The notes below the pieces were generated by a model. The model did no database searches. It saw only the letters and a list, made by a program, of their open reading frames with translations, and had not been told where the DNA came from. From Bacillota bacterium (lineage in GTDB: Bacteria; Bacillota; Dethiobacteria; DTU022; UBA8154), in NCBI GenBank assembly GCA_030656575.1, contig JAUSPO010000010.1:1-54595 (forward strand): a stretch of 54,595 bases of DNA, written 5' to 3'. A program made the position numbers and the translations under genes. Below are positions 1 to 54,595 of the stretch, one piece after another (within the stretch, counting starts at the first letter, position 1; every line of letters starts with the position of its first letter).

Positions 1-130
1 CACAAAGGATTCCACAGACCACAATAAATAGAATATCCGTTAATTTGTGGTGGACTTTACCTTCTTGTCTTGTATCGTTCAATTCGCCAAAATACTCAAA
101 AAACTTTCCTTGGTATCTTTCATTGCTCAT
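1..130 (-). mobile_element. ISAs1-family transposase, N-terminal fragment running off the window
   Basis: The reverse strand reads from an ATG at 130 into a protein starting MSNERYQGKFFEYFGEL, followed by DTRQEGKVHHKLTDILF. This is the pattern of the N-terminal transposase-associated domain of ISAs1 elements (D-x-R-x-x-x-x-x-H-x-L-x-x-I-L). A G-rich ribosome binding site lies just upstream at about 136-142. The gene leaves the window at base 1, so completeness cannot be judged. The family assignment rests on about 40 residues. Confidence 0.7.
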
Positions 131-257
131 TATGTACCCCCCCAGACACAGTTCTGAGCAATATTTTACCAAACTGCTTTGATTTTGTCCAGCATTATTT
201 CTTTAATTTCCATTTATTGTCTTCATGAATTCGCCGTGAAAATGGTGGTTGCCAACC

Positions 258-286
258 TTGACACTTTTCTGTCCAGGGGGTATAAT
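258..286 (+). promoter_or_regulatory. Consensus sigma-A promoter of tRNA-Ala
   Basis: TTGACA at 258-263 and TATAAT at 281-286 are separated by exactly 17 bases. Both hexamers are perfect matches to the housekeeping consensus. Transcription should begin around 292, a few bases before the tRNA. This fits strong constitutive expression of a stable RNA. Confidence 0.9.
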
Positions 287-296
287 AGTGACACAT

Positions 297-372
<76 letters not shown>

Positions 373-376
373 GCAA

Positions 377-417
377 AGAACCCGCTAAGCATCATATTTT
401 AGCGGGTTCTCTTTTTT
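377..417 (+). terminator. Intrinsic terminator after tRNA-Ala
   Basis: A perfect 12-bp stem (AGAACCCGCTAA with TTAGCGGGTTCT, 377-388 and 399-410) is followed by CTTTTTT. It begins four bases after the CCA end of the tRNA. The stretch from here to 630 holds no gene I can support. Confidence 0.9.
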
Positions 418-630
418 GTAAAAAGACACTTAATAATCTTAAAATGTAGCCTAACTGTAGCCAATCGAGAAAACGCTCCCTTTTGTGCCATCTGTCATAT
501 AACGTTCCGTGAATTTCCGAAGTCAGGCTATTTTTCATTCATATCCTCTCAAATTTTGGGAATTCACTGTTAGGTGTCGTTCCCGCTTATAAAAACAGGC
601 TATCACAATTAACTTATGCTAGCCAAATTC

Positions 631-1098
631 TTAATATTTCCAACCTTCTAAACGAATTAGTTGTAAAAATTCAATACACTCAATTTGAAATTCTTGACAT
701 ATATTAGGAATCTTGAGTCTTTTAGCACCAGGTCCAACTGGTTTTTCTCCTGTAACTACAACAGCATTATTAACCTTTGCTAAAGCAATCACATAAGGAT
801 CTGCCCATATTCCATCGCTACTCTCATCAGGTACAAATAAAGGATATCTTTCAACGATTTCTGAAACTACATGTTGCATTTCCTCATTGGGCTGTATAAA
901 CATAAAATCTAATTCTTTAGCCCATTTATAGAGCTCATCTCCTCCTCTTTCTAGCTCAAGTAATACTTCATCCGGTGCAAAGAGCCGCTCATTTTGAGCT
1001 AAATCAATCAAATGATTCCACAAAGAACTAAAAATATCAGGTGGGTAATCTCTTCTCCATCCATGTAGTAGGGCACTCGTATCTATACAGAAAATCAG
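631..1098 (-). CDS. DUF4411 (PIN-like) protein, putative toxin of a toxin-antitoxin pair
   Basis: About 155 residues. The N-terminus (FCIDTSALL) carries the first acidic residue of a PIN nuclease fold. The middle has the ADPYVIALA motif, then VVVTGEK, both typical of DUF4411 proteins. PIN proteins cleave RNA with a metal held by three or four acidic residues. There is no ATG, GTG or TTG between the upstream stop and the conserved Asp. The best start is CTG at 1096-1098, overlapping the TGA of the preceding gene as CTGA with AAAGGGG upstream. A TTG at 1023 exists, but using it would remove the catalytic N-terminus. Translational coupling to the ImmA/IrrE gene fits a two-gene toxin-antitoxin operon. 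The toxin role is inferred from family and context. Confidence 0.75.
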   Translation of the reverse strand: MIFCIDTSALLHGWRRDYPPDIFSSLWNHLIDLAQNERLFAPDEVLLELERGGDELYKWAKELDFMFIQPNEEMQHVVSEIVERYPLFVPDESSDGIWADPYVIALAKVNNAVVVTGEKPVGPGAKRLKIPNICQEFQIECIEFLQLIRLEGWKY

Positions 1099-2276
1099 AA
1101 TTCTTCGCCCCTTTCTACATGTCTAAATAAGGCTTGCTCAATAGCTGGAATATGGTCAAGTTTAATTCCACCAAGAAAATTAGAAAGGTCACGGGAGCTA
1201 ATTGCTTCATTGTAATAGGCAGAAAGAACAAGATTAGTATAAGCCGTTCCATTATTACGGAGTACTTTCCTAAAATAAGGAACATAACCAGTTTTTCCAG
1301 CCTGTTGCTGTTTATATGCTACTACGAATTCATTACGCTTTCTTCGATACTCTGCCTCAGTAGTTTTACCTAAAATAAGTAATCTTCTTAAAATCACCTC
1401 TTTACTAACCATATAACAGTTAGACAGCTGACTAATTTGATAATCTTCCCAAATGTTACTATAGTTTTGTCTCACAATGGATTCACTCAATAGTGCCTCT
1501 TTAGGAACTAAGACTTCTCCTGCTACGCGATTACAGTAAATCTCTATTGCATGATCAGAGTCGAGATCGTTATCATGCAAATCGCAGATGCCACCTTTGT
1601 CTAATGCAATATGAACAAACTCATGAATAAGTGTAAAAATTCTACCCCGTGGAGAATCTTTCCCATTAACAGCAACCACTGGGAAAGGTCTTTGGCTGAT
1701 GGAAAAGCCTCTCATCTGGTTAATATCAACATTCCCAGTTTGGAAAACTAGTACTCCAGTTTTTTCTATTGCAGTTATCCAAGCCCTAAGAGCTTCATAG
1801 TGATCGGACCAAGAATATTGATCCTTAAGTGTAACTTGGAGTAATTCTCTGATTCTACCTGCTAAGCTTTCAGGAGGTTCGAACATTTCACCCTCAAAAA
1901 CCAATTGTGGTGGCTGTTCTCCCAACTGTTCGCTAACTTCTAGTGCAATAGCTCTTCTAGCAAAAGCACGTCGAATCTCAAAACGTAAAGCTGGTTTAAT
2001 TTCAATAGTAGAATCGGAAAGCAAACGAAAGTCTGGTAAAGTTTGAGGCTGCTCAGGAGTTGTATGACGGTAAAATAAAGCAGAAGGTCTTCGATAAACT
2101 CGACCTGCTATTCTGAGTTGCCTTAATGTTGGTTTTTCATTCCCAGATTCCCAAGCCTGCAATCTCTCTATGGACATTCCTATTTTATAAGCAGCTTCTT
2201 CCAAGCTATAGCCAGCAGTTTGTCTTGCCCAAACTAGGATGTCAGGATTTACATTAGCTCTAATACGCTCATCCAC
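1095..2276 (-). CDS. HTH (XRE) plus ImmA/IrrE metalloprotease, putative antitoxin/regulator
   Basis: 393 residues from the chosen start. An XRE-type helix-turn-helix lies near residues 10-60. The ImmA/IrrE (DUF955) peptidase domain carries HEFVH at about 218-222, the HExxH zinc motif. Such proteins bind DNA and cleave or are controlled by partner repressors. Paired with DUF4411 they are seen as antitoxin-like partners. The reading frame also has an ATG at 2294, but that ATG lies within the sequence ATGAAGGAGGTGA, whose AAGGAGGTGA is a near-perfect ribosome binding site for the GTG at 2276 (8-base spacing), so I start there. The stop overlaps the downstream PIN gene. Confidence 0.85.
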   Translation of the reverse strand: MDERIRANVNPDILVWARQTAGYSLEEAAYKIGMSIERLQAWESGNEKPTLRQLRIAGRVYRRPSALFYRHTTPEQPQTLPDFRLLSDSTIEIKPALRFEIRRAFARRAIALEVSEQLGEQPPQLVFEGEMFEPPESLAGRIRELLQVTLKDQYSWSDHYEALRAWITAIEKTGVLVFQTGNVDINQMRGFSISQRPFPVVAVNGKDSPRGRIFTLIHEFVHIALDKGGICDLHDNDLDSDHAIEIYCNRVAGEVLVPKEALLSESIVRQNYSNIWEDYQISQLSNCYMVSKEVILRRLLILGKTTEAEYRRKRNEFVVAYKQQQAGKTGYVPYFRKVLRNNGTAYTNLVLSAYYNEAISSRDLSNFLGGIKLDHIPAIEQALFRHVERGEEF

Positions 2277-2417
2277 CACAATCACCTCCTTCATAGCTAC
2301 TTTAAATATATTCTATCATATACCAAAAAAAATTGAAATGACGCCTAAAGTTCCTGGTACTCCCGACGTGTCCGAGCATTACAGGCGACCGCTCATGGCC
2401 AGGCCCCTCTGAGTGGC

Positions 2418-2819
2418 CTAATGCGGCCCGCCGACTCGGTTTTGTAATAGAGAATCAGTATTTTCGATAAACTTGAAAATTAAGGGAACAATCTTTTCTG
2501 CTGCTTCTTCAGGATTATCTACAGTTTTTATTTCCTCTAATATATTCATTTCATAAATACTATACCATCTGTGTTTCATTATTTTTATCCAGGTTTTATA
2601 TCCTGTCTCTTTAACTATTCGTTTATCTGAAATATCAAGGACTTTACTGCTATATATCTCTTCCACTTTTTCTTTAGAATGTAACAAAACCTCTTGAAAA
2701 GTATTCCTTCTCTGGGAGTGTATTGTATCTAAATCTAAGACAAAAGCACACCTGAAACCATCGGTTATTTCATTGGAAAAATAAAAATTAAAAAAATCAT
2801 CTCCAGCCCAATTTAAAAC
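2418..2819 (-). pseudogene. 5'-truncated gene of unknown function
   Basis: An open frame of about 134 codons begins right after a stop at 2820-2822 and has no plausible start codon at its 5' end. It reads NWAGDDFFNFYFSNE, then FRCAFVLDLD, then a lysine/glutamate-rich tail. A TTG at 2687 could start an 89-residue product but would drop the most ordered-looking part. The 5' side abuts the IS1634 remnant, so the head was probably lost with that insertion or deletion. I do not recognise the family. Confidence 0.45.
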
Positions 2820-2873
2820 TTACATTCAACACCCCTGGGCTAGTTAAACTCAACAGTTAATTTCTGGTAAATA

Positions 2874-3407
2874 TCAGGGATTCTCTCGAACCTGCAGGTA
2901 CACTTCCGGCTCAATGCTGGCCAGGCGAAACAGCCTTTCCGGGACTTTAAGATTTCTGGGGAATTCCCTTCTAAGCGGGTCAGGGGTAGTCACCACAATC
3001 ATATTCTCCAGGCTCTGTAATATCTTCTTGCCGGTAGGCTTGAATGTTTTCTTCTTACCGGGGATAAGCAGCGGCTCAGTCTCCTGTTTCATCGCCTCCC
3101 GAACCCGGCGCTCCATGAGGTGAAACAGTAGTAGGGCGATCAGGATGACATAAGTTAACGCTTTTACCCTGCCTTTCTTTTTCAGATAGACCGCTCCCAC
3201 ATAGAAGGGGTCTTTGATAAACTTAAAAGAAGTCTCTACACTGCTCTGTTCCTTGTATTCTTTTAAGATTTCCCGGTCAGAGTACTGATCCAGGATATTA
3301 GTGATCAGAACAAAGCAGCTTCGCCGCTCCTTTTCTTTGACGATAGCCGCTTCATCAGTAAGGATTTCAAACTGCAATAGGTAACAAGGGGACGGGGTTG
3401 TTGTCAC
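2874..3407 (-). pseudogene. IS1634-family transposase, C-terminal remnant
   Basis: The 177-residue frame matches the C-terminal third of IS1634 (IS4-related, DDE) transposases. It has EYKEQSSVETSFKFIKDP containing the catalytic Glu region, YLKKKGRVKAL, and a hydrophobic helix ending LLFHLMERRVRE. Full-length family members are around 500-570 residues, so both upstream catalytic Asp residues are missing. Its first codons (MTTTPSP) are encoded by the GGGGACGG-type repeat at 3385-3408, so the element was cut exactly at that repeat. It cannot transpose. Confidence 0.8.
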
Positions 3408-3408
3408 C
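3385..3408 (+). repeat. GGGGACGG-core short repeat, copy 1
   Basis: The core GGGGACGGGGTTGTTGTCAC is shared with copies at 12484-12510 (inverted) and 20680-20706. Here it marks the cut 5' end of the IS1634 transposase fragment. Confidence 0.7.
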
Positions 3409-3410
3409 TT

Positions 3411-3445
3411 AAAAGGAAATGCCGTTTTTGCGGCATTTCCTTTTT
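3411..3445 (-). terminator. Intrinsic terminator of the gerW operon
   Basis: A 14-bp stem (AAAAGGAAATGCCG at 3411-3424 with its complement at 3431-3444) encloses TTTTTG. It has T-rich flanks on both strands, so it may work in both directions. It lies 15 bases past the gerW stop. Confidence 0.8.
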
Positions 3446-3459
3446 GTCATAAAATCTAA

Positions 3460-3837
3460 CTATTCTTCTGCCCCGGCCTCTGGGCTAACCTTTGCCTTGC
3501 AGCAGTCCATCTTGCTTATAATTTCCGGAACCATCTCCACGATTCTCTCCAGGGAACCTCTGCTGGTGAGGGGAACAACACTGACTTCATCATTTTTGAT
3601 TACGAGCATGGCATTTGGTGTGATCTTGCAACCCACACCCCCACCGTAGCCGTTGCCATCGTTACCCTTGTTATCCTTACCGTTACCTTCTCCAGCAGCG
3701 ACGCCAAAGGATACTGTAATTATTGGTATCATGGTGATGCTGCCCACCTGAAAAGATTCTCCTACTACTGTTTCCGTGCGTAAAAATTTTTCCATCCGTT
3801 CGAACAGTGTGTTAATTACTCCGTTTTCAGAACTCAT
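3460..3837 (-). CDS. gerW: GerW/YtfJ family sporulation protein
   Basis: 125 residues. The N-terminal part, with EKFLRTETVVGESFQVGSITMIPI, and the glycine-rich stretch followed by GVGCKITPNAMLVI are the conserved blocks of the Spore_YtfJ family. In Bacillus subtilis GerW is made in the forespore and is needed for normal germination. Length matches the family (about 120-150). It is the last gene of a same-strand run with DUF2953, an anti-sigma factor and an ECF sigma factor, followed by a strong terminator. Gene order gerW-DUF2953 is common in spore formers. Confidence 0.92.
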   Translation of the reverse strand: MSSENGVINTLFERMEKFLRTETVVGESFQVGSITMIPIITVSFGVAAGEGNGKDNKGNDGNGYGGGVGCKITPNAMLVIKNDEVSVVPLTSRGSLERIVEMVPEIISKMDCCKAKVSPEAGAEE

Positions 3838-3952
3838 TGCTTATCTTTCCTCCTTTTTTTATTTGCTATTTTTTTCTCTCTATCTCTTAATACACCGCAT
3901 ACCCAATTAAGGTTGCATAATATAAAACTTTCCTGGTTTATTTTAAATTAAC

Positions 3953-4630
3953 TCATGCAGCAGAGGATGCTTTTTTTTCTTTTTTCAGCATTTTTAAAAA
4001 TTCCCTCGTCTTGCGCGCCAGTATAAACCGGGCTACCCTAAAGAGCATTAAAAATACAGTTACTCTGCCTTCAATTTCAAAAGAAAACTCGTAGTGCTCT
4101 TCCTCCCAGATAGGTTCTATTTGCAGCTTACTTACCTCACAGCACTCCTCCAGCATGTAGGTAAAAGCAGCGAGCCACCCAGTATAATGGGGTTCAGGAA
4201 AACCGAACTTCCCATTAACCTCCAACTTTTTTGGCCGCAGCATCCTCAGGAGATCCCCTAACAACGCCTGAATACTTCTTAGGAATTCTCTGTCCAGACT
4301 ACGCAATACTGCAGGGGGAGAAAGATTTTTGCCATGCTTTTTCTCTTTCTCCTTTTTCTTTTTTTCCTTATTCCCTTTTCCCCACTTCTCCGGTTGTAAG
4401 CGAAATGACAGACCGGCAGCGACAATCTGTATCTGTAAAGGATTTTCCGGCATACTGTCCCAGTTTCCCCTGATGCCTAGAAAGGGTACAAGATATACAC
4501 AATAACTCACCCAAAAGAAAGTATCATATCCGCCATGAAACTTATACTGTATTGGTATGAGCAAAAGGGAGAGAAACAATGCGCAAATAATAAAGAGAAT
4601 AATAAAGAGGAAAACGGTCAATACCTCCAT
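3953..4630 (-). CDS. DUF2953 membrane-anchored protein
   Basis: 225 residues. One strongly hydrophobic segment occupies residues 3-25, then a mostly polar body with a highly charged lysine/glutamate run around 85-100. The late segment DREFLRSIQ...LLRMLRPKKLEVNGKFGFPEPHYTGW is the conserved DUF2953 block. Family members usually sit beside gerW in sporulating Firmicutes, and function is unknown. It starts 11 bases after the anti-sigma stop and precedes gerW by 115 bases, so the four genes are probably one operon. Confidence 0.88.
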   Translation of the reverse strand: MEVLTVFLFIILFIICALFLSLLLIPIQYKFHGGYDTFFWVSYCVYLVPFLGIRGNWDSMPENPLQIQIVAAGLSFRLQPEKWGKGNKEKKKKEKEKKHGKNLSPPAVLRSLDREFLRSIQALLGDLLRMLRPKKLEVNGKFGFPEPHYTGWLAAFTYMLEECCEVSKLQIEPIWEEEHYEFSFEIEGRVTVFLMLFRVARFILARKTREFLKMLKKEKKASSAA

Positions 4631-4641
4631 AGCAACCTCCT

Positions 4642-5082
4642 TTAAATTCGACCGGGAATGAATCTGGCAAGCAGGGGATTTCTCTTTTTCAGGGAAGCAC
4701 CTGCCATTTTGCCCAGTAAAGAAAGAGACCTTTTAAACGTCCGGCTGACGGTACGGTTCACTGGGTTATAACCCAGAAAACTGGAAGCATGAACCAGTAT
4801 TTGTAACTGAACCCGGCCCAAATCCCTTGCCACTGAGCTCTTCCGCTGAGGCACATTGGCGGCAAAATGGGTTTTTAACGCCGCCATACGATATGCAGCA
4901 AGTTCAGCGGGCAGTTCGATGGCAGGTTGATGCTTTAGCTCCCAGTCCAGCAATTTAAACTGGTTCAGTTCCCGGCGGCATGTACGGCAGGAAAGCAAAT
5001 GCTCTTCCAGGATCATTTTTTCCAGGGGGTTAATCTCCTGATCAATATACTGCTGAAGTAAATCACTAAACCTTTCATGCAA
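4642..5082 (-). CDS. Zinc-finger (zf-HC2) anti-sigma factor
   Basis: 146 residues. The N-terminus carries H28-x3-C32-x2-C35, the zinc-binding core of the anti-sigma zinc-finger domain that clamps ECF sigma factors. No clear transmembrane helix follows, so it may be a soluble, possibly redox- or zinc-sensing, regulator rather than a membrane sensor. The frame between the sigma stop (5089-5091) and the first conserved residues contains only Val-Val-Leu codons, so the TTG at 5080-5082 is the only usable start. GGAGGT lies 10 bases upstream, inside the end of the sigma gene. The spacing implies translational coupling. Confidence 0.88.
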   Translation of the reverse strand: MHERFSDLLQQYIDQEINPLEKMILEEHLLSCRTCRRELNQFKLLDWELKHQPAIELPAELAAYRMAALKTHFAANVPQRKSSVARDLGRVQLQILVHASSFLGYNPVNRTVSRTFKRSLSLLGKMAGASLKKRNPLLARFIPGRI

Positions 5083-5088
5083 AACAAC

Positions 5089-5643
5089 TCACACCTCCAA
5101 AAGTCCACAAGATTGCATCCGTTTACGCAGCAGGTTTCTGGCCCGAAAAACACTGTTTTTGACTGTGCCCAGAGGTTGAACCAAAGTATCCGCAATATGT
5201 TCATAGCTCATTTCTTCATGGTAACGCAAGATCAAAGCCATGCGGTATTGCTCCGGCAGTTCTGCGATCAACCTGTCAACAACATCCCGCGTATCACCAA
5301 AAAGAACAATATCCTCTGTATCTTCTTTAGAAGCAAGGAAATCCTCCGGGGAAAAGTCCAGAGATATTTCTGGAATTCTTCTTTTTTTACGGTAGTTAAT
5401 TATTGTGTTCACGGCGATTTTTTTTAACCACGGCAGCAGAGGCCGGGTTTCATCAAAGCTGTTAATGGCACGAAATAGTTTAATATAAACCTCCTGCATC
5501 ATATCCAGCGATTCTTCCTTATTATAAGTAAAGCTATAGCAAATACGGTAAAGATAGCCCTCATACTGGCTGAGAAGTTTGTTAAAGGCTTCCTCATCAT
5601 TATTCTTGCAACGCCTGATTAGACTGATAAGGACAGCATCCAT
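5089..5643 (-). CDS. ECF (sigma-70 family) RNA polymerase sigma factor
   Basis: 184 residues, the normal ECF size. Region 2 spans about 20-90 (YLYRICYSFTYNKEESLDMMQEVYIKLF), and region 4 about 120-175 (ELPEQYRMALILRYHEEMSYEHIADTL, then GTVKNSVFRARNLL). It directs RNA polymerase to a small stress or envelope regulon and is normally held by the anti-sigma factor encoded directly downstream. It is first in the operon leading to gerW, so the unit may be autoregulated; I could not pick out a convincing promoter in the AT-rich upstream region. Confidence 0.93.
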   Translation of the reverse strand: MDAVLISLIRRCKNNDEEAFNKLLSQYEGYLYRICYSFTYNKEESLDMMQEVYIKLFRAINSFDETRPLLPWLKKIAVNTIINYRKKRRIPEISLDFSPEDFLASKEDTEDIVLFGDTRDVVDRLIAELPEQYRMALILRYHEEMSYEHIADTLVQPLGTVKNSVFRARNLLRKRMQSCGLLEV

Positions 5644-5809
5644 AACTTGCCTGCCTTCCGTATTGCTATCTTTCTCTAATTAATAATACATTATGAAACG
5701 CGGATTAGTTGCAGTGACGTGCAAAATTTTCACAATCATTTTTTGAAAACCTTGCGTTCTTTATATTCAAGCTGAAGTTCTTTTCTCCTGTCACTTTTAT
5801 TGCAAACAT

Positions 5810-6417
5810 TCAATACCCCATTTCCTTTAATAATCTGGAAAGAGTACTTAGACATTCGCCGATCAATTCGTCATCATTGCTGAGTGCATCCCGGAACAGC
5901 TTGATATCACCGTCGATCATGGGATTATCAGTGCATACGGATACTGTCATGGCATCTCCCTGCAGCCCTACCCTGTCGATAACATGGTTGTGAGGATCAT
6001 ACAGTTTTTCATAGCGCTTTCGGATTACACCCGTGTTATCCTGGTCACCATGTGTCAGCAGCAACGGCACCCTGATCATGTGCCCTGGAATACCCTTCTC
6101 ATTGACTGCCTGAGTCACAGCCTTCCATATTGTAATCTTCCAAACGAAAACCGGCATCAAGCGGCCTTGAAAGGCCATGCCCGCGGGCGTCCCAGACCAA
6201 GACGCGGTACTTTATTGAAAGTGCATCCACCTGTGTATTAAACATGCGGTGATCCATGGTCGCGCCGTGCGTCAATACCACTAACGGCTGATTTTCCAGA
6301 CCACCGACCCAATAATGCAGGGGACAACCTTCACGATTTAAAACATGACCTTCAAGTTGAGAGGGTGTGTTAAACCAGAGTGAATGTGGACCCAGAGTCC
6401 CTTCTCCTCCTTGCTTT
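5810..6417 (-). pseudogene. Broken alpha/beta hydrolase
   Basis: Two frames give one protein. Frame one reads HYWVGGLENQPLVVLTHGATMDHRMF and RVLVWDARGHGLS, the strand-3/oxyanion-hole and D-x-R-G-x-G-x-S region of alpha/beta hydrolases. Frame two continues with VPLLLTHGDQDNTG, the catalytic-Asp region. The change of frame is near 6130-6180. The nucleophile elbow (G-x-S-x-G) that should lie between them is absent, so there is an internal deletion as well. No start codon is apparent at the 5' side. The last 55 residues or so do not resemble a hydrolase and may come from another gene. Confidence 0.75.
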
Positions 6418-6452
6418 AGTCTTTAGATAATACGCATCTGGCCCTGCACTGC

Positions 6453-7223
6453 TCAGAAAAATTGTTTTTTGGAGCGTACGATAAATGTGTATCCCCACAA
6501 AGCCAGCAGAAGCAGATAAAGTTCAGCATACCAAAAACTAAACCCCAAACCGGGGATCATAACTGCTGGAAAATTTACCAGGGTGTGCAGCAAAATGGCA
6601 TAAACCAGATAGACAGGTTTACCTCTTATAACGGCCAGCAGCACCACCAAAGATAAGGCTATATGTATTACCATAGTAAAAGACCTCTCCAAACCTGCAA
6701 CAGCAAATAAGGAAGGGGGAGAAATAATAAGCTGCTCTTTAAAAAAAGCTGCCATTTCAGGGCCCAACTGGGGAGCAAGAAGTTGATCAAAGGTTCCCCC
6801 ATTGATCATAATACTGTATATAAGGTTATTAATATATGTAAAACCAGTCAAAAGAATGGCCTCAATGCCCCCATGACCAATGCCAAAGGCAATACCGTTT
6901 TTCCAGGATAAATGCCGTTTTAAAAAATATTTAAACCCAAGAAACCTGCCCGTCTCTTCAAACAGTCCCGCCGTAACGGACAGAAATAAAGCTATTAATA
7001 TTAAATTTCCGGCTAACTGCTGGTACCAGGCCATTGTTGATAAGTAGTTTAACAAAGGTATGCGCAAGAGTACCTGGGACACTACAAAAACCAGCGCCCC
7101 CACTAAAACAGCCACGAGGGAGATACCCTCTTTCCTGTAAAAATAGAAAGCCAGACCAATCGGTAATCCAAAAGAAATAATTAATGTAAAAACCATCGCA
7201 ATCAGCGAAACAGAGCTTACCAT
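6453..7223 (-). CDS. YhfC-family intramembrane metalloprotease
   Basis: 256 residues with about seven hydrophobic segments. It carries LFEETGRF (E89, E90, R93), then GIGHGGIEA (H117, E121) and a later HTLVNFPA. These are the conserved polar motifs of the YhfC (DUF2324) branch of CPBP-like glutamic/metallo intramembrane proteases. It probably acts in the cytoplasmic membrane. It is followed upstream on the same strand by a CPBP protease 88 bases away, so the two may be co-transcribed. Substrate is unknown. Confidence 0.87.
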   Translation of the reverse strand: MVSSVSLIAMVFTLIISFGLPIGLAFYFYRKEGISLVAVLVGALVFVVSQVLLRIPLLNYLSTMAWYQQLAGNLILIALFLSVTAGLFEETGRFLGFKYFLKRHLSWKNGIAFGIGHGGIEAILLTGFTYINNLIYSIMINGGTFDQLLAPQLGPEMAAFFKEQLIISPPSLFAVAGLERSFTMVIHIALSLVVLLAVIRGKPVYLVYAILLHTLVNFPAVMIPGLGFSFWYAELYLLLLALWGYTFIVRSKKQFF

Positions 7224-7311
7224 TTTTAACGCCTCCTGCTGCTAAAATGCACAATATCACCATGATTATACTTGTAGAATCAAAGTCCAGTCAAGAAGGC
7301 AAATTGTCAGA

Positions 7312-8142
7312 TTAAGCATTTATATTGACTCTAACCGGGAAGAACCGGAAAAGGCTATAAGCCAAAAGTGTTAGCAATGGGAGCCCGATTAAGCCTATGG
7401 GGTTGACCCAGAGCATAGAAGCAGTGGGAACAAAGGCCCCGCCAAGGAATAAGGTCCCGTTTAACACCCCATGGGCAAATCCCACCACCACGGCACTGCC
7501 TGTTTTTAGCCGCAGCCAGATTAAAACAGCACCCAAAGAAATGGTTGCCAGGGTCATGATCAAAATACCCAGGTAGGGGTTTTCCGGAAAGTTGTGCTCC
7601 ATAAGGATGAGTGGAGCATGCCAGAGTCCCCAGATGATGCCGCTTACCAAAATGGTGTTCCAAAGACCCCAGGGAAGAAGCTTGTTGACAAGGTAACCCC
7701 TCCAGCCGAATTCCTCACCGAACCCAAATACAATGTTTTGAACAGGACCGAGAATAAATACCACGAGCACGATTTGCCAGACAGACCACTGCATACCAGG
7801 GGCAATCCGGCTAAAGCCCTCCGCCAGCGGCACAAATTCTCCAAGGCCGATTGCTGCGCTTACCAGTGAGTGAACCAGATGATAGCCGACGAACAGGAAG
7901 TAGGCAAGCAAATAAAAGCGGATTTTCCCGAAAGAAAAGCCATAATCACGGAATTTCCCTCTTTCTTTTAGTATTAAGGCTGCTGCAACAAGAGCGGGAA
8001 TAAGCATCTGCAGAGGGACAATGATAATTGCAATCTGTGACACGAAACCTCCCTGCAGGTAGATATAAAAATTGAGAGCATAGGTTAACACATAAACAAC
8101 AGCTACAAAAAGAACAATGTTCCTTTTATCCAGATTTTGCAT
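7312..8142 (-). CDS. CPBP-family intramembrane glutamic endopeptidase
   Basis: 276 residues and about eight hydrophobic helices. The Abi/CPBP motifs are complete: FGEEFGWRGYL with E143, E144 and R148 (EExxxR), GLWHAPL with its His, and VGFAHGVLNG with the second His. Relatives process CAAX proteins in eukaryotes. In Firmicutes they serve in bacteriocin immunity, signalling or membrane proteostasis. A strong AAAGGGGGG ribosome binding site precedes the ATG. An inverted repeat upstream (8172-8198) may control it. Confidence 0.9.
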   Translation of the reverse strand: MQNLDKRNIVLFVAVVYVLTYALNFYIYLQGGFVSQIAIIIVPLQMLIPALVAAALILKERGKFRDYGFSFGKIRFYLLAYFLFVGYHLVHSLVSAAIGLGEFVPLAEGFSRIAPGMQWSVWQIVLVVFILGPVQNIVFGFGEEFGWRGYLVNKLLPWGLWNTILVSGIIWGLWHAPLILMEHNFPENPYLGILIMTLATISLGAVLIWLRLKTGSAVVVGFAHGVLNGTLFLGGAFVPTASMLWVNPIGLIGLPLLTLLAYSLFRFFPVRVNINA

Positions 8143-8171
8143 TATACACCCCCCTTTATATATCTATAATC

Positions 8172-8198
8172 TATTTGGTCTTATAATAGGACCAAATA
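8172..8198. promoter_or_regulatory. Perfect 9-bp inverted repeat upstream of the CPBP gene
   Basis: TATTTGGTC (8172-8180) and GACCAAATA (8190-8198) flank a 9-base AT-rich centre. It lies 30-56 bases before the CPBP start and 20 bases after the ddh stop. The centre contains a possible -10 element, so this reads as an operator over a promoter. No T-tract follows, which argues against a terminator. Confidence 0.5.
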
Positions 8199-8217
8199 CT
8201 AAGATATTGGTTTACCT

Positions 8218-9204
8218 CTAAAGCAGCTCTCGGAGCAACTCTTCCGAAGTCCTGGCGGATAAATAAGCAAGGGGAATATCAAAAACAGTCTTTGCGCCTA
8301 TTTGTCCTTCACAATTTAAGCGATAGACAGCCCGTGCATACGCTACTAGAATACTGGCAGTAAATTCAGGGTTACTATCCAGATTGATAGAGAACTCCAC
8401 GATATGATTATTTACAGGGTCTTGTCCGGTCTGGCCGCTGCGGATAACAAAGCCTCCATGCGGCATACCGGTATGATTCTTTGCGAATTCTTCTTCTGTA
8501 ATAAATGTAACACTGGTTTCATACTCATTAAAATAATGGGGCATAGATTTAATTTCATGAGAGATTTTCTCTTTATCCGCTTCCGCTTCAGGCACAACAA
8601 AGCACTCCCGAATATGCTTCTCCCCTGTAGTCAACTGGGGAGTTTCACCATTTCTCACTTTTTGCAGCGACTTTTCCACCGGAACGGTATACTGGACAGC
8701 ATTCTTTACTCCATTCACTCTTCTGACAGCATCAGAGTGCCCCTGACTGACGCCCCTGCCCCAGAAAGTATACTCTTTCCCCTGCGGCAAAACTGCCTCC
8801 GCCAACACCCTGTTCATGGAAAACAATCCCGGATCCCAACCTATGCTTATTGCAGCAGTTTTCCCGTTCGCCAAGGCAGATTTATTGACAGCGGCAGAAT
8901 ACTCCAGTATTTTAGCATGGGTATCATAGCTGTCCACGGTGTTAAAGAACATGGAAAAATACGGCCCCTGTACCGGCAGGTCTGTTGCTGAGCCGCCACA
9001 CAAAATTAACACATCAATATCATTAACATACTCACGGGCCTTATCCACATGCAAAACTTTCACACTTTTGTCATTGGTTTTAAGAGAATCCGGATTACGC
9101 CTGGTAAAAACTGCTATGAGCTTCATATCAGGATTTTGACAAATCGACGCTTCAACACCACGACCCAAATTTCCATAACCAACAATGCCCACTCTAATAG
9201 TCAT
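8218..9204 (-). CDS. ddh: meso-Diaminopimelate D-dehydrogenase
   Basis: 328 residues, the usual family length. The N-terminus has the Rossmann signature G9-Y-G11-N-L-G14 for NADP(H). The segment AISIGWDPGLFSMNRV and the stretch GRGVSQGHSDAVRRV are diagnostic of DapDH. It catalyses reversible reductive amination of tetrahydrodipicolinate straight to meso-diaminopimelate, bypassing four steps of lysine and cell-wall precursor synthesis. The start is ATG at 9204 because GGAGG sits 6 bases upstream; an in-frame TTG at 9216 lies ahead of that site. It stands alone between a short repeat and the CPBP promoter. Confidence 0.93.
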   Translation of the reverse strand: MTIRVGIVGYGNLGRGVEASICQNPDMKLIAVFTRRNPDSLKTNDKSVKVLHVDKAREYVNDIDVLILCGGSATDLPVQGPYFSMFFNTVDSYDTHAKILEYSAAVNKSALANGKTAAISIGWDPGLFSMNRVLAEAVLPQGKEYTFWGRGVSQGHSDAVRRVNGVKNAVQYTVPVEKSLQKVRNGETPQLTTGEKHIRECFVVPEAEADKEKISHEIKSMPHYFNEYETSVTFITEEEFAKNHTGMPHGGFVIRSGQTGQDPVNNHIVEFSINLDSNPEFTASILVAYARAVYRLNCEGQIGAKTVFDIPLAYLSARTSEELLRELL

Positions 9205-9228
9205 TTTATCCTCCAATCAAAGATCGCA

Positions 9229-9246
9229 GGGACGGTCCTATTGATC
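9229..9246 (+). repeat. GGGACGG-core repeat, GATC-stem type, copy 1
   Basis: GGGACGGTCCTATTGATC is bounded by GATC at 9222-9225 and at 9243-9246, so it can form a short hairpin. The same centre recurs at 21498-21515 and inverted at 22037-22056. The rest of 9247-9404 shows no gene or clear signal. Confidence 0.65.
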
Positions 9247-9404
9247 TCACCTGTGTCTTAATTACCAACCCGATCATATCCCCAAAACTCGTACACCGGT
9301 TAAGTGATACCTTTTTGGTGATATTTATAAATTGCCGAGAAAGTATTTCCACAAACGATATTACCAGATATTTTGAAACAATACAAAAGCAAATCACTCA
9401 TTCA

Positions 9405-10646
9405 TCATAAGTCAAAAGGCAGCGAAGGCTCCTTCGCTTCTATTTTTTTATAAGTGATTCTCCGCCATACCCATTCCATGGGGCCAAAGCTATAGCGCTT
9501 CAACCAATAATTACTGAATAGAACCTGCAGGATATAAATGCCCAGCGTTAGGAGCAGCACCTGCAAAAGGCTGACCTTTCCCATGTAACCCAAGCCAAAG
9601 CCATAAAAGATCGAGACACAGATAAACGACTGCAACAGGTAATTGGTCAGGGCCATCCTGCCCATATTAGCCAGTGGGGTGAGAAGGTTATGGGAGACTC
9701 TTTGCGATACCAGGAGTAGTAGCAGTGAAGAAATGTAGAAAAAGCTGAGCAAAATCGCAGAGATATGTTTGCTCACCTCCAGCAGGATTATTGTGAGAGC
9801 CGGTCCCGGCAGCAATATTTCCAATTCGATACAGACGTAAAAAACAGTCAGCAAAAAACCGGTCAGGCCCGATACGGTCCACACTTTCCTGATAAAGGTA
9901 AGGTTGTCTTCTATGTCACGAAACACGTTTCGCCTGCCCGCATAAAAACCGGCCAGGAACAATACCAGCACAAAAGGAACTGTATAGAGAAGACTGATTG
10001 CCATGTTGGGCAGTTCATAAAATAACCTGAAACGGGTAATTTCAAAGAAGGTGCCAAAGGCATAAGTATCAAACGCCATCTTGCCCATGAGCCACTGCTG
10101 TTGCAATAGTTCTTCTCCCATCATATTTTGAGCCCAGAATTCTATCCATGCCGCCAATGTAATCATAACCGTTGATAACACAAAAAAGAATACCATCCAG
10201 CGCTGCAGGCTTTGCAGGCTCTTATTGCGCAGCCACAGAAGCACCAAGCCAGCCAGGGCATACGTATGCAGGATATCCCCGTTCCAGATAAAAACCAGGT
10301 GTAAAAGACCAAAAAGAAAAAGGGATAACAACCTGCGAAGGTAAAGAGGAACGATAGAAAGACCCTTCTCCCCGGCCCTTGCCATAAAAAGAAAAAAGCC
10401 CAATCCAAAAAGAAAGGATAAGACTGAGATAAACTTCCCGCTGATAAAAATCTGTATGATTAAAGAGATCCACTGGTCAGTAACATCTGCGTAATCCAGC
10501 ATACGCCTGGGATAATCAAAAAGCGTTGTTCTGAAGAGGGTCATATTTACCAGCAGCACACCAAACAGCGAAAATCCCCTTAAAAAATCCAAAACACGAA
10601 TCCGTTCTCCAACACCTGTGGGTTGAATGGAAACCATTTCTTTCAT
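9405..10646 (-). CDS. DUF418 multi-pass membrane protein
   Basis: 413 residues with about nine or ten hydrophobic segments. It opens with ERIRVLDFLRGFSLFGVLLVNM, the conserved first helix of the DUF418/DUF1624-like family. The C-terminal third contains GRMALTNYLLQS and ends WRRITYKK, which fits the DUF418 domain. The family is widespread in Firmicutes, acyltransferase-like in topology and functionally uncharacterised. AAGGAGGG stands 6 bases before the ATG. No partner gene is evident. Confidence 0.87.
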   Translation of the reverse strand: MKEMVSIQPTGVGERIRVLDFLRGFSLFGVLLVNMTLFRTTLFDYPRRMLDYADVTDQWISLIIQIFISGKFISVLSFLFGLGFFLFMARAGEKGLSIVPLYLRRLLSLFLFGLLHLVFIWNGDILHTYALAGLVLLWLRNKSLQSLQRWMVFFFVLSTVMITLAAWIEFWAQNMMGEELLQQQWLMGKMAFDTYAFGTFFEITRFRLFYELPNMAISLLYTVPFVLVLFLAGFYAGRRNVFRDIEDNLTFIRKVWTVSGLTGFLLTVFYVCIELEILLPGPALTIILLEVSKHISAILLSFFYISSLLLLLVSQRVSHNLLTPLANMGRMALTNYLLQSFICVSIFYGFGLGYMGKVSLLQVLLLTLGIYILQVLFSNYWLKRYSFGPMEWVWRRITYKKIEAKEPSLPFDL

Positions 10647-10674
10647 AGTTTTCCCTCCTTACGGCATCATGCCC

Positions 10675-10760
10675 GCCTTGGAAGCATGGGGACGGGAAGC
10701 ATGGGGACGGTTCTCCTGCTTCCTTCCATGTCGAAGCATGGGGACGGTTCTCCTGCTTCT
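10675..10760 (+). repeat. Clustered GGGGACGG-core hairpin repeats (GAAGCA stems)
   Basis: The motif GAAGCATGGGGACGG occurs three times in 86 bases. Two of the copies continue TTCTCCTGCTTC, so GAAGCA can pair with TGCTTC around the constant centre. The cluster lies between DUF418 and the end of the YajQ gene, where it could act as a transcript-end hairpin. Confidence 0.75.
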
Positions 10761-11252
10761 CTATCTGTAATTAATGAACTGGAGCTCTTGTTTGTAATCC
10801 TGTTCTTTTAAAAAGGCAATTACTAACTGCAGATCATCTCTGTTCTTTCCGGATACACGAACTTGATCATCCATTATTTGAGCCTGTACCTTGATCTTTA
10901 AACCCTTAATATCTTTAACTATTTTCCTGGCTGTTTCCGTTTCAATACCCTGCTTAAGTTTGATAAGTTGGCGAACAGTGCCCCCACTGGCTTCTTCTAT
11001 TTTGCCAAATTCCATATTCCTAATCGGCACCCCCCTTTGCACAATCTTTGTCTCCAAGATGTCGATCACATTTTTCAGCTTAAAATCATCATCAGAAAGA
11101 ATCTTAACGTTGTCTTCTTCCAAACTCACCACAGACACGCTTTTTTTAAAATCAAACCGCTGCCTTATTTCCTTATTTGTTTGATTAATTGCATTGTCCA
11201 CCTCTTGCATATTTACGGTTGAGACAATATCAAAAGATTCAGCCTTAGCCAT
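10761..11252 (-). CDS. YajQ-family nucleotide (cyclic di-GMP) binding protein
   Basis: 163 residues, full family length. It begins MAKAESFDIVSTVNMQEVDNA and carries DFKLKNVIDILETKIVQRGVPIRN, hallmark blocks of YajQ. The fold is two ferredoxin-like domains. Some members bind cyclic di-GMP and alter transcription, others bind tRNA or GTP, so the ligand here is not known. The next gene upstream, csaA, ends 36 bases away on the same strand and the two may form an operon. Confidence 0.95.
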   Translation of the reverse strand: MAKAESFDIVSTVNMQEVDNAINQTNKEIRQRFDFKKSVSVVSLEEDNVKILSDDDFKLKNVIDILETKIVQRGVPIRNMEFGKIEEASGGTVRQLIKLKQGIETETARKIVKDIKGLKIKVQAQIMDDQVRVSGKNRDDLQLVIAFLKEQDYKQELQFINYR

Positions 11253-11288
11253 AATTAATCACTTCCTATCCTTAAATTTGTGTTCCAT

Positions 11289-11621
11289 CTACAAAACTCG
11301 AAGTCCCAAAGGAACTTCCTCCTCAACTGTTAAAAGGGGGACTCTGCCATTCTCCAAAGCAACACCGAGAACAAGTACTTCAGAAATAAAGGGTCCAATT
11401 TGCTTAGGAGGAAAGTTGGTTACAGCAACGACCTGTCTGCCCAGCAGTTCTTCCCTGGAATAGGTTGTTGTTAACTGAGCGCTTGATTTTTTTACCCCCA
11501 TTTTTTCACCAAAGTCAATTTTTAGTTGATACGCCGGTTTTTTTGCTTCTTTAAAGCCTTTAACTTCGATAATTTTACCTACCCTGATCTCTACTTGCAA
11601 AAACTCATCGTAAGAAAGCAT
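11289..11621 (-). CDS. csaA: CsaA, tRNA-binding domain chaperone-like protein
   Basis: 110 residues. The whole protein is one OB-fold tRNA-binding domain (FLQVEIRVGKIIEVKGF, YQLKIDFG, VVAVTNFPPKQIGPFISEVLVLG), as in Bacillus CsaA. That protein binds tRNA and has reported chaperone activity for exported proteins. The start at 11621 is set by AAGGGGTG upstream; an in-frame ATG at 11675 would add 18 unrelated residues. YajQ follows on the same strand. Confidence 0.93.
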   Translation of the reverse strand: MLSYDEFLQVEIRVGKIIEVKGFKEAKKPAYQLKIDFGEKMGVKKSSAQLTTTYSREELLGRQVVAVTNFPPKQIGPFISEVLVLGVALENGRVPLLTVEEEVPLGLRVL

Positions 11622-11898
11622 TTGTTCACCCCTTCCTGGAGTTATTCTAATAAGGAGTGGAGATCGCATGTGCAATGAAATATTTTATCATTTAAATTAT
11701 TATTTCTTTTGTTTTTTTGAGATAGTTCAACAAAGTAGGTGCGCTATCCTGCCAATTTAAAAAATGAGTAGCCTGGATACTGAAGATTGATCTATAATAT
11801 ATATGCTGAATTATTAGCCGACCATCTGCTTTTTGAATAGGCTCTGGTCAAATAAGGAACTCTTATAATAAGTATAATTACAAAAACAGGTGATAATA

Positions 11899-12278
11899 AT
11901 GAGTTACAAAAAGGCAACGGCTTACTTTGCCATTATTATGGGCGTGGCCATGATTGGAATGTGGATTATCTTTTTTGTCGTCGGAGCGTGCCGGAAATAG
12001 AAACTAAACCAATTGAATTAGCTCTGCACCTCTTGGCGGAGCTTATTACTGCCGTTCTGCTGATTATCAGCGGGATCAACCTGCTCTCTGCAAAAAAATG
12101 AGGTTTCCAGATCTATCTGGTAGCTGTTGGCATGTTGTTCTATACCATGATTATGAGCCCGGGGTATTTTCTACAGCAGGGTGAACCCGCATTAGGCGTT
12201 ATGTTTGCAGTATTTATTATACTGGCCCTGTTCCTCACGGTCAAATTACTGGCCGAGATTATAGATACAAGGAAATAA
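11899..12278 (+). pseudogene. Small multi-pass membrane protein, disrupted
   Basis: The intact ancestor would be about 125 residues with four hydrophobic segments. The first frame gives MSYKKATAYFAIIMGVAMIG and stops at 11998-12000 after a frameshift near 11990. The next frame gives ELALHLLAELITAVLLIISG and ends in an in-frame TGA after SAKK. The same frame continues with GFQIYLVAVGMLFYTMIMS to a final TAA at 12276. The TGA is most simply a Trp codon (TGG) mutated by one base. With two lesions this is a decaying gene. I do not recognise the family. Confidence 0.6.
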
Positions 12279-12483
12279 AAAAAGATGAAAATTTCAACTT
12301 CTATATTTTTACAGCTGTCTCCTTAGGCTGTCAATCTATATATGCCGTATTCAGTTCAAACTCATTCTACTGTTTTGGGAAAAACTGAATTGCCAGCCTG
12401 GTTAGAATCATACTGCTCAAAAAACCAAACTTAAAATCTGAAATTTGTTCATCTATTTTACTCCTTTTTTAACTATTTCGAAG

Positions 12484-12510
12484 GTTGTCAACAACCCCGT
12501 CCCCCTGACA
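12484..12510 (-). repeat. GGGGACGG-core repeat, TGTCA-stem type, inverted copy
   Basis: The reverse strand reads TGTCAGGGGGACGGGGTTGT followed by TGACAAC. It is nearly identical to the copy at 20680-20706 and shares its core with that at 3385-3408. TGTCA can pair with TGACA around the centre. Confidence 0.7.
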
Positions 12511-12565
12511 TTCTTGTATAATCAACGTGTATTTGAATTCGCTATTGTATAGACTATTCCTCTTT

Positions 12566-12724
12566 CTAAAGGGTTGCCTTTGCCACGAACATCTTTGAGA
12601 GGTGCCCGTTTAAGAGGGCATTGTTAACCTCGGCTACAAGACGCCTGCGTTCCTGGCCGTGCACCTTTTCTACCAGCGTTTTTCCGAAATGGCTATGTAA
12701 GGACAACCAGGGCGCAAGCAACTT
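12566..12724 (-). pseudogene. C-terminal coding scrap next to the fumarase genes
   Basis: An open frame of 52 codons, from just after a TGA to a TAG at 12566, reads SHFGKTLVEKVHGQERRRLV and then EVNNALLNGHLSKMFVAKATL. The composition looks protein-like (charged helix pattern) but there is no start codon with a ribosome binding site and no family I recognise. It is probably the tail of a deleted gene. Confidence 0.3.
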
Positions 12725-12739
12725 TCACCTATCGCCTAA

Positions 12740-13294
12740 TCACTTAACGACATACTGCCGGCGGCCTTCCTCGTAAAGATCATTACCATATGCATCGTTG
12801 ATCACAGTAGCTGGGAAGTCTTCCACTACCAGGCAGCGGATCGCCTCCGGGCCAAGTTCGGGGTAGGCTACAATTTCCGCTTCCTTGATTGTTTTGGCTA
12901 GCAAAGCGCCGGCACCGCCCGTAGCTGCCAGGTATATGCCCTTGTAGTCCTGGAAGGCCTGGACAGTGGCAGCGCTGCGGCTGCCCTTGCCAATTACCGC
13001 CTTAATTCCATTTTCCAAAATTTTAGGGGTGTAGGAATCCATGCGGCCGCTGGTGGTGGGACCGGCGGAGCCGATGACCTGGCCCGGTTTGGCCGGGGTG
13101 GGTCCCACATAGTAGATGAACTGTCCTTTAAGGTCAAATGGCAGGGCTTCCTTTTTTTCAAGTAATTCCACTAGCTTTTTATGGGCCGCGTCGCGGGCTG
13201 CATAGATAACACCGGAAATAAGGACATTGTCGCCGGCCTTGAGGCCCATAACATCAGCGTCGGTTAACGGGGCCCTGATCCTTTTTGCTTCCAT
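12740..13294 (-). CDS. Class I fumarate hydratase, beta subunit (Fe-S hydro-lyase)
   Basis: 184 residues, the C-terminal half of FumA-type fumarases found as a separate subunit in anaerobes. It has LKAGDNVLISGVIYAARDAAHK, GPTPAKPGQVIGSAGPTT with the SGRMD motif, and a late AVIGKGSRS. With the alpha subunit it hydrates fumarate to malate, or runs the reverse in fermentative or syntrophic metabolism. It starts 12 bases after the alpha stop with AGGAGGT upstream. L-tartrate dehydratase beta is the alternative reading of the same fold. Confidence 0.93.
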   Translation of the reverse strand: MEAKRIRAPLTDADVMGLKAGDNVLISGVIYAARDAAHKKLVELLEKKEALPFDLKGQFIYYVGPTPAKPGQVIGSAGPTTSGRMDSYTPKILENGIKAVIGKGSRSAATVQAFQDYKGIYLAATGGAGALLAKTIKEAEIVAYPELGPEAIRCLVVEDFPATVINDAYGNDLYEEGRRQYVVK

Positions 13295-13306
13295 ATTGTA
13301 ACCTCC

Positions 13307-14149
13307 TTAAATCACCCGTTCGGCATGGCGGCTGGCATGACAGTTGATGTTGACAGCCGCAGGCATGCTGGCGATATGACAGGGATATGATTCAATGTGT
13401 ACGGCCAGGGCGGTAAATCTTCCGCCAAAACCCTGTGGACCGACACCTGTTTTGTTGATCTGCTCGAGCATCTCTTTTTCAAGATCGGCGTAAAACGGAT
13501 CTCTATTGGGCTGTCCGAGGGGGCGCAGCAGCGCCTTTTTAGCCAGGTAGGCCACCTTTTCAAAGTTGCCGCCGAAGCCAACGCCCACGACCACCGGCGG
13601 ACAGGGATTGGAGCCGGCCCTGCTCACCGTCTCAACCACAAAATCAACAAGGCCCTTACTCCCCTGAGAGGGGGTGAGCATTTTCAAGGCGCTCATGTTT
13701 TCACTGCCACCGCCCTTGGGAGCGAGGGTAATTTTTATTTGATCGCCGGGAACAATTTGCAGGTGCACTACAGCAGGGGTATTGTCGCCGCTGTTTATCC
13801 GCTGCAGAGGGTCTTTGACGATGGATTTGCGCAGGTAGCCTTCCGTGTAGCCGCGGCGAACTCCTGCGTTAAGGGCTTCGTTAAAATCGCCACCTACCAG
13901 GCGTACATTCTGGCCCAGTTCCACAAAGAGAACGGCAGTACCCGTATCCTGGCACATGGGTACCTCCTCTTCCCTGGCTATACGGGCATTTTCCAGCAGT
14001 TGTTTAAATACTTCCCGGCCCACAGGGGAAACTTCTTCGGCCAGCCCTTTTTTAAAAGCTCCAATTACATCTTCACCAAGATAATAGTTGGCTTCTTTGC
14101 AAATCTCTGCCACGGTAGCGCTTACCACTGCCATATCAATTTCCCGCAT
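13307..14149 (-). CDS. Class I fumarate hydratase, alpha subunit
   Basis: 280 residues. Three cysteines fit the [4Fe-4S] ligands of class I fumarases: C66 in VPMCQDTG, C183 in SNPCPPVVVG and C270 in NINCHASRH. Other family blocks are KGGGSENMSALKML and GGNFEKVAYLAKKALLRP. The enzyme is oxygen-sensitive, consistent with an anaerobe. It is the first gene of the two-gene operon. L-tartrate dehydratase cannot be excluded from sequence alone, but the split size and context favour fumarase. Confidence 0.93.
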   Translation of the reverse strand: MREIDMAVVSATVAEICKEANYYLGEDVIGAFKKGLAEEVSPVGREVFKQLLENARIAREEEVPMCQDTGTAVLFVELGQNVRLVGGDFNEALNAGVRRGYTEGYLRKSIVKDPLQRINSGDNTPAVVHLQIVPGDQIKITLAPKGGGSENMSALKMLTPSQGSKGLVDFVVETVSRAGSNPCPPVVVGVGFGGNFEKVAYLAKKALLRPLGQPNRDPFYADLEKEMLEQINKTGVGPQGFGGRFTALAVHIESYPCHIASMPAAVNINCHASRHAERVI

Positions 14150-14176
14150 CTTCCCACCTCCGGCATAAATTGATTA

Positions 14177-14506
14177 TTATATTACAATTCTATCACATTT
14201 TTCTAGAAATCTTGCTTCTTGCTCCTTAGACTTACCGCTAGTAATAGGAACCAAACAGGGAAACAACGCTGATAACAATAACACCACTGCAGCTACTAAA
14301 ATTGAAAATCCCAACCAGCTGGAAACTATGGGAAATACCGAAGTTATGAATAGATAATCTTGATTAATGCTCCACAAGAGAACTGACACTAAAATAACAA
14401 ATAAACTACCTTGCCCTATACGCAGGAGGCGGGATTGGATGTGTCGGACTGTCGGCCGGTGTTCTTTGTATATTGGCTGATGTGGATGCTCATTTCCGCC
14501 AAAATA
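14177..14506 (-). CDS. Possible small membrane protein, two helices
   Basis: 109 residues from an ATG at 14506. A basic N-terminal part (HRPTVRHIQSRLLRIG) leads into two hydrophobic segments, GSLFVILVSVLLW and FPIVSSWLGFSILVAAVVLLLSALF, and a charged tail. It is divergent from the TetR-like gene whose TTG start is 33 bases away, a usual arrangement for a regulator and its target. There is no clear ribosome binding site and I do not recognise the family, so the call is tentative. Confidence 0.35.
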   Translation of the reverse strand, partial: YFGGNEHPHQPIYKEHRPTVRHIQSRLLRIGQGSLFVILVSVLLWSINQDYLFITSVFPIVSSWLGFSILVAAVVLLLSALFPCLVPITSGKSKEQEARFLEKCDRIVI

Positions 14507-14538
14507 CATTATTATGCGATATAAAGGATGGAGATATT

Positions 14539-14885
14539 TTGAAACAACCAAGTGTTTATTCGCAATCACAGATTTTTGATGCCACCTTTGAGCTGATCCG
14601 GGAACAAGGTTGGAGCGGGATTTCCACACGGGCTATCGCCAAAAAGCTTGGATCGTCAACGATGCCGATCTACTCCCACGTACGCTCCGTGGAGGAGCTG
14701 GAAAAGGAACTGCTTACAAGATCCCGCAGCCTCCTAAAAGACTTTCAAGAACGGCCCTACACTGAGCATGCCCTCTTGAACCTGGCATTCGGATATGTTG
14801 CCTTCGCCCGGGATGAAAAACACCTGTTCCGCTTTCTCTACCTGGAGAGGCCAAATAAAGTTGATTTGGAGGATGTGTCGGGTGC
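14539..14885 (+). pseudogene. TetR-family regulator, C-terminus lost
   Basis: From a TTG at 14539 (GGAG upstream), about 115 residues are TetR-like. QIFDATFELIREQGWSGIST followed by RAIAKKLGSSTMPIYSHV is the complete N-terminal helix-turn-helix, and the ligand-binding domain begins with ALLNLAFGYVAFARDE. After about 14885 the frame runs antisense through the ABC permease gene, so the last 70 residues or so of the open frame are artefact. A deletion has joined this gene tail-to-tail with the permease. Confidence 0.75.
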
Positions 14886-15239
14886 TGCATTCATTAGTCT
14901 TGTCGTGAAAGGGAACAGCGGCAGATGGAAAACCAAACCTGCAATGCCGAGAAAAAAAGCTCCGATAAACATGTATACGAATACGGAAACATACTTGGCC
15001 AGCACAATGCGGCTCCTTAGTACAGGTAAACTATTCAACAAAATGTCACTCTTATTTTTTTCATCTTCCATATTGCCGGTGATTAGAAAAAAATAAACAG
15101 AAATAATCATCCCCATGACGTAAATCATATTAACAAAAGCAGGATTGTTGAAAATAACAAACATAAAAAGACTATAAAAGAAAACAAATATAAAGCTTTT
15201 TTTCTGTATCAGCAGGTCTTTTTTAATCAGGTTGATCAT
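14886..15239 (-). pseudogene. ABC-2 type permease, C-terminus lost
   Basis: About 115 authentic residues: a basic start, then hydrophobic segments FIFVFFYSLFMFVIF and IYVMGMIISVYFFLITG, followed by NMEDEKNKSDILLNSLPVLRSRIV, the typical ABC2_membrane_5 (YtrC/D-like) N-terminal half. Members are usually over 200 residues with six helices. Here the protein stops being permease-like near 14890-14910, where it meets the TetR remnant. ATGA overlap with the upstream ATPase gene shows the original coupling. The transporter is therefore probably non-functional. Confidence 0.75.
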
Positions 15240-16099
15240 TTCTCTGCCCCCTTTACCGTATAGAGCATGATATCTTCCAGTGTAGCCTTTTCCACAACCG
15301 CCTGCTCTTGAAAACTCTTGCGCGCCGTGGTGAGATCACGGGTCAGCGCCTCAAAACCAAAGGATGTTTCCCGGATGCCCACAAACTCCTTGCGAATATC
15401 CCCGTCCAACAGTTCCCTGCTTCCCTTCACCAGGCCGTAGCTTTCTAGGATGCTCTCCCGCTCGTCACTGAAGACAATGGCTCCCTTATGAATAAAGGTA
15501 ATGTAGTCGGCAACCCGATCCAGATCGCTGGTAATATGGGTGGAGAAAAGGATACTTTTTTGCTCATCCTGGAGCAGATCCCGGAGGATATCCAGGATTT
15601 CCCTGCGAAATACAGGATCCAGTCCTGAGGTGGGCTCATCCATGATCACCAATGAAGCACCATGGGAGAGAGCCATTGCCAGAGAAAATTTCGTTTTCAT
15701 ACCCCTGGAATAATTCTTTAATTTTTTCTGCCGCGGCAGCTCAAAACGATCCAAAAAGCGGTGAAAGACTTCGTTGTCCCACTTCCGATAAAAGGGAGCA
15801 ATAATTCCCCGGATTTCGCCCGGCGTCAACTCCTCGTAGTAGTGGTTTTCATCGTAAACGAAGCCGATCTCCTGTTTGATTTCCTGCTCATCAGTTTCGT
15901 TGTCCCGACCAAATACCCTGACCTTTCCCCCATCTTTTTTCACCAGGTTCATAATCAGCTTGATTGTGGTGCTTTTCCCCGCACCGTTGGGGCCAATAAA
16001 TCCCATAATATAGCCCCGGGGCAGTGAAAATGAGATATCTTGTAATCTAAAGCCCGGATACTCTTTGCGCAGGTTTATTACATCCAGTATCTTTTCCAT
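15236..16099 (-). CDS. ABC transporter ATP-binding protein (YtrB-like)
   Basis: 287 residues. Walker A is GPNGAGKST (36-44), the signature motif is the variant NYSRGMK, and Walker B is LVIMDEPTSGLDP. The C-terminal 70 residues are a family-specific extension. This layout matches the YtrB group that works with GntR-type YtrA regulators in cell-envelope stress and antibiotic response. The gene is intact, but its permease partner is cut, so its product may have no membrane half. It starts 3 bases after gntR. Confidence 0.9.
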   Translation of the reverse strand: MEKILDVINLRKEYPGFRLQDISFSLPRGYIMGFIGPNGAGKSTTIKLIMNLVKKDGGKVRVFGRDNETDEQEIKQEIGFVYDENHYYEELTPGEIRGIIAPFYRKWDNEVFHRFLDRFELPRQKKLKNYSRGMKTKFSLAMALSHGASLVIMDEPTSGLDPVFRREILDILRDLLQDEQKSILFSTHITSDLDRVADYITFIHKGAIVFSDERESILESYGLVKGSRELLDGDIRKEFVGIRETSFGFEALTRDLTTARKSFQEQAVVEKATLEDIMLYTVKGAEK

Positions 16100-16102
16100 T
16101 GA

Positions 16103-16477
16103 TTAATCCTCCTCGTAAAGCAGCGTCATCATTTCAATAAGCTCTGCCAACCCGATATCCAGCACCCTGCTTTCTGATACTACTTCTGCAAGCTTTTCTT
16201 CAATAAATTTGAGACGTTTTTCCTTCAACAATTCACTGCTCTGGCCGGCCACGAAGGATCCTTTCCCCGTGACAGACTCAATAAATCCCTCTTTTTCCAG
16301 CTCTTCATAAGCACGCTTGGTGGTAATTACGCTGATCTGCAGTTCTTTTGCCAGGATGCGGATGGAAGGAAGCAGTTCTCCCGGAAGCAGTTCACCCCGC
16401 AAAATGCTGTTCTTGATCTGCTTGGCGATCTGTTCGTAGAGAGGCTCCGGCGATGCATTGGAAATGATAATGTTCAT
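16103..16477 (-). CDS. GntR-family regulator, YtrA subfamily
   Basis: 124 residues. A winged helix occupies about 8-75 (PLYEQIAKQIKNSILRGELL, then LPSIRILAKELQISVITTKRAYEELEKEGFIES). The C-terminal part is a short helical dimerisation tail with no ligand domain, the YtrA type. Such repressors control their own ABC operon and are relieved by cell-wall-active compounds. An inverted repeat at 16522-16540, 45 bases upstream, is the likely operator. Confidence 0.92.
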   Translation of the reverse strand: MNIIISNASPEPLYEQIAKQIKNSILRGELLPGELLPSIRILAKELQISVITTKRAYEELEKEGFIESVTGKGSFVAGQSSELLKEKRLKFIEEKLAEVVSESRVLDIGLAELIEMMTLLYEED

Positions 16478-16521
16478 AGCACCATCCCTTTACTCAAAAA
16501 ATAGTGTATAGTGTTCATATA

Positions 16522-16540
16522 GTATATATTAATTATATAC
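16522..16540. promoter_or_regulatory. Likely GntR operator
   Basis: GTATATA, five bases, TATATAC: a perfect 7-bp inverted repeat upstream of gntR in the divergent intergenic region. YtrA-type repressors bind such AT-rich palindromes at their own promoters. The assignment is from position and symmetry only. Confidence 0.5.
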
Positions 16541-16683
16541 AATATGCCCGGCTGTGTCAACTATCTTTTTAGACGGTCAAAGAAAAAGGCCTAAACAGAA
16601 TAATTTTTTTAGAGAAAAGGAAATGTTAAATTTTTATGGAAATACCTTCTTAAACAGGAAAAAATAATTTCCGGTGGCGAAAA

Positions 16684-17545
16684 ATGCTGTTTGAGCACGA
16701 GCTTGTCTACAACTTTGAAAAATTTAATATGATTACCGTTTTACTTACAGCGATTATCTTGACTTCGGTGCTGGTGGCCTATACCTTGTGTGCCAATTTA
16801 TCCAAGGAAGAAAAGAACTCCCTGCTGTTCCTTCATGGTCTGGTTCTGGCCATACAGACAGGCCATTTCCTGGCTATTGTGTCTCCTCCGCGGGAGTTCG
16901 TCTTTTTTATAAAACTGCAGTATGTCAGTATATGCCTGCTTGGGCCAGCCTTTTACTTATATTTGCATGTTGCTCTGCTGAAATACTTTTTAAGGCGCTT
17001 ATATCTCGCCGCCTTGTGCCTGGTGCCTGGTGCCTGCTGCGGGTATCTTGGTAGTTTTGTCCAACGGCTATGACAACCTGTTTTACACGGTAGATGACAT
17101 GTTTTTTATCCAGCACAGCAGTGCTTTTTTTTACATGAGCTTACATAACTATCTCTGTGCTTTTGCAGCCCTTTACCTGCTCTTTTTCTTCTACAAGAAT
17201 AAAGGGGCTGCTGGCATATGGAAGATACTATCGGTAGCAGGGGCTGTTCTCTTTCTTTTGTCCGTTGACTTCTTTGAGTTTATGCATCCGGATTTTTCCC
17301 CCTATTACATTATTCCTGCTGGCATCACCATAGCCCAGACCTTATTCCTCCTTGGCGGCTCGCCCTTAAAAAGATATAAATCTCTCCTGACCACAAGGAT
17401 AAACGTGCTGGACAGCCTCAACGAATCAATAATCATGACCGACCGGCACAAAAACATAATATATTTTAACAAAACCCCTTTTAACACGCTCCTGCAGTTA
17501 AAAAAGGGGACAAGTATTGACGATTTAGGCGAACAGCCCTTTATC
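16684..17545 (+). pseudogene. 7TM sensor protein, frameshifted and lacking its output domain
   Basis: The first frame (from ATG 16684) and the second (from about 17030) together give seven hydrophobic segments of the histidine-kinase N-terminal 7TM domain. A PAS-like start follows (RINVLDSLNESIIMTDRHKNIIYFN). The frame changes at three exact copies of GTGCCTG (17016-17036); two copies would keep one frame through LCLVPAAGILVV. The gene ends at about 17545, where the VWA gene from the other strand takes over, so the kinase or other output domain is missing. It is dead unless it once acted as a stand-alone sensor. Confidence 0.75.
17016..17036 (+). repeat. Three tandem copies of GTGCCTG inside the sensor gene
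   Basis: Three perfect 7-bp units. Because 7 is not a multiple of three, gain or loss of one unit changes the reading frame. Removal of one unit restores the sensor frame. This is the classic form of a slipped-strand contingency tract, or a one-off duplication that killed the gene. Confidence 0.85.
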
Positions 17546-20500
17546 AAGACGGCAGGAGCGTTTAAGAACTTCCAATTCCTCCATGAAAGGCATCACAAGA
17601 ACATGATAGTTGTTGTCATTATCCACATAAGAAACTGCCGGCAAATAATATAGTGCAATTTCTTTTACACCTGACATTTTCCTTAGTTCTTCGCGTCCCC
17701 GGTCGGTTAGTTTGACAATCTTCAATTTGGGATGATAGCCCAATCTTGAAAGGACTTCAACAACCATATTCGCATAATCCTGTTCCATCCCGAAACCCTG
17801 TGTCATCATCGCCTCTTTTGAAAAACTGTGGTTGAACGGACCATAACTACCTGTGCTTGGAATATAGCGAAGCTGCTTCATTGACTTTATCATCCCGTCA
17901 ACCGAAACGATTTCTTTGAATAGCTGCGCGCCATATAAGCTGATTGTCGGCACCGGTATTTCCTGTTTGTCAACTGCCGGTTCGCCCAGGGGAATATTCC
18001 CGTTTGCGAGCTGTTCGCCTTTTTCAGGATGATGCAATCGATATTTTTCCACCGCCAGGCTAATTGCCGCAGTCAGATTCTGTGTAAAGGTATTGTCTGT
18101 TTCAAAATAGACTTTCTCGGCCAACAGGCCTTTATTATATGTTCCGCTGGTTGCCTTTAATTTCAGCCCTTCAAAGACTTCGGAATATAAATACCACTCT
18201 TTTTCTTCTTCATCAGGCACCTGGAAGAGGATAATACCCCTTCTGCTTGTTCCGTCATAAACCACGCTGTCATCCGTGTATCCTAAAATCATCTGTTCAG
18301 TAAGCCTGTAAGGAACCAACTTGTTTGAAGTGCTTCCTCCGCCGCCCTGTGCAAAATTGCCGAGCCCGACGCTTCCCGATTCTTCATAAAAGCCCGACTC
18401 TCCAACTGAATCTTCTGAAACAACGGAAAACAAACCGGCTATTCCAGTTGATGAAAAATTATCTTTCTTATCATGGATTGTGATATCGGCAATTATATAA
18501 TCTCCAAAATACTCATTTATGCCATCGCTAATCTTCACCAGATTGTTGACGGTCAGGTTAATGACCTCTGACTTGTAGTTCGCGTTTAAGCTGCCGGGAA
18601 GTATTTCGCCTTTTGAAACAGGCGCAGTCTTGTCTTCCTCACGAAGGTCCACAAAGATTTCCGACGCGCTGTATTTCAATCCCTCAGGCACTTCAAAGAG
18701 CCATCTTACCTTGTTGAATGAACCCGGGGAAATCATCCTGGGATTTACAAAACCTGCGGGTATTAGGTTGGTTGCAGGATTTACAGGGATATAAAAATCC
18801 CCGCTTGCCGTATTTATTCTCAAAGAAAACCGCTCAAGAGGGTCAATATTCAAAAGAGCCTGCATCTGTGAGGTGAAATTGCCTTCAACCACTTTAAAGA
18901 CAGCGCCCGCGCCCGGTAGAAGACCTTTGTCTGCTTCAACATCTGTCGCACCATCTCTGCCGGTGCCGGGTATCTTAAATATTTCTTCGCAAGCTGTGAT
19001 TTCCAGGGCAAAAGTATCCGTTAATTTCGCAGGTTCCTGCTTTGGCAGGGATTTAATGTCAAATCCTTTTTTCTTCATTTCTCCCACGAGAGGGATGTCA
19101 ATGTGCCCGTAATTGATATCATAAAAATGCAGAGATGACTGCTCCATCGGAGTATCCGGCACTAAGAACACCAGTGTCCCCGGGATGCTTTCATCAGGCA
19201 TAACGGTAATTGAGTTGTCACCCGGAACGGCAAGCGGTTTTTCCACAAGCCATGTTGCCATTGAGCCGGGGTAAGAGCCTTCGTTGTTATACGACAGTGA
19301 AAAATGCGATAAAAAGTCAGGAATCATATATGGTATTTTTATAAACTGTGTTTCTCCTTTGGCTCCGCCACTAAGCCATGAAGACGGGTGGGAGGAGCCA
19401 TCGGGATAGACGGTGACTTCCTGTCTCTCCAATATGTTTTTCATTTCCATTGTTACCGCCATAAAACGGTAATTGGAAGGCGCGTCGACACCATTCAGCC
19501 TTTTCATGAAGACTATCCCCTCGGCGTTTATTTCTGCCGCCTCGTTGGATCTTTTTTTATCAACTTCCATCCGTTTTGTTATTATCGTATCCTGGGCAGG
19601 CACACCGCAGCCTGATATATAATCAGCCGTATTGGCGTCATACTGCCTTAATATTTTTCCTGTCGTATATTTTATCGTCTCGGCAACAACCACCTCATCA
19701 CTTTTTTTAACTGCTGAAAGCTCCACCAACTTACTGGTTGAGTATGACTCTCTTGCACCTGTGTCCGTTATTTTTTCAATACCTATGAAAAGATTGCTCA
19801 AACCACTCTGCGGTCTATTCTCAACTTCTCTCAAGACCCTGTTGAAGCATTCAGATAAAAGCTTAATATCTTCGGTGACAACATACTCGCCACCTGACAG
19901 TTCCGCGGCTAACCTGAAATCCTCGATTTCATCTTCAATACCTAAGCCCACCCAGAGAACATTAATTTCGTCTTTTTTTATATCCGATAGGAGTTCCAGG
20001 AAGAAATCATTGTCCGACGCTGTCGTTTCTAAAGCCGCATCGGTTATGTAAATAAGGACCTTTTTAGTTGAAGGTATTTCTTTAAGGGTTTTATAGCTTG
20101 CCAGAACAGAACCTGTTATCTCTGTTCCCCCTAAAGCCTCGAGCCGGCCTTGGAATATCGTCAAAATCAACGATCCTTATTTTTGTGTTATCCGGCAGTC
20201 CTTTAATAAACGCCTCTGCCGCATTTAAAGCAACTTGCATCTGTCCCTTCATGGAACCTGACGAATCCAATAAAAGCACTACACTTGGCGGTGTTTTTAC
20301 GCGTTCAACGTTGATAAGTTTTGTAGGCGCTCCGCCTTCTATTACTGTTGTGTTCTGAAGATCCGGTAGAATGTCTTTTGTGCTCTTATCTAAAAGAGTA
20401 AAGTTGAAGGTGGCTTGTTTTTTGATGTATCCTCTTTAATCGTCCCGATGCGGATGCCTCTCTCATTATAATCATCGATGCCAGCTTTCATGGCGTTCGA

Positions 20501-20679
20501 GATATTGAAAGGTACATCGATTACGGTCATTTCACCGGAATGAACGGGGACCATCAGGGTTTCATAGTTGGTTACCAGCGAATCACCTTTGGGATAGAAT
20601 TTTACATCCCATAGTCCGGCAGGCACAAACATTATGTAGTCGCCATCAGGCGTCTGGTCCAAATAGAAATCATCAGGCG
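17525..20679 (-). pseudogene. Large von Willebrand factor A-domain protein, broken in three frames
   Basis: Read together, the pieces make about 1,050 residues. Order: a beta-rich N-terminal part (DGDYIMFVPAGLWDVKFYPKG), then the VWA domain with its metal-site motif LLLDSSGSMKG (DxSGS), then an 880-residue body. The body includes IYITDAALETTASD, VLWVGLGIEDE and a long extracellular-looking beta region. Frameshifts lie near 20420 and near 20155. The 5' end is cut at the repeat 20680-20706, with no start codon. The 3' end is cut at the sensor gene near 17545, so the last dozen residues are artefact. Such proteins normally bind ligands at the surface using Mg2+. Confidence 0.75.
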
Positions 20680-20706
20680 TGACAGGGGGACGGGGTTATT
20701 GTCACC
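20680..20706 (+). repeat. GGGGACGG-core repeat, TGACA-stem type
   Basis: TGACAGGGGGACGGGGTTAT followed by TGTCACC. TGACA and TGTCA can pair around the constant centre. It sits exactly at the cut 5' end of the VWA gene and matches copies at 3385 and 12484. Confidence 0.75.
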
Positions 20707-21031
20707 TTGATTCGTCCGCTCATTATTTAAACCACACTTAAGCCTATTTAATAATATCAGCCGAGTTGTGCGCTTTCTTGCTTGTGTTGGCAGACACAGG
20801 CAGTTATACAGTAACTAACAAACAGCCCAGGGGAAACGAGGGGACAAGGTGCCTATCCCCTCGTTTCCCCTGAGAACCAACCTCCTTCACCTGTAAAACA
20901 ATGACTCTCTTCTATCAGCATAGGATCTATTGCTGTGGTTTGCAGAGCTCACTCCAGGAACTTTCATCAGTTCACTTTTTCTGCTCTTTACGGATCCTTG
21001 ATCAAGCACAGTGTTTCCATTTCTTATTCCG
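20707..21031. other. Intergenic stretch containing a long hairpin
   Basis: 325 bases without a gene. The only clear structure is a perfect 17-bp inverted repeat at 20828-20844 and 20856-20872 (listed separately). Nothing else is recognisable. Confidence 0.5.
20828..20872. repeat. Perfect 17-bp inverted repeat with GGTGCC loop
   Basis: Arms CAGGGGAAACGAGGGGA and its exact complement flank an 11-base loop, CAAGGTGCCTA. No T-tract follows on either side, so it is not a simple terminator. It resembles the other GGGG-rich hairpins in this window in having a short constant-looking loop and an unrelated stem. Confidence 0.8.
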
Positions 21032-21463
21032 TCATTTTTTTGTTTTCAACATCACCAGTTTTTTTAAATCTTCAAAAATAACCTCTTCAGAAACGTCAAT
21101 CATTAACCACTTTGTACCGTTAAACAGAGCACACTGATCATACAAATCTCTGATATAATCACAGTATTCTTCTCTTGTCTTTTCAAATGCCATCCTATTG
21201 TTCTTTCCCAATACAACGAGGGCAATAAAATGGTCTTTTCCCGGATATAACGTGCATAGGACTTTTCCACTCTTTTTATACTTAACATTCCAGCCCGGTT
21301 TACCGGCACAGATACTGTAGTCAATTTGCTGTTTTGCTGTAAAATTGTTCTCAATAAAACATGTCATTTCCAACCACTTTTTTCTTGCCTTCTCATCAAA
21401 ATACGATGTGATTTCGTCCATTGACGGCTCATGTGTTTTGTCCATGATAAGGTTTTTGGACAT
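21032..21463 (-). CDS. DUF3788 family protein
   Basis: 143 residues. The stretch GKPGWNVKYKKSGKVLCTLY, followed by FIALVVLGKNN, is the conserved block of DUF3788. The C-terminal WLMIDVSEEVIFEDLKKLV completes the domain. These are small cytosolic proteins of unknown function, widespread in Clostridia. The ATG at 21463 has only a weak AAGG upstream; the ATG six codons later is an alternative start. It stands alone between repeat-rich spacers. Confidence 0.85.
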   Translation of the reverse strand: MSKNLIMDKTHEPSMDEITSYFDEKARKKWLEMTCFIENNFTAKQQIDYSICAGKPGWNVKYKKSGKVLCTLYPGKDHFIALVVLGKNNRMAFEKTREEYCDYIRDLYDQCALFNGTKWLMIDVSEEVIFEDLKKLVMLKTKK

Positions 21464-21480
21464 CCTTAAACACCCCTTTT

Positions 21481-21520
21481 AAGGGATCAGGGGATCTGGG
21501 GACGGTCCTATTGATCCCTT
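21481..21520. repeat. GGGACGG-core repeat, GGGATCA stem
   Basis: AAGGGATCA at 21481-21489 pairs perfectly with TGATCCCTT at 21512-21520. The loop holds the core GGGGACGGTCC. The same centre with GATC edges is found at 9229-9246 and inverted at 22037-22056. Confidence 0.75.
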
Positions 21521-21540
21521 CTTCCATTAATACCAAGATG

Positions 21541-21905
21541 ACTGAGTGAATTATATCCTTGTGACGTACTCCCCACTTAATGAAGTGGGGGCTTCTTGGT
21601 TCCACGACCAGCGCAACCGCCAATCTCCCCAAGCGTAGATTCGGGTCCGCCCGACCGTACATGCCGATTTATGCAATTCTTTGGGTTCCTTGGATATATT
21701 TTACGCATGGAAGTTGAGCTCATCGCTTGGTTTTCACATTCGGAGTTTTTGAGTTCTCCATGAAACCCTATATATCCAGTCTTCAAAAAACGTTATAGCT
21801 ATATTTTACCACAATATCAAGACCTTGCCAATTCTTCTCCCGCCTACGCTCTCACTTTGTGAGCAATGTGGCTTTAGAAACAGGAGACTTCTTGGCAATT
21901 TATGT
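21541..21905 (-). mobile_element. IS200/IS605-like remnant (TnpB 3' end / right-end RNA region)
   Basis: No intact gene lies between 21464 and 22157. On the reverse strand a hairpin, CCCCCACTTCATTAAGTGGGG (21572-21592), ends a stretch with short GC-rich coding-like frames. This is the layout of the tnpB tail and right end of IS200/IS605 elements, where the guide-RNA region lies. A second set of small hairpins (GCTCTCAC-TTT-GTGAGC, about 21850-21870) may mark the left side. No TnpA or TnpB catalytic motif survives. The family call is by resemblance only. Confidence 0.35.
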
Positions 21906-22036
21906 TAAATATGAAAAAGGTCCAGGTCATTAATCTCCTCAGACATAATTTGGTATACAGTACTTTATATTTATTAACGGCAACACGTGGCATGTTTGTT
22001 CTTTTCGAAAATTTTAGTGATTTAATAATTATTATA

Positions 22037-22056
22037 GGATCAATAGGACCATCCCC
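22037..22056 (-). repeat. GGGACGG-type repeat, inverted and diverged copy
   Basis: The reverse strand reads GGGGATGGTCCTATTGATCC, one base different in the core from the copy at 21498-21517. It is about 100 bases upstream of the YaiI/YqxD gene. Confidence 0.65.
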
Positions 22057-22157
22057 GTGATCACGAGATCATGTGATGGGCAAACGGCTTGCCTCGAAAA
22101 ATGATATAATGGGGGCGTATAGATATGTGATTATTGCTGCAAAAGGGAGAAAAGACT

Positions 22158-22619
22158 TTGAAGATTATTGTGGATGCGGACGCCTGCCCCAAAACTGTTT
22201 TGCAGATATGCCAGAAACTCGGGCCTAAATATGATGTTTCAGTATGGACAGTGGCAAATTTTAACCACGACATAAAATCTGATCACCATGTCATTGTAGG
22301 TAACACTTCCCAGGAAGCTGACCTAAAAATATTAAACATAACACAAAAAAATGATATTATTATCACCCAGGATTGGGGCCTGGCAGCTATGGTGCTGGGG
22401 AAGCAGGCAAGATGCATAAGCCCTGATGGAAGGGAGTATCAAAGTGGAAATATAGATTTTTTGTTGGAAGAACGGGAGATTAAAGCTAAATACCGCCGCA
22501 GTGGGGGCAGAACCAGAGGACCTAAAAAGCGTAACGAAAAAGATGACCGCCGTTTTGAAGCAAGCCTTGAAATGATTCTAAATAATTTAAACCCAAACAG
22601 AGAGCAAAGCAGCAAATAA
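22158..22619 (+). CDS. YaiI/YqxD (DUF188) family protein, PIN-like
   Basis: 153 residues. It begins [14 protein letters not shown] and contains [22 protein letters not shown] and the basic tail [13 protein letters not shown], all diagnostic of DUF188. The fold is PIN-like with conserved Asp residues, so RNA cleavage is possible but unproven. The start is the TTG at 22158, eight bases after AGGGAG; an in-frame TTG at 22134 lies ahead of that site. The next gene downstream has its own promoter. Confidence 0.93.
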
Positions 22620-22635
22620 CTTCCAATTATCATAA

Positions 22636-22665
22636 TTGACAGCATCAGTATAATTATATTATAAT
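22636..22665 (+). promoter_or_regulatory. Sigma-A promoter of the Phd-Uma2 gene
   Basis: TTGACA at 22636-22641 and TATAAT at 22660-22665 with an 18-base spacer, both hexamers perfect. Transcription would start near 22672, inside the inverted repeat that follows. Confidence 0.85.
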
Positions 22666-22666
22666 T

Positions 22667-22697
22667 AAATTAGCTAAAAATATGGGTTAGCTAATTT
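22667..22697. promoter_or_regulatory. Likely operator for Phd-domain autorepression
   Basis: AAATTAGCTAA (22667-22677) and TTAGCTAATTT (22687-22697) form a perfect 11-bp inverted repeat. Each arm holds the smaller palindrome TTAGCTAA. It overlaps the expected transcription start. Phd/YefM antitoxins bind paired palindromes at their own promoters in just this way. Confidence 0.7.
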
Positions 22698-22710
22698 GGA
22701 GGTGCGTTTC

Positions 22711-23430
22711 GTGGAGATAAAATCTACAGAAGCTCAAAACAATTTCGGTCGCTATATAAAACTGGCCCGCTTCGAAGACATAATCGTCACAAAGAACGGC
22801 AAAAAAACAGTAGTTATTAAACCATATGAGGATCCTGAAAAGACCTTTTTAACTGTTGCCGAAAAAGCTGAAGGATATGATTGGAAGAGCGAGAAGATAT
22901 CCTATGAGGATTTTCTAAAGCTTTCTGAGGGAAGTGAAAATCGCTATGAGTATATTGACGAAGAAGTGTACTTGCTCGCTTCACCTTCTTATGACCATCA
23001 AAATATCATTATGGAAATATCCAATGTGATGTACAACTGGTTTAAAGGAAAGAAATGCAGACCGCTGACGGCACCCTTTGATGTTACACTCACCAGGGAT
23101 GGGAACAAGAATGTTGTACAACCGGATATTATTGTAATTTGTGATACGGAAAACATTAATGAAAAGCGGAGATATACAGGTACACCCACTATGATAATTG
23201 AAGTTCTATCCGAGTCGACCCAAAAAAAGGACATGTTAAAGAAGCTTAATTTATATTTTCACGGAGGCATAAAGGAATATTGGATTGTTAACCCTTTACG
23301 AAAAGAGGTCTATGCATACTGCTTTGAAGATCAGGATATCAAAGATTACCGCGTCTATAAAGGAACTGAGATAGTTCAATCCATGGCTTTTGAAGGTTTG
23401 GAGATTCCCCTGGAGCAGATGTTTGCATGA
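22711..23430 (+). CDS. Phd/YefM antitoxin domain fused to Uma2-family PD-(D/E)XK nuclease
   Basis: 239 residues from the GTG at 22711 (GGAGGTG 6-7 bases upstream; an in-frame TTG at 22696 is rejected). Residues 1-45 (STEAQNNFGRYIKLARFEDI, then VTKNGKKTVVI) are a Phd/YefM DNA-binding antitoxin domain. Residues 65-239 are a Uma2 (DUF820) domain, with YEYIDEEVYLLASPS, VQPDIIVI, IIEVLSEST and KKLNLYFHGGIKEYWIV. The Asp, Glu and Lys of the nuclease core are all present. Uma2 proteins are abundant in cyanobacteria and Firmicutes and are suspected nucleases. Fusing an antitoxin-type repressor to the nuclease makes a one-gene system. Its own promoter and operator precede it. Confidence 0.85.
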   Translation: MEIKSTEAQNNFGRYIKLARFEDIIVTKNGKKTVVIKPYEDPEKTFLTVAEKAEGYDWKSEKISYEDFLKLSEGSENRYEYIDEEVYLLASPSYDHQNIIMEISNVMYNWFKGKKCRPLTAPFDVTLTRDGNKNVVQPDIIVICDTENINEKRRYTGTPTMIIEVLSESTQKKDMLKKLNLYFHGGIKEYWIVNPLRKEVYAYCFEDQDIKDYRVYKGTEIVQSMAFEGLEIPLEQMFA

Positions 23431-23488
23431 AGCAAGCCATCTATTTCTCTCTCGTTATCTTATATGCAATAGTAGGAAAAAACCATGG

Positions 23489-23644
23489 TTAATATAAACC
23501 AAACGACCCCACCCAAAATACTAAACCAGCAAAAAGCCCACGCGTAAAGTAATTGAAAGCAGTTCCCACAATAGCAAATGTAGTGCCACCGCCTAGGCCA
23601 ATAATAAGTCCATACCTAATCGGATCAACAAAAGGATTGGTCAT
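23489..23644 (-). CDS. 51-residue membrane peptide
   Basis: ATG at 23644 with GGGGTG about ten bases upstream, ending TAA at 23489. It starts MTNPFVDPIRYGLIIGLGGG and continues hydrophobic to the end (LFAGLVFWVGSFGLY), giving two short membrane segments rich in glycine. It follows a second small membrane gene by 38 bases on the same strand. I do not recognise the family. The clean ribosome binding site and pairing suggest it is real. Confidence 0.6.
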   Translation of the reverse strand: MTNPFVDPIRYGLIIGLGGGTTFAIVGTAFNYFTRGLFAGLVFWVGSFGLY

Positions 23645-23682
23645 AAGACTATCACCCCTTCCAAGTTCTGCAGCCGTGCTGT

Positions 23683-23829
23683 TTACCCAATGTCAACAGG
23701 TTCATCATCCTGAATCCCCAAATGTTTTTTAATTTCCTTAATTTCCTCTAAAATAATTTTGGTATTTGACCAAGCCGCTACTGCAACAATAACCAGTATT
23801 ATATAACTAATAAACCCTAACCATACCAC
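23683..23829 (-). CDS. 48-residue single-helix membrane peptide
   Basis: GTG at 23829, ten bases after AGGAGG, and TAA at 23683. One helix (WLGFISYIILVIVAVAAW) is followed by a charged amphipathic tail, SNTKIILEEIKEIKKHLGIQ, ending in acidic residues. It is the first gene of a two-gene pair with the 51-residue peptide. Architecture (short N-terminus, one helix, coiled cytosolic tail) is like regulatory or assembly micropeptides. Function is unknown. Confidence 0.6.
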   Translation of the reverse strand: MVWLGFISYIILVIVAVAAWSNTKIILEEIKEIKKHLGIQDDEPVDIG

Positions 23830-23944
23830 TATTATTCATCCTCCTCTTCATTCTTATATAAATTCCGACGGTTTCACCGCGAAAAAGTTCTCATCTATTA
23901 TTTGCAGGATTTGATTTACTTTTGTATATTAAAGCTCGGAATAT

Positions 23945-24000
23945 AAAAACCCTTCCGGCGTAATGTCCTTATTTTTGGACAGGGGCTGCCGGAAGGGGTT
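23945..24000 (-). terminator. Terminator of the cortex hydrolase gene
   Basis: On the reverse strand CCCTTCCGGC and GCCGGAAGGG pair around an inner hairpin (TGTCC/GGACA) and run into TTTTTATATT. It lies 85 bases after the hydrolase stop. Confidence 0.8.
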
Positions 24001-24084
24001 ATGGCTTCGACACGAAAAACTGTAATCTAGCTGTTGATGAAGCGCTGCTTCTGGCACAATTTATTGAACCATATCAGCACTATT

Positions 24085-24936
24085 TTATCTGAAAAAGATA
24101 TGATTTCCAATTACCGTTGTCACGGTTTGCTGGCGAACCCACTGGTTGCTGGTTTTGCGGGGATTGTAAAAACCGAGGGCGCCATTGGAAGGATCCAAGC
24201 CCGAAATAGCATCAATTGCTGCCTGGTAAAAGGTTTTGTTCGCCGGCAGGTTTATTCTACCGTCCAATACAGGTGAATACTGGTAGTAACCATAAGCAAT
24301 CTGGTAAACTACACTTTGAATTGTATTGGGATAGATGGAACTTTTGACCCTGTTTAAGACCGACGCCGCTACGGCAACTCGCCCGGCATAGGGTTCTCCT
24401 GCAGATTCCGAGTGAACCAGGCGCGCAAGAAGGTCAATGTCCTGCTGAGAATAATTGTTTACACTGTTTGTACTGCTTCCATCCCGAGACGGTAGGGAGG
24501 GAATAGAAACGGGAACAGGAGCGGGAGCGGGAGTAGAAGTGGGAGTAGAAGCAGGGACCGAAGCAGCAGGAACAGAAATGTTAATTCGCTGTCCTGGAAT
24601 GATATTGGTTGACGACACACCTGGGTTTGCTAATATCAACGCCGGAAGACTGACACCATACCACTGTGAAATTAGCCACATGGTATCTCCACTGCTGACA
24701 GTATGAACTTTTGCAGGTATGTTTAAGAGCTGCCCGGGATAGATCTCTGAACCTGTTAATCCGTTGGCTGCTGTTAACTCTGCAACTGTGGTGTTATACC
24801 TCTGAGAAATCAGCCAAAGGGTATCACCAGGTGCAACTCTATGTGAAGCTGCTTGTCCAACCTGCCCCCATCCAAAAAAAGAAAATACCAGAAGTGATAT
24901 AACTATTAAAAAACTTTTCGGTAGCTTCGAAATCAT
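24085..24936 (-). CDS. LysM plus SleB-type cell wall/cortex hydrolase
   Basis: 283 residues. A signal peptide occupies about 1-30 (FLIVISLLVFSFFGWGQVGQAAS). Two LysM repeats follow, HRVAPGDTLWLISQRYNTT and HTVSSGDTMWLISQWYGVS, then a Pro/Ser/Thr linker. The C-terminal Hydrolase_2 domain (DIDLLARLVHSESAGEPYAG, VAVAASVLNRVKSS, and a GALGFYNPRKTS end) matches SleB/CwlJ spore cortex lytic enzymes. The Glu in HSESAGEP is the catalytic residue of this lytic-transglycosylase-like fold. It is exported and binds peptidoglycan. It has its own terminator. Confidence 0.93.
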   Translation of the reverse strand: MISKLPKSFLIVISLLVFSFFGWGQVGQAASHRVAPGDTLWLISQRYNTTVAELTAANGLTGSEIYPGQLLNIPAKVHTVSSGDTMWLISQWYGVSLPALILANPGVSSTNIIPGQRINISVPAASVPASTPTSTPAPAPVPVSIPSLPSRDGSSTNSVNNYSQQDIDLLARLVHSESAGEPYAGRVAVAASVLNRVKSSIYPNTIQSVVYQIAYGYYQYSPVLDGRINLPANKTFYQAAIDAISGLDPSNGALGFYNPRKTSNQWVRQQTVTTVIGNHIFFR

Positions 24937-25357
24937 TATGTAACCTCCTTTAATGTCATGAAGAGGAAAATATAGCTTGGAAAGGTATTTTTTAGTAAAT
25001 CATCCTCTCGTTTCAGAATTTGTTATGTCAACCTCTATTTTATAAAATATTAAAATTTTTGCAAGTCTTCCTTTTAGCCCCTACCACCAATTATTAAGAT
25101 TTCTTCACATTTAATTAACCTTTTTTAAGATTTTAGTTAAAGTTTTAAAGCAATGGCATATAATACCAACTATATACAATATTAACCATGATAGATCCTA
25201 ACTAATGAAAAGAACCTGTCTGCTGTCTATATAATATGGTTTCCCGTCCCAGTGTGAGAGTCAAAGAAAGGGGAAGTCAAAGAAAGGAAAAAAATTTGTT
25301 GCTTTGATATAGACTTAGTGATATGATTACCTTGTAAATTATTATTGATCAATTAAA
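24937..25357. other. AT-rich spacer between hydrolase gene and TPP riboswitch
   Basis: 421 bases with no gene. It must hold the divergent promoters of the hydrolase and the thiamine operon. I see only a direct repeat of AGTCAAAGAAAGG at 25259-25271 and 25275-25287, and no confident promoter. Confidence 0.5.
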
Positions 25358-25445
25358 AAGGGGAGCTGGGGTAACCCGGCTGAGATAGGGCATGTTTTGT
25401 CCTGACCCTTATACCTGATCTGGGTAATGCCAGCGTAGGGACATT
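25358..25445 (+). promoter_or_regulatory. TPP (THI-box) riboswitch
   Basis: The conserved blocks are all present in order: GGGGAGCTGGGGTAA, GGCTGAGATAGGG, CCTGACCCTTATACCTGATC, TGGGTAATGCCAGCGTAGGGA. CTGAGA binds the pyrimidine of thiamine pyrophosphate and the GCGTAGGGA arm binds the phosphate side. It stands before a thiamine-precursor uptake operon and a terminator, so it should switch the operon off when TPP is plentiful. Confidence 0.95.
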
Positions 25446-25465
25446 TTTAAACACCGTGTGTTTAA

Positions 25466-25496
25466 GTTGTTGCCAATCGTTGGTAACAGCTTTTTT
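25466..25496 (+). terminator. Riboswitch-controlled terminator
   Basis: GTTGTTGCCAA pairs with TTGGTAACAGC (two G-U pairs) around TCG and is followed by TTTTTT. A small hairpin (AAACAC/GTGTTT, about 25450-25463) lies between it and the aptamer and may be part of the antiterminator switch. The arrangement indicates transcription attenuation. Confidence 0.8.
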
Positions 25497-25533
25497 GATT
25501 TTTAGGATAAAAAAAGGAGGAATGGAACAACCC

Positions 25534-25824
25534 ATGGCGGTATGTAATTTGAGTCTGCAGATTATACCCAATGTGCCCGGGGAAAAGATTTATGAAACTG
25601 TTGATCAAGTTATTGAACTCATCAAAAATTCAGGGGTCAAGTACATTGTAGGACCGATGGAAACAACTATGGAAGGAGAACTGGATAAGCTTTTGGAGAT
25701 TGTGAAAGACGCCCAGCAGGTCTGTGTAAGGGCGGGAGCGAAAAGAATTTGTTCTGTTGTAAAAATTGATTACAGCACTGAAGGAGTGACCATCGATGAA
25801 AAAGTGGGGAAATACCGGAGCTAA
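25534..25824 (+). CDS. YkoF/MTH1187-like thiamine-binding protein
   Basis: 96 residues. It begins MAVCNLSLQIIPNVPGEKIY and contains IKNSGVKYIVGPMETTMEGE and VCVRAGAKRICSVVKIDY, the DUF77 / thiamine-binding block. YkoF-like proteins bind thiamine or its pyrimidine part in the cytosol or beside an uptake system. The ATG at 25534 begins at the family N-terminus, 13 bases after GGAGG; the ATG at 25522 is too close to that site. The last 29 bases overlap the permease gene. It is first in the riboswitch-controlled operon. Confidence 0.9.
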   Translation: MAVCNLSLQIIPNVPGEKIYETVDQVIELIKNSGVKYIVGPMETTMEGELDKLLEIVKDAQQVCVRAGAKRICSVVKIDYSTEGVTIDEKVGKYRS

Positions 25825-26563
25825 TCTCCCACCCTTGGTCTTTTTGGTACTGCTGATTGCCATCTGGGAGGTCACTGGCAGAGCTTTTAATATCCCCGAC
25901 CATATTTTGCCGGCCCCCTCTTCCATTGGGAAAGCTCTGCTCAACAACATGCCCCTGCTCTGGCTTCACACCAAAATGACCATCACCGCTGCCTCCGTTG
26001 GCCTGGTCTTAGCTGTTTTTGTGGCACTGGTTCTCTCAGTCCTTATGAACAGGGTGAAAATGATAAAAAGAGTTTTTTACCCCTTACTGGTCATCTCCCA
26101 GACCGTACCTATTATTGCCTTGATTCCGATTATGATCATCTGGTTTGGCTTCGGTCTGTTGCCCAAGATTCTTGTTGTGACTCTGGTCTGCTTCTTCCCT
26201 CTGTCTGTTAACCTGACTGAAGGACTGGAAAATGTGGACAACGAATTGATTGATCTTCTGAAAGTAATGAAAGCCGGGCCCTGGAGAATCTTTAAATCAG
26301 TACAAATGCCTTCCGTTCTTCCCTATTTTTTCTCCGGCTTAAAAATTTCCGCAACCTACAGTGTCATGGGAGCAGTCATTGCAGAATGGCTGGGTGCCAG
26401 AGCGGGGCTGGGAATATATATGACCAGAGCGATGCACTCTTACAGCTACAGCAGCTTCTTTGCAGCTATTTTCATCGTTGTCCTGCTGAGTATGAGTTTG
26501 TTTAAATTTACCGAATTATTAGCGTGGCTGTCAATGCCATGGAATAGGATAAAAGAAGAGTAA
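25796..26563 (+). CDS. thiX: ABC transporter permease for thiamine precursor (ThiX-like)
   Basis: 255 residues with six hydrophobic segments. The family's cytoplasmic EAA loop, which contacts the ATPase, is present as ENVDNELIDLLKVMKAGPWR. Overall it is an SsuC/TauC-type permease (ISQTVPIIALIPIMIIWFGF). Placement behind a TPP riboswitch and before a THI5/NMT1-type binding protein points to uptake of a hydroxymethylpyrimidine precursor (ThiXYZ). Translation is probably coupled to the preceding gene, which it overlaps. Confidence 0.9.
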   Translation: MKKWGNTGANLPPLVFLVLLIAIWEVTGRAFNIPDHILPAPSSIGKALLNNMPLLWLHTKMTITAASVGLVLAVFVALVLSVLMNRVKMIKRVFYPLLVISQTVPIIALIPIMIIWFGFGLLPKILVVTLVCFFPLSVNLTEGLENVDNELIDLLKVMKAGPWRIFKSVQMPSVLPYFFSGLKISATYSVMGAVIAEWLGARAGLGIYMTRAMHSYSYSSFFAAIFIVVLLSMSLFKFTELLAWLSMPWNRIKEE

Positions 26564-26608
26564 AAGTCCCACCTATAAAAGAAAAAAGATAAAAAAGGAG
26601 ATAGGAAA

Positions 26609-27604
26609 ATGCAAAAACATAAAATACTTGTTCTCACTCTGGGAGTTATAGGGATCTTGAGTCTACTAGTTCTTGCCGGCTGCGCAACAACAACCAGCAG
26701 CGATGATCTCGAAAAAATCACCATAACTTTGGACTGGACACCCAACACCAATCACACTGGTCTCTTTGTGGCAAAAGATAAAGGTTTTTACGAGGCAGAG
26801 GGTCTCGATGTTGAAATTATCCAGATGTCAGGAAGCACCGTGGAGCAGTTGGTCGCCTCAGGGAAATCACAATTTGGCGTAAGTTACCAGGAGGCCGTCA
26901 CTTTTGCCCGCACCAGCAGTATTCCCGTTGTCTCCATAGCTGCCGTCATTCAGCATAATTCTTCAGGATTTGCATCACTAAAAGCCAAAGGTATCGAAAC
27001 ACCACGGGATTTCGAGGGAAAAAGATACGGCGGCTGGGGTTCCCCCATAGAGGAAGCCACGATCAAAGCTCTTATGGATAAATTCAATGCGGACTATGAG
27101 AAGGTTGAAATTATGACCACCGGGGCCGCTGATTTCTTTGTTGTCAGTGAAAAGGAAGCGGATTTTTCCTGGATTTTCTTTGGATGGGACGGCGTAGCTG
27201 CAGAGCTTAAAGGTATTGATCTAAATTATATCGATCTTGGAAAAACAGATCCCGCCCTGGATTATTATACTCCCGTCCTCATCACAAGCGAAGACCTGAT
27301 CAAAAATAACCCCGTACTGGTGGAAAGATTCATGAAGGCAACCGCAAAAGGTTACAGTCTGGCCATTGAAGACCCGCAGGAAGCGGGGGAAATTCTTTTG
27401 AATAATGCACCCGAGCTTGACAGGGAACTGGTCATGGGCAGCCAGATCTGGCTGCAGGACAAATACCGGGCGGAAGCAGAATTCTGGGGATTACAGAAAA
27501 AAGAAGTCTGGGATCGTTACGCCGGATGGCTCTACGATCGGGGACTTCTCGAAAACCAACTTGATGTGGATAAAGCCTTTACAAACGACTTTTTGAGAAA
27601 GTAA
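26609..27604 (+). CDS. thiY: Thiamine-precursor binding lipoprotein (ThiY-like)
   Basis: 331 residues. A lipoprotein signal ends in LVLAGC with Cys25 as the lipidated residue. The mature part begins ITITLDWTPNTNHTGLFVAK, with DKGFYEAEGLDVEI and FGVSYQEAVTFART, diagnostic of the NMT1/THI5-like ThiY group. These bind formylaminopyrimidine or related pyrimidines released from degraded thiamine. AAAGGAGAT lies upstream of the ATG. A short repeat region separates it from the ATPase gene. Confidence 0.92.
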   Translation: MQKHKILVLTLGVIGILSLLVLAGCATTTSSDDLEKITITLDWTPNTNHTGLFVAKDKGFYEAEGLDVEIIQMSGSTVEQLVASGKSQFGVSYQEAVTFARTSSIPVVSIAAVIQHNSSGFASLKAKGIETPRDFEGKRYGGWGSPIEEATIKALMDKFNADYEKVEIMTTGAADFFVVSEKEADFSWIFFGWDGVAAELKGIDLNYIDLGKTDPALDYYTPVLITSEDLIKNNPVLVERFMKATAKGYSLAIEDPQEAGEILLNNAPELDRELVMGSQIWLQDKYRAEAEFWGLQKKEVWDRYAGWLYDRGLLENQLDVDKAFTNDFLRK

Positions 27605-27629
27605 GGGGAACTACTCAGAAGTAGCGAAG

Positions 27630-27712
27630 ACTTGGGGACATTCCCTGCAGGGGTGTGTCCCCTTACCTCAGCTAATGGAAGACGATGGAACCCCCCGTGG
27701 TGTAGCGGTCGT
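27630..27712 (+). repeat. Dispersed repeat, copy A (upstream of thiZ)
   Basis: ACTTGGGGACATTCC...GGTGTGTCCCCTTACC...GGAAGACGATGGAAC...CCCGTGGTGTAGCGGTCGTA. The same blocks in the same order form copy B after thiZ (28636-28802). GGGGACA and TGTCCCC can pair. It interrupts the thi operon but leaves reading frames intact. Confidence 0.75.
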
Positions 27713-27754
27713 ATCGTAATAAACTCAGGTTTAAACTGACAGGGGGCAATTACA

Positions 27755-28534
27755 TTGTGTGATGCAAAGCTATCACTCAGAGAAGTAAGCAGCGCCTATA
27801 TTCATAACGGAAGAATACTGCCTGTCCTGGATACCATTTCCATGCAAGTAAAGGAGGGAGAATTTGTATCCCTCCTGGGACCAAGCGGATCCGGGAAAAG
27901 TACCCTGCTTAAAATAATAGCCGGTTTGATCAAACCCGATGCAGGCAGCGTCTTTCTAAATGGGAAAGAACTAAAAGGTACTATCGTAAAAATGGGCTAC
28001 ATGCCGCAGAAAGACCTGCTTTTACCTTGGAAGCCCCTTCTCTACAACGCTGCCTTACCTCTTTTGGCCCAGGGCACCGGAAAAAAGGAAGCATACAACA
28101 AAGTAAGGGAACTGCTGCCCGTATTCGGCCTTGAAGGCTTCGAAAACTCTTACCCCTCCCAACTCTCCGGGGGGATGAGACAAAGAGCAGCCCTTTTACG
28201 TACAGTCCTTATAGATAGTGAAGTTATGCTCCTTGATGAACCATTTGGTGCCCTGGACGCCCTTACCCGTGAACGATTACAGGAATGGATGCTCAAAATA
28301 TGGGATCATTTTAAAAGATCGGTCATTTTTGTTACTCACAGCATTGATGAAGCCATCTATCTTTCAGATCGTATTTACATGATTTCGGAGCTGCCCGGGA
28401 AAATTGTCCTGGAACAGGCAATTAATCTTCCACGTCCCCGGGCCAGGGATATAGTCCTCTCACCTTTGTTTACAGAATATAAGCAGAACCTGATGACTGC
28501 TCTGGCAAACGAAACTACCTGGGGGAATTCATAG
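27755..28534 (+). CDS. thiZ: ABC transporter ATPase for thiamine precursor (ThiZ-like)
   Basis: 259 residues. Walker A is GPSGSGKST, the signature is LSGGMRQR, and Walker B is VMLLDEPFGALD followed by a switch His in VTHSID. It is a taurine/nitrate/pyrimidine-type ATPase and pairs with ThiX. It starts at a TTG (27755) nine bases after AGGGGG. It is flanked by two copies of the same dispersed repeat, so this gene could be lost or duplicated by recombination. Confidence 0.9.
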   Translation: MCDAKLSLREVSSAYIHNGRILPVLDTISMQVKEGEFVSLLGPSGSGKSTLLKIIAGLIKPDAGSVFLNGKELKGTIVKMGYMPQKDLLLPWKPLLYNAALPLLAQGTGKKEAYNKVRELLPVFGLEGFENSYPSQLSGGMRQRAALLRTVLIDSEVMLLDEPFGALDALTRERLQEWMLKIWDHFKRSVIFVTHSIDEAIYLSDRIYMISELPGKIVLEQAINLPRPRARDIVLSPLFTEYKQNLMTALANETTWGNS

Positions 28535-28536
28535 GA

Positions 28537-28564
28537 GTCAGAAGTCAGAAGTCAGAAGTCAGAA
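28537..28564 (+). repeat. Four tandem copies of GTCAGAA
   Basis: Four perfect 7-bp units just after the thiZ stop. There are no spacers, so it is not a CRISPR array. It is a simple tandem repeat of the kind common in intergenic DNA. Confidence 0.9.
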
Positions 28565-28635
28565 TATAAAATGCCCCGAGATTACGTGAGCGGTGCCATG
28601 GGGACGGTTCGAGCGTCACCGCAGCGCAGCGAGAA

Positions 28636-28802
28636 ACTTGGGGACATTCCATAGGGGACATTCCTCTGTAAGAGGTGTGTCCCCAGACCGCTTGAAAAAT
28701 GAGGTGTGTCCCCTTACCATAGATAGTGGGAAGACGATGGAACTGTCCCCGTGGCTTAGCGGTGGTACAAAACAAGCAATCTTTCGCTGTAGTAATAGTT
28801 AG
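28636..28802 (+). repeat. Dispersed repeat, copy B (downstream of thiZ)
   Basis: Holds the copy A blocks (GGGGACATTCC, GGTGTGTCCCCTTACC, GGAAGACGATGGAACT, CCCCGTGGCTTAGCGGTGGTAC) plus an internal repetition and a tail, ACAAAACAAGCAATCTTTCG. The second half reappears inverted at 43262-43313. A GGGGACGGTTCGAGCG element lies just before it at about 28599-28613. Confidence 0.75.
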
Positions 28803-28816
28803 AATTCAAAATGCCC

Positions 28817-29467
28817 CTATCCTTTTTTTACTTTAATTACCAGGAGAATCCCTGCCTTTACTTTTATTCTGGCTTCCCGGCCTATGAATTCGTTGCTTAG
28901 GCCCCTGCTGGAAGAAAAAAATAATGACTCTCCTTTTAACGGGTATTTGAGCCCTTCTGTAGTTATATCTTCCACTTCAGCCGTTAACGGGAGAAGGGAA
29001 AGGTAATCTCCCGCCTGGCCCTTGCTAGTCACTTCCGAGTTCACGAGCTGGACTTCATGGTCTTCATCAAAAATTTTTACAGCTATCCCGCGACTTAAGG
29101 GAACATTCATGAGCATTATGTTGGCAAAGGTATGGTCCATCCTCCTGCCTCCGAAAACTCCGATCAGCACAATTTCCTGCGGACGAAGTGTTATGGCCTT
29201 ATCCAGAGCCAGTTCCAGATCTGACTTTTCTTTCTCGGTAGGGTATTGAAGAAATTCAGTGGAAGCCCCGCAGAGTTTTTGCCTTACTTCATCATCTATG
29301 GAGTCCAGATCTCCCACAACTAAATGTGGAATAAGTCCCATAGCCAGGGCATGATTTGCACCTCCATCTGCGCAGATTAAATAGTCTTCTTCTCTGATCT
29401 GCTCCCGGCAATAATTTAAATCATTTACTGTACCGTTTGCAATGATAACAACCCTTTTTATCTGCAT
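28817..29467 (-). CDS. thiN: Thiamine pyrophosphokinase
   Basis: 216 residues, full length. The N-terminal catalytic domain has CADGGANHAL, VVGDLDSID and SDLELALDKAI, and GVFGGRRMDHTFANIMLM; the C-terminal domain is the small thiamine-binding beta sandwich. It converts thiamine to thiamine pyrophosphate using ATP. It is convergent with the riboswitch-controlled uptake operon, so uptake, activation and sensing of the cofactor are gathered in one place. Confidence 0.95.
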   Translation of the reverse strand: MQIKRVVIIANGTVNDLNYCREQIREEDYLICADGGANHALAMGLIPHLVVGDLDSIDDEVRQKLCGASTEFLQYPTEKEKSDLELALDKAITLRPQEIVLIGVFGGRRMDHTFANIMLMNVPLSRGIAVKIFDEDHEVQLVNSEVTSKGQAGDYLSLLPLTAEVEDITTEGLKYPLKGESLFFSSSRGLSNEFIGREARIKVKAGILLVIKVKKG

Positions 29468-29648
29468 CTCTAAATAACCTGCTCTTTACCTTTTTACTGT
29501 TTAAATTCAACATTTTTTAATTTTACCCTTTTTTACTAATAAGCAATTGAACAACGTTTTGTTGAAGAATGTTGATATCACCACGGTGATGTTCGCGAAA
29601 ACAATACTCTGGCACTCACTGAATTATGAATACCTGAGTTACTTCTTC

Positions 29649-32351
29649 TTATAGTGTCTCTTCCTTCTTTGCCACCATTGATCTTCTCAGGGCTTTTTCC
29701 CCCTCTACAACTGCAAGGATGGTGACAGCTACAACTATGATCAAGAGCCAGTCCTGCAGAGGCAGTGCAGAAGTACGGAAAACAAACTGAAAACCGGGAA
29801 CATAGATGATCAGGATCTGGGCAATCACCGATGCCACCACGCTGTAAAAAAGGAACGGGTTTGAGAGGATTCTTGTGCGGAAAATAGACTCTTTTTCTGA
29901 ACGCACGTTAAAAACATTAAATAGCTGAAAAAGCACGATCGTAGTGAGTGCAACGGTCCGGGCATGATCTATGTTATATCCCCGGTTTATTGAGAATATA
30001 AAAGTAAATAAAGTGCCCAGGGCAATCACTATTCCGATGAGGACTAGCCGTTCCATCATAAGGCGGGAGATCACCGCTTCATCCCGCTGTCGGGGAGGTT
30101 TATCCAAAAGACCATCCCCTCCCGGTTCGAAGGCCAGCGCCACATCCTGAAGCCCATTTGTTACAAGGTTGAGCCAAAGTATCTGTGCAGGTAAAAGAGG
30201 CAGGGGTATGCCAAAAAGTAATGACACCAGGATGAGAATAATCTGAGCCAGTCCCGTTGATAACAAAAAGAGTATCACTTTGCGGATATTGTCATAGACA
30301 ACCCGGCCTTCTTTAAGGGCCGCCAGGATACTGGCAAAGTTATCATCAGTTACGATCATATCGGAGGTCTCCTTAGCCGCATCAGTGCCTCCTTTTCCCA
30401 TAGCTATTCCAATATGAGCGGCCTTTAAAGCGGGGCTGTCATTTACTCCGTCCCCCGTTACAGCTACAACTTCCCCTCTTTTCATAAGCTGCTGTACAAT
30501 ACGTAATTTATGCAGTGGTGCCACCCTGGCAAATATATTTACATATCCTACTTTATCGTAAAGCTCTTCGTCAGACATCTCATCCAATTCCCGTCCGGTA
30601 ATTGCATGGAGATCGTCTTCCTCTATCATCTTTATCCTGCGCGCAATTGCAGCAGCTGTTGTCTGGTGATCTCCCGTAACCATCATTACCCTGACTCCGG
30701 ACCTTTTGGCCTGAGCTATGGCCTCAAAGACCTCATCCCGGGGCGGGTCCATCATTCCCTGAAAGCCGATCAGGGTTAAACCATCCTGGAGCATTTCCGG
30801 ATTTATTGCTGTAACGTCAACCTGCTCCCTCCTGTATGCAAAAGCGAGTATGCGAAGCCCATCCCCAGACATGGATAAAGATTTTTCAATGATCGACTCC
30901 CGGTCATTCAGAACTTCCTCCCCATCTTCAGTTAAAATGGATGAACACATTCCTATAACCTTTTCCGGCGCACCTTTTATATAGATAAGGTTCCCATCAC
31001 CATGTGAGTCTTTGTGAAGGGTAGCCATGTACATAAGATCCGATTCGAAAGGGATTTCGTCCAGTGTCGGATACAAAATGGACTGGGTTTCCGGGTCAAA
31101 ACCGCCTTTCATGGCAGCTACAATCAAGGCAACCTCCGTAGGATCGCCCTCCGGATAATACCCCTGCTCTTCTTCAAAAACGAGCCTTGATTCATTACTT
31201 AATAATCCAGCCCTTAAACATAATTCAAGTGACTCCCTGTTTTTCGGATTTGGCGGTTCACCGTTCTCATCGGTTATTTCTCCTTCCGGTTCAAAACCAA
31301 TACCACTTACCCGGTAGGTTACACCTGCACAGGAAATTAACTGTACAGTCATTTCATTCTTCGTCATCGTCCCTGTTTTATCTGAAGCAATTACCGTTGT
31401 GGATCCCAGGGTTTCCACAGCCGGCAAACGGCGGATAATTGCATTTTTCCCTGCCATTCTCTTTACACCAATGGAAAAGGTAATTGTGACAACAACTGGA
31501 AGGCCTTCGGGAATTGCGCCCACGGCGAGAGCTATACCTGTCAATAACATTTCGGCAAGGGGACGGCCAAAAGCCAAACCCAGCAGCACAGCCAGAGCGG
31601 AAATGGAAATGATAATGTACCCCAACCACCTGCTAAAGTTTTCCAACTGCACCTGCAGCGGAGTGGGGGAAGGCTTTACACGACGGACCTGCTCCGAAAT
31701 TTTACCCAATTCCGTCGCCTGTCCTGTTGCAACCACGAGGCCTTTACCTCTCCCGGAAAGGACGAGTGTGCCCATAAAAGCCATATTGCGTAGATCCCCC
31801 ATAGCCGGGTGTTTTTCCATGATTGGGTCGGTGTTTTTACTCGATCCTAAGGACTCCCCGGTCAGGGCTGATTCATTTATTTCCAAGCGGTTTACCTCGA
31901 AAAGTCGTAGATCTGCCGGGATCCTGGCACCGGAAGTAAGCGTGACAACATCACTTGGGACAACATGGGCACTGTCAATTTCCATTACATTGCCCTCACG
32001 GATAACATGGGCCCTGGGTGCGGAAAGCTCGGTCAGGGAACGTATCGCCTGTTCAGCCTTGATCTCCTGAGTAAAACCAATGATCGCATTAATCAACACT
32101 ACAGCAAGGATTACCCACATATCGATAAAATGCCGAATTACTGCTGTAAAAACAGCAGCAACCAGTAAAATATAGATGAGAGGGTCAGTAAATTGCCTGA
32201 AAACAGCCTGCAGGATACTAAATTCTATTTCAGACTCGATCGTATTTGGGCCGTGTTCTTCCAGCAGATTGAGAGCTTCTACCCTGGAAATACCTTCGGG
32301 ACCGGAATTAAAGCCCTGGAAAAGTTCATTTATATCTTTCTGATGATACAA
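29649..32351 (-). CDS. P-type cation-transporting ATPase (P2A, Ca2+-type)
   Basis: 900 residues. It has an N-terminal cation-ATPase domain, actuator motif TGES (164-167), helix-4 ion site AIPEGLP (about 279-285), phosphorylation motif D324-KTGTMT, nucleotide-domain KGAPE, hinge TGDGVNDSPALK and ten predicted helices. The helix-6 motif NLVTNGLQDVALAFEPG differs from the classic SERCA NLVTDGLPA, so the transported ion (Ca2+, Mn2+ or Na+/K+) is open. It stands alone. AAAGAGGTG lies before the ATG. Confidence 0.93.
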   Translation of the reverse strand: MYHQKDINELFQGFNSGPEGISRVEALNLLEEHGPNTIESEIEFSILQAVFRQFTDPLIYILLVAAVFTAVIRHFIDMWVILAVVLINAIIGFTQEIKAEQAIRSLTELSAPRAHVIREGNVMEIDSAHVVPSDVVTLTSGARIPADLRLFEVNRLEINESALTGESLGSSKNTDPIMEKHPAMGDLRNMAFMGTLVLSGRGKGLVVATGQATELGKISEQVRRVKPSPTPLQVQLENFSRWLGYIIISISALAVLLGLAFGRPLAEMLLTGIALAVGAIPEGLPVVVTITFSIGVKRMAGKNAIIRRLPAVETLGSTTVIASDKTGTMTKNEMTVQLISCAGVTYRVSGIGFEPEGEITDENGEPPNPKNRESLELCLRAGLLSNESRLVFEEEQGYYPEGDPTEVALIVAAMKGGFDPETQSILYPTLDEIPFESDLMYMATLHKDSHGDGNLIYIKGAPEKVIGMCSSILTEDGEEVLNDRESIIEKSLSMSGDGLRILAFAYRREQVDVTAINPEMLQDGLTLIGFQGMMDPPRDEVFEAIAQAKRSGVRVMMVTGDHQTTAAAIARRIKMIEEDDLHAITGRELDEMSDEELYDKVGYVNIFARVAPLHKLRIVQQLMKRGEVVAVTGDGVNDSPALKAAHIGIAMGKGGTDAAKETSDMIVTDDNFASILAALKEGRVVYDNIRKVILFLLSTGLAQIILILVSLLFGIPLPLLPAQILWLNLVTNGLQDVALAFEPGGDGLLDKPPRQRDEAVISRLMMERLVLIGIVIALGTLFTFIFSINRGYNIDHARTVALTTIVLFQLFNVFNVRSEKESIFRTRILSNPFLFYSVVASVIAQILIIYVPGFQFVFRTSALPLQDWLLIIVVAVTILAVVEGEKALRRSMVAKKEETL

Positions 32352-32532
32352 TACTTTTCACCTCTTTCCCAATTCTATCCCATCCAACCAGTTCACTTTA
32401 ATTTACCCGATCAAAGCCTCATTCAATACAGGCAGGAAATGGAAAAACCCTGCTACAGACGGCACGGCAATTCTCAATGTCGTCGTAATCAGGTTTTTTA
32501 AGTTAAAGTGCTGCCTGCGGAAATAAAATAAG

Positions 32533-32625
32533 TTAACAAGTTAAGTGACAAGCACCAGTTTTAAGTTTTTCAATGCTTTCAATACTCTCAAAAATACTTA
32601 AAAGATATACCTTGTCGTCCTTCAT
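32533..32625 (-). pseudogene. HEPN toxin, first 20 residues only
   Basis: Begins with ATG overlapping the MNT stop (ATGA) and reads MKDDKVYLLSIFESIESIEK. This is the usual beginning of a DUF86/HEPN RNase encoded after an MNT nucleotidyltransferase. After residue 22 the frame enters the repeat at 32538-32561 and stops at 32533. The catalytic R-x4-6-H motif is missing, so no toxin can be made. Confidence 0.6.
32538..32561. repeat. Short repeat AAGTTAAGTGACAAGCACCA
   Basis: Matches AAGTTAGGTGACAGGCACCA at 42470-42490 in 18 of 20 positions. It contains GTG/CAC arms. It marks the cut end of the HEPN gene, as the other copy marks the cut end of the acyl-CoA synthetase gene. Confidence 0.65.
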
Positions 32626-32912
32626 ATTTCAACCGCCTCTTTGATTATCTTATCTTTTATATACCAATGAACTGAGTCCTCAGTTACAACATCAACTTTT
32701 CGACCCAACAATTCTTCAAGGTCATGCTTAAAAGCTATTAAATCAAATAAAGATCTATCTTCATCAAAATCTATCAAAAGGTCAATATCACTTTTAGGCA
32801 TTTCTTCACCCCGAGCGACTGATCCAAATATTCTTATTTTTCTTGCTCCATGGTTTAATCCAAGTTCTAAAATTTTCTCACGTCTTTCTTTTATCACCGT
32901 ATCAACTAACAT
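32622..32912 (-). CDS. MNT-type nucleotidyltransferase antitoxin
   Basis: 96 residues. FGSVARGEEMPKSDIDLLID holds the G-S-x-x-R-G and S-D-x-D (D42, D44) motifs of minimal nucleotidyltransferases. In HEPN-MNT modules this protein adds AMP to a Tyr of the HEPN RNase and silences it. The partner gene follows with an ATGA overlap but is truncated, so the antitoxin is left without a toxin. An earlier SUPERFAMILY-like alternative is a general NTPase, which is less likely at this size. Confidence 0.9.
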   Translation of the reverse strand: MLVDTVIKERREKILELGLNHGARKIRIFGSVARGEEMPKSDIDLLIDFDEDRSLFDLIAFKHDLEELLGRKVDVVTEDSVHWYIKDKIIKEAVEI

Positions 32913-33019
32913 AAAATCACCTCTTAAAAATATTATACCTGTTTTTTACAGTTATACAAATAATAAATTAGCGGTAAAGCCGTCTTTAGGATAGCATACG
33001 CTGAGGCTAAGGAAGTTCT

Positions 33020-33305
33020 TTATAATTCATTATTTTCAACAAAGGAATAGTATCCTTTGTTATTGAATATTATATGGTCTAATAAGCTTATGCCCAATAC
33101 GGCTGCTGCGTCTTTAATCCTTTTGGTTACTGCTATATCCTCACTGCTTGGTTCTAAATCGCCATTCGGGTGGTTATGTGCCACAATCACTGCGGATGCT
33201 CTTTCTGCAATTACATCAGCAAATACTTCTCTTGGGTGAACCTGACTTTTATTTATTAAGCCGATGGTTACCACTCGGATATTCATGACTTCACTGGCAC
33301 CATTG
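33020..33305 (-). pseudogene. RadC-like JAB/MPN domain fragment, joined to hsdS
   Basis: About 95 residues: NGASEVMNIRVVTIGLINKS, QVHPREVF with the active Glu, and AHNHPNGDLEPSSED giving the JAMM metal site (HxH...D), then LGISLLDHIIFNNKGYYSF. This is a complete JAB core of a RadC/DUF2466 protein, without its N-terminal helix-hairpin-helix part. It is fused in frame to an HsdS segment at about 33305. A TTG-started 150-residue chimera from 33472 would be translatable but is likely an accident of deletion. Confidence 0.75.
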
Positions 33306-34273
33306 ATGGCAATTCCCAAAATTCCACCCTCTCTACTATAAAGAACATCTCCCTTTTGAGGTTTTAGTCTTGAAATGCGACTTTTAAATGTTTCATCTGA
33401 AACGAATCGAACTTCAAATAGATCAAGTTTGTTTGGTAAAAAATTAGGCACAATTTTCCAGATGCTGTCCACTTTGGAGTTGAATGTGGACAGTCTGCAA
33501 TGAATATAGAAACAGAATCAACATTGGTTTTACGCCATGAGTTTGGTACTTCGAGAGAAATAAACCTCTCATCTATCTCACCTGTAATTTTAAATGAATA
33601 TTGTTGATTTGATGATTTTTTTGCCTGCTTCCTTTCTTCAATTATGTTCGAAAGCAACACATCTGCACTTTCCACATCCGGATGCTCAGCCCGCCACTTC
33701 TCTGTCAGTTTCCCCGTAACAGCGGCAGTGAGCACCGAGTGCCTGAACCGTGTGATAATTGCCGGAACTTTATCAAGCCGCTTTTTGACCGCTTCAATGC
33801 GGGGCATGATTTGATCAAGCCTGGCGACAATGCGTTTTTGTTCATTGAGGGGCGGGAGGGGGAAGGACAAAGGCCAAAATGTTGTCTGATTTATATGTTG
33901 TAAACCTGTACCTCTTGAAGTTTGTTCAATTGTAGGTTTTGAAAGTTTAAGAAATGCTTCCAAAAAATTAGAAGGAGATTACCATTGGTGTTAATGCTGC
34001 AATTGTAGAACCGATTGCGCCACTTAAACCCGTCGTGGTCTTACCTATACTACCGTCCCAAACGATTAAAATGTCTTCTTCCTTGGCAATTGGTACTGTT
34101 CTATCATCAGTAATAGGATCTAATCGGTTTTCCCTCCATCTCGTCAATTAAAATGTATGGAACATATTCGTTTTTAGGGGTCTGTATTATGCTTCTTGGT
34201 TTTTTCCCTTTACGGTAAAAACAATTTGGCCTAATTCTGTTACTATCCATCCCTTCGGTAGCGTCCCACTCAT
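33306..34273 (-). pseudogene. hsdS: Type I restriction specificity subunit HsdS, decayed
   Basis: Pieces in three frames follow the HsdS plan. They are MSGTLPKGWIVTELGQIV, KGKKPRSIIQTPKNEYVPYI, DRTVPIAKEEDILIVWDGSIG and TTGLSGAIGSTIAALTP, then LPPLNEQKRIVARLDQIMPR with its coiled-coil, then ISLEVPNSW and LKPQKGDVLYSREGGILGIA of the second target domain. Frameshifts lie in an A6 run near 34205, near 34120, near 33970 and near 33440. The distal end is replaced by the JAB fragment. No working specificity subunit can be made, so the type I system cannot recognise DNA. Confidence 0.8.
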
Positions 34274-34285
34274 TCCCCATCCTCC
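34270..34285. repeat. 16-bp direct repeat at the rhuM/hsdS junction
   Basis: TCATTCCCCATCCTCC, identical to 35298-35313. On the coding strand it encodes the last residues of the upstream gene (EDGE), its TGA, and the overlapping ATG of the next gene. Confidence 0.9.
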
Positions 34286-35301
34286 ATATCCCCTGTGCCA
34301 TCCACAAGAGAGTGCCCACTCTTCTCCAACTCTTCCACTGCAAGATCAAAATCAGAGATCATATTTTTGCTCCGCTCAATCCTATATTTATCAAACTCCG
34401 CTTCGGCTTTTTGGGCAGCGGCATCAGCGCTCACCTTTCCGGCATGGGTCAAAAGATCTTTTTCGCTAAGTTTCAAAAAGTCATCCAATTTGGAAATCCA
34501 ATCTATCATTTTCATCAAACGTCCATTCGTCGCCTGCAACTCAGCAAAATCAAGAAAGAGTGAAACAATCAGGTTGAGTTGCTGCAACTCATTTTCTGTA
34601 AGGTAATTCTTAGCTGTTTTTGCATCCTGGGCGGTTATATAATTGCCCTTAAAATTTACCAGAACCATCAGCGGCTTGGTGCTGTCAGAACGGCTCGCAA
34701 TCATCTCGGCGGCAGTTTGTCCATGCACCGCATAGTGCATTTTATTTTGTACTGTTGCAAAGAAGCTCTTTGTCAAAGCATCATTGCTACGATAATCAAT
34801 ACTTGTAGCGTAAATATCGGTCACCTTCTGGTAAAAATTGCGTTCACTGCTTCGAATATCACGAATCCGCTGCAATAATTCCTGAAAATAACGCGCTTTT
34901 TGCCCGCCCTGTTTTAAGCGTTCATCGTCCAGCGTAAACCCTTTGACGATGTATTCCTTGATTCTTTGCGTTGCCCAGATACGGAATTGGGTGCCCTGAA
35001 CAGATTTTACCCGATATCCCACCGAAATAATCATATCTAGGTTATAATTATTTGTATCGTATGTTTTACCATCAGCGGCAGTTGTTCGGTATTTCCGAAC
35101 AACTGAATTTTCATCAAGTTCGCCTTCTTCAAAAATATGCTTAATATGCTCACTTATGGTTGCTTTTGATTTATGGAACAAGTCACAAATCTGCATTTGT
35201 GTCAGCCAGACTGTCTCATCATCCAAACGAACATCCAGTCTTGTTTGCCCATCTTTAGCCTGATAGATAACAATTTGAGAAGTATTTTCCGGAGTTTTCA
35301 T
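34270..35301 (-). CDS. RhuM-family protein embedded in a type I restriction operon
   Basis: 343 residues. An N-terminal winged helix-like part (DETVWLTQMQICDLFHKSKA, TISEHIKHIFEEGEL) is followed by NYNLDMIISVGYRVKSVQGTQFR, the RhuM core (virulence RhuM/Fic-DOC-associated), and SNDALTKSFFATVQNKMHYA. Such proteins are often found between hsdM and hsdS. Their role is unknown, perhaps control or an added defence function. It is intact, unlike its neighbours hsdS and hsdR. Both ends carry the same 16-bp overlap sequence, as if it had been inserted as a cassette. Confidence 0.9.
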   Translation of the reverse strand: MKTPENTSQIVIYQAKDGQTRLDVRLDDETVWLTQMQICDLFHKSKATISEHIKHIFEEGELDENSVVRKYRTTAADGKTYDTNNYNLDMIISVGYRVKSVQGTQFRIWATQRIKEYIVKGFTLDDERLKQGGQKARYFQELLQRIRDIRSSERNFYQKVTDIYATSIDYRSNDALTKSFFATVQNKMHYAVHGQTAAEMIASRSDSTKPLMVLVNFKGNYITAQDAKTAKNYLTENELQQLNLIVSLFLDFAELQATNGRLMKMIDWISKLDDFLKLSEKDLLTHAGKVSADAAAQKAEAEFDKYRIERSKNMISDFDLAVEELEKSGHSLVDGTGDMEDGE

Positions 35302-35313
35302 TCCCCATCCTCC
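35298..35313. repeat. 16-bp direct repeat at the hsdM/rhuM junction
   Basis: Second copy of the repeat at 34270-34285. It carries the hsdM stop overlapping the rhuM ATG. Confidence 0.9.
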
Positions 35314-36707
35314 GCTTCAATCAGAGTCAGTATCGCCTGAAGTTCATCCACGCAGGCATAAAGCTCAGTAATCGCATCACTGGCCAAAACTTGCGGTTCC
35401 CGTAACGAGTTAGGGTCCTCGAGCCCTTCATCTTTCAGCCAGGTAATATCCAGATTGTAGTCTCGCTCTTTGATTTGCGAAAGGGTGTATTTACGAAAAC
35501 GGCCTTCCACTCCCAGGTCTGTTCGTTTCGCCTGCCCGTTGGGGTCGCTGCCGTAGCAATGTTCAAACTCTGCAAACATTTGCGGAACAAGCGGCCTGTC
35601 TTTCTTGGTCACACCAGGAATATTGGTCCGGTTATCATAAATCCAGGTGTTTTCGGTAGGAACACCCTTCTGAAAGAAAATCACATTTGCTTTTACACCC
35701 TGACTGTATGGCGTAAATGTCCCGTTCGGCAGACGCAGGACTGTATGAACATTGCAGTCTTCCATCAGATATTGAAACACATCTCCCGCCTCGTCGGAAA
35801 AAAGCACGTTGTCAGGCAGTACCATGGCGGCTCTCCCGCCGGGTTTAAGTATGGTGACTACATGCTGAATAAAATTTAGCTGTTTGTTACTGGTGGAAAC
35901 CGTAAAGTCATCCCGTACCGGCGCCTGATTCGCGCCCTTTGTGCCAAAAGGAGGATTGGTCAGGATACAATCGTATCGTTCCCCTCTGTCCGGTTCATAG
36001 ATGCTGTCACCCAGATAAATTTGGGGCTCAAGCCCATGGAGAAAGAGATTCATGAGAACAAGCCTGCGGGGACGGGGAACAAGTTCCTGACCATAATAGG
36101 TTTGTTTCTTGATACGAAGGACATCTTTTCTTTCTAATGCCCCTTTGGAAATCTTCATCAGCCATTCATAGGCAACCATCAAAAAACCGGAAGTACCGCA
36201 GGCAGGGTCGCATATTTTGTACTCTTTCGCAGCTCTCGGGTCCGGCTTCATGACATTTACAATCGAACTGATAAGAACCCGAGGGGTAAAATACTGACCG
36301 GCTCCCTTTTTACCTTCCGCAGCCGATTTCTCAAGGAGCCCTTCAAAGGCGGCCCCTTTAACATCCACATCCATGGAAGACCAGTCAACCTCGTCAATCA
36401 TATTGATGACTTTTTTCAGATTGACCGGATTGGTAAAGCGGGGCATTGCCTGTGTAAAAATATCGCCTAAAATACCGGGTTCATCCCGAAGATTCCGGAG
36501 CACTTCACTGTAATGATCCAGCAATTCTGTTCCTGCTAACTGGAGGATGCTCGCCCAATTGTATTTTTTGTTGATTGCAACGCTTTTTTCATCAGCCATT
36601 TTTAAAAAGAGTAGGTAGGTCAACTGCTCAATGTAATCGCCATAATCTATACCATCATGCCGCAAAGTATGACAAAAACCCCAGAGCTTATTAACAACAT
36701 CAGACAT
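35298..36707 (-). CDS. hsdM: Type I restriction-modification adenine methyltransferase HsdM
   Basis: 469 residues. An N-terminal HsdM_N helical domain (LWGFCHTLRHDGIDYGDYIE, QLTYLLFLKMADEK) is followed by the N6-adenine methylase domain. That domain has the SAM motif ICDPACGTSGFL and the catalytic NPPFGTKG (N-P-P-F). It modifies the target sequence with two HsdM and one HsdS. It is intact. AGGAGGAAAAT precedes the ATG. Without HsdS it should be inactive unless another specificity subunit exists in the genome. Confidence 0.95.
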   Translation of the reverse strand: MSDVVNKLWGFCHTLRHDGIDYGDYIEQLTYLLFLKMADEKSVAINKKYNWASILQLAGTELLDHYSEVLRNLRDEPGILGDIFTQAMPRFTNPVNLKKVINMIDEVDWSSMDVDVKGAAFEGLLEKSAAEGKKGAGQYFTPRVLISSIVNVMKPDPRAAKEYKICDPACGTSGFLMVAYEWLMKISKGALERKDVLRIKKQTYYGQELVPRPRRLVLMNLFLHGLEPQIYLGDSIYEPDRGERYDCILTNPPFGTKGANQAPVRDDFTVSTSNKQLNFIQHVVTILKPGGRAAMVLPDNVLFSDEAGDVFQYLMEDCNVHTVLRLPNGTFTPYSQGVKANVIFFQKGVPTENTWIYDNRTNIPGVTKKDRPLVPQMFAEFEHCYGSDPNGQAKRTDLGVEGRFRKYTLSQIKERDYNLDITWLKDEGLEDPNSLREPQVLASDAITELYACVDELQAILTLIEAEDGE

Positions 36708-36799
36708 ATTTTCCTCCTATTTTATCTCTATAATTCTTCACTGCCATCATAACCTACCCCCTACCGACGGCTCACTGCCAACTGCCCCCTGCTCACTGA

Positions 36800-38498
36800 T
36801 CACGCCGCAAGGGATTCGTTTATTTTGTTTATCAACAGGTTAAAATCATCACCAAAGACCTTTTTTGCAACAATAAGTCCACCGTGCCGTTCAAACACCG
36901 GCATAATTTCGAAGTCTTCTTCGGCAATAGCCAGGTTTTCTATCAAATGTTCTTTGATATATGCAAGCCAGGTTTGCTGCTCATCTGTAAATTGCGTTGT
37001 ACTCATAATCGAAACAAGTGCAGCTTCAACCCGTCTTGCGCGTTTAGAATAGGCACCTGAAAATTTGAAGCGTGCTTAATCATGGAAATGATGTCGGCAA
37101 GAGGCTTCTTATAAACAAGCTCATGCCCTCTTTGCAGGTCTTTCTCTGAGAAATCACTTTTACGAAGTTTATTGCGCAGCTCTTCAAGCGCATCTGCATT
37201 CCATTTACTCGGCTTGGATAAAAGAATTTCAATAGCCTGTATCTGCTCAGGGTTTTCTGCAACAAATTTCTCAAAGAGTTTCAAGTAGTCGGCAGGCTTT
37301 TGATAATCACTACCAATTCTGAACATCACTTCATCTTCAACGGTATCTACAATATCATAGCCTTTCAGGAAAACTTTTTTAGGTCTTGGTAAATTGAGAA
37401 GAAGGTCAATAAACTCTTTATTGCGTAAGAGCTTCATGGTTTCGGTAAAATTTTTTTCAAGATTATCTCTTAGTTTATCTGTATAGGCTTTTAAATCTCC
37501 ATCAGGGATATATTTGGAAAGTTTCTCCCGCGCTACGGCCCCTACATTCTTTTCAATACGCCGCAATCGTTTAATCAGAACTTTGGTATTATACTCCCTG
37601 TCTCTGTTATCATAGATTCGTTCAATGATTTCGGGAAGCGGAATAGTATCTTTTAAAAGGTTAAGATCAAAGTCGGTAGCATTTTTAAAGTACTCAATAA
37701 GTGTGCCGTCAAAACAGTCAAAAATGGTAAACTTCTCTTTATTGATCTCAGGGCAAAGCCTGGTTCCACGCCCCAGCATCTGAACCCAGAGGATACGAGA
37801 CTTTACCATACGCATAAAAACAACCATTTCAATGGCTGGTATGTCAACACCGGTTGAGAGCATATCGACTGTAACCACAATTTTGGGCTCAGGCCTGTTT
37901 CTAAACTTCCTGATTTTTTGAAGCGGCCTGTCTACCGTTGGGCTACCGGTAATTTCCATGACAAAGGCATCACCTTTGCCGAAAATATCTTTGCATGTCC
38001 GGACCACTTCATCGGCATGGGATACATGGGGCAAATCATTTACAGCAAAAATCAACGTTTTAGGGAACCGCCCGTATTCTTTTTCATGCAGGTCAGTATA
38101 TTTTTAAACGCTCTAATGATTTTCTTGGTGCTGTCAGGTGCAGTGATTTTCTCCTCTATCTCACTTGCCGCAAATTCCCGTTCATCTTCAAGATTATCAA
38201 GTTGTTCCGCTCCGGTCTCTGTGTCTATTTCTCCTACCAGCTCACCCTCTTTAAGAAATGCGCCATTTACATGAACATCGGATTTGATTTTTACAGCATC
38301 ATAATCAACCAGATAACCGTCCAGAACAGCCTGTTCAGTACAATATGAAAAAACCTTATTTTTAAACAATGCAAGCGTATGAGCGGCCGGAGTTACAGTA
38401 AGACCAATTTTTACAGCATCAAAATAATCCAAAACATATTGCCATGTTCCGGTTTCTTTTGCTGAATAACCCCGATGACACTCATCAGCCTGTGTCAA
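36800..38498 (-). pseudogene. hsdR: Type I restriction endonuclease HsdR, 5'-truncated and frameshifted
   Basis: Three frames make the C-terminal two thirds of HsdR. DECHRGYS (helicase motif II, here at the very start), IGLTVTPAAHTL (motif III), the second helicase domain with DMLSTGVDIPAIEMVVFMR and QMLGRGTRLCPE, and the C-terminal EcoEI-type region ending FERHGGLIVAKKVFG are present. Frame changes lie near 38098 and near 37040. The nuclease domain and Walker A motif are gone, since the gene begins at about 38498. It cannot cut DNA or translocate. Confidence 0.88.
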
Positions 38499-38535
38499 GT
38501 AAAAACTAAAAAAAATTCTATATATTACATCCCCT

Positions 38536-38757
38536 CTACAAAATCAATTTATTTGATATTTTTCTGCTGCTCCATCCAAGGCTTTGTGCCCATGCCTTAT
38601 AATTACTTCGTTCTTCTTTCTCTTCACCTTCATAAATCTCCTTCAGGAATCTTACAAAACCATGCAATCCTCCTACATCATCAAGAACAAATACTCCGTC
38701 CTTCCCAATATAAGGATAATTAAACACCCCTATTATACTCCAAGATCCCTGTTTCAA
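38536..38757 (-). pseudogene. pRiA4b ORF-3-like C-terminal fragment
   Basis: 73 residues from a TTG. DGVFVLDDVGGLHGFVRFLK, then YKAWAQSLGWSSRKIS. The segment DDVGGLHGF-x-x-F resembles the DxxGGxxGYxxFL block that ends pRiA4b ORF-3 (IS1096 TnpR-like) proteins. The expected N-terminal half is absent. It follows the fragment gene at 38763 by five bases. The resemblance is limited to about 25 residues. Confidence 0.4.
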
Positions 38758-38762
38758 ATACG

Positions 38763-39515
38763 TTAAAAAATTTTCTTTTTCATCTCATCCTTCAAAGCAG
38801 GTCTTCTGTTATTTTCCTTAAATATTGAACCATAGTACTGGTTAAATGCTTCTTTTTCATTTACGCAAGTATAAATATCCCTTATTATTGAGCAATAGTA
38901 GGCTGCTCTGACATATCTGCTTCTCTGTGTTGCAGCTATATGGAATTGCACCATCTGTTTAAGAATTTCAATTGCTCTGGTTAACAAAAAGTCCTCTTCT
39001 TCACTATCCTTTGATGTTTTAACCATATCCACAATTCCATCTATCTTATTAACTTCAATTCCCTGCAGAAATTCTCTCAGATCATTCAATATAATGCTTT
39101 TACCACCCAGCGCACGGTAAATTAAAGACTTGCATGTATATTTCAAATAATCATGGCGTGAATAACCATCTGACTTCATTGCTGTATTTATAAGCTCTGA
39201 AGTACATCCTTCAAAAGATAGTATTCTTAACATTATTAAAAATGAGTCATATCTTTTATTGGATTGAACATATTTTAACATGCTGTCAATAAAAGTATCC
39301 AAAATGCCAATTTTAACTGCAAGGCTCCTTGCTCTCAAATATAGTTCATGACAGCTGTAAGTCTTAAACATTTTAACTGCTACATCATATGCATCATTGA
39401 ACTTATCTAGGTTTTCAAAGCAATCCACCAATTTTTTATTAAGTACTGACACTACCTGTTCATTTTGAACTACTTTCAACGCATTTTTGATAATGTTTAC
39501 ACCCTCATCCCGCAT
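38763..39515 (-). pseudogene. Helical-repeat protein, probably a 5'-truncated C-terminal part
   Basis: 250 residues, almost all alpha helix, with TPR-like spacing (AYDVAVKMFKTYSCHELYLR, ARSLAVKIGILDTFIDSM). It ends in RRPALKDEMKKKIF, a tail seen in SWIM zinc-finger/DUF6880-like proteins. Its ATG lies inside the cut end of the DUF1016 gene (AAAAATGCGGGATGA), and the N-terminal zinc-finger region of such proteins is absent. It is likely the 3' end of a longer gene joined to DUF1016 by deletion. Family assignment is weak. Confidence 0.4.
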
Positions 39516-40059
39516 TTTTGTAAGGGTCTTTTAATATGTCATTTGCCTTTGCATAGGTGATTCCTTGTTTTGCCAATGATAATACTTTTTCCTTGTTCGT
39601 GTTTCCTTCAGATAACAGCAATCGCTCAAATAGGGACGTGTCAATCTGCCTTTTCAACTCCCTGACAGACCAGTTCGAATTGATGGCTTCTTGTTCATAG
39701 AAACCTCTTGCATTCTTATCTGGTACATTCAGGAGTTCACAATAATGAGACCAACTCAATTTAACAGACAGTGTCTGTTGTTTTTGGTATTCTATATAAA
39801 ACCTTCGCATATACTGAAGATTTGAAATTGAAAAACCCTTTCCAAGCTCCCTTGTCAATTCTTTCGACAATACCTTAAGCAATTGTTTCCCGTATTCCGC
39901 TTTGTCTGAACCGGATTGTTCATTTTTAACAATGATTTTACCAATATTCCAATATGCCAACAAAAGTTCATTATTTACTGCTTTTGCTACATTCTCACGT
40001 GCTGAAACTAATATTTGCTTGATTTCATTAATGACCACTTGATTTTGTAAATCTGACAT
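39505..40059 (-). pseudogene. DUF1016 (YhcG-type) protein, nuclease half lost
   Basis: 184 residues. The N-terminal DUF1016_N domain is complete: ENVAKAVNNELLLAYWNIGK, FSISNLQYMRRFYIEYQKQQ, LSWSHYCELLNVPDKNARGFY and NWSVRELKRQIDTSLFERLL. Family members are about 340-380 residues with a C-terminal PD-(D/E)XK nuclease domain. Here it ends after DILKDPY, where the fold would continue into the nuclease, and a foreign KNAG and stop follow. The nuclease is therefore gone. Confidence 0.8.
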
Positions 40060-40131
40060 TTAATTTCCCACCCTTTCTGAACTTTTTATACAATGCATAT
40101 GCTATCTTCAATTTTACTCATTTATGCTATG

Positions 40132-41250
40132 TCAAAATATTATATCGATATACTTCTGGTATATATAGCATCTATTTCTGGATAAATGATTGCCCTGCTT
40201 AATGATTCCAAGGTTCTCCAGTATATTAATCGCTTTTGCAGTTGTGTTATAAGATAAACTAATACCCTCTGCCGCCGTCTTAACGTTGGTCATTGGATTT
40301 TTCTCCATATACTCTAATAGCTTGATAGTATTCATATCTGAATGCCCTAAGTCATTCATTTTTTTTCGATTTTCTTCTTTCAAAGCTACAAACCTATTAA
40401 TTGTGTCAATGGCCTTTTCAGAAGAGAAAATAACACCTTTCAAAAAATGTTTCACCCACTCTTTATAGTCACCGGCAAATCTTACACCTGCAAGGCGATC
40501 GTAAAATCCAATTTTATCCAGTATAATAAAATCCGAAAAACACAAGAGATTTTTAGATAACACCTTACTATTTGCCAGTAAAAACCCTATTAATAATCTG
40601 CCCGATTTCTTGTTTTCAGTTTCAAAAGGGCTGATCGTAACAAACTGATAGATAATCAATGCCATCTTAATCAGTTCATCCAACCCTTGATTTGCTTTAA
40701 TATATCTTTCCAAATCATCCATGGCAGCCCCAATGTCTTCGGGAGCAGTTGGATTATAGGTTTCCCTATCAGCGATAAATACACCCGGTATATCAAAAAG
40801 CTGAATCTTCCTGTAGCAGTTACCTATTTCATTATTATCATCAGCCCTTAGGATTTTGTATAAATCACATAATAATCGATTTGAATAACCTTCATCTCTA
40901 ATCCTCATTCCTTTTTCTATAGTTTCAATACAACATTGCGTTTCCTGCAAATGCTTACTTTTCTTTTTTGCAGGATACAGAATGTCCAAAACAGTCGCTC
41001 GATTTCCCTCAATCTGGCAGGATAATAACGCTTCATTTTTTATGAACATCGATTCGATAACATCAATATCCTCAATAAACTGAGACATCCCTTCTAATAT
41101 ACCAAGAAGCCTGTGAGCCTTTGAAAGCAGCATTGTGAGTTCTTCATCCGTTTTGATTATGACTCCATCAGAAAGTGGATTCGGTATAAAAGTATAGTAT
41201 ATATGCGCTCTGTCTCTTTGTATGGTATGGGTTCCGGGAACAAAAAACAA
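40132..41250 (-). CDS. Fic-domain protein with degenerate catalytic loop
   Basis: 372 residues: Fic_N region, Fic core, C-terminal winged helix (MTNVKTAAEGISLSYNTTAKAIN). The inhibitory helix motif S77-x3-E81-G82-N83 is intact. The catalytic loop, normally HPFxxGNGRxGR, reads S207-P-F-E-T-E-N213-K-K-S-G217-R218. The catalytic His and two glycine/arginine positions are replaced. Standard AMP transfer is therefore unlikely. It may bind nucleotide or act as a regulator through its winged helix. It is otherwise full length with no frameshift and is encoded after a DUF1016 remnant. Confidence 0.85.
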   Translation of the reverse strand: MFFVPGTHTIQRDRAHIYYTFIPNPLSDGVIIKTDEELTMLLSKAHRLLGILEGMSQFIEDIDVIESMFIKNEALLSCQIEGNRATVLDILYPAKKKSKHLQETQCCIETIEKGMRIRDEGYSNRLLCDLYKILRADDNNEIGNCYRKIQLFDIPGVFIADRETYNPTAPEDIGAAMDDLERYIKANQGLDELIKMALIIYQFVTISPFETENKKSGRLLIGFLLANSKVLSKNLLCFSDFIILDKIGFYDRLAGVRFAGDYKEWVKHFLKGVIFSSEKAIDTINRFVALKEENRKKMNDLGHSDMNTIKLLEYMEKNPMTNVKTAAEGISLSYNTTAKAINILENLGIIKQGNHLSRNRCYIYQKYIDIIF

Positions 41251-41372
41251 GTATAAAACCTCCGAATCAATCTCTTTTTATTTGAATCTATTATACCATA
41301 TTAATTTCATTTCAATTCATTTTTTGAAATAAAAAAAGACTAGTAATCAATTTATATCTTTACCAACCCATT

Positions 41373-42457
41373 TTATACTCTTATTTGATTTAGTCTTGTA
41401 TGATTAGCCCCGTCGGCAATAATTACATCGAATGCATTAATAGGAATATCAAGTTTGTCGGCCAGTGAAGCGGTGTGTGAAAAAACCGCCTTTTTCCCGG
41501 CTTCCGTCCGTCCGGACTTCAGGACGATTACGGGCTTCTGTGCGGCTATCTTCCGAGCCACGTCAATGAATCTTCGTCCGCTTTTCACGTCCTCCAGATA
41601 CATGCAGACCACTTCTACATTTTCATCTTCGCCGAGGTACTCCAGGATATCCGTTTCGTTAATATCAGCTTTATTGCCAATTGTAGCCACAACTGCAAAG
41701 TCCATGATATGCCGCATTCCCCAGAGCATTCCGGATGCATATACGCCCGCCTGGACGATTAGAGCGATACTTCCTTTGCGCAGTTCTCCCACCGTCCCGA
41801 TGGATTGGACCATGTTGTGATGGGTATTGATGATCCCTGAACAGTTCGGGTCCACAAAGCGGCAGTTGTAATTTTCTGCCACCCTTGTGAGCTCCTTTTC
41901 GATATTTTTTCCACTCTCACCGGTTTCTGCAAATCCCGCAGACTCGATGACAATCATTTTATGCCCTTCCGGCAACACTCCTCAAAAGCCTGCAATGTTT
42001 GAGCTGCAGGAACCAGAATGATAGCTGCATCGACCGGGTCTTCTATTTCATCAACCTTTGAAAATGCTGGAATCCCCTGGACTGTTTGAGCTTTGACGTT
42101 AACAGGGTAAAGCTTGCCCGCAAAGCGGTGGTGCAAAAGGTTATGGAAAACGTTCCAGCCAAGCTTCCCCGGTTTATCCGATGCGCCTAGAACAGCTATA
42201 CTGTTAGGATAAAAGAGGTTTCGCAGGCTGCTTTTTTCCTTTTTCAGGGATACGTCAGGGTTTTTTGGTTCCTGATTTTCAAGAAAAATGCGGGCATCAA
42301 TTGTTCTATTTCCTTCCGGATAAAGAAAAACGGGATTCAAATCAAGCTCTCTTATCCCGGGGTATTTAATCACCAGGGCGGATACCTTGAACAAGAGCTC
42401 CTTTAGAGAAGGGAGATCTACCGCTCTACCCCTGCACCAGCTTTTACAATTGATCAT
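41373..42457 (-). pseudogene. ADP-forming acyl-CoA synthetase, cut at both ends and frameshifted
   Basis: Two frames make one product. The first (from about 42457) has the end of the ATP-grasp subunit, IRELDLNPVFLYPEG, and the CoA-binding Rossmann domain, FYPNSIAVLGASDKPGKLGW. The second has MIVIESAGFAETG, FVDPNCSGIINTH and IALIVQAGVYASG (succinyl-CoA ligase-like flavodoxin). The frame shifts near 41960-41980. The order ATP-grasp then CoA-binding is the acetate-CoA ligase (NDP-forming) plan. The ATP-grasp part is mostly lost at the repeat 42470-42490. Distal residues after VFSHTASLA look foreign. Confidence 0.75.
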
Positions 42458-42469
42458 AAATAAGTAAAT

Positions 42470-42490
42470 AAGTTAGGTGACAGGCACCAG
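42470..42490. repeat. Short repeat AAGTTAGGTGACAGGCACCA
   Basis: Second copy of the repeat at 32538-32561. It lies between the cut acyl-CoA synthetase fragment and the downstream hydrolase gene. Confidence 0.65.
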
Positions 42491-42493
42491 CTT

Positions 42494-43120
42494 TTAGATT
42501 AGCTTTTCGGCAAAAAAGGATGCGACCTTCTTGGCGGCTTTTTTTGCGTGTCCCCACCAGAAATGATCGGCTCCATCGAACGGTTCCACGCTCCCCGGAG
42601 GCAAGTTTTTTACTTCCTGTAATATTGTAGATGGAAGAACAACATCATCGTTAGTACCGTAAATAATGAGGATAGGTTTTGCGCATTCCATCAACATGCC
42701 TTCGGTGATTACAGGTGAAACCCCTGCCATTGCTTTGACGAGGTTACTATGCAGCCCAGAGGACAGAGCTACCATCCCACCGAAGGAATAGCCCATCAGA
42801 CCAAGCCTTGAAGCCTCTACTTCTTCCCTTCCTGCCAGATAAGAAAGGGCGGCCAGGGCATCTGCTTCTTCACCAATTCCCTCACCGTAAGAACCCTCAC
42901 TGCTGCCCACACCGCGAAAATTAAACCTTAAAGCTGCTATGCCCCTGTCTGTCAACGTTCGGCTGACTGCCATAATAACATTATTATCCATATTTCCACC
43001 GTAAAGGGGATGGGGATGACAGAGAACGACCCCTGGACAGAGTTGAGGTGTATCGGGCAGAACAAGGCATCCCTCCAAGTTTAGTTTAGCACTTTTAAAA
43101 TTAACTTCTATTTCCTTCAT
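42494..43120 (-). CDS. Alpha/beta hydrolase (dienelactone-hydrolase-like)
   Basis: 208 residues from the ATG at 43120 (GGGGGCTG upstream, MKEIEVNFKSAKLNLEG). An earlier in-frame ATG adds five residues. Catalytic features are the GYSFGG nucleophile elbow (Ser), ILIIYGTNDDVV (Asp) and DGADHFWWG (His). HPHPLYGGNMDNNV is the typical oxyanion strand for this small cytosolic hydrolase group. The substrate is unknown. It stands between two repeat-bearing spacers with no operon partner. Confidence 0.9.
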   Translation of the reverse strand: MKEIEVNFKSAKLNLEGCLVLPDTPQLCPGVVLCHPHPLYGGNMDNNVIMAVSRTLTDRGIAALRFNFRGVGSSEGSYGEGIGEEADALAALSYLAGREEVEASRLGLMGYSFGGMVALSSGLHSNLVKAMAGVSPVITEGMLMECAKPILIIYGTNDDVVLPSTILQEVKNLPPGSVEPFDGADHFWWGHAKKAAKKVASFFAEKLI

Positions 43121-43261
43121 AACAACAGCCCCCATATCAAAATATATCGCTTTATCAAAAGAAATTTCTACAACAACTTGAGAAATTCCTTTCCCCTGAG
43201 ATGGCAGTTCCTTAAAATAGTATCTTTAACCCAGATAAAAACACACTATTGAGATCAAAAT

Positions 43262-43352
43262 ATAGTACACAGCAAAAGATTGCTTATTTTGTACCATCGC
43301 TAAGCTACGGGGTAAGTTCAATGCTAATTTTCCGCTGTAGCGATAGTTAAAA
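43262..43352 (-). repeat. Dispersed repeat, copy C (inverted, distal half of copy B)
   Basis: On the reverse strand 43262-43313 reads CCGTAGCTTAGCGATGGTAC followed by AAAATAAGCAATCTTTTGCTG, matching the second half of copy B at 28750-28790 with few changes. The forward part at 43332-43352 (CGCTGTAGCGATAGTTAAAA) matches its tail. Copy C therefore contains both orientations. Confidence 0.7.
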
Positions 43353-43396
43353 TATAGTTAAAAAGTGTTATGATGTACAAAACTTGAAGGGTGTGA

Positions 43397-44296
43397 ATGA
43401 TTTTGGAAGTTATGGCTCTTTCCCTCTCGGACGCTTCTTTTTCTTCCCCTTTAGAATATGAGGACAGTGTTGAGCGAATAGCAGGAGAGGTTCAAATGCG
43501 GGCAGATCTCGCTGTGCTTCCTGCATACAGCGCCCTACTTTTTGCCTGGAACTGCAGCATGATCAAAAAAGTATCAGGTTTTCGTGAGGCAGTACTCTCT
43601 TACCTGGATAATTGTGAAGAGGTAAATGGGGAATTTTTAAACAGTCATATAAAACTGGCAAAGAACCTCAACCTCTGCATCATCAGCGGGACGACCCTGG
43701 AACGTGAGGGGAGAAAGATCTATCATACTTCCACTGCGCTGGACAGGAAAGGAAAAGTATTGGGAAAGCAGAGACAGACTCACCTTTCAGCCCTTGAGCA
43801 GGGACTGGGTATCTGCAGGGGAAACGAACTGCAGGTCTTTAACACGGACCTGGGAAGGATAGGTATTGTTGTGGGGAACGATGCCTGGTACCCGGAAGTA
43901 AGCCGTATCCTGGCCCTGCAGGGCGCAGAAATTATCTGCCACCCGGGAGCTTTAGATACGGACCATAGTTCTTCATGGCGGCAGCTGTCGGGAATGTGGC
44001 GGGAAGTCCAGCAGAACCAGTTTTTCTGCGTGGAAAGTCAGCTCACTGCCCGCATTGGTGGGGAAAGCTTCTCAGCTCAAAGCGCTGTTCACGCCCCCTG
44101 TGAAATGACAGAAGGAAAAAGCGGCTATCTTGCCCTGGGAAAAACCGGTCAAGAATGGGTCAGCGCCCACCTTGATTTTACTGCCAGGGAAAAGGTCATC
44201 CAAAATTATCCCCTCTTATCATTTTTAAACCGGGAAGCCTACCGACACTATTTCCCACAAATTTACGCATCGATTCAAAAGCAGGAGGTGAAATAA
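43397..44296 (+). CDS. Nitrilase-fold protein with all three catalytic residues lost
   Basis: 299 residues with the carbon-nitrogen hydrolase layout: start strand, RADLAVLPA, LGKQRQTHL, GRIGIVVGNDAWYPEVSRILALQGAEII. Aligned with the next gene's product, the catalytic Glu is Ala43, Lys is Gln127 and Cys is Gly160. The fold residues are kept, so it is probably a non-catalytic partner rather than a decaying gene: no frameshift, no stop and a clean end. It is followed with no gap by an intact nitrilase (stop at 44294-44296, TTG at 44297), so the two are co-translated and may form a hetero-oligomer. Confidence 0.85.
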   Translation: MILEVMALSLSDASFSSPLEYEDSVERIAGEVQMRADLAVLPAYSALLFAWNCSMIKKVSGFREAVLSYLDNCEEVNGEFLNSHIKLAKNLNLCIISGTTLEREGRKIYHTSTALDRKGKVLGKQRQTHLSALEQGLGICRGNELQVFNTDLGRIGIVVGNDAWYPEVSRILALQGAEIICHPGALDTDHSSSWRQLSGMWREVQQNQFFCVESQLTARIGGESFSAQSAVHAPCEMTEGKSGYLALGKTGQEWVSAHLDFTAREKVIQNYPLLSFLNREAYRHYFPQIYASIQKQEVK

Positions 44297-45379
44297 TTGT
44301 TAAGTTCCTGGAAAGAGCGGCTCCTCCTCCATTATCTTTTCTGGAAAACGCGGTCTGCACGTTTTCAGCGATACCTGCAAGGGAAGAGTTCTGTGGTAAA
44401 GGGCAGGGAAATGAGGATCGACCGCAGAAAGATCCGCGCCGTTGCGGTTCAGCAAAAACTGGAACTTTATACAGAGCCCCTCCATTATGCAGAACAGATG
44501 CGCCTACAGGTGGAAAAGGCCGTACAGATGGAAGCCCATTTAGTAGTTTTCCCCGAAAATAACGGCATACAACTGCTGGGAATGCTTCCGGGAATAAAAA
44601 AGCTTGCAGGAAAAGGAGAAACAAGTTTAGAAGGAAGAACCGGCCAGCTATCCGTCCTCGATGTATTGTGCTTCGTGGGGCCGGTTATTGAAAAAGCTGC
44701 CCGCACGATCTTTTCGCTGCTGGCAGCCAAATACAACGTATATATTATGGCCGGGAGTTTTTTGCATCCGGATGGGGAAAAAGTGGTAAACCGCTCTTAT
44801 CTCTTCGGCCCTGACGGAAACCTTTTGGGCACACAGGACAAGGTCCATCTATTTCCAACGGAGCAAAAATGGGGGATAAACAGTGGAGAACGTTTCCATG
44901 TCTTTCAGACCCCCATCGGGAATCTTTCCATGCCTGTCTGTATGGACGCCACCTATTTTGAAACATTTCGCATTCTCCAGCTCATGGGTGCAGAGATCGT
45001 CATGGTCCCCATAGCCAATGCTGAGCCCTATCATTTTTATCTGGCCCTGCGCGGTATCTGGCCCCGGGTGCAGGAAACCCTCGTCTATGGTATTAGAAGC
45101 GCCCTGGTGGGAAGTTTTCTTGGTTTTAATTTTACAGGGAAGGCAGGCATTTTTGCGCCCATTGATCTTACACCAAAAAAAGATGGAATCCTTGCTGAGT
45201 CCTTAAGCCATATTAATACTGATCTTGTCACAGCAGACCTGGATCTGGAAGCTTTACATGAACTCCGGGCTGCACACCCCTACCTTGGCGACAAAAACCC
45301 GGAATTATATGAAAAGTATTTCCCCGGAATTTACCTCAACCACAGCAGCAACGACAATCAGGATAGAGACTGCCCTTAA
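44297..45379 (+). CDS. Carbon-nitrogen hydrolase (nitrilase superfamily), catalytic triad intact
   Basis: 360 residues. The triad is E87 (VVFPENNG), K182 (DKVHLFP) and C215 (MPVCMDATYFE). A basic amphipathic N-terminal extension of about 45 residues is unusual for the family and might hold it at the membrane. The enzyme should cleave a C-N bond of a linear amide or nitrile; the substrate is not predictable. The start is TTG 44297, with AGGAGGTG 6 bases upstream inside the end of the partner gene. It is co-operonic with the inactive homologue above. Confidence 0.9.
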   Translation: MLSSWKERLLLHYLFWKTRSARFQRYLQGKSSVVKGREMRIDRRKIRAVAVQQKLELYTEPLHYAEQMRLQVEKAVQMEAHLVVFPENNGIQLLGMLPGIKKLAGKGETSLEGRTGQLSVLDVLCFVGPVIEKAARTIFSLLAAKYNVYIMAGSFLHPDGEKVVNRSYLFGPDGNLLGTQDKVHLFPTEQKWGINSGERFHVFQTPIGNLSMPVCMDATYFETFRILQLMGAEIVMVPIANAEPYHFYLALRGIWPRVQETLVYGIRSALVGSFLGFNFTGKAGIFAPIDLTPKKDGILAESLSHINTDLVTADLDLEALHELRAAHPYLGDKNPELYEKYFPGIYLNHSSNDNQDRDCP

Positions 45380-45651
45380 GAAAAGAACTCATTCTTACCT
45401 TTCATGCGCCAACAGATAGCATGCGCCAGGAAACCGGCCGACGATGCAAATGCAAGCCCCGTGGAAGCACAACCCTTTATGGGATGAACCGTTTCGCAGG
45501 CAAGTCCGTTATCCATCTTAACCCGGCTAAGGAAATCTATCGCTCCCCAATTGAGGGCAAGAAGGTCATTAACCGCAGCCATAGGCCAGGGATTACCGGC
45601 ATGAAGAGAACCCGCTTCCACCAATGGGCCTTCGGTATGAAAGTAAATAAA
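45380..45651. other. Spacer with an uncertain reverse-strand open frame
   Basis: 272 bases between the nitrilase gene and tRNA-Gly. A reverse-strand frame of about 90 residues ends at 45376 with KGCASTGLAFASSAGFLAHA near its C-terminus. It has no good start or ribosome binding site and its 5' end overlaps the tRNA, so I do not call it as a gene. Confidence 0.4.
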
Positions 45652-45725
45652 TGGAGCGGGTGATGGGAATCGAACCCACACGACTGGCTTGGAAGGCCAG
45701 GGCTCTACCAATGAGCTACACCCGC
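45652..45725 (-). tRNA. tRNA-Gly (anticodon TCC)
   Basis: Reverse strand GCGGGTG acceptor with CACCCGC, TAGCTCATTGGTAGAGC D arm, anticodon arm CTGGC-CTTCCAA-GCCAG giving anticodon TCC, TTCGATTC T-loop, and encoded CCA. All stems pair. A promoter with TTGCAC and TATAAT precedes it. It reads GGA glycine codons. Confidence 0.94.
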
Positions 45726-45766
45726 ACAGTTGTTTCTTAAACTATATGTTAAATAAGCACTTTTAT

Positions 45767-45795
45767 ATTATAACTCCTTACAACCTTTAGTGCAA
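45767..45795 (-). promoter_or_regulatory. Sigma-A promoter of tRNA-Gly
   Basis: Reverse-strand TTGCAC (45790-45795) and TATAAT (45767-45772) with 17-base spacing. The -35 differs from consensus at position 4 only, apart from the last base. The tRNA begins about 40 bases downstream. Confidence 0.75.
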
Positions 45796-45874
45796 GCCTG
45801 ACACAAAAAAATGCGTTGTATATTATGGATATTGGAGTAAAATGCGGGGAAAACTTAAAATGGAGGTGATTAAT

Positions 45875-46042
45875 ATGGAATTTAATATGAAACAGCTCAC
45901 GCAAACTACGGAAAAACTAAAAGGAAGTCTGCAGGGGCTATTCAAAAACACAGGAGATACTGTAACAGAAGAACTCGTCCAAAAAGGGCAGGAGTTAGAC
46001 GGCATGCTTAATGAGTTTATTGATATGTTAAAGAAAAAGTAA
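45875..46042 (+). CDS. Small Spo0E-like protein
   Basis: 55 residues from the ATG at 45875, with GGAGGTG 8 bases upstream; an earlier in-frame ATG lies before the ribosome binding site. The protein is two helices. The second, VQKGQELDGMLNEFIDML, resembles the SQELDxxI helix of Spo0E/YnzD aspartyl-phosphate phosphatases that drain phosphate from Spo0A. The conserved Ser of that motif is Gly here, so activity is doubtful. It could also be an unrelated coiled micropeptide. Confidence 0.5.
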   Translation: MEFNMKQLTQTTEKLKGSLQGLFKNTGDTVTEELVQKGQELDGMLNEFIDMLKKK

Positions 46043-46175
46043 CCAGGCTCTACTATGTTATAGTTTTTATAAAGTTTGGGAAACAGGGGTCAGATAGTGG
46101 AGAATTCATAGCACTTCGAATAACCCACATTTTTTTTCAGGCTCCTGTTTTCTGTCTATTTTGTTATACATTCTT

Positions 46176-47081
46176 TTACTCAGGTAAATGCTGCAGGAAG
46201 CGCAGTGCCCAAAGCATGGGGGAAATGTGTACCTTCTCTCCTTTTAATGCAGAGCGAAATAATCTCATGGCCACATTGAGCCGGGCCTGCAGCATAGCCT
46301 CCCCCGCCTCTTTTGATGCCTCGCCGGGAATCCCCATATAAGGGAGCATCTGGGCATCATTTACCCAGGCAAGAAGGTTTGCAAGATGGTTGAGGTCCTT
46401 TCCCAGTTTTGGAGAGAACACACTTAATAAACGTGATAAAGCCATAACCAGCCGATTTGGGCCAGGAGGAAGGGAAGGCGACACGTCCCTGTAATCCTCA
46501 CTGACACATTCAGGTCGGGTTACGAGCATTAAGGAAGTTTCGTTACATCCTGCATGTGAATCAGCATCATCCCCACAAAAGCCCGGAGCGAGTCCGGTTT
46601 CTTCCAAAAACTTCTCCTCATGCTGGACCATGAGACGAAATACAAGACCAAAGGGATTGATCATCTGAAAACCATAATTCTTCCAGACCTTCCTGGCTGC
46701 AGATTCCGTGGCCTGCTGATGACGTGGTCCACCATGATTATCAGAGAGAAAGAGATAACGGAAGCCCTGCTTTGCCAGCCCTCCTGCCAGTGAAATCAGC
46801 ACTCCTCTCAGCAGTGGCGCGGGTATGGAAAGAGAACCTTTTACAGGCAGGGCATCTGAACCCAAAAAAAGAGGGGGCAGTTTCACTAACGTATAGTCAG
46901 GGTATTCCCTGTGCAATGCCTCTCCGTAGCGCCGCTGCAGTTCTTCGGCAACAAAAACATCTGTTCCCAGGGGCAGATGGGGACCGTGAACTTCAACAGG
47001 GCTTACGGCCATTAAAAAGATAGTTTTATCCCTATCCAGCTTCTCCACTTCCCGTAAATTCAACTGCACATACTCCAGCAT
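46176..47081 (-). CDS. Creatininase-family amidohydrolase
   Basis: 301 residues. Metal-binding and catalytic blocks of the family are present: SPVEVHGPHLPLGTDVFVAE (Glu, His, Asp), LFLSDNHGGPRHQQA (Asp-x-His) and DSHAGCNETSLML (second Glu). Such enzymes open cyclic amides (creatinine, formamidopyrimidine-type or mycofactocin substrates). It is divergent from a five-gene ABC uptake operon 260 bases away, so it may act on the imported solute. GGAGGG stands before the ATG. Confidence 0.9.
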   Translation of the reverse strand: MLEYVQLNLREVEKLDRDKTIFLMAVSPVEVHGPHLPLGTDVFVAEELQRRYGEALHREYPDYTLVKLPPLFLGSDALPVKGSLSIPAPLLRGVLISLAGGLAKQGFRYLFLSDNHGGPRHQQATESAARKVWKNYGFQMINPFGLVFRLMVQHEEKFLEETGLAPGFCGDDADSHAGCNETSLMLVTRPECVSEDYRDVSPSLPPGPNRLVMALSRLLSVFSPKLGKDLNHLANLLAWVNDAQMLPYMGIPGEASKEAGEAMLQARLNVAMRLFRSALKGEKVHISPMLWALRFLQHLPE

Positions 47082-47341
47082 TTTTTAACCCTCCTCACCA
47101 AAACCTATTTACTAATTCGTGACGCAATTCCAAAAACCTTTATGTCTTCCTAATAAAGAAACAGCATTTATATAAAGATGCTGTAATTTCTGCTATTTAT
47201 AATAAAAATATCTAAAAAAACATTTTCTTCAGGCAGGAATTTATTTATAGTATCTTGAATAAATAAATATAGTAACACAAAATCTATTTTTCGTAACACT
47301 AATTCAAAATAATTACTTTATTACCCAAAGGAGATGAAGAA

Positions 47342-48940
47342 ATGTTAAAAAGGTTAACGATTTTAACACTGTGCTTTCTGATGATCACCGGCGTATTCAC
47401 AGGCTGCGGAAATCAACCAGCAGGCACACCACAGGATGAACCCAAAGAACAAGAGGTGCCTAAAGAGCTGGCAGCTGTACAGCAAGTTGTTGCAGGATTA
47501 GGAAGGGATCCTGGCGAAATATACGGTTACGGTGCACACCCTCCACTGACGCGGGTACTTGAACCATTAATTTTTCAGGACCTGGAATTGGGGTTGATAC
47601 CCGGGCTGGCAGTCCAATGGAATGCTTCGGGAGACGGGTTAACCTGGACCATTCAACTGCGGGAAGGCGTACAATTTCATGATGGTACCCCTTTTAACTC
47701 CGATGCTGTTATACATAATTTATGGAGAATTTCAGAGATGTCACCGGGACGGTTTGGGCCAGTGGAAAAGATAGAAGCTCTGGATGAACTGAAAATTGAG
47801 GTTACTCACAGCGAACCTTTCGCCCCTTTTCTCTATTCACTAGGCTGGGCTGGTTCTGCAATGATCAGCCCCGACGCTGTAAATGAAGACGGAACTATAG
47901 AAGAACCCATAGGGACGGGGCCATTTTCCAGGGAAAGCTGGACACCAGGCGAAGAGATGGTGCTGGCAAGAAACGACAGCTACTGGGGAGGAACCCCAAA
48001 ACTTGAACGTGTTACTCTTAAGTATATCCCGGATCCTACCACGAGAATGATGGCTCTTGAAGCAGGAGAAATAGACATGATCATTGATACGGGAGGAGTA
48101 CTGCCAGAGCAGGTTCCCACACTTAATTTGCACCCTGAGATAGAGGTGCTAAGCATTCCCGGAGCTGTTCCCCATTACATGACTCTGAACACCAGGGAAT
48201 GGCCGTTTAATGATCAACAGGTAAGAAAAGCAGTAATGTATGCTGTCGATCCGGAAAGCATTATCCAGTATGCCCTTGAAGGTTATGGTAAGGTCATGAC
48301 CACAGTTACTCCACATTCAGAAAAGAACTGGATGCATGGGGATGCCCTTTATAAATACAACGACCCTGACAAAGCAAGGGAACTGTTAGAGCAAGCTGGG
48401 TGGATGGATTCCGGCAGCGGGATACTGCAAAAAAACGGGCAGGAATTGCGGGTTAAATTTCTTTTATCTTCTGCACTGGTGGGACGTTGGCCCTACGGTA
48501 CCATTGCAGAGATTGTACAGGCCCAGTTACGGGATGTGGGAATAGGTGTGGAGATCGAAGTTGTTGAAGCGGGACTTTGGAGAGAAACCCTTAAAAAAGG
48601 AGAAGCAAACATGTCCATACGTCCCTGGGCAGGAATATCTCCCCAGTCACGTCTACACGAATGGCTCCATTCCAAAGGGGAAAATTCTGCTGCCATGGGA
48701 ATTTTCTTTAACAACCAGCAAATTGACCAGTTAATTGAAACACTGTTGATGACCACTGATGAAAATGCGGCGAAGGAACTGGCTTATCAAATACAGGAAA
48801 TCGCCTCTATAGAAGTCCCTATCATCCCCATCTACGATGAAGTTCTGATCAATGCGGTAAGAAGCAATATTAAAGGATACAAGCTTCATCCCTGGTTTAC
48901 CATGAACTGGGAGGAAATCTATGTGGAAAGCGTACAGTAA
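47342..48940 (+). CDS. Nickel/peptide-type ABC transporter binding lipoprotein
   Basis: 532 residues. The signal ends at VFTGC (Cys22), giving a lipoprotein. The SBP_bac_5 domain starts at PPLTRVLEPLIFQDLELG, and WTIQLREGVQFHDGTPFNSDAV is its signature, with an early block closer to NikA than to OppA. Solute is not certain (nickel-chelate, dipeptide or small amide). AAAGGAGATG lies before the ATG. It is first in an operon with two permeases, two ATPases and a methyltransferase. Confidence 0.92.
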   Translation: MLKRLTILTLCFLMITGVFTGCGNQPAGTPQDEPKEQEVPKELAAVQQVVAGLGRDPGEIYGYGAHPPLTRVLEPLIFQDLELGLIPGLAVQWNASGDGLTWTIQLREGVQFHDGTPFNSDAVIHNLWRISEMSPGRFGPVEKIEALDELKIEVTHSEPFAPFLYSLGWAGSAMISPDAVNEDGTIEEPIGTGPFSRESWTPGEEMVLARNDSYWGGTPKLERVTLKYIPDPTTRMMALEAGEIDMIIDTGGVLPEQVPTLNLHPEIEVLSIPGAVPHYMTLNTREWPFNDQQVRKAVMYAVDPESIIQYALEGYGKVMTTVTPHSEKNWMHGDALYKYNDPDKARELLEQAGWMDSGSGILQKNGQELRVKFLLSSALVGRWPYGTIAEIVQAQLRDVGIGVEIEVVEAGLWRETLKKGEANMSIRPWAGISPQSRLHEWLHSKGENSAAMGIFFNNQQIDQLIETLLMTTDENAAKELAYQIQEIASIEVPIIPIYDEVLINAVRSNIKGYKLHPWFTMNWEEIYVESVQ

Positions 48941-48990
48941 ATGCTTATTATTTTTGACAGTTATCATGAAACAGGGCAGGTGATCTAAGG

Positions 48991-49929
48991 GTGACACACT
49001 ACCTTTTACGCAGGTTTTGCGCCATGTTTTTTATCCTGCTTTGTGTTTCCATAATCACTTTTTCCCTGATGCACTTTGTGCCGGGGGACCCTGCAGAAAT
49101 AATCGCCGAAAAAAAATTCGGCGAAAATGTTACAACAGAGACTGTTGAACTGGTGAGAAGGGAAATGGGCCTTGACAGGCCCATTTTTATCCAGTATTTC
49201 CGCTGGATAGCTGGTGTCCTTCAGGGCGATTTCGGGAGCTCTTCCAGCACCGGCCGCCCCGTCTGGAATGAAATCATGACCAAGCTTCCGGCCACGGCTG
49301 AGCTTGCCCTGACGGCCATGCTCGTATCTTTGGTCATAGCCATTCCCGTGGGAGTAATATCTGCCGTGAAACAGTATTCCATTATGGACAGTGTTAGCAT
49401 GGTGGGAGCCATGCTGGGGGTCTCCATGCCAAACTTTTGGCTGGGTCTGCTGCTCATCCTAGTGTTTTCCGTGAATTTCGGCTGGCTTCCCGTTTATGGT
49501 CGCGGGGAAATAACACAACTTATTCTCCCGGCTTTAACTCTGGGGACAGGCATTGCTGCTGTTACGGCCCGGCTGACCAGATCCAGCATCCTTGAAATCC
49601 TCAAGCAGGACTATATAAGAACAGCCAGATCCAAGGGTCTGATAGAAACGGCGGTTATTAACAGGCACGCACTTAAAAATGCCCTCATCCCGGTGGTTAC
49701 TGTTGTGGGCCTGCAGTTTGGCGCCCTATTGGAGGGTGCGGTTGTAGTGGAGGTTATCTTTGCCTGGCCGGGCTTGGGAAGGCTGCTCTTTGATGCCATC
49801 TATGCCAGGGATTTTCCCGTGATTCAAGGCTGCGTTTTTCTCATTGCCGTAATGTACGTGATCGTGAACCTGATCATTGATATTTCCTATGCCTGGCTGG
49901 ATCCAAGAATACGTTACGAGGTTAAGTAA
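48991..49929 (+). CDS. ABC transporter permease, DppB/NikB type
   Basis: 312 residues, GTG start. A long N-terminal helix (FFILLCVSIITFSLMHFVPG) is followed by the periplasmic insert and five more helices. The EAA-like cytoplasmic loop RSKGLIETAVINRHALKNAL and a DPRIRYEV end are typical of the first permease of Dpp/Opp/Nik systems. The last base of its stop codon is the A of the next ATG. Confidence 0.92.
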   Translation: MTHYLLRRFCAMFFILLCVSIITFSLMHFVPGDPAEIIAEKKFGENVTTETVELVRREMGLDRPIFIQYFRWIAGVLQGDFGSSSSTGRPVWNEIMTKLPATAELALTAMLVSLVIAIPVGVISAVKQYSIMDSVSMVGAMLGVSMPNFWLGLLLILVFSVNFGWLPVYGRGEITQLILPALTLGTGIAAVTARLTRSSILEILKQDYIRTARSKGLIETAVINRHALKNALIPVVTVVGLQFGALLEGAVVVEVIFAWPGLGRLLFDAIYARDFPVIQGCVFLIAVMYVIVNLIIDISYAWLDPRIRYEVK

Positions 49930-50807
49930 TGCATGATCTAGTAATTAAAATTGTGGAAAGCGGGCCTCCTTTCCTTGAAATGATCAAGAGGCTGAAAAAA
50001 CATAAACTGGCGATTACAGGGTTGGTTATTATTACAGCGCTCTGTTTCATTGCCTTATTTGCCCCCTTAATTGCTCCTCACGACCCTGACAAACTGCACT
50101 TAGCCCACCGTTTGCTTTCTCCGGGCGACGGTTACCTGATGGGAACCGATAACCTGGGCCGCTGTCTGTTCAGCAGACTCGTTTTCGGTTCAAGGATTAC
50201 GCTGCTGGTGGGGTTCTTCGTTGTGGCAATAACGTCAACGGTGGGAGTTGCGCTCGGGGCGATTGCAGGCTACCGGGGCGGGATAATCGATGAGATAATC
50301 ATGAGGTGTGTAGATGTCCTGCTTGCTTTTCCAGGCATTATACTGGCACTGGTAATCGCGGGGATACTGGGCCCCTCCCTCTTTAATATTATGTTCGCCA
50401 TGTCAGTGATCGGATGGACTGGATATGCAAGGGTGGTGCGGGGAGCCGTACTATCCGTTAAAGAAAGAGAATTCGTGGAAGCGGCCAGGTCACTTGGTGC
50501 CAGCGACAGCCGCATCATGTTTCGCCACATTTTACCCAATGTCATGGCGCCCGTAATCGTGATGGCTACACTGGGGATGGCCCACGTTATTTTGGCAGCT
50601 GCTGCCTTGAGTTTCATGGGCCTGGGAGTCCAGCCGCCCGATGCGGAGTGGGGCTCCATGCTCAATGCGGGACGTCTTTTTATGCGCACAGCACCCCATA
50701 TGACTGTCTTTCCGGGCTTGGCGATCATGATCACCGTACTTGCTTTCAATTTCCTGGGCGATGGACTCAGAGATGCTTTGGACCCGTGGTTAAAAGAAAC
50801 GGGTTAA
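49929..50807 (+). CDS. ABC transporter permease, DppC/NikC type
   Basis: 292 residues. The N-terminal helix IVIITALCFIALFAPLIAPH is the OppC_N domain. The EAA loop is EAARSLGASDSRIMFRHILPN. It ends with LGDGLRDALDPWLK, the usual C-terminus of the second permease. It overlaps the upstream stop by one base (TAATG), so the two permeases are translated together. Confidence 0.93.
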   Translation: MHDLVIKIVESGPPFLEMIKRLKKHKLAITGLVIITALCFIALFAPLIAPHDPDKLHLAHRLLSPGDGYLMGTDNLGRCLFSRLVFGSRITLLVGFFVVAITSTVGVALGAIAGYRGGIIDEIIMRCVDVLLAFPGIILALVIAGILGPSLFNIMFAMSVIGWTGYARVVRGAVLSVKEREFVEAARSLGASDSRIMFRHILPNVMAPVIVMATLGMAHVILAAAALSFMGLGVQPPDAEWGSMLNAGRLFMRTAPHMTVFPGLAIMITVLAFNFLGDGLRDALDPWLKETG

Positions 50808-50819
50808 GGAGGAGACTCC

Positions 50820-51785
50820 ATGACACTATTGAACATACGCGATCTTCGCACCCATTTTTTTACAGGCAATGGCCTGGTCAGGGCAGTTGATGGCATAGAT
50901 CTCTCCATAGACCATGGAAAAACGGAAGGCTTGGTTGGAGAATCAGGTTGCGGAAAATCTGTTACAGCTCTCTCCATTATGAAACTGCTCCCCCGTCCAG
51001 GCAAAACCGTTGGCGGGAAAATAATTTTTGAAGGTGAAGACCTGCTCCTGAAAACCCCCCGTGAAATGAGTAAAATCAGGGGGGAAAAAATATCCATGAT
51101 CTTTCAGGAGCCTCTCAGCTCATTAAATCCCGTCCTACGGTCAGGGAAACAGATAGAAGAGGCTATCAGACTGCACCAGGGGCTCAGCCGCCAGGATGCA
51201 CAAAAAGAAGCTGTCAGAATGATGGAACTGGTGGGGATTCCCTCTCCATCTGCCAGAGCGAGGAATTATCCCCATCAACTAAGCGGCGGAATGCGGCAGA
51301 GGGTCATGATCGCCATGGCGCTCTCCTGTAATCCTTCACTTTTGATCGCCGACGAACCAACTACTGCTCTGGATGTTACCATACAAGCCCAGATACTGGA
51401 ACTCCTTAAGGAACTGATCAGAGAACTAAACACCTCCATGCTTTTGATCACGCACGATTTTGGTATCGTGGCCGAATTATGTGACATGGTTTCCGTAATG
51501 TATGCTGGTAATATTGTTGAAAGGGCATCCACAAGAGCAATTTTTAAAAAACCCATGCATCCCTACACGCGGGGGCTGCTTAACTCTATTCCCAGGATTG
51601 ACTTAAACGTTGACCGGCTTGAGAGCATAACCGGAGCGGTTCCCAACTTAGCACACCCTCCTGGAGGCTGCCTGTTTAACCCCAGGTGTCAGGAACACGA
51701 AGCAATATGCCACAGAAAGAAACCTCTACCTGTAGAAATTGAACCTGAGCATTTTGTAAGCTGTTGGAAGTATTGTTCAACTTAA
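50820..51785 (+). CDS. ABC transporter ATPase, DppD/NikD type
   Basis: 321 residues. Walker A is GESGCGKS, the signature is [15 protein letters not shown], Walker B is [14 protein letters not shown], and the switch His is in ITHDFG. The C-terminal oligo_HPY domain has CLFNPRC and a second Cys pair, as in Dpp/Nik ATPases. It starts 12 bases after the permease stop with AGGAGG. Confidence 0.93.
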
Positions 51786-51804
51786 ACAAGAAGGTGTTAT
51801 AATA

Positions 51805-52770
51805 TTGCAGGAAATACTTGTAGAAGCAAAAAACCTGAAAAAACATTTCCACTCAAACAGCTTCTTTTCCAGAAGGGACAAAGCGGTTCATGCCGTTGAC
51901 GGGATAAGCTTTTCCATTCCAAGAGGGGAGACCTTTGGCCTGGTAGGGGAATCCGGTTGTGGAAAATCCACGACGGGAAGGCTTCTTCTGCGTCTTCTGG
52001 AGCCTACGGCAGGCGAGGCATTCTTCAGGGGGCGTTCCATATTTGATCTTGGGAAAAAGGAACTGCAAAAACTAAGGCGTGAGATGCAGGTGATCTTTCA
52101 GGATCCCTTCTCATCCCTGAACATGCGCATGAATGTGGGAGATATAATCTCTGAACCGCTGGAAATACACGGTATTGGAGGAAAAAGGGAAAGAAAAGAA
52201 AAAGTCTCGGAACTGATGAAGCTGGTCGGTCTAAGCCCGGGACATGCAGGCAGATTCCCCCATGAGTTCAGTGGAGGTCAGAGGCAAAGGGTTGGGATTG
52301 CCAGGGCGCTTGCTCTAAATCCCCTCTTTATCGTCGCTGACGAACCGGTATCTTCTTTGGATGTCTCCATGCGTGCCCAGATACTCAACCTGATGAAAGA
52401 TTTACAGGAAAGACTGGGGCTTACCTACCTTTTCATAGCTCACGATTTAAGCACTGTCAGGTTTTTATGCGACAGTGTTGCCGTGATGTATCTGGGAAAA
52501 ATTGTGGAGATGGGTCCAAACGAATGCATATTTAAGGCCCCCCGGCACCCCTACACACAAACACTTCTTGCAGCGGTTACAATCCCTGACCCGGAAATCA
52601 AACGCAGCCGAATCATGCTGTCCGGCGAAATGCCAAGCCCCACAGATCCACCGCCAGGCTGCAGATTCCACACCAGATGCCCCCATGCCGCTGATCAATG
52701 CAAAACCATAGAACCGGAGCTAAAAGATGTTGGGAACGGGCATATGGTAAGCTGTCACCTTGCATGGTGA
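51805..52770 (+). CDS. ABC transporter ATPase, DppF/NikE type
   Basis: 321 residues from a TTG start. Walker A is GESGCGKST, the signature is [15 protein letters not shown], and Walker B is [14 protein letters not shown]. The C-terminal oligo_HPY domain has [10 protein letters not shown]. With the DppD-type partner it forms the heterodimeric motor. It follows the other ATPase by 19 bases. Confidence 0.93.
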
Positions 52771-52807
52771 CTATTAGCGGTTTGAACAGAAAGGAGACTT
52801 ATATACC

Positions 52808-53662
52808 TTGAAGCTTCCTGATAGCGACTATTACGACAGGGCCTGGCAGCAAACAAGGAAAAATTCTTCCCTGTGCAGCATGGAGAAAGACCCGGCTGCC
52901 TGGCAGGTCTTTTGGGACCTTTTTGCCCCTTCATATCTTAAGATCTGCAGGGCCTTAAGGCCTGCATGCCGCAAGATGGTTTCTTCCTGGAAGGAAGAGG
53001 GCCTTTTAGATGAAAAATCACGTATACTTGATATAGGCTGCGGGCCGGGAACCTTTGCCCTTCCGCTTGGAGAAATCTCAGGGGAAGTTGAAGCCCTTGA
53101 TACTTCAGCAGGGATGCTGGAAATGCTCCGAAGCGATGCATCCAAAGAAAAGCTAAACAACATACATCCTATACAGGCAGATTGGGATGATTTTCAATGC
53201 GGGATGGAATATGACTTTGTTCTTGCAGCAAATTCTCCCGCCATAAACAATTTTAAAACCCTCATGAAAATGAACGAAGCCTCCAGTAGTTGCTGCATGC
53301 TTATCTGCTACGCCGGGAAAGTAAGTCCTACCCTACGCCAGCTTCTCTGGGAAGAAATCATGGGCGAGAAACTGCATGGTAACACCTTTGATATTTCTTT
53401 CCCTTTTAACATCCTTTACCTGGAAGGTTATTTCCCCCAGCTAAGCTTCGTTGAGCAAAAGTACTCTTATCTGGAAGAAGCAGAAACAGTGCTGCAAAAT
53501 TATCGTGCCTACTTTAAAATCTTTGGAAAAGAAGGCCCTGCCGTAGATGAGGTAATCAAGAAATCCATCCAAACCAGAAGTATAAGTGGCTGCATAGAAG
53601 AAAAAGTCTCCTATAAGCTGGCCGTGATGTGGTGGAATGTAAACGAGAAGCAATTAACTTAG
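52808..53662 (+). CDS. Class I SAM-dependent methyltransferase
   Basis: 284 residues. Motif I is ILDIGCGPGTFALP (about 73-86), and acidic motif II is in VEALDTSAG. An alpha-helical N-terminal region of about 60 residues (WQVFWDLFAPSYLKICRAL) precedes the Rossmann core. The start is TTG, 10 bases after AAGGAGA. As the last gene of the ABC operon it may modify the imported compound or make a metal-binding small molecule. Similar methyltransferases follow nickel/peptide ABC genes in other anaerobes. Confidence 0.87.
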   Translation: MKLPDSDYYDRAWQQTRKNSSLCSMEKDPAAWQVFWDLFAPSYLKICRALRPACRKMVSSWKEEGLLDEKSRILDIGCGPGTFALPLGEISGEVEALDTSAGMLEMLRSDASKEKLNNIHPIQADWDDFQCGMEYDFVLAANSPAINNFKTLMKMNEASSSCCMLICYAGKVSPTLRQLLWEEIMGEKLHGNTFDISFPFNILYLEGYFPQLSFVEQKYSYLEEAETVLQNYRAYFKIFGKEGPAVDEVIKKSIQTRSISGCIEEKVSYKLAVMWWNVNEKQLT

Positions 53663-53667
53663 GTTAG

Positions 53668-53847
53668 ATAGAGGAAATACTGGCTGCTACCAAAAAAAAG
53701 GGTTATGGCCAGCACGAAATCGCCAATCAGGGGACGACTCCCCGCAAACTGGAGGATTTGATCGCCAGCCTTGCCGACCTGGTAAGCGGCTCTGCCGATG
53801 CGGGCACCCCCCTGATCCTGGTAAAAGGCCTCTTTAAGGAAAGATAG
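53668..53847 (+). pseudogene. Coding remnant after the methyltransferase gene
   Basis: A 59-codon frame begins right after an in-frame TAG and ends TAG at 53847. It reads [35 protein letters not shown], then [14 protein letters not shown]. Codon composition is GC-rich and protein-like. There is no start codon with a ribosome binding site. I take it as the tail of a deleted gene; family unknown. Confidence 0.35.
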
Positions 53848-54195
53848 TTTATATTCTAAGGTCCATAAGTTGGGGATGGATTAAGCCATCCTGTGAACTC
53901 GTTCCAGCAAGGCTGAAACATCGGGAAATCAGGTGGAGAGTCTACTCCACCTGATTGAAAAGTCCCTCCTACGCTATGCTTAAAGGTGGGGCTTTTAAAC
54001 CCAAAAGAAATATTCAGGATAAAAACGCTCTGACAGCGTTTTTTTGCATTTGTACCCAATTCACCCTTAAAGGGTGATATACAAAAACGGGTTATTAAAT
54101 TAGAATTCAGGTACATGGAAACACAAGGAAGATGAATATGCCCTTTAATTTCCATGCTAACTTAATTTCAATTCAAAATAAAGGATGGTGGAACA
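53848..54195. other. Structured intergenic region before lemA
   Basis: 348 bases with no gene but rich in symmetry. There is a perfect 10-bp hairpin (TCAGGTGGAG / CTCCACCTGA, 53929-53954), a GC-rich block around 53960-54000, and a terminator at 54022-54046. CACCCTT/AAGGGTG lies near 54061-54077. It may be a small RNA with terminator or an IS200/IS605-like end. I cannot decide. Confidence 0.45.
54022..54046 (+). terminator. Intrinsic terminator
   Basis: AAAACGCT, loop CTGAC, AGCGTTTTTTT. Eight-base stem with a run of seven T. It could end the ABC operon transcript or a small RNA encoded in 53850-54020. Confidence 0.75.
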
Positions 54196-54453
54196 GTGGG
54201 AGGATTGCTGATCATTATAATGGCAATGTTTTTTTTGCTGCTGCTTTTGGGAGTATTTCTGGTGTTGTTTTACAACCGTCTGATAGTAGCGCGCAACATG
54301 GTGCAGAATGCCTGGGCGCAAATAGATGTTCAGCTCAAACGCCGTGCAGATCTTATTCCCAACCTGGTGAATACGGTTAAGGGGTATATGGAACACGAAA
54401 GGGAAACCCTGGAGAGCGTAACCCGGGCACGTACGATGGCCCTGGGGGCACAG
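54196..54453 (+). pseudogene. LemA family membrane protein, cut by transposase DNA
   Basis: About 86 authentic residues from a GTG: one membrane helix ([23 protein letters not shown]), then [39 protein letters not shown] and [15 protein letters not shown]. This is the LemA N-terminal signature. LemA proteins are about 185 residues. After MALGAQ at about 54453 the sequence changes to an IS3 transposase in another frame, so the C-terminal helical bundle is missing. Confidence 0.85.
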
Positions 54454-54454
54454 A

Positions 54455-54595
54455 AACAGCAATCACAATTTACCAGTAGCACCAAACTTGTTAGAGCAAG
54501 ATTTCAACGTAGACCTGCCGAATACCGTCTGGGTAGGAGATATTACATACGTTTGGACAGATGAGGGCTGGCTATATACAGCTATAGTAAAGGAT
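54455..54595 (+). mobile_element. IS3-family transposase fragment (integrase core), running off the window
   Basis: The frame from 54455 reads [20 protein letters not shown] and then [20 protein letters not shown]. This is the start of the rve integrase core of IS3-family OrfB, with the first catalytic Asp in GDITY. It joins lemA directly without the N-terminal part of OrfB or a terminal inverted repeat, so the junction is a deletion and not a simple insertion. It continues past the window edge. Confidence 0.85.

Follow-up and report, generated by a model that had tools for sequence, protein, structure and literature searches.

The nitrilase pair and its surroundings

The window (the whole stretch of DNA that was analysed, 54,595 nucleotides) contains two adjacent genes of the nitrilase superfamily, here called A and B (Table 1). 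The stop codon of A is TAA (44294-44296) and the TTG start of B at 44297 follows immediately, with zero gap. Both proteins match PF00795 (CN_hydrolase), A with an E-value of 1.9e-22 and B with 4.2e-19, above the cut-off, and they are 33% identical to each other. The gapless tandem of two nitrilase-fold genes given in the preliminary description was thus found again with both reading frames in place. Two more CN_hydrolase matches occur elsewhere in the genome. The closest named relative is a Dethiobacter MAG (locus L090), with 60% identity for A and 70% for B.

Table 1. Features of the nitrilase locus (positions are those of the window)
Feature	Position	Strand	Basis
Gene A, pseudo-nitrilase, 299 aa	43397..44296	+	PF00795 match, orthologue alignments, predicted fold
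AGGAGGT Shine-Dalgarno of B, within the last codons of A	44283..44289	+	sequence
Gene B, nitrilase with triad E87/K182/C215, 360 aa	44297..45379	+	PF00795, triad invariant in alignment
Basic N-terminal helical extension of B, conserved, ~38 residues	44297..44410	+	alignment, fusion sequences, predicted helices
GH125-like gene, C-terminal remnant	45376..45651	-	70-72% identical to the L090 homologue (556 aa) over its residues 461-553
tRNA-Gly(tcc), bordering the GH125-like remnant	45652..45725	-	comparison with L090

The AlphaFold2 model of A alone (pLDDT 92.8, pTM 0.89) has the nitrilase fold, with VIA Z up to 29.5 against nitrilases. In a phmmer alignment with solved nitrilases, Gln127 and Gly160 of A fall on the active-site Lys and Cys of 1j31/PH0642, and when A is aligned with its orthologues Ala43 takes the place of the triad Glu. 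These three residues, which face Glu87, Lys182 and Cys215 of B, are the ones named earlier for the dead site, and that assignment was borne out by the two alignments together. A fourth conserved residue, E134, is retained in A; it is the equivalent of the invariant E189 of B, and the two seem to match the residue that has been discussed as a fourth catalytic one in beta-ureidopropionase (PMC10741476). The pocket region of A is also conserved among orthologues (Gln127, D162, E167, W201, Q205, N207). A thus has the CN_hydrolase domain and the fold but not the Glu-Lys-Cys triad of an active nitrilase, and judged by its sequence it is a member of the superfamily by fold and not an active nitrilase by the triad test.

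In B, the residues E87, K182 and C215 are invariant in an alignment of 42 rows, in agreement with the triad proposed before. The extra basic N-terminus ascribed to this protein proved to be real and conserved, its consensus over the 42 rows being GWKExLFxxYLxWxCRPARxxRHL. The scores of B with the NCBIfam models agmatine_aguB, nitrile_Arch and de_GSH_amidase are far under the curated cut-offs (70 vs 410 and 65.7 vs 500 bits), so by that test B is none of these named enzymes. B most probably serves as the catalytic subunit, with a Glu-Lys-Cys site and a predicted C-N hydrolase activity.

The GH125-like remnant retains the last ~90 residues of the protein, with ~460 N-terminal codons missing, and no other copy of this gene was found in the genome. 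In L090 the same tRNA-Gly lies upstream of an intact GH125-like gene, from which it follows that the genome of the window has deleted ~1.4 kb in between. As A and B are intact despite the remnant, they would do without this glycosidase here or use a different one. Two further genes lie nearby on the reverse strand: an alpha/beta hydrolase gene at 42494-43135, which L090 has as well, and one of the creatininase family at 46176-47081.

State of the active site, selection and ancestry

The preliminary description held that orthologues of A with an intact triad, or a dN/dS near one, would point to recent decay. The full triad is absent from every A examined, in 52 rows of the class set and 116 rows of the phylum set. 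Within the class set, Lys is present in the A of L054 and Cys in that of L053, each without the other triad residues. Gln replaces the Lys in 112 of 115 A sequences of the phylum set. Where an active nitrilase has its Glu, 73 A proteins of this set have Ala, 19 have Gly and 2 have Glu itself; at the place of the nucleophile, Gly is found in 84 and Cys in 13. B carries Glu in 119/119, Lys in 121/121 and Cys in 120/121 of the readable cases of the same set. Since it recurs in every orthologue set examined, the pattern of one dead and one live gene is not a chance one. At L235:2486-3661 a B with Gly at the Cys position adjoins an A with a dead site.

It could be argued that A is an enzyme with a different chemistry, in which Gln127, Glu134 and the Cys still present in one clade might for example take part. 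The near-universal change of Lys to Gln is probably functional, and the Cys kept in 13 of the 116 A sequences would suit such an enzyme. However, most A proteins have Gly, Asp, Ala, Ser or His at the nucleophile position and nearly all are without the Glu, which leaves no common nucleophile. A different chemistry is therefore quite unlikely.

The dN/dS between the window and L090 (Nei-Gojobori) is 0.23 for A and 0.147 for B, at a dS of ~1.4 that is near saturation. The closest pairs, whose dS is between 0.1 and 0.5, have ratios of 0.08-0.30 (A) and 0.08-0.29 (B). Purifying selection acts on A, which is slightly less constrained than B. The value for the dead member is far below one even against the nearest relative, and together with the intact frame, free of frameshift and stop, it upholds the earlier suggestion that the gene is kept.

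A quick tree with SH-aLRT support and no bootstrap was made from 43 A, 43 B and 14 other nitrilases. It was found that A is monophyletic (SH-aLRT 99) and B is monophyletic (98), and that A and B group together, separate from the other nitrilases (95). This topology fits one old duplication that would have been followed by inactivation of one copy. In a second tree, to which single nitrilases with an intact site were added, the sequences L266-L268 group weakly with A (87). At L266:3923-7011 a GH125-like gene precedes a lone nitrilase-like gene whose site looks intact, and A is absent. The grouping with A and the GH125-like neighbour suggest that the pair may descend from one active enzyme encoded beside such a gene; L266 possibly represents the state before duplication, its placement in the tree being weak.

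One could also regard A as a recently decayed duplicate without function, as the triad is gone and A diverges somewhat faster than B, which is visible in their identities to L090. Against this stand the intact frame, the low dN/dS, the conservation throughout the phylum and the fusions of A with B described below. Such a decay is ruled out by the triad counts, the dN/dS and the tree, and is extremely improbable.

Distribution, gene order and fusions

About 120 A-B loci were collected, nearly all of them from Bacillota. Among 120 non-redundant loci, 102 have both genes on one strand with A immediately before B, and in 7 the two form a single open frame; the remaining loci are mostly cut by contig ends. 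A match was obtained in 53 of 98 genomes of the window's class and, at E up to 1e-20, in 118 of 398 genomes of the phylum sample; a stricter count made by hand gives 78 pair-type genomes among the 398. The search for the two types as neighbours, which had been proposed as a check, thus finds A and B adjacent far beyond the window's own class. A scan of genome contigs with the alignment of B gave 154 relatives, which include Acididesulfobacillus acetoxydans, Thermovorax subterraneus and Thermosediminibacter litoriperuensis, whereas the same scan with A alone gave no match, as A has diverged too far for it. The MAGs of two loci are named for groups other than Bacillota, namely Acetobacteraceae (L147) and Candidatus Nitrosymbiomonas (L160), and binning errors are possible there. 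It should be kept in mind that the loci come mostly from MAGs and that the alignments are automatic. The A-B pair is inherited together across a wide range of Firmicutes.

Two loci of other kinds were also observed. At L081:4328-5131, in genus g40 (G082/G083), A occurs without B and is truncated at its C-terminus. A divergent pair at L272:4404-6363 has a second gene that looks degenerate too, with weak matches and no clear Cys motif.

Natural A-B fusions exist in several branches (L161/L162/L202/L203, L165, L167 and L205). The basic helix of B sits in the linker between the fusion halves, where this is readable, and helices are predicted at 349-381 in the L162 model. The AlphaFold2 model of this 732-aa fusion, which belongs to the relative L162 and not to the window's own pair, was made with 13 rows and has a mean pLDDT of 82 and a pTM of 0.81, with disordered linkers. 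Three alignments of the fusions with single A or B rows were set aside, since in them the A rows fell on the B half or the alignment was less balanced, and a further alignment was used. VIA alignments of the fusion to amidases cover the range 1..711, from the first residues of A to the last residues of B. This range, which gives end residues only, hints that in the model the C-terminal arm of B may pack on A, like in amidase dimers. The fusions and the well-scored fusion model support the hetero-oligomer suggested for the two proteins in the preliminary description; for unfused pairs we infer a physical contact of A with B and a dependence of B on A.

The conserved pocket region of A may bind something, and A could then be a separate regulator which forms its own homodimers and senses a metabolite through the altered pocket, without a structural role in B. 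The fusions in several lineages and the strict order of A before B favour a joint particle instead, and A showed no domain for DNA binding or signalling. A separate regulator is therefore unlikely. A is most likely a retained non-catalytic partner of B in a heteromeric amidase of the nitrilase family, and not a decaying gene.

Proposed partnership and possible pathway

Our data indicate that A and B are probably two subunits of one nitrilase-superfamily enzyme, in which B is catalytic and A is a non-catalytic partner. The amide (C-N) chemistry would be done by B through its Glu-Lys-Cys site. A would pair with B over the usual nitrilase dimer face and could hold the active-site loops and arms of B in position. 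The altered pocket of A may bind a ligand, possibly making the pair responsive to it. In beta-ureidopropionase, catalysis is tied to dimer and oligomer contacts, and loops at the subunit interface need ordering for a working site (PMC10741476). By analogy with this ordering, a dead partner could do that job here.

In fold, A and B resemble the known members of the superfamily such as N-carbamoylputrescine amidohydrolase, Nit2/omega-amidase and beta-ureidopropionase, and B shares their Glu-Lys-Cys site. To our knowledge these solved nitrilases are homo-oligomers; the present pair differs from them in that one of the two paired subunits is without a site. In several enzyme families an active enzyme is known to have a pseudoenzyme partner, and trypanosome AdoMetDC with its prozyme is a heteromer of enzyme and pseudoenzyme in which activation has been measured. 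The likeness to that system is that a dead paralogue is retained beside a live one, as seen from the orthologue triads, dN/dS, tree and gene order, and by analogy it is probably an activating or stabilising subunit. The fold and reaction of the two systems are unrelated. No pseudoenzyme partner in the nitrilase superfamily was found among the open-access papers that were searched.

The neighbourhood of the pair adds another dimension which was absent from the preliminary description. When the flanking ORFs of 115 loci were clustered, a GH125-like protein was present in 54 and an MFS_2 transporter in 48. The former occurs in three different gene orders relative to the pair. Among the 398 genomes, 53 have the GH125-like gene and the pair, 25 the pair only and 6 the glycosidase only; thus 53 of 59 glycosidase genomes have the pair (Fisher p 1.3e-39, a value that overstates the link as genomes are non-independent). 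The link covers many families. At L204:825-4550 B and a GH125-like protein share one open frame of 1242 aa, which could be an assembly error. Of the 78 pair genomes, 25 (among them that of the window) have no full GH125-like gene, which means that the glycosidase is not needed by the pair everywhere. In the genome of the window an MFS_2 gene is on another contig. CoaE, MutM, PolA, YbaK, an isocitrate/isopropylmalate-type dehydrogenase and Ruv were considered as partners and rejected as clade-limited or distant, and many other flanking clusters were dropped as shadow ORFs.

The GH125-like protein aligns with the GH125 alpha-1,6-mannosidases (PF06824) and keeps the positions of the catalytic acid and base: its D289 and E458 are invariant in 40 rows and align with D220 and E393 of CpGH125, which are the catalytic residues of that enzyme (PMC9425025). 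It differs from GH125 in being only weakly similar over part of the chain and in having an extra N-terminal domain of ~200 residues. The MFS_2 neighbour belongs to the GPH-type transporter family (PF13347), which are sugar transporters. As the pair is often beside these two genes, it would usually belong to a module for glycoside processing, and we infer that the likely substrate is a small glycoside carrying an amide; a compatible solute, for example mannosylglyceramide, is only a guess. Nothing relevant on a nitrilase linked with GH125 was found in the open-access literature. A more tentative proposal, which is quite possible, is that the nitrilase is an obligate heteromer throughout the phylum, that its pseudo-subunit universally has Gln in place of Lys, and that together with the GH125-like protein and the MFS_2 importer it would form an undescribed amide-glycoside pathway.

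Activity in the nitrilase superfamily needs subunit contacts, and a natural pair of a dead and a live subunit, sometimes fused, would be a clean probe of the role of the second subunit. In many anaerobes, the glycosidase and transporter linked with the pair offer a concrete starting point for tracing a putative pathway.
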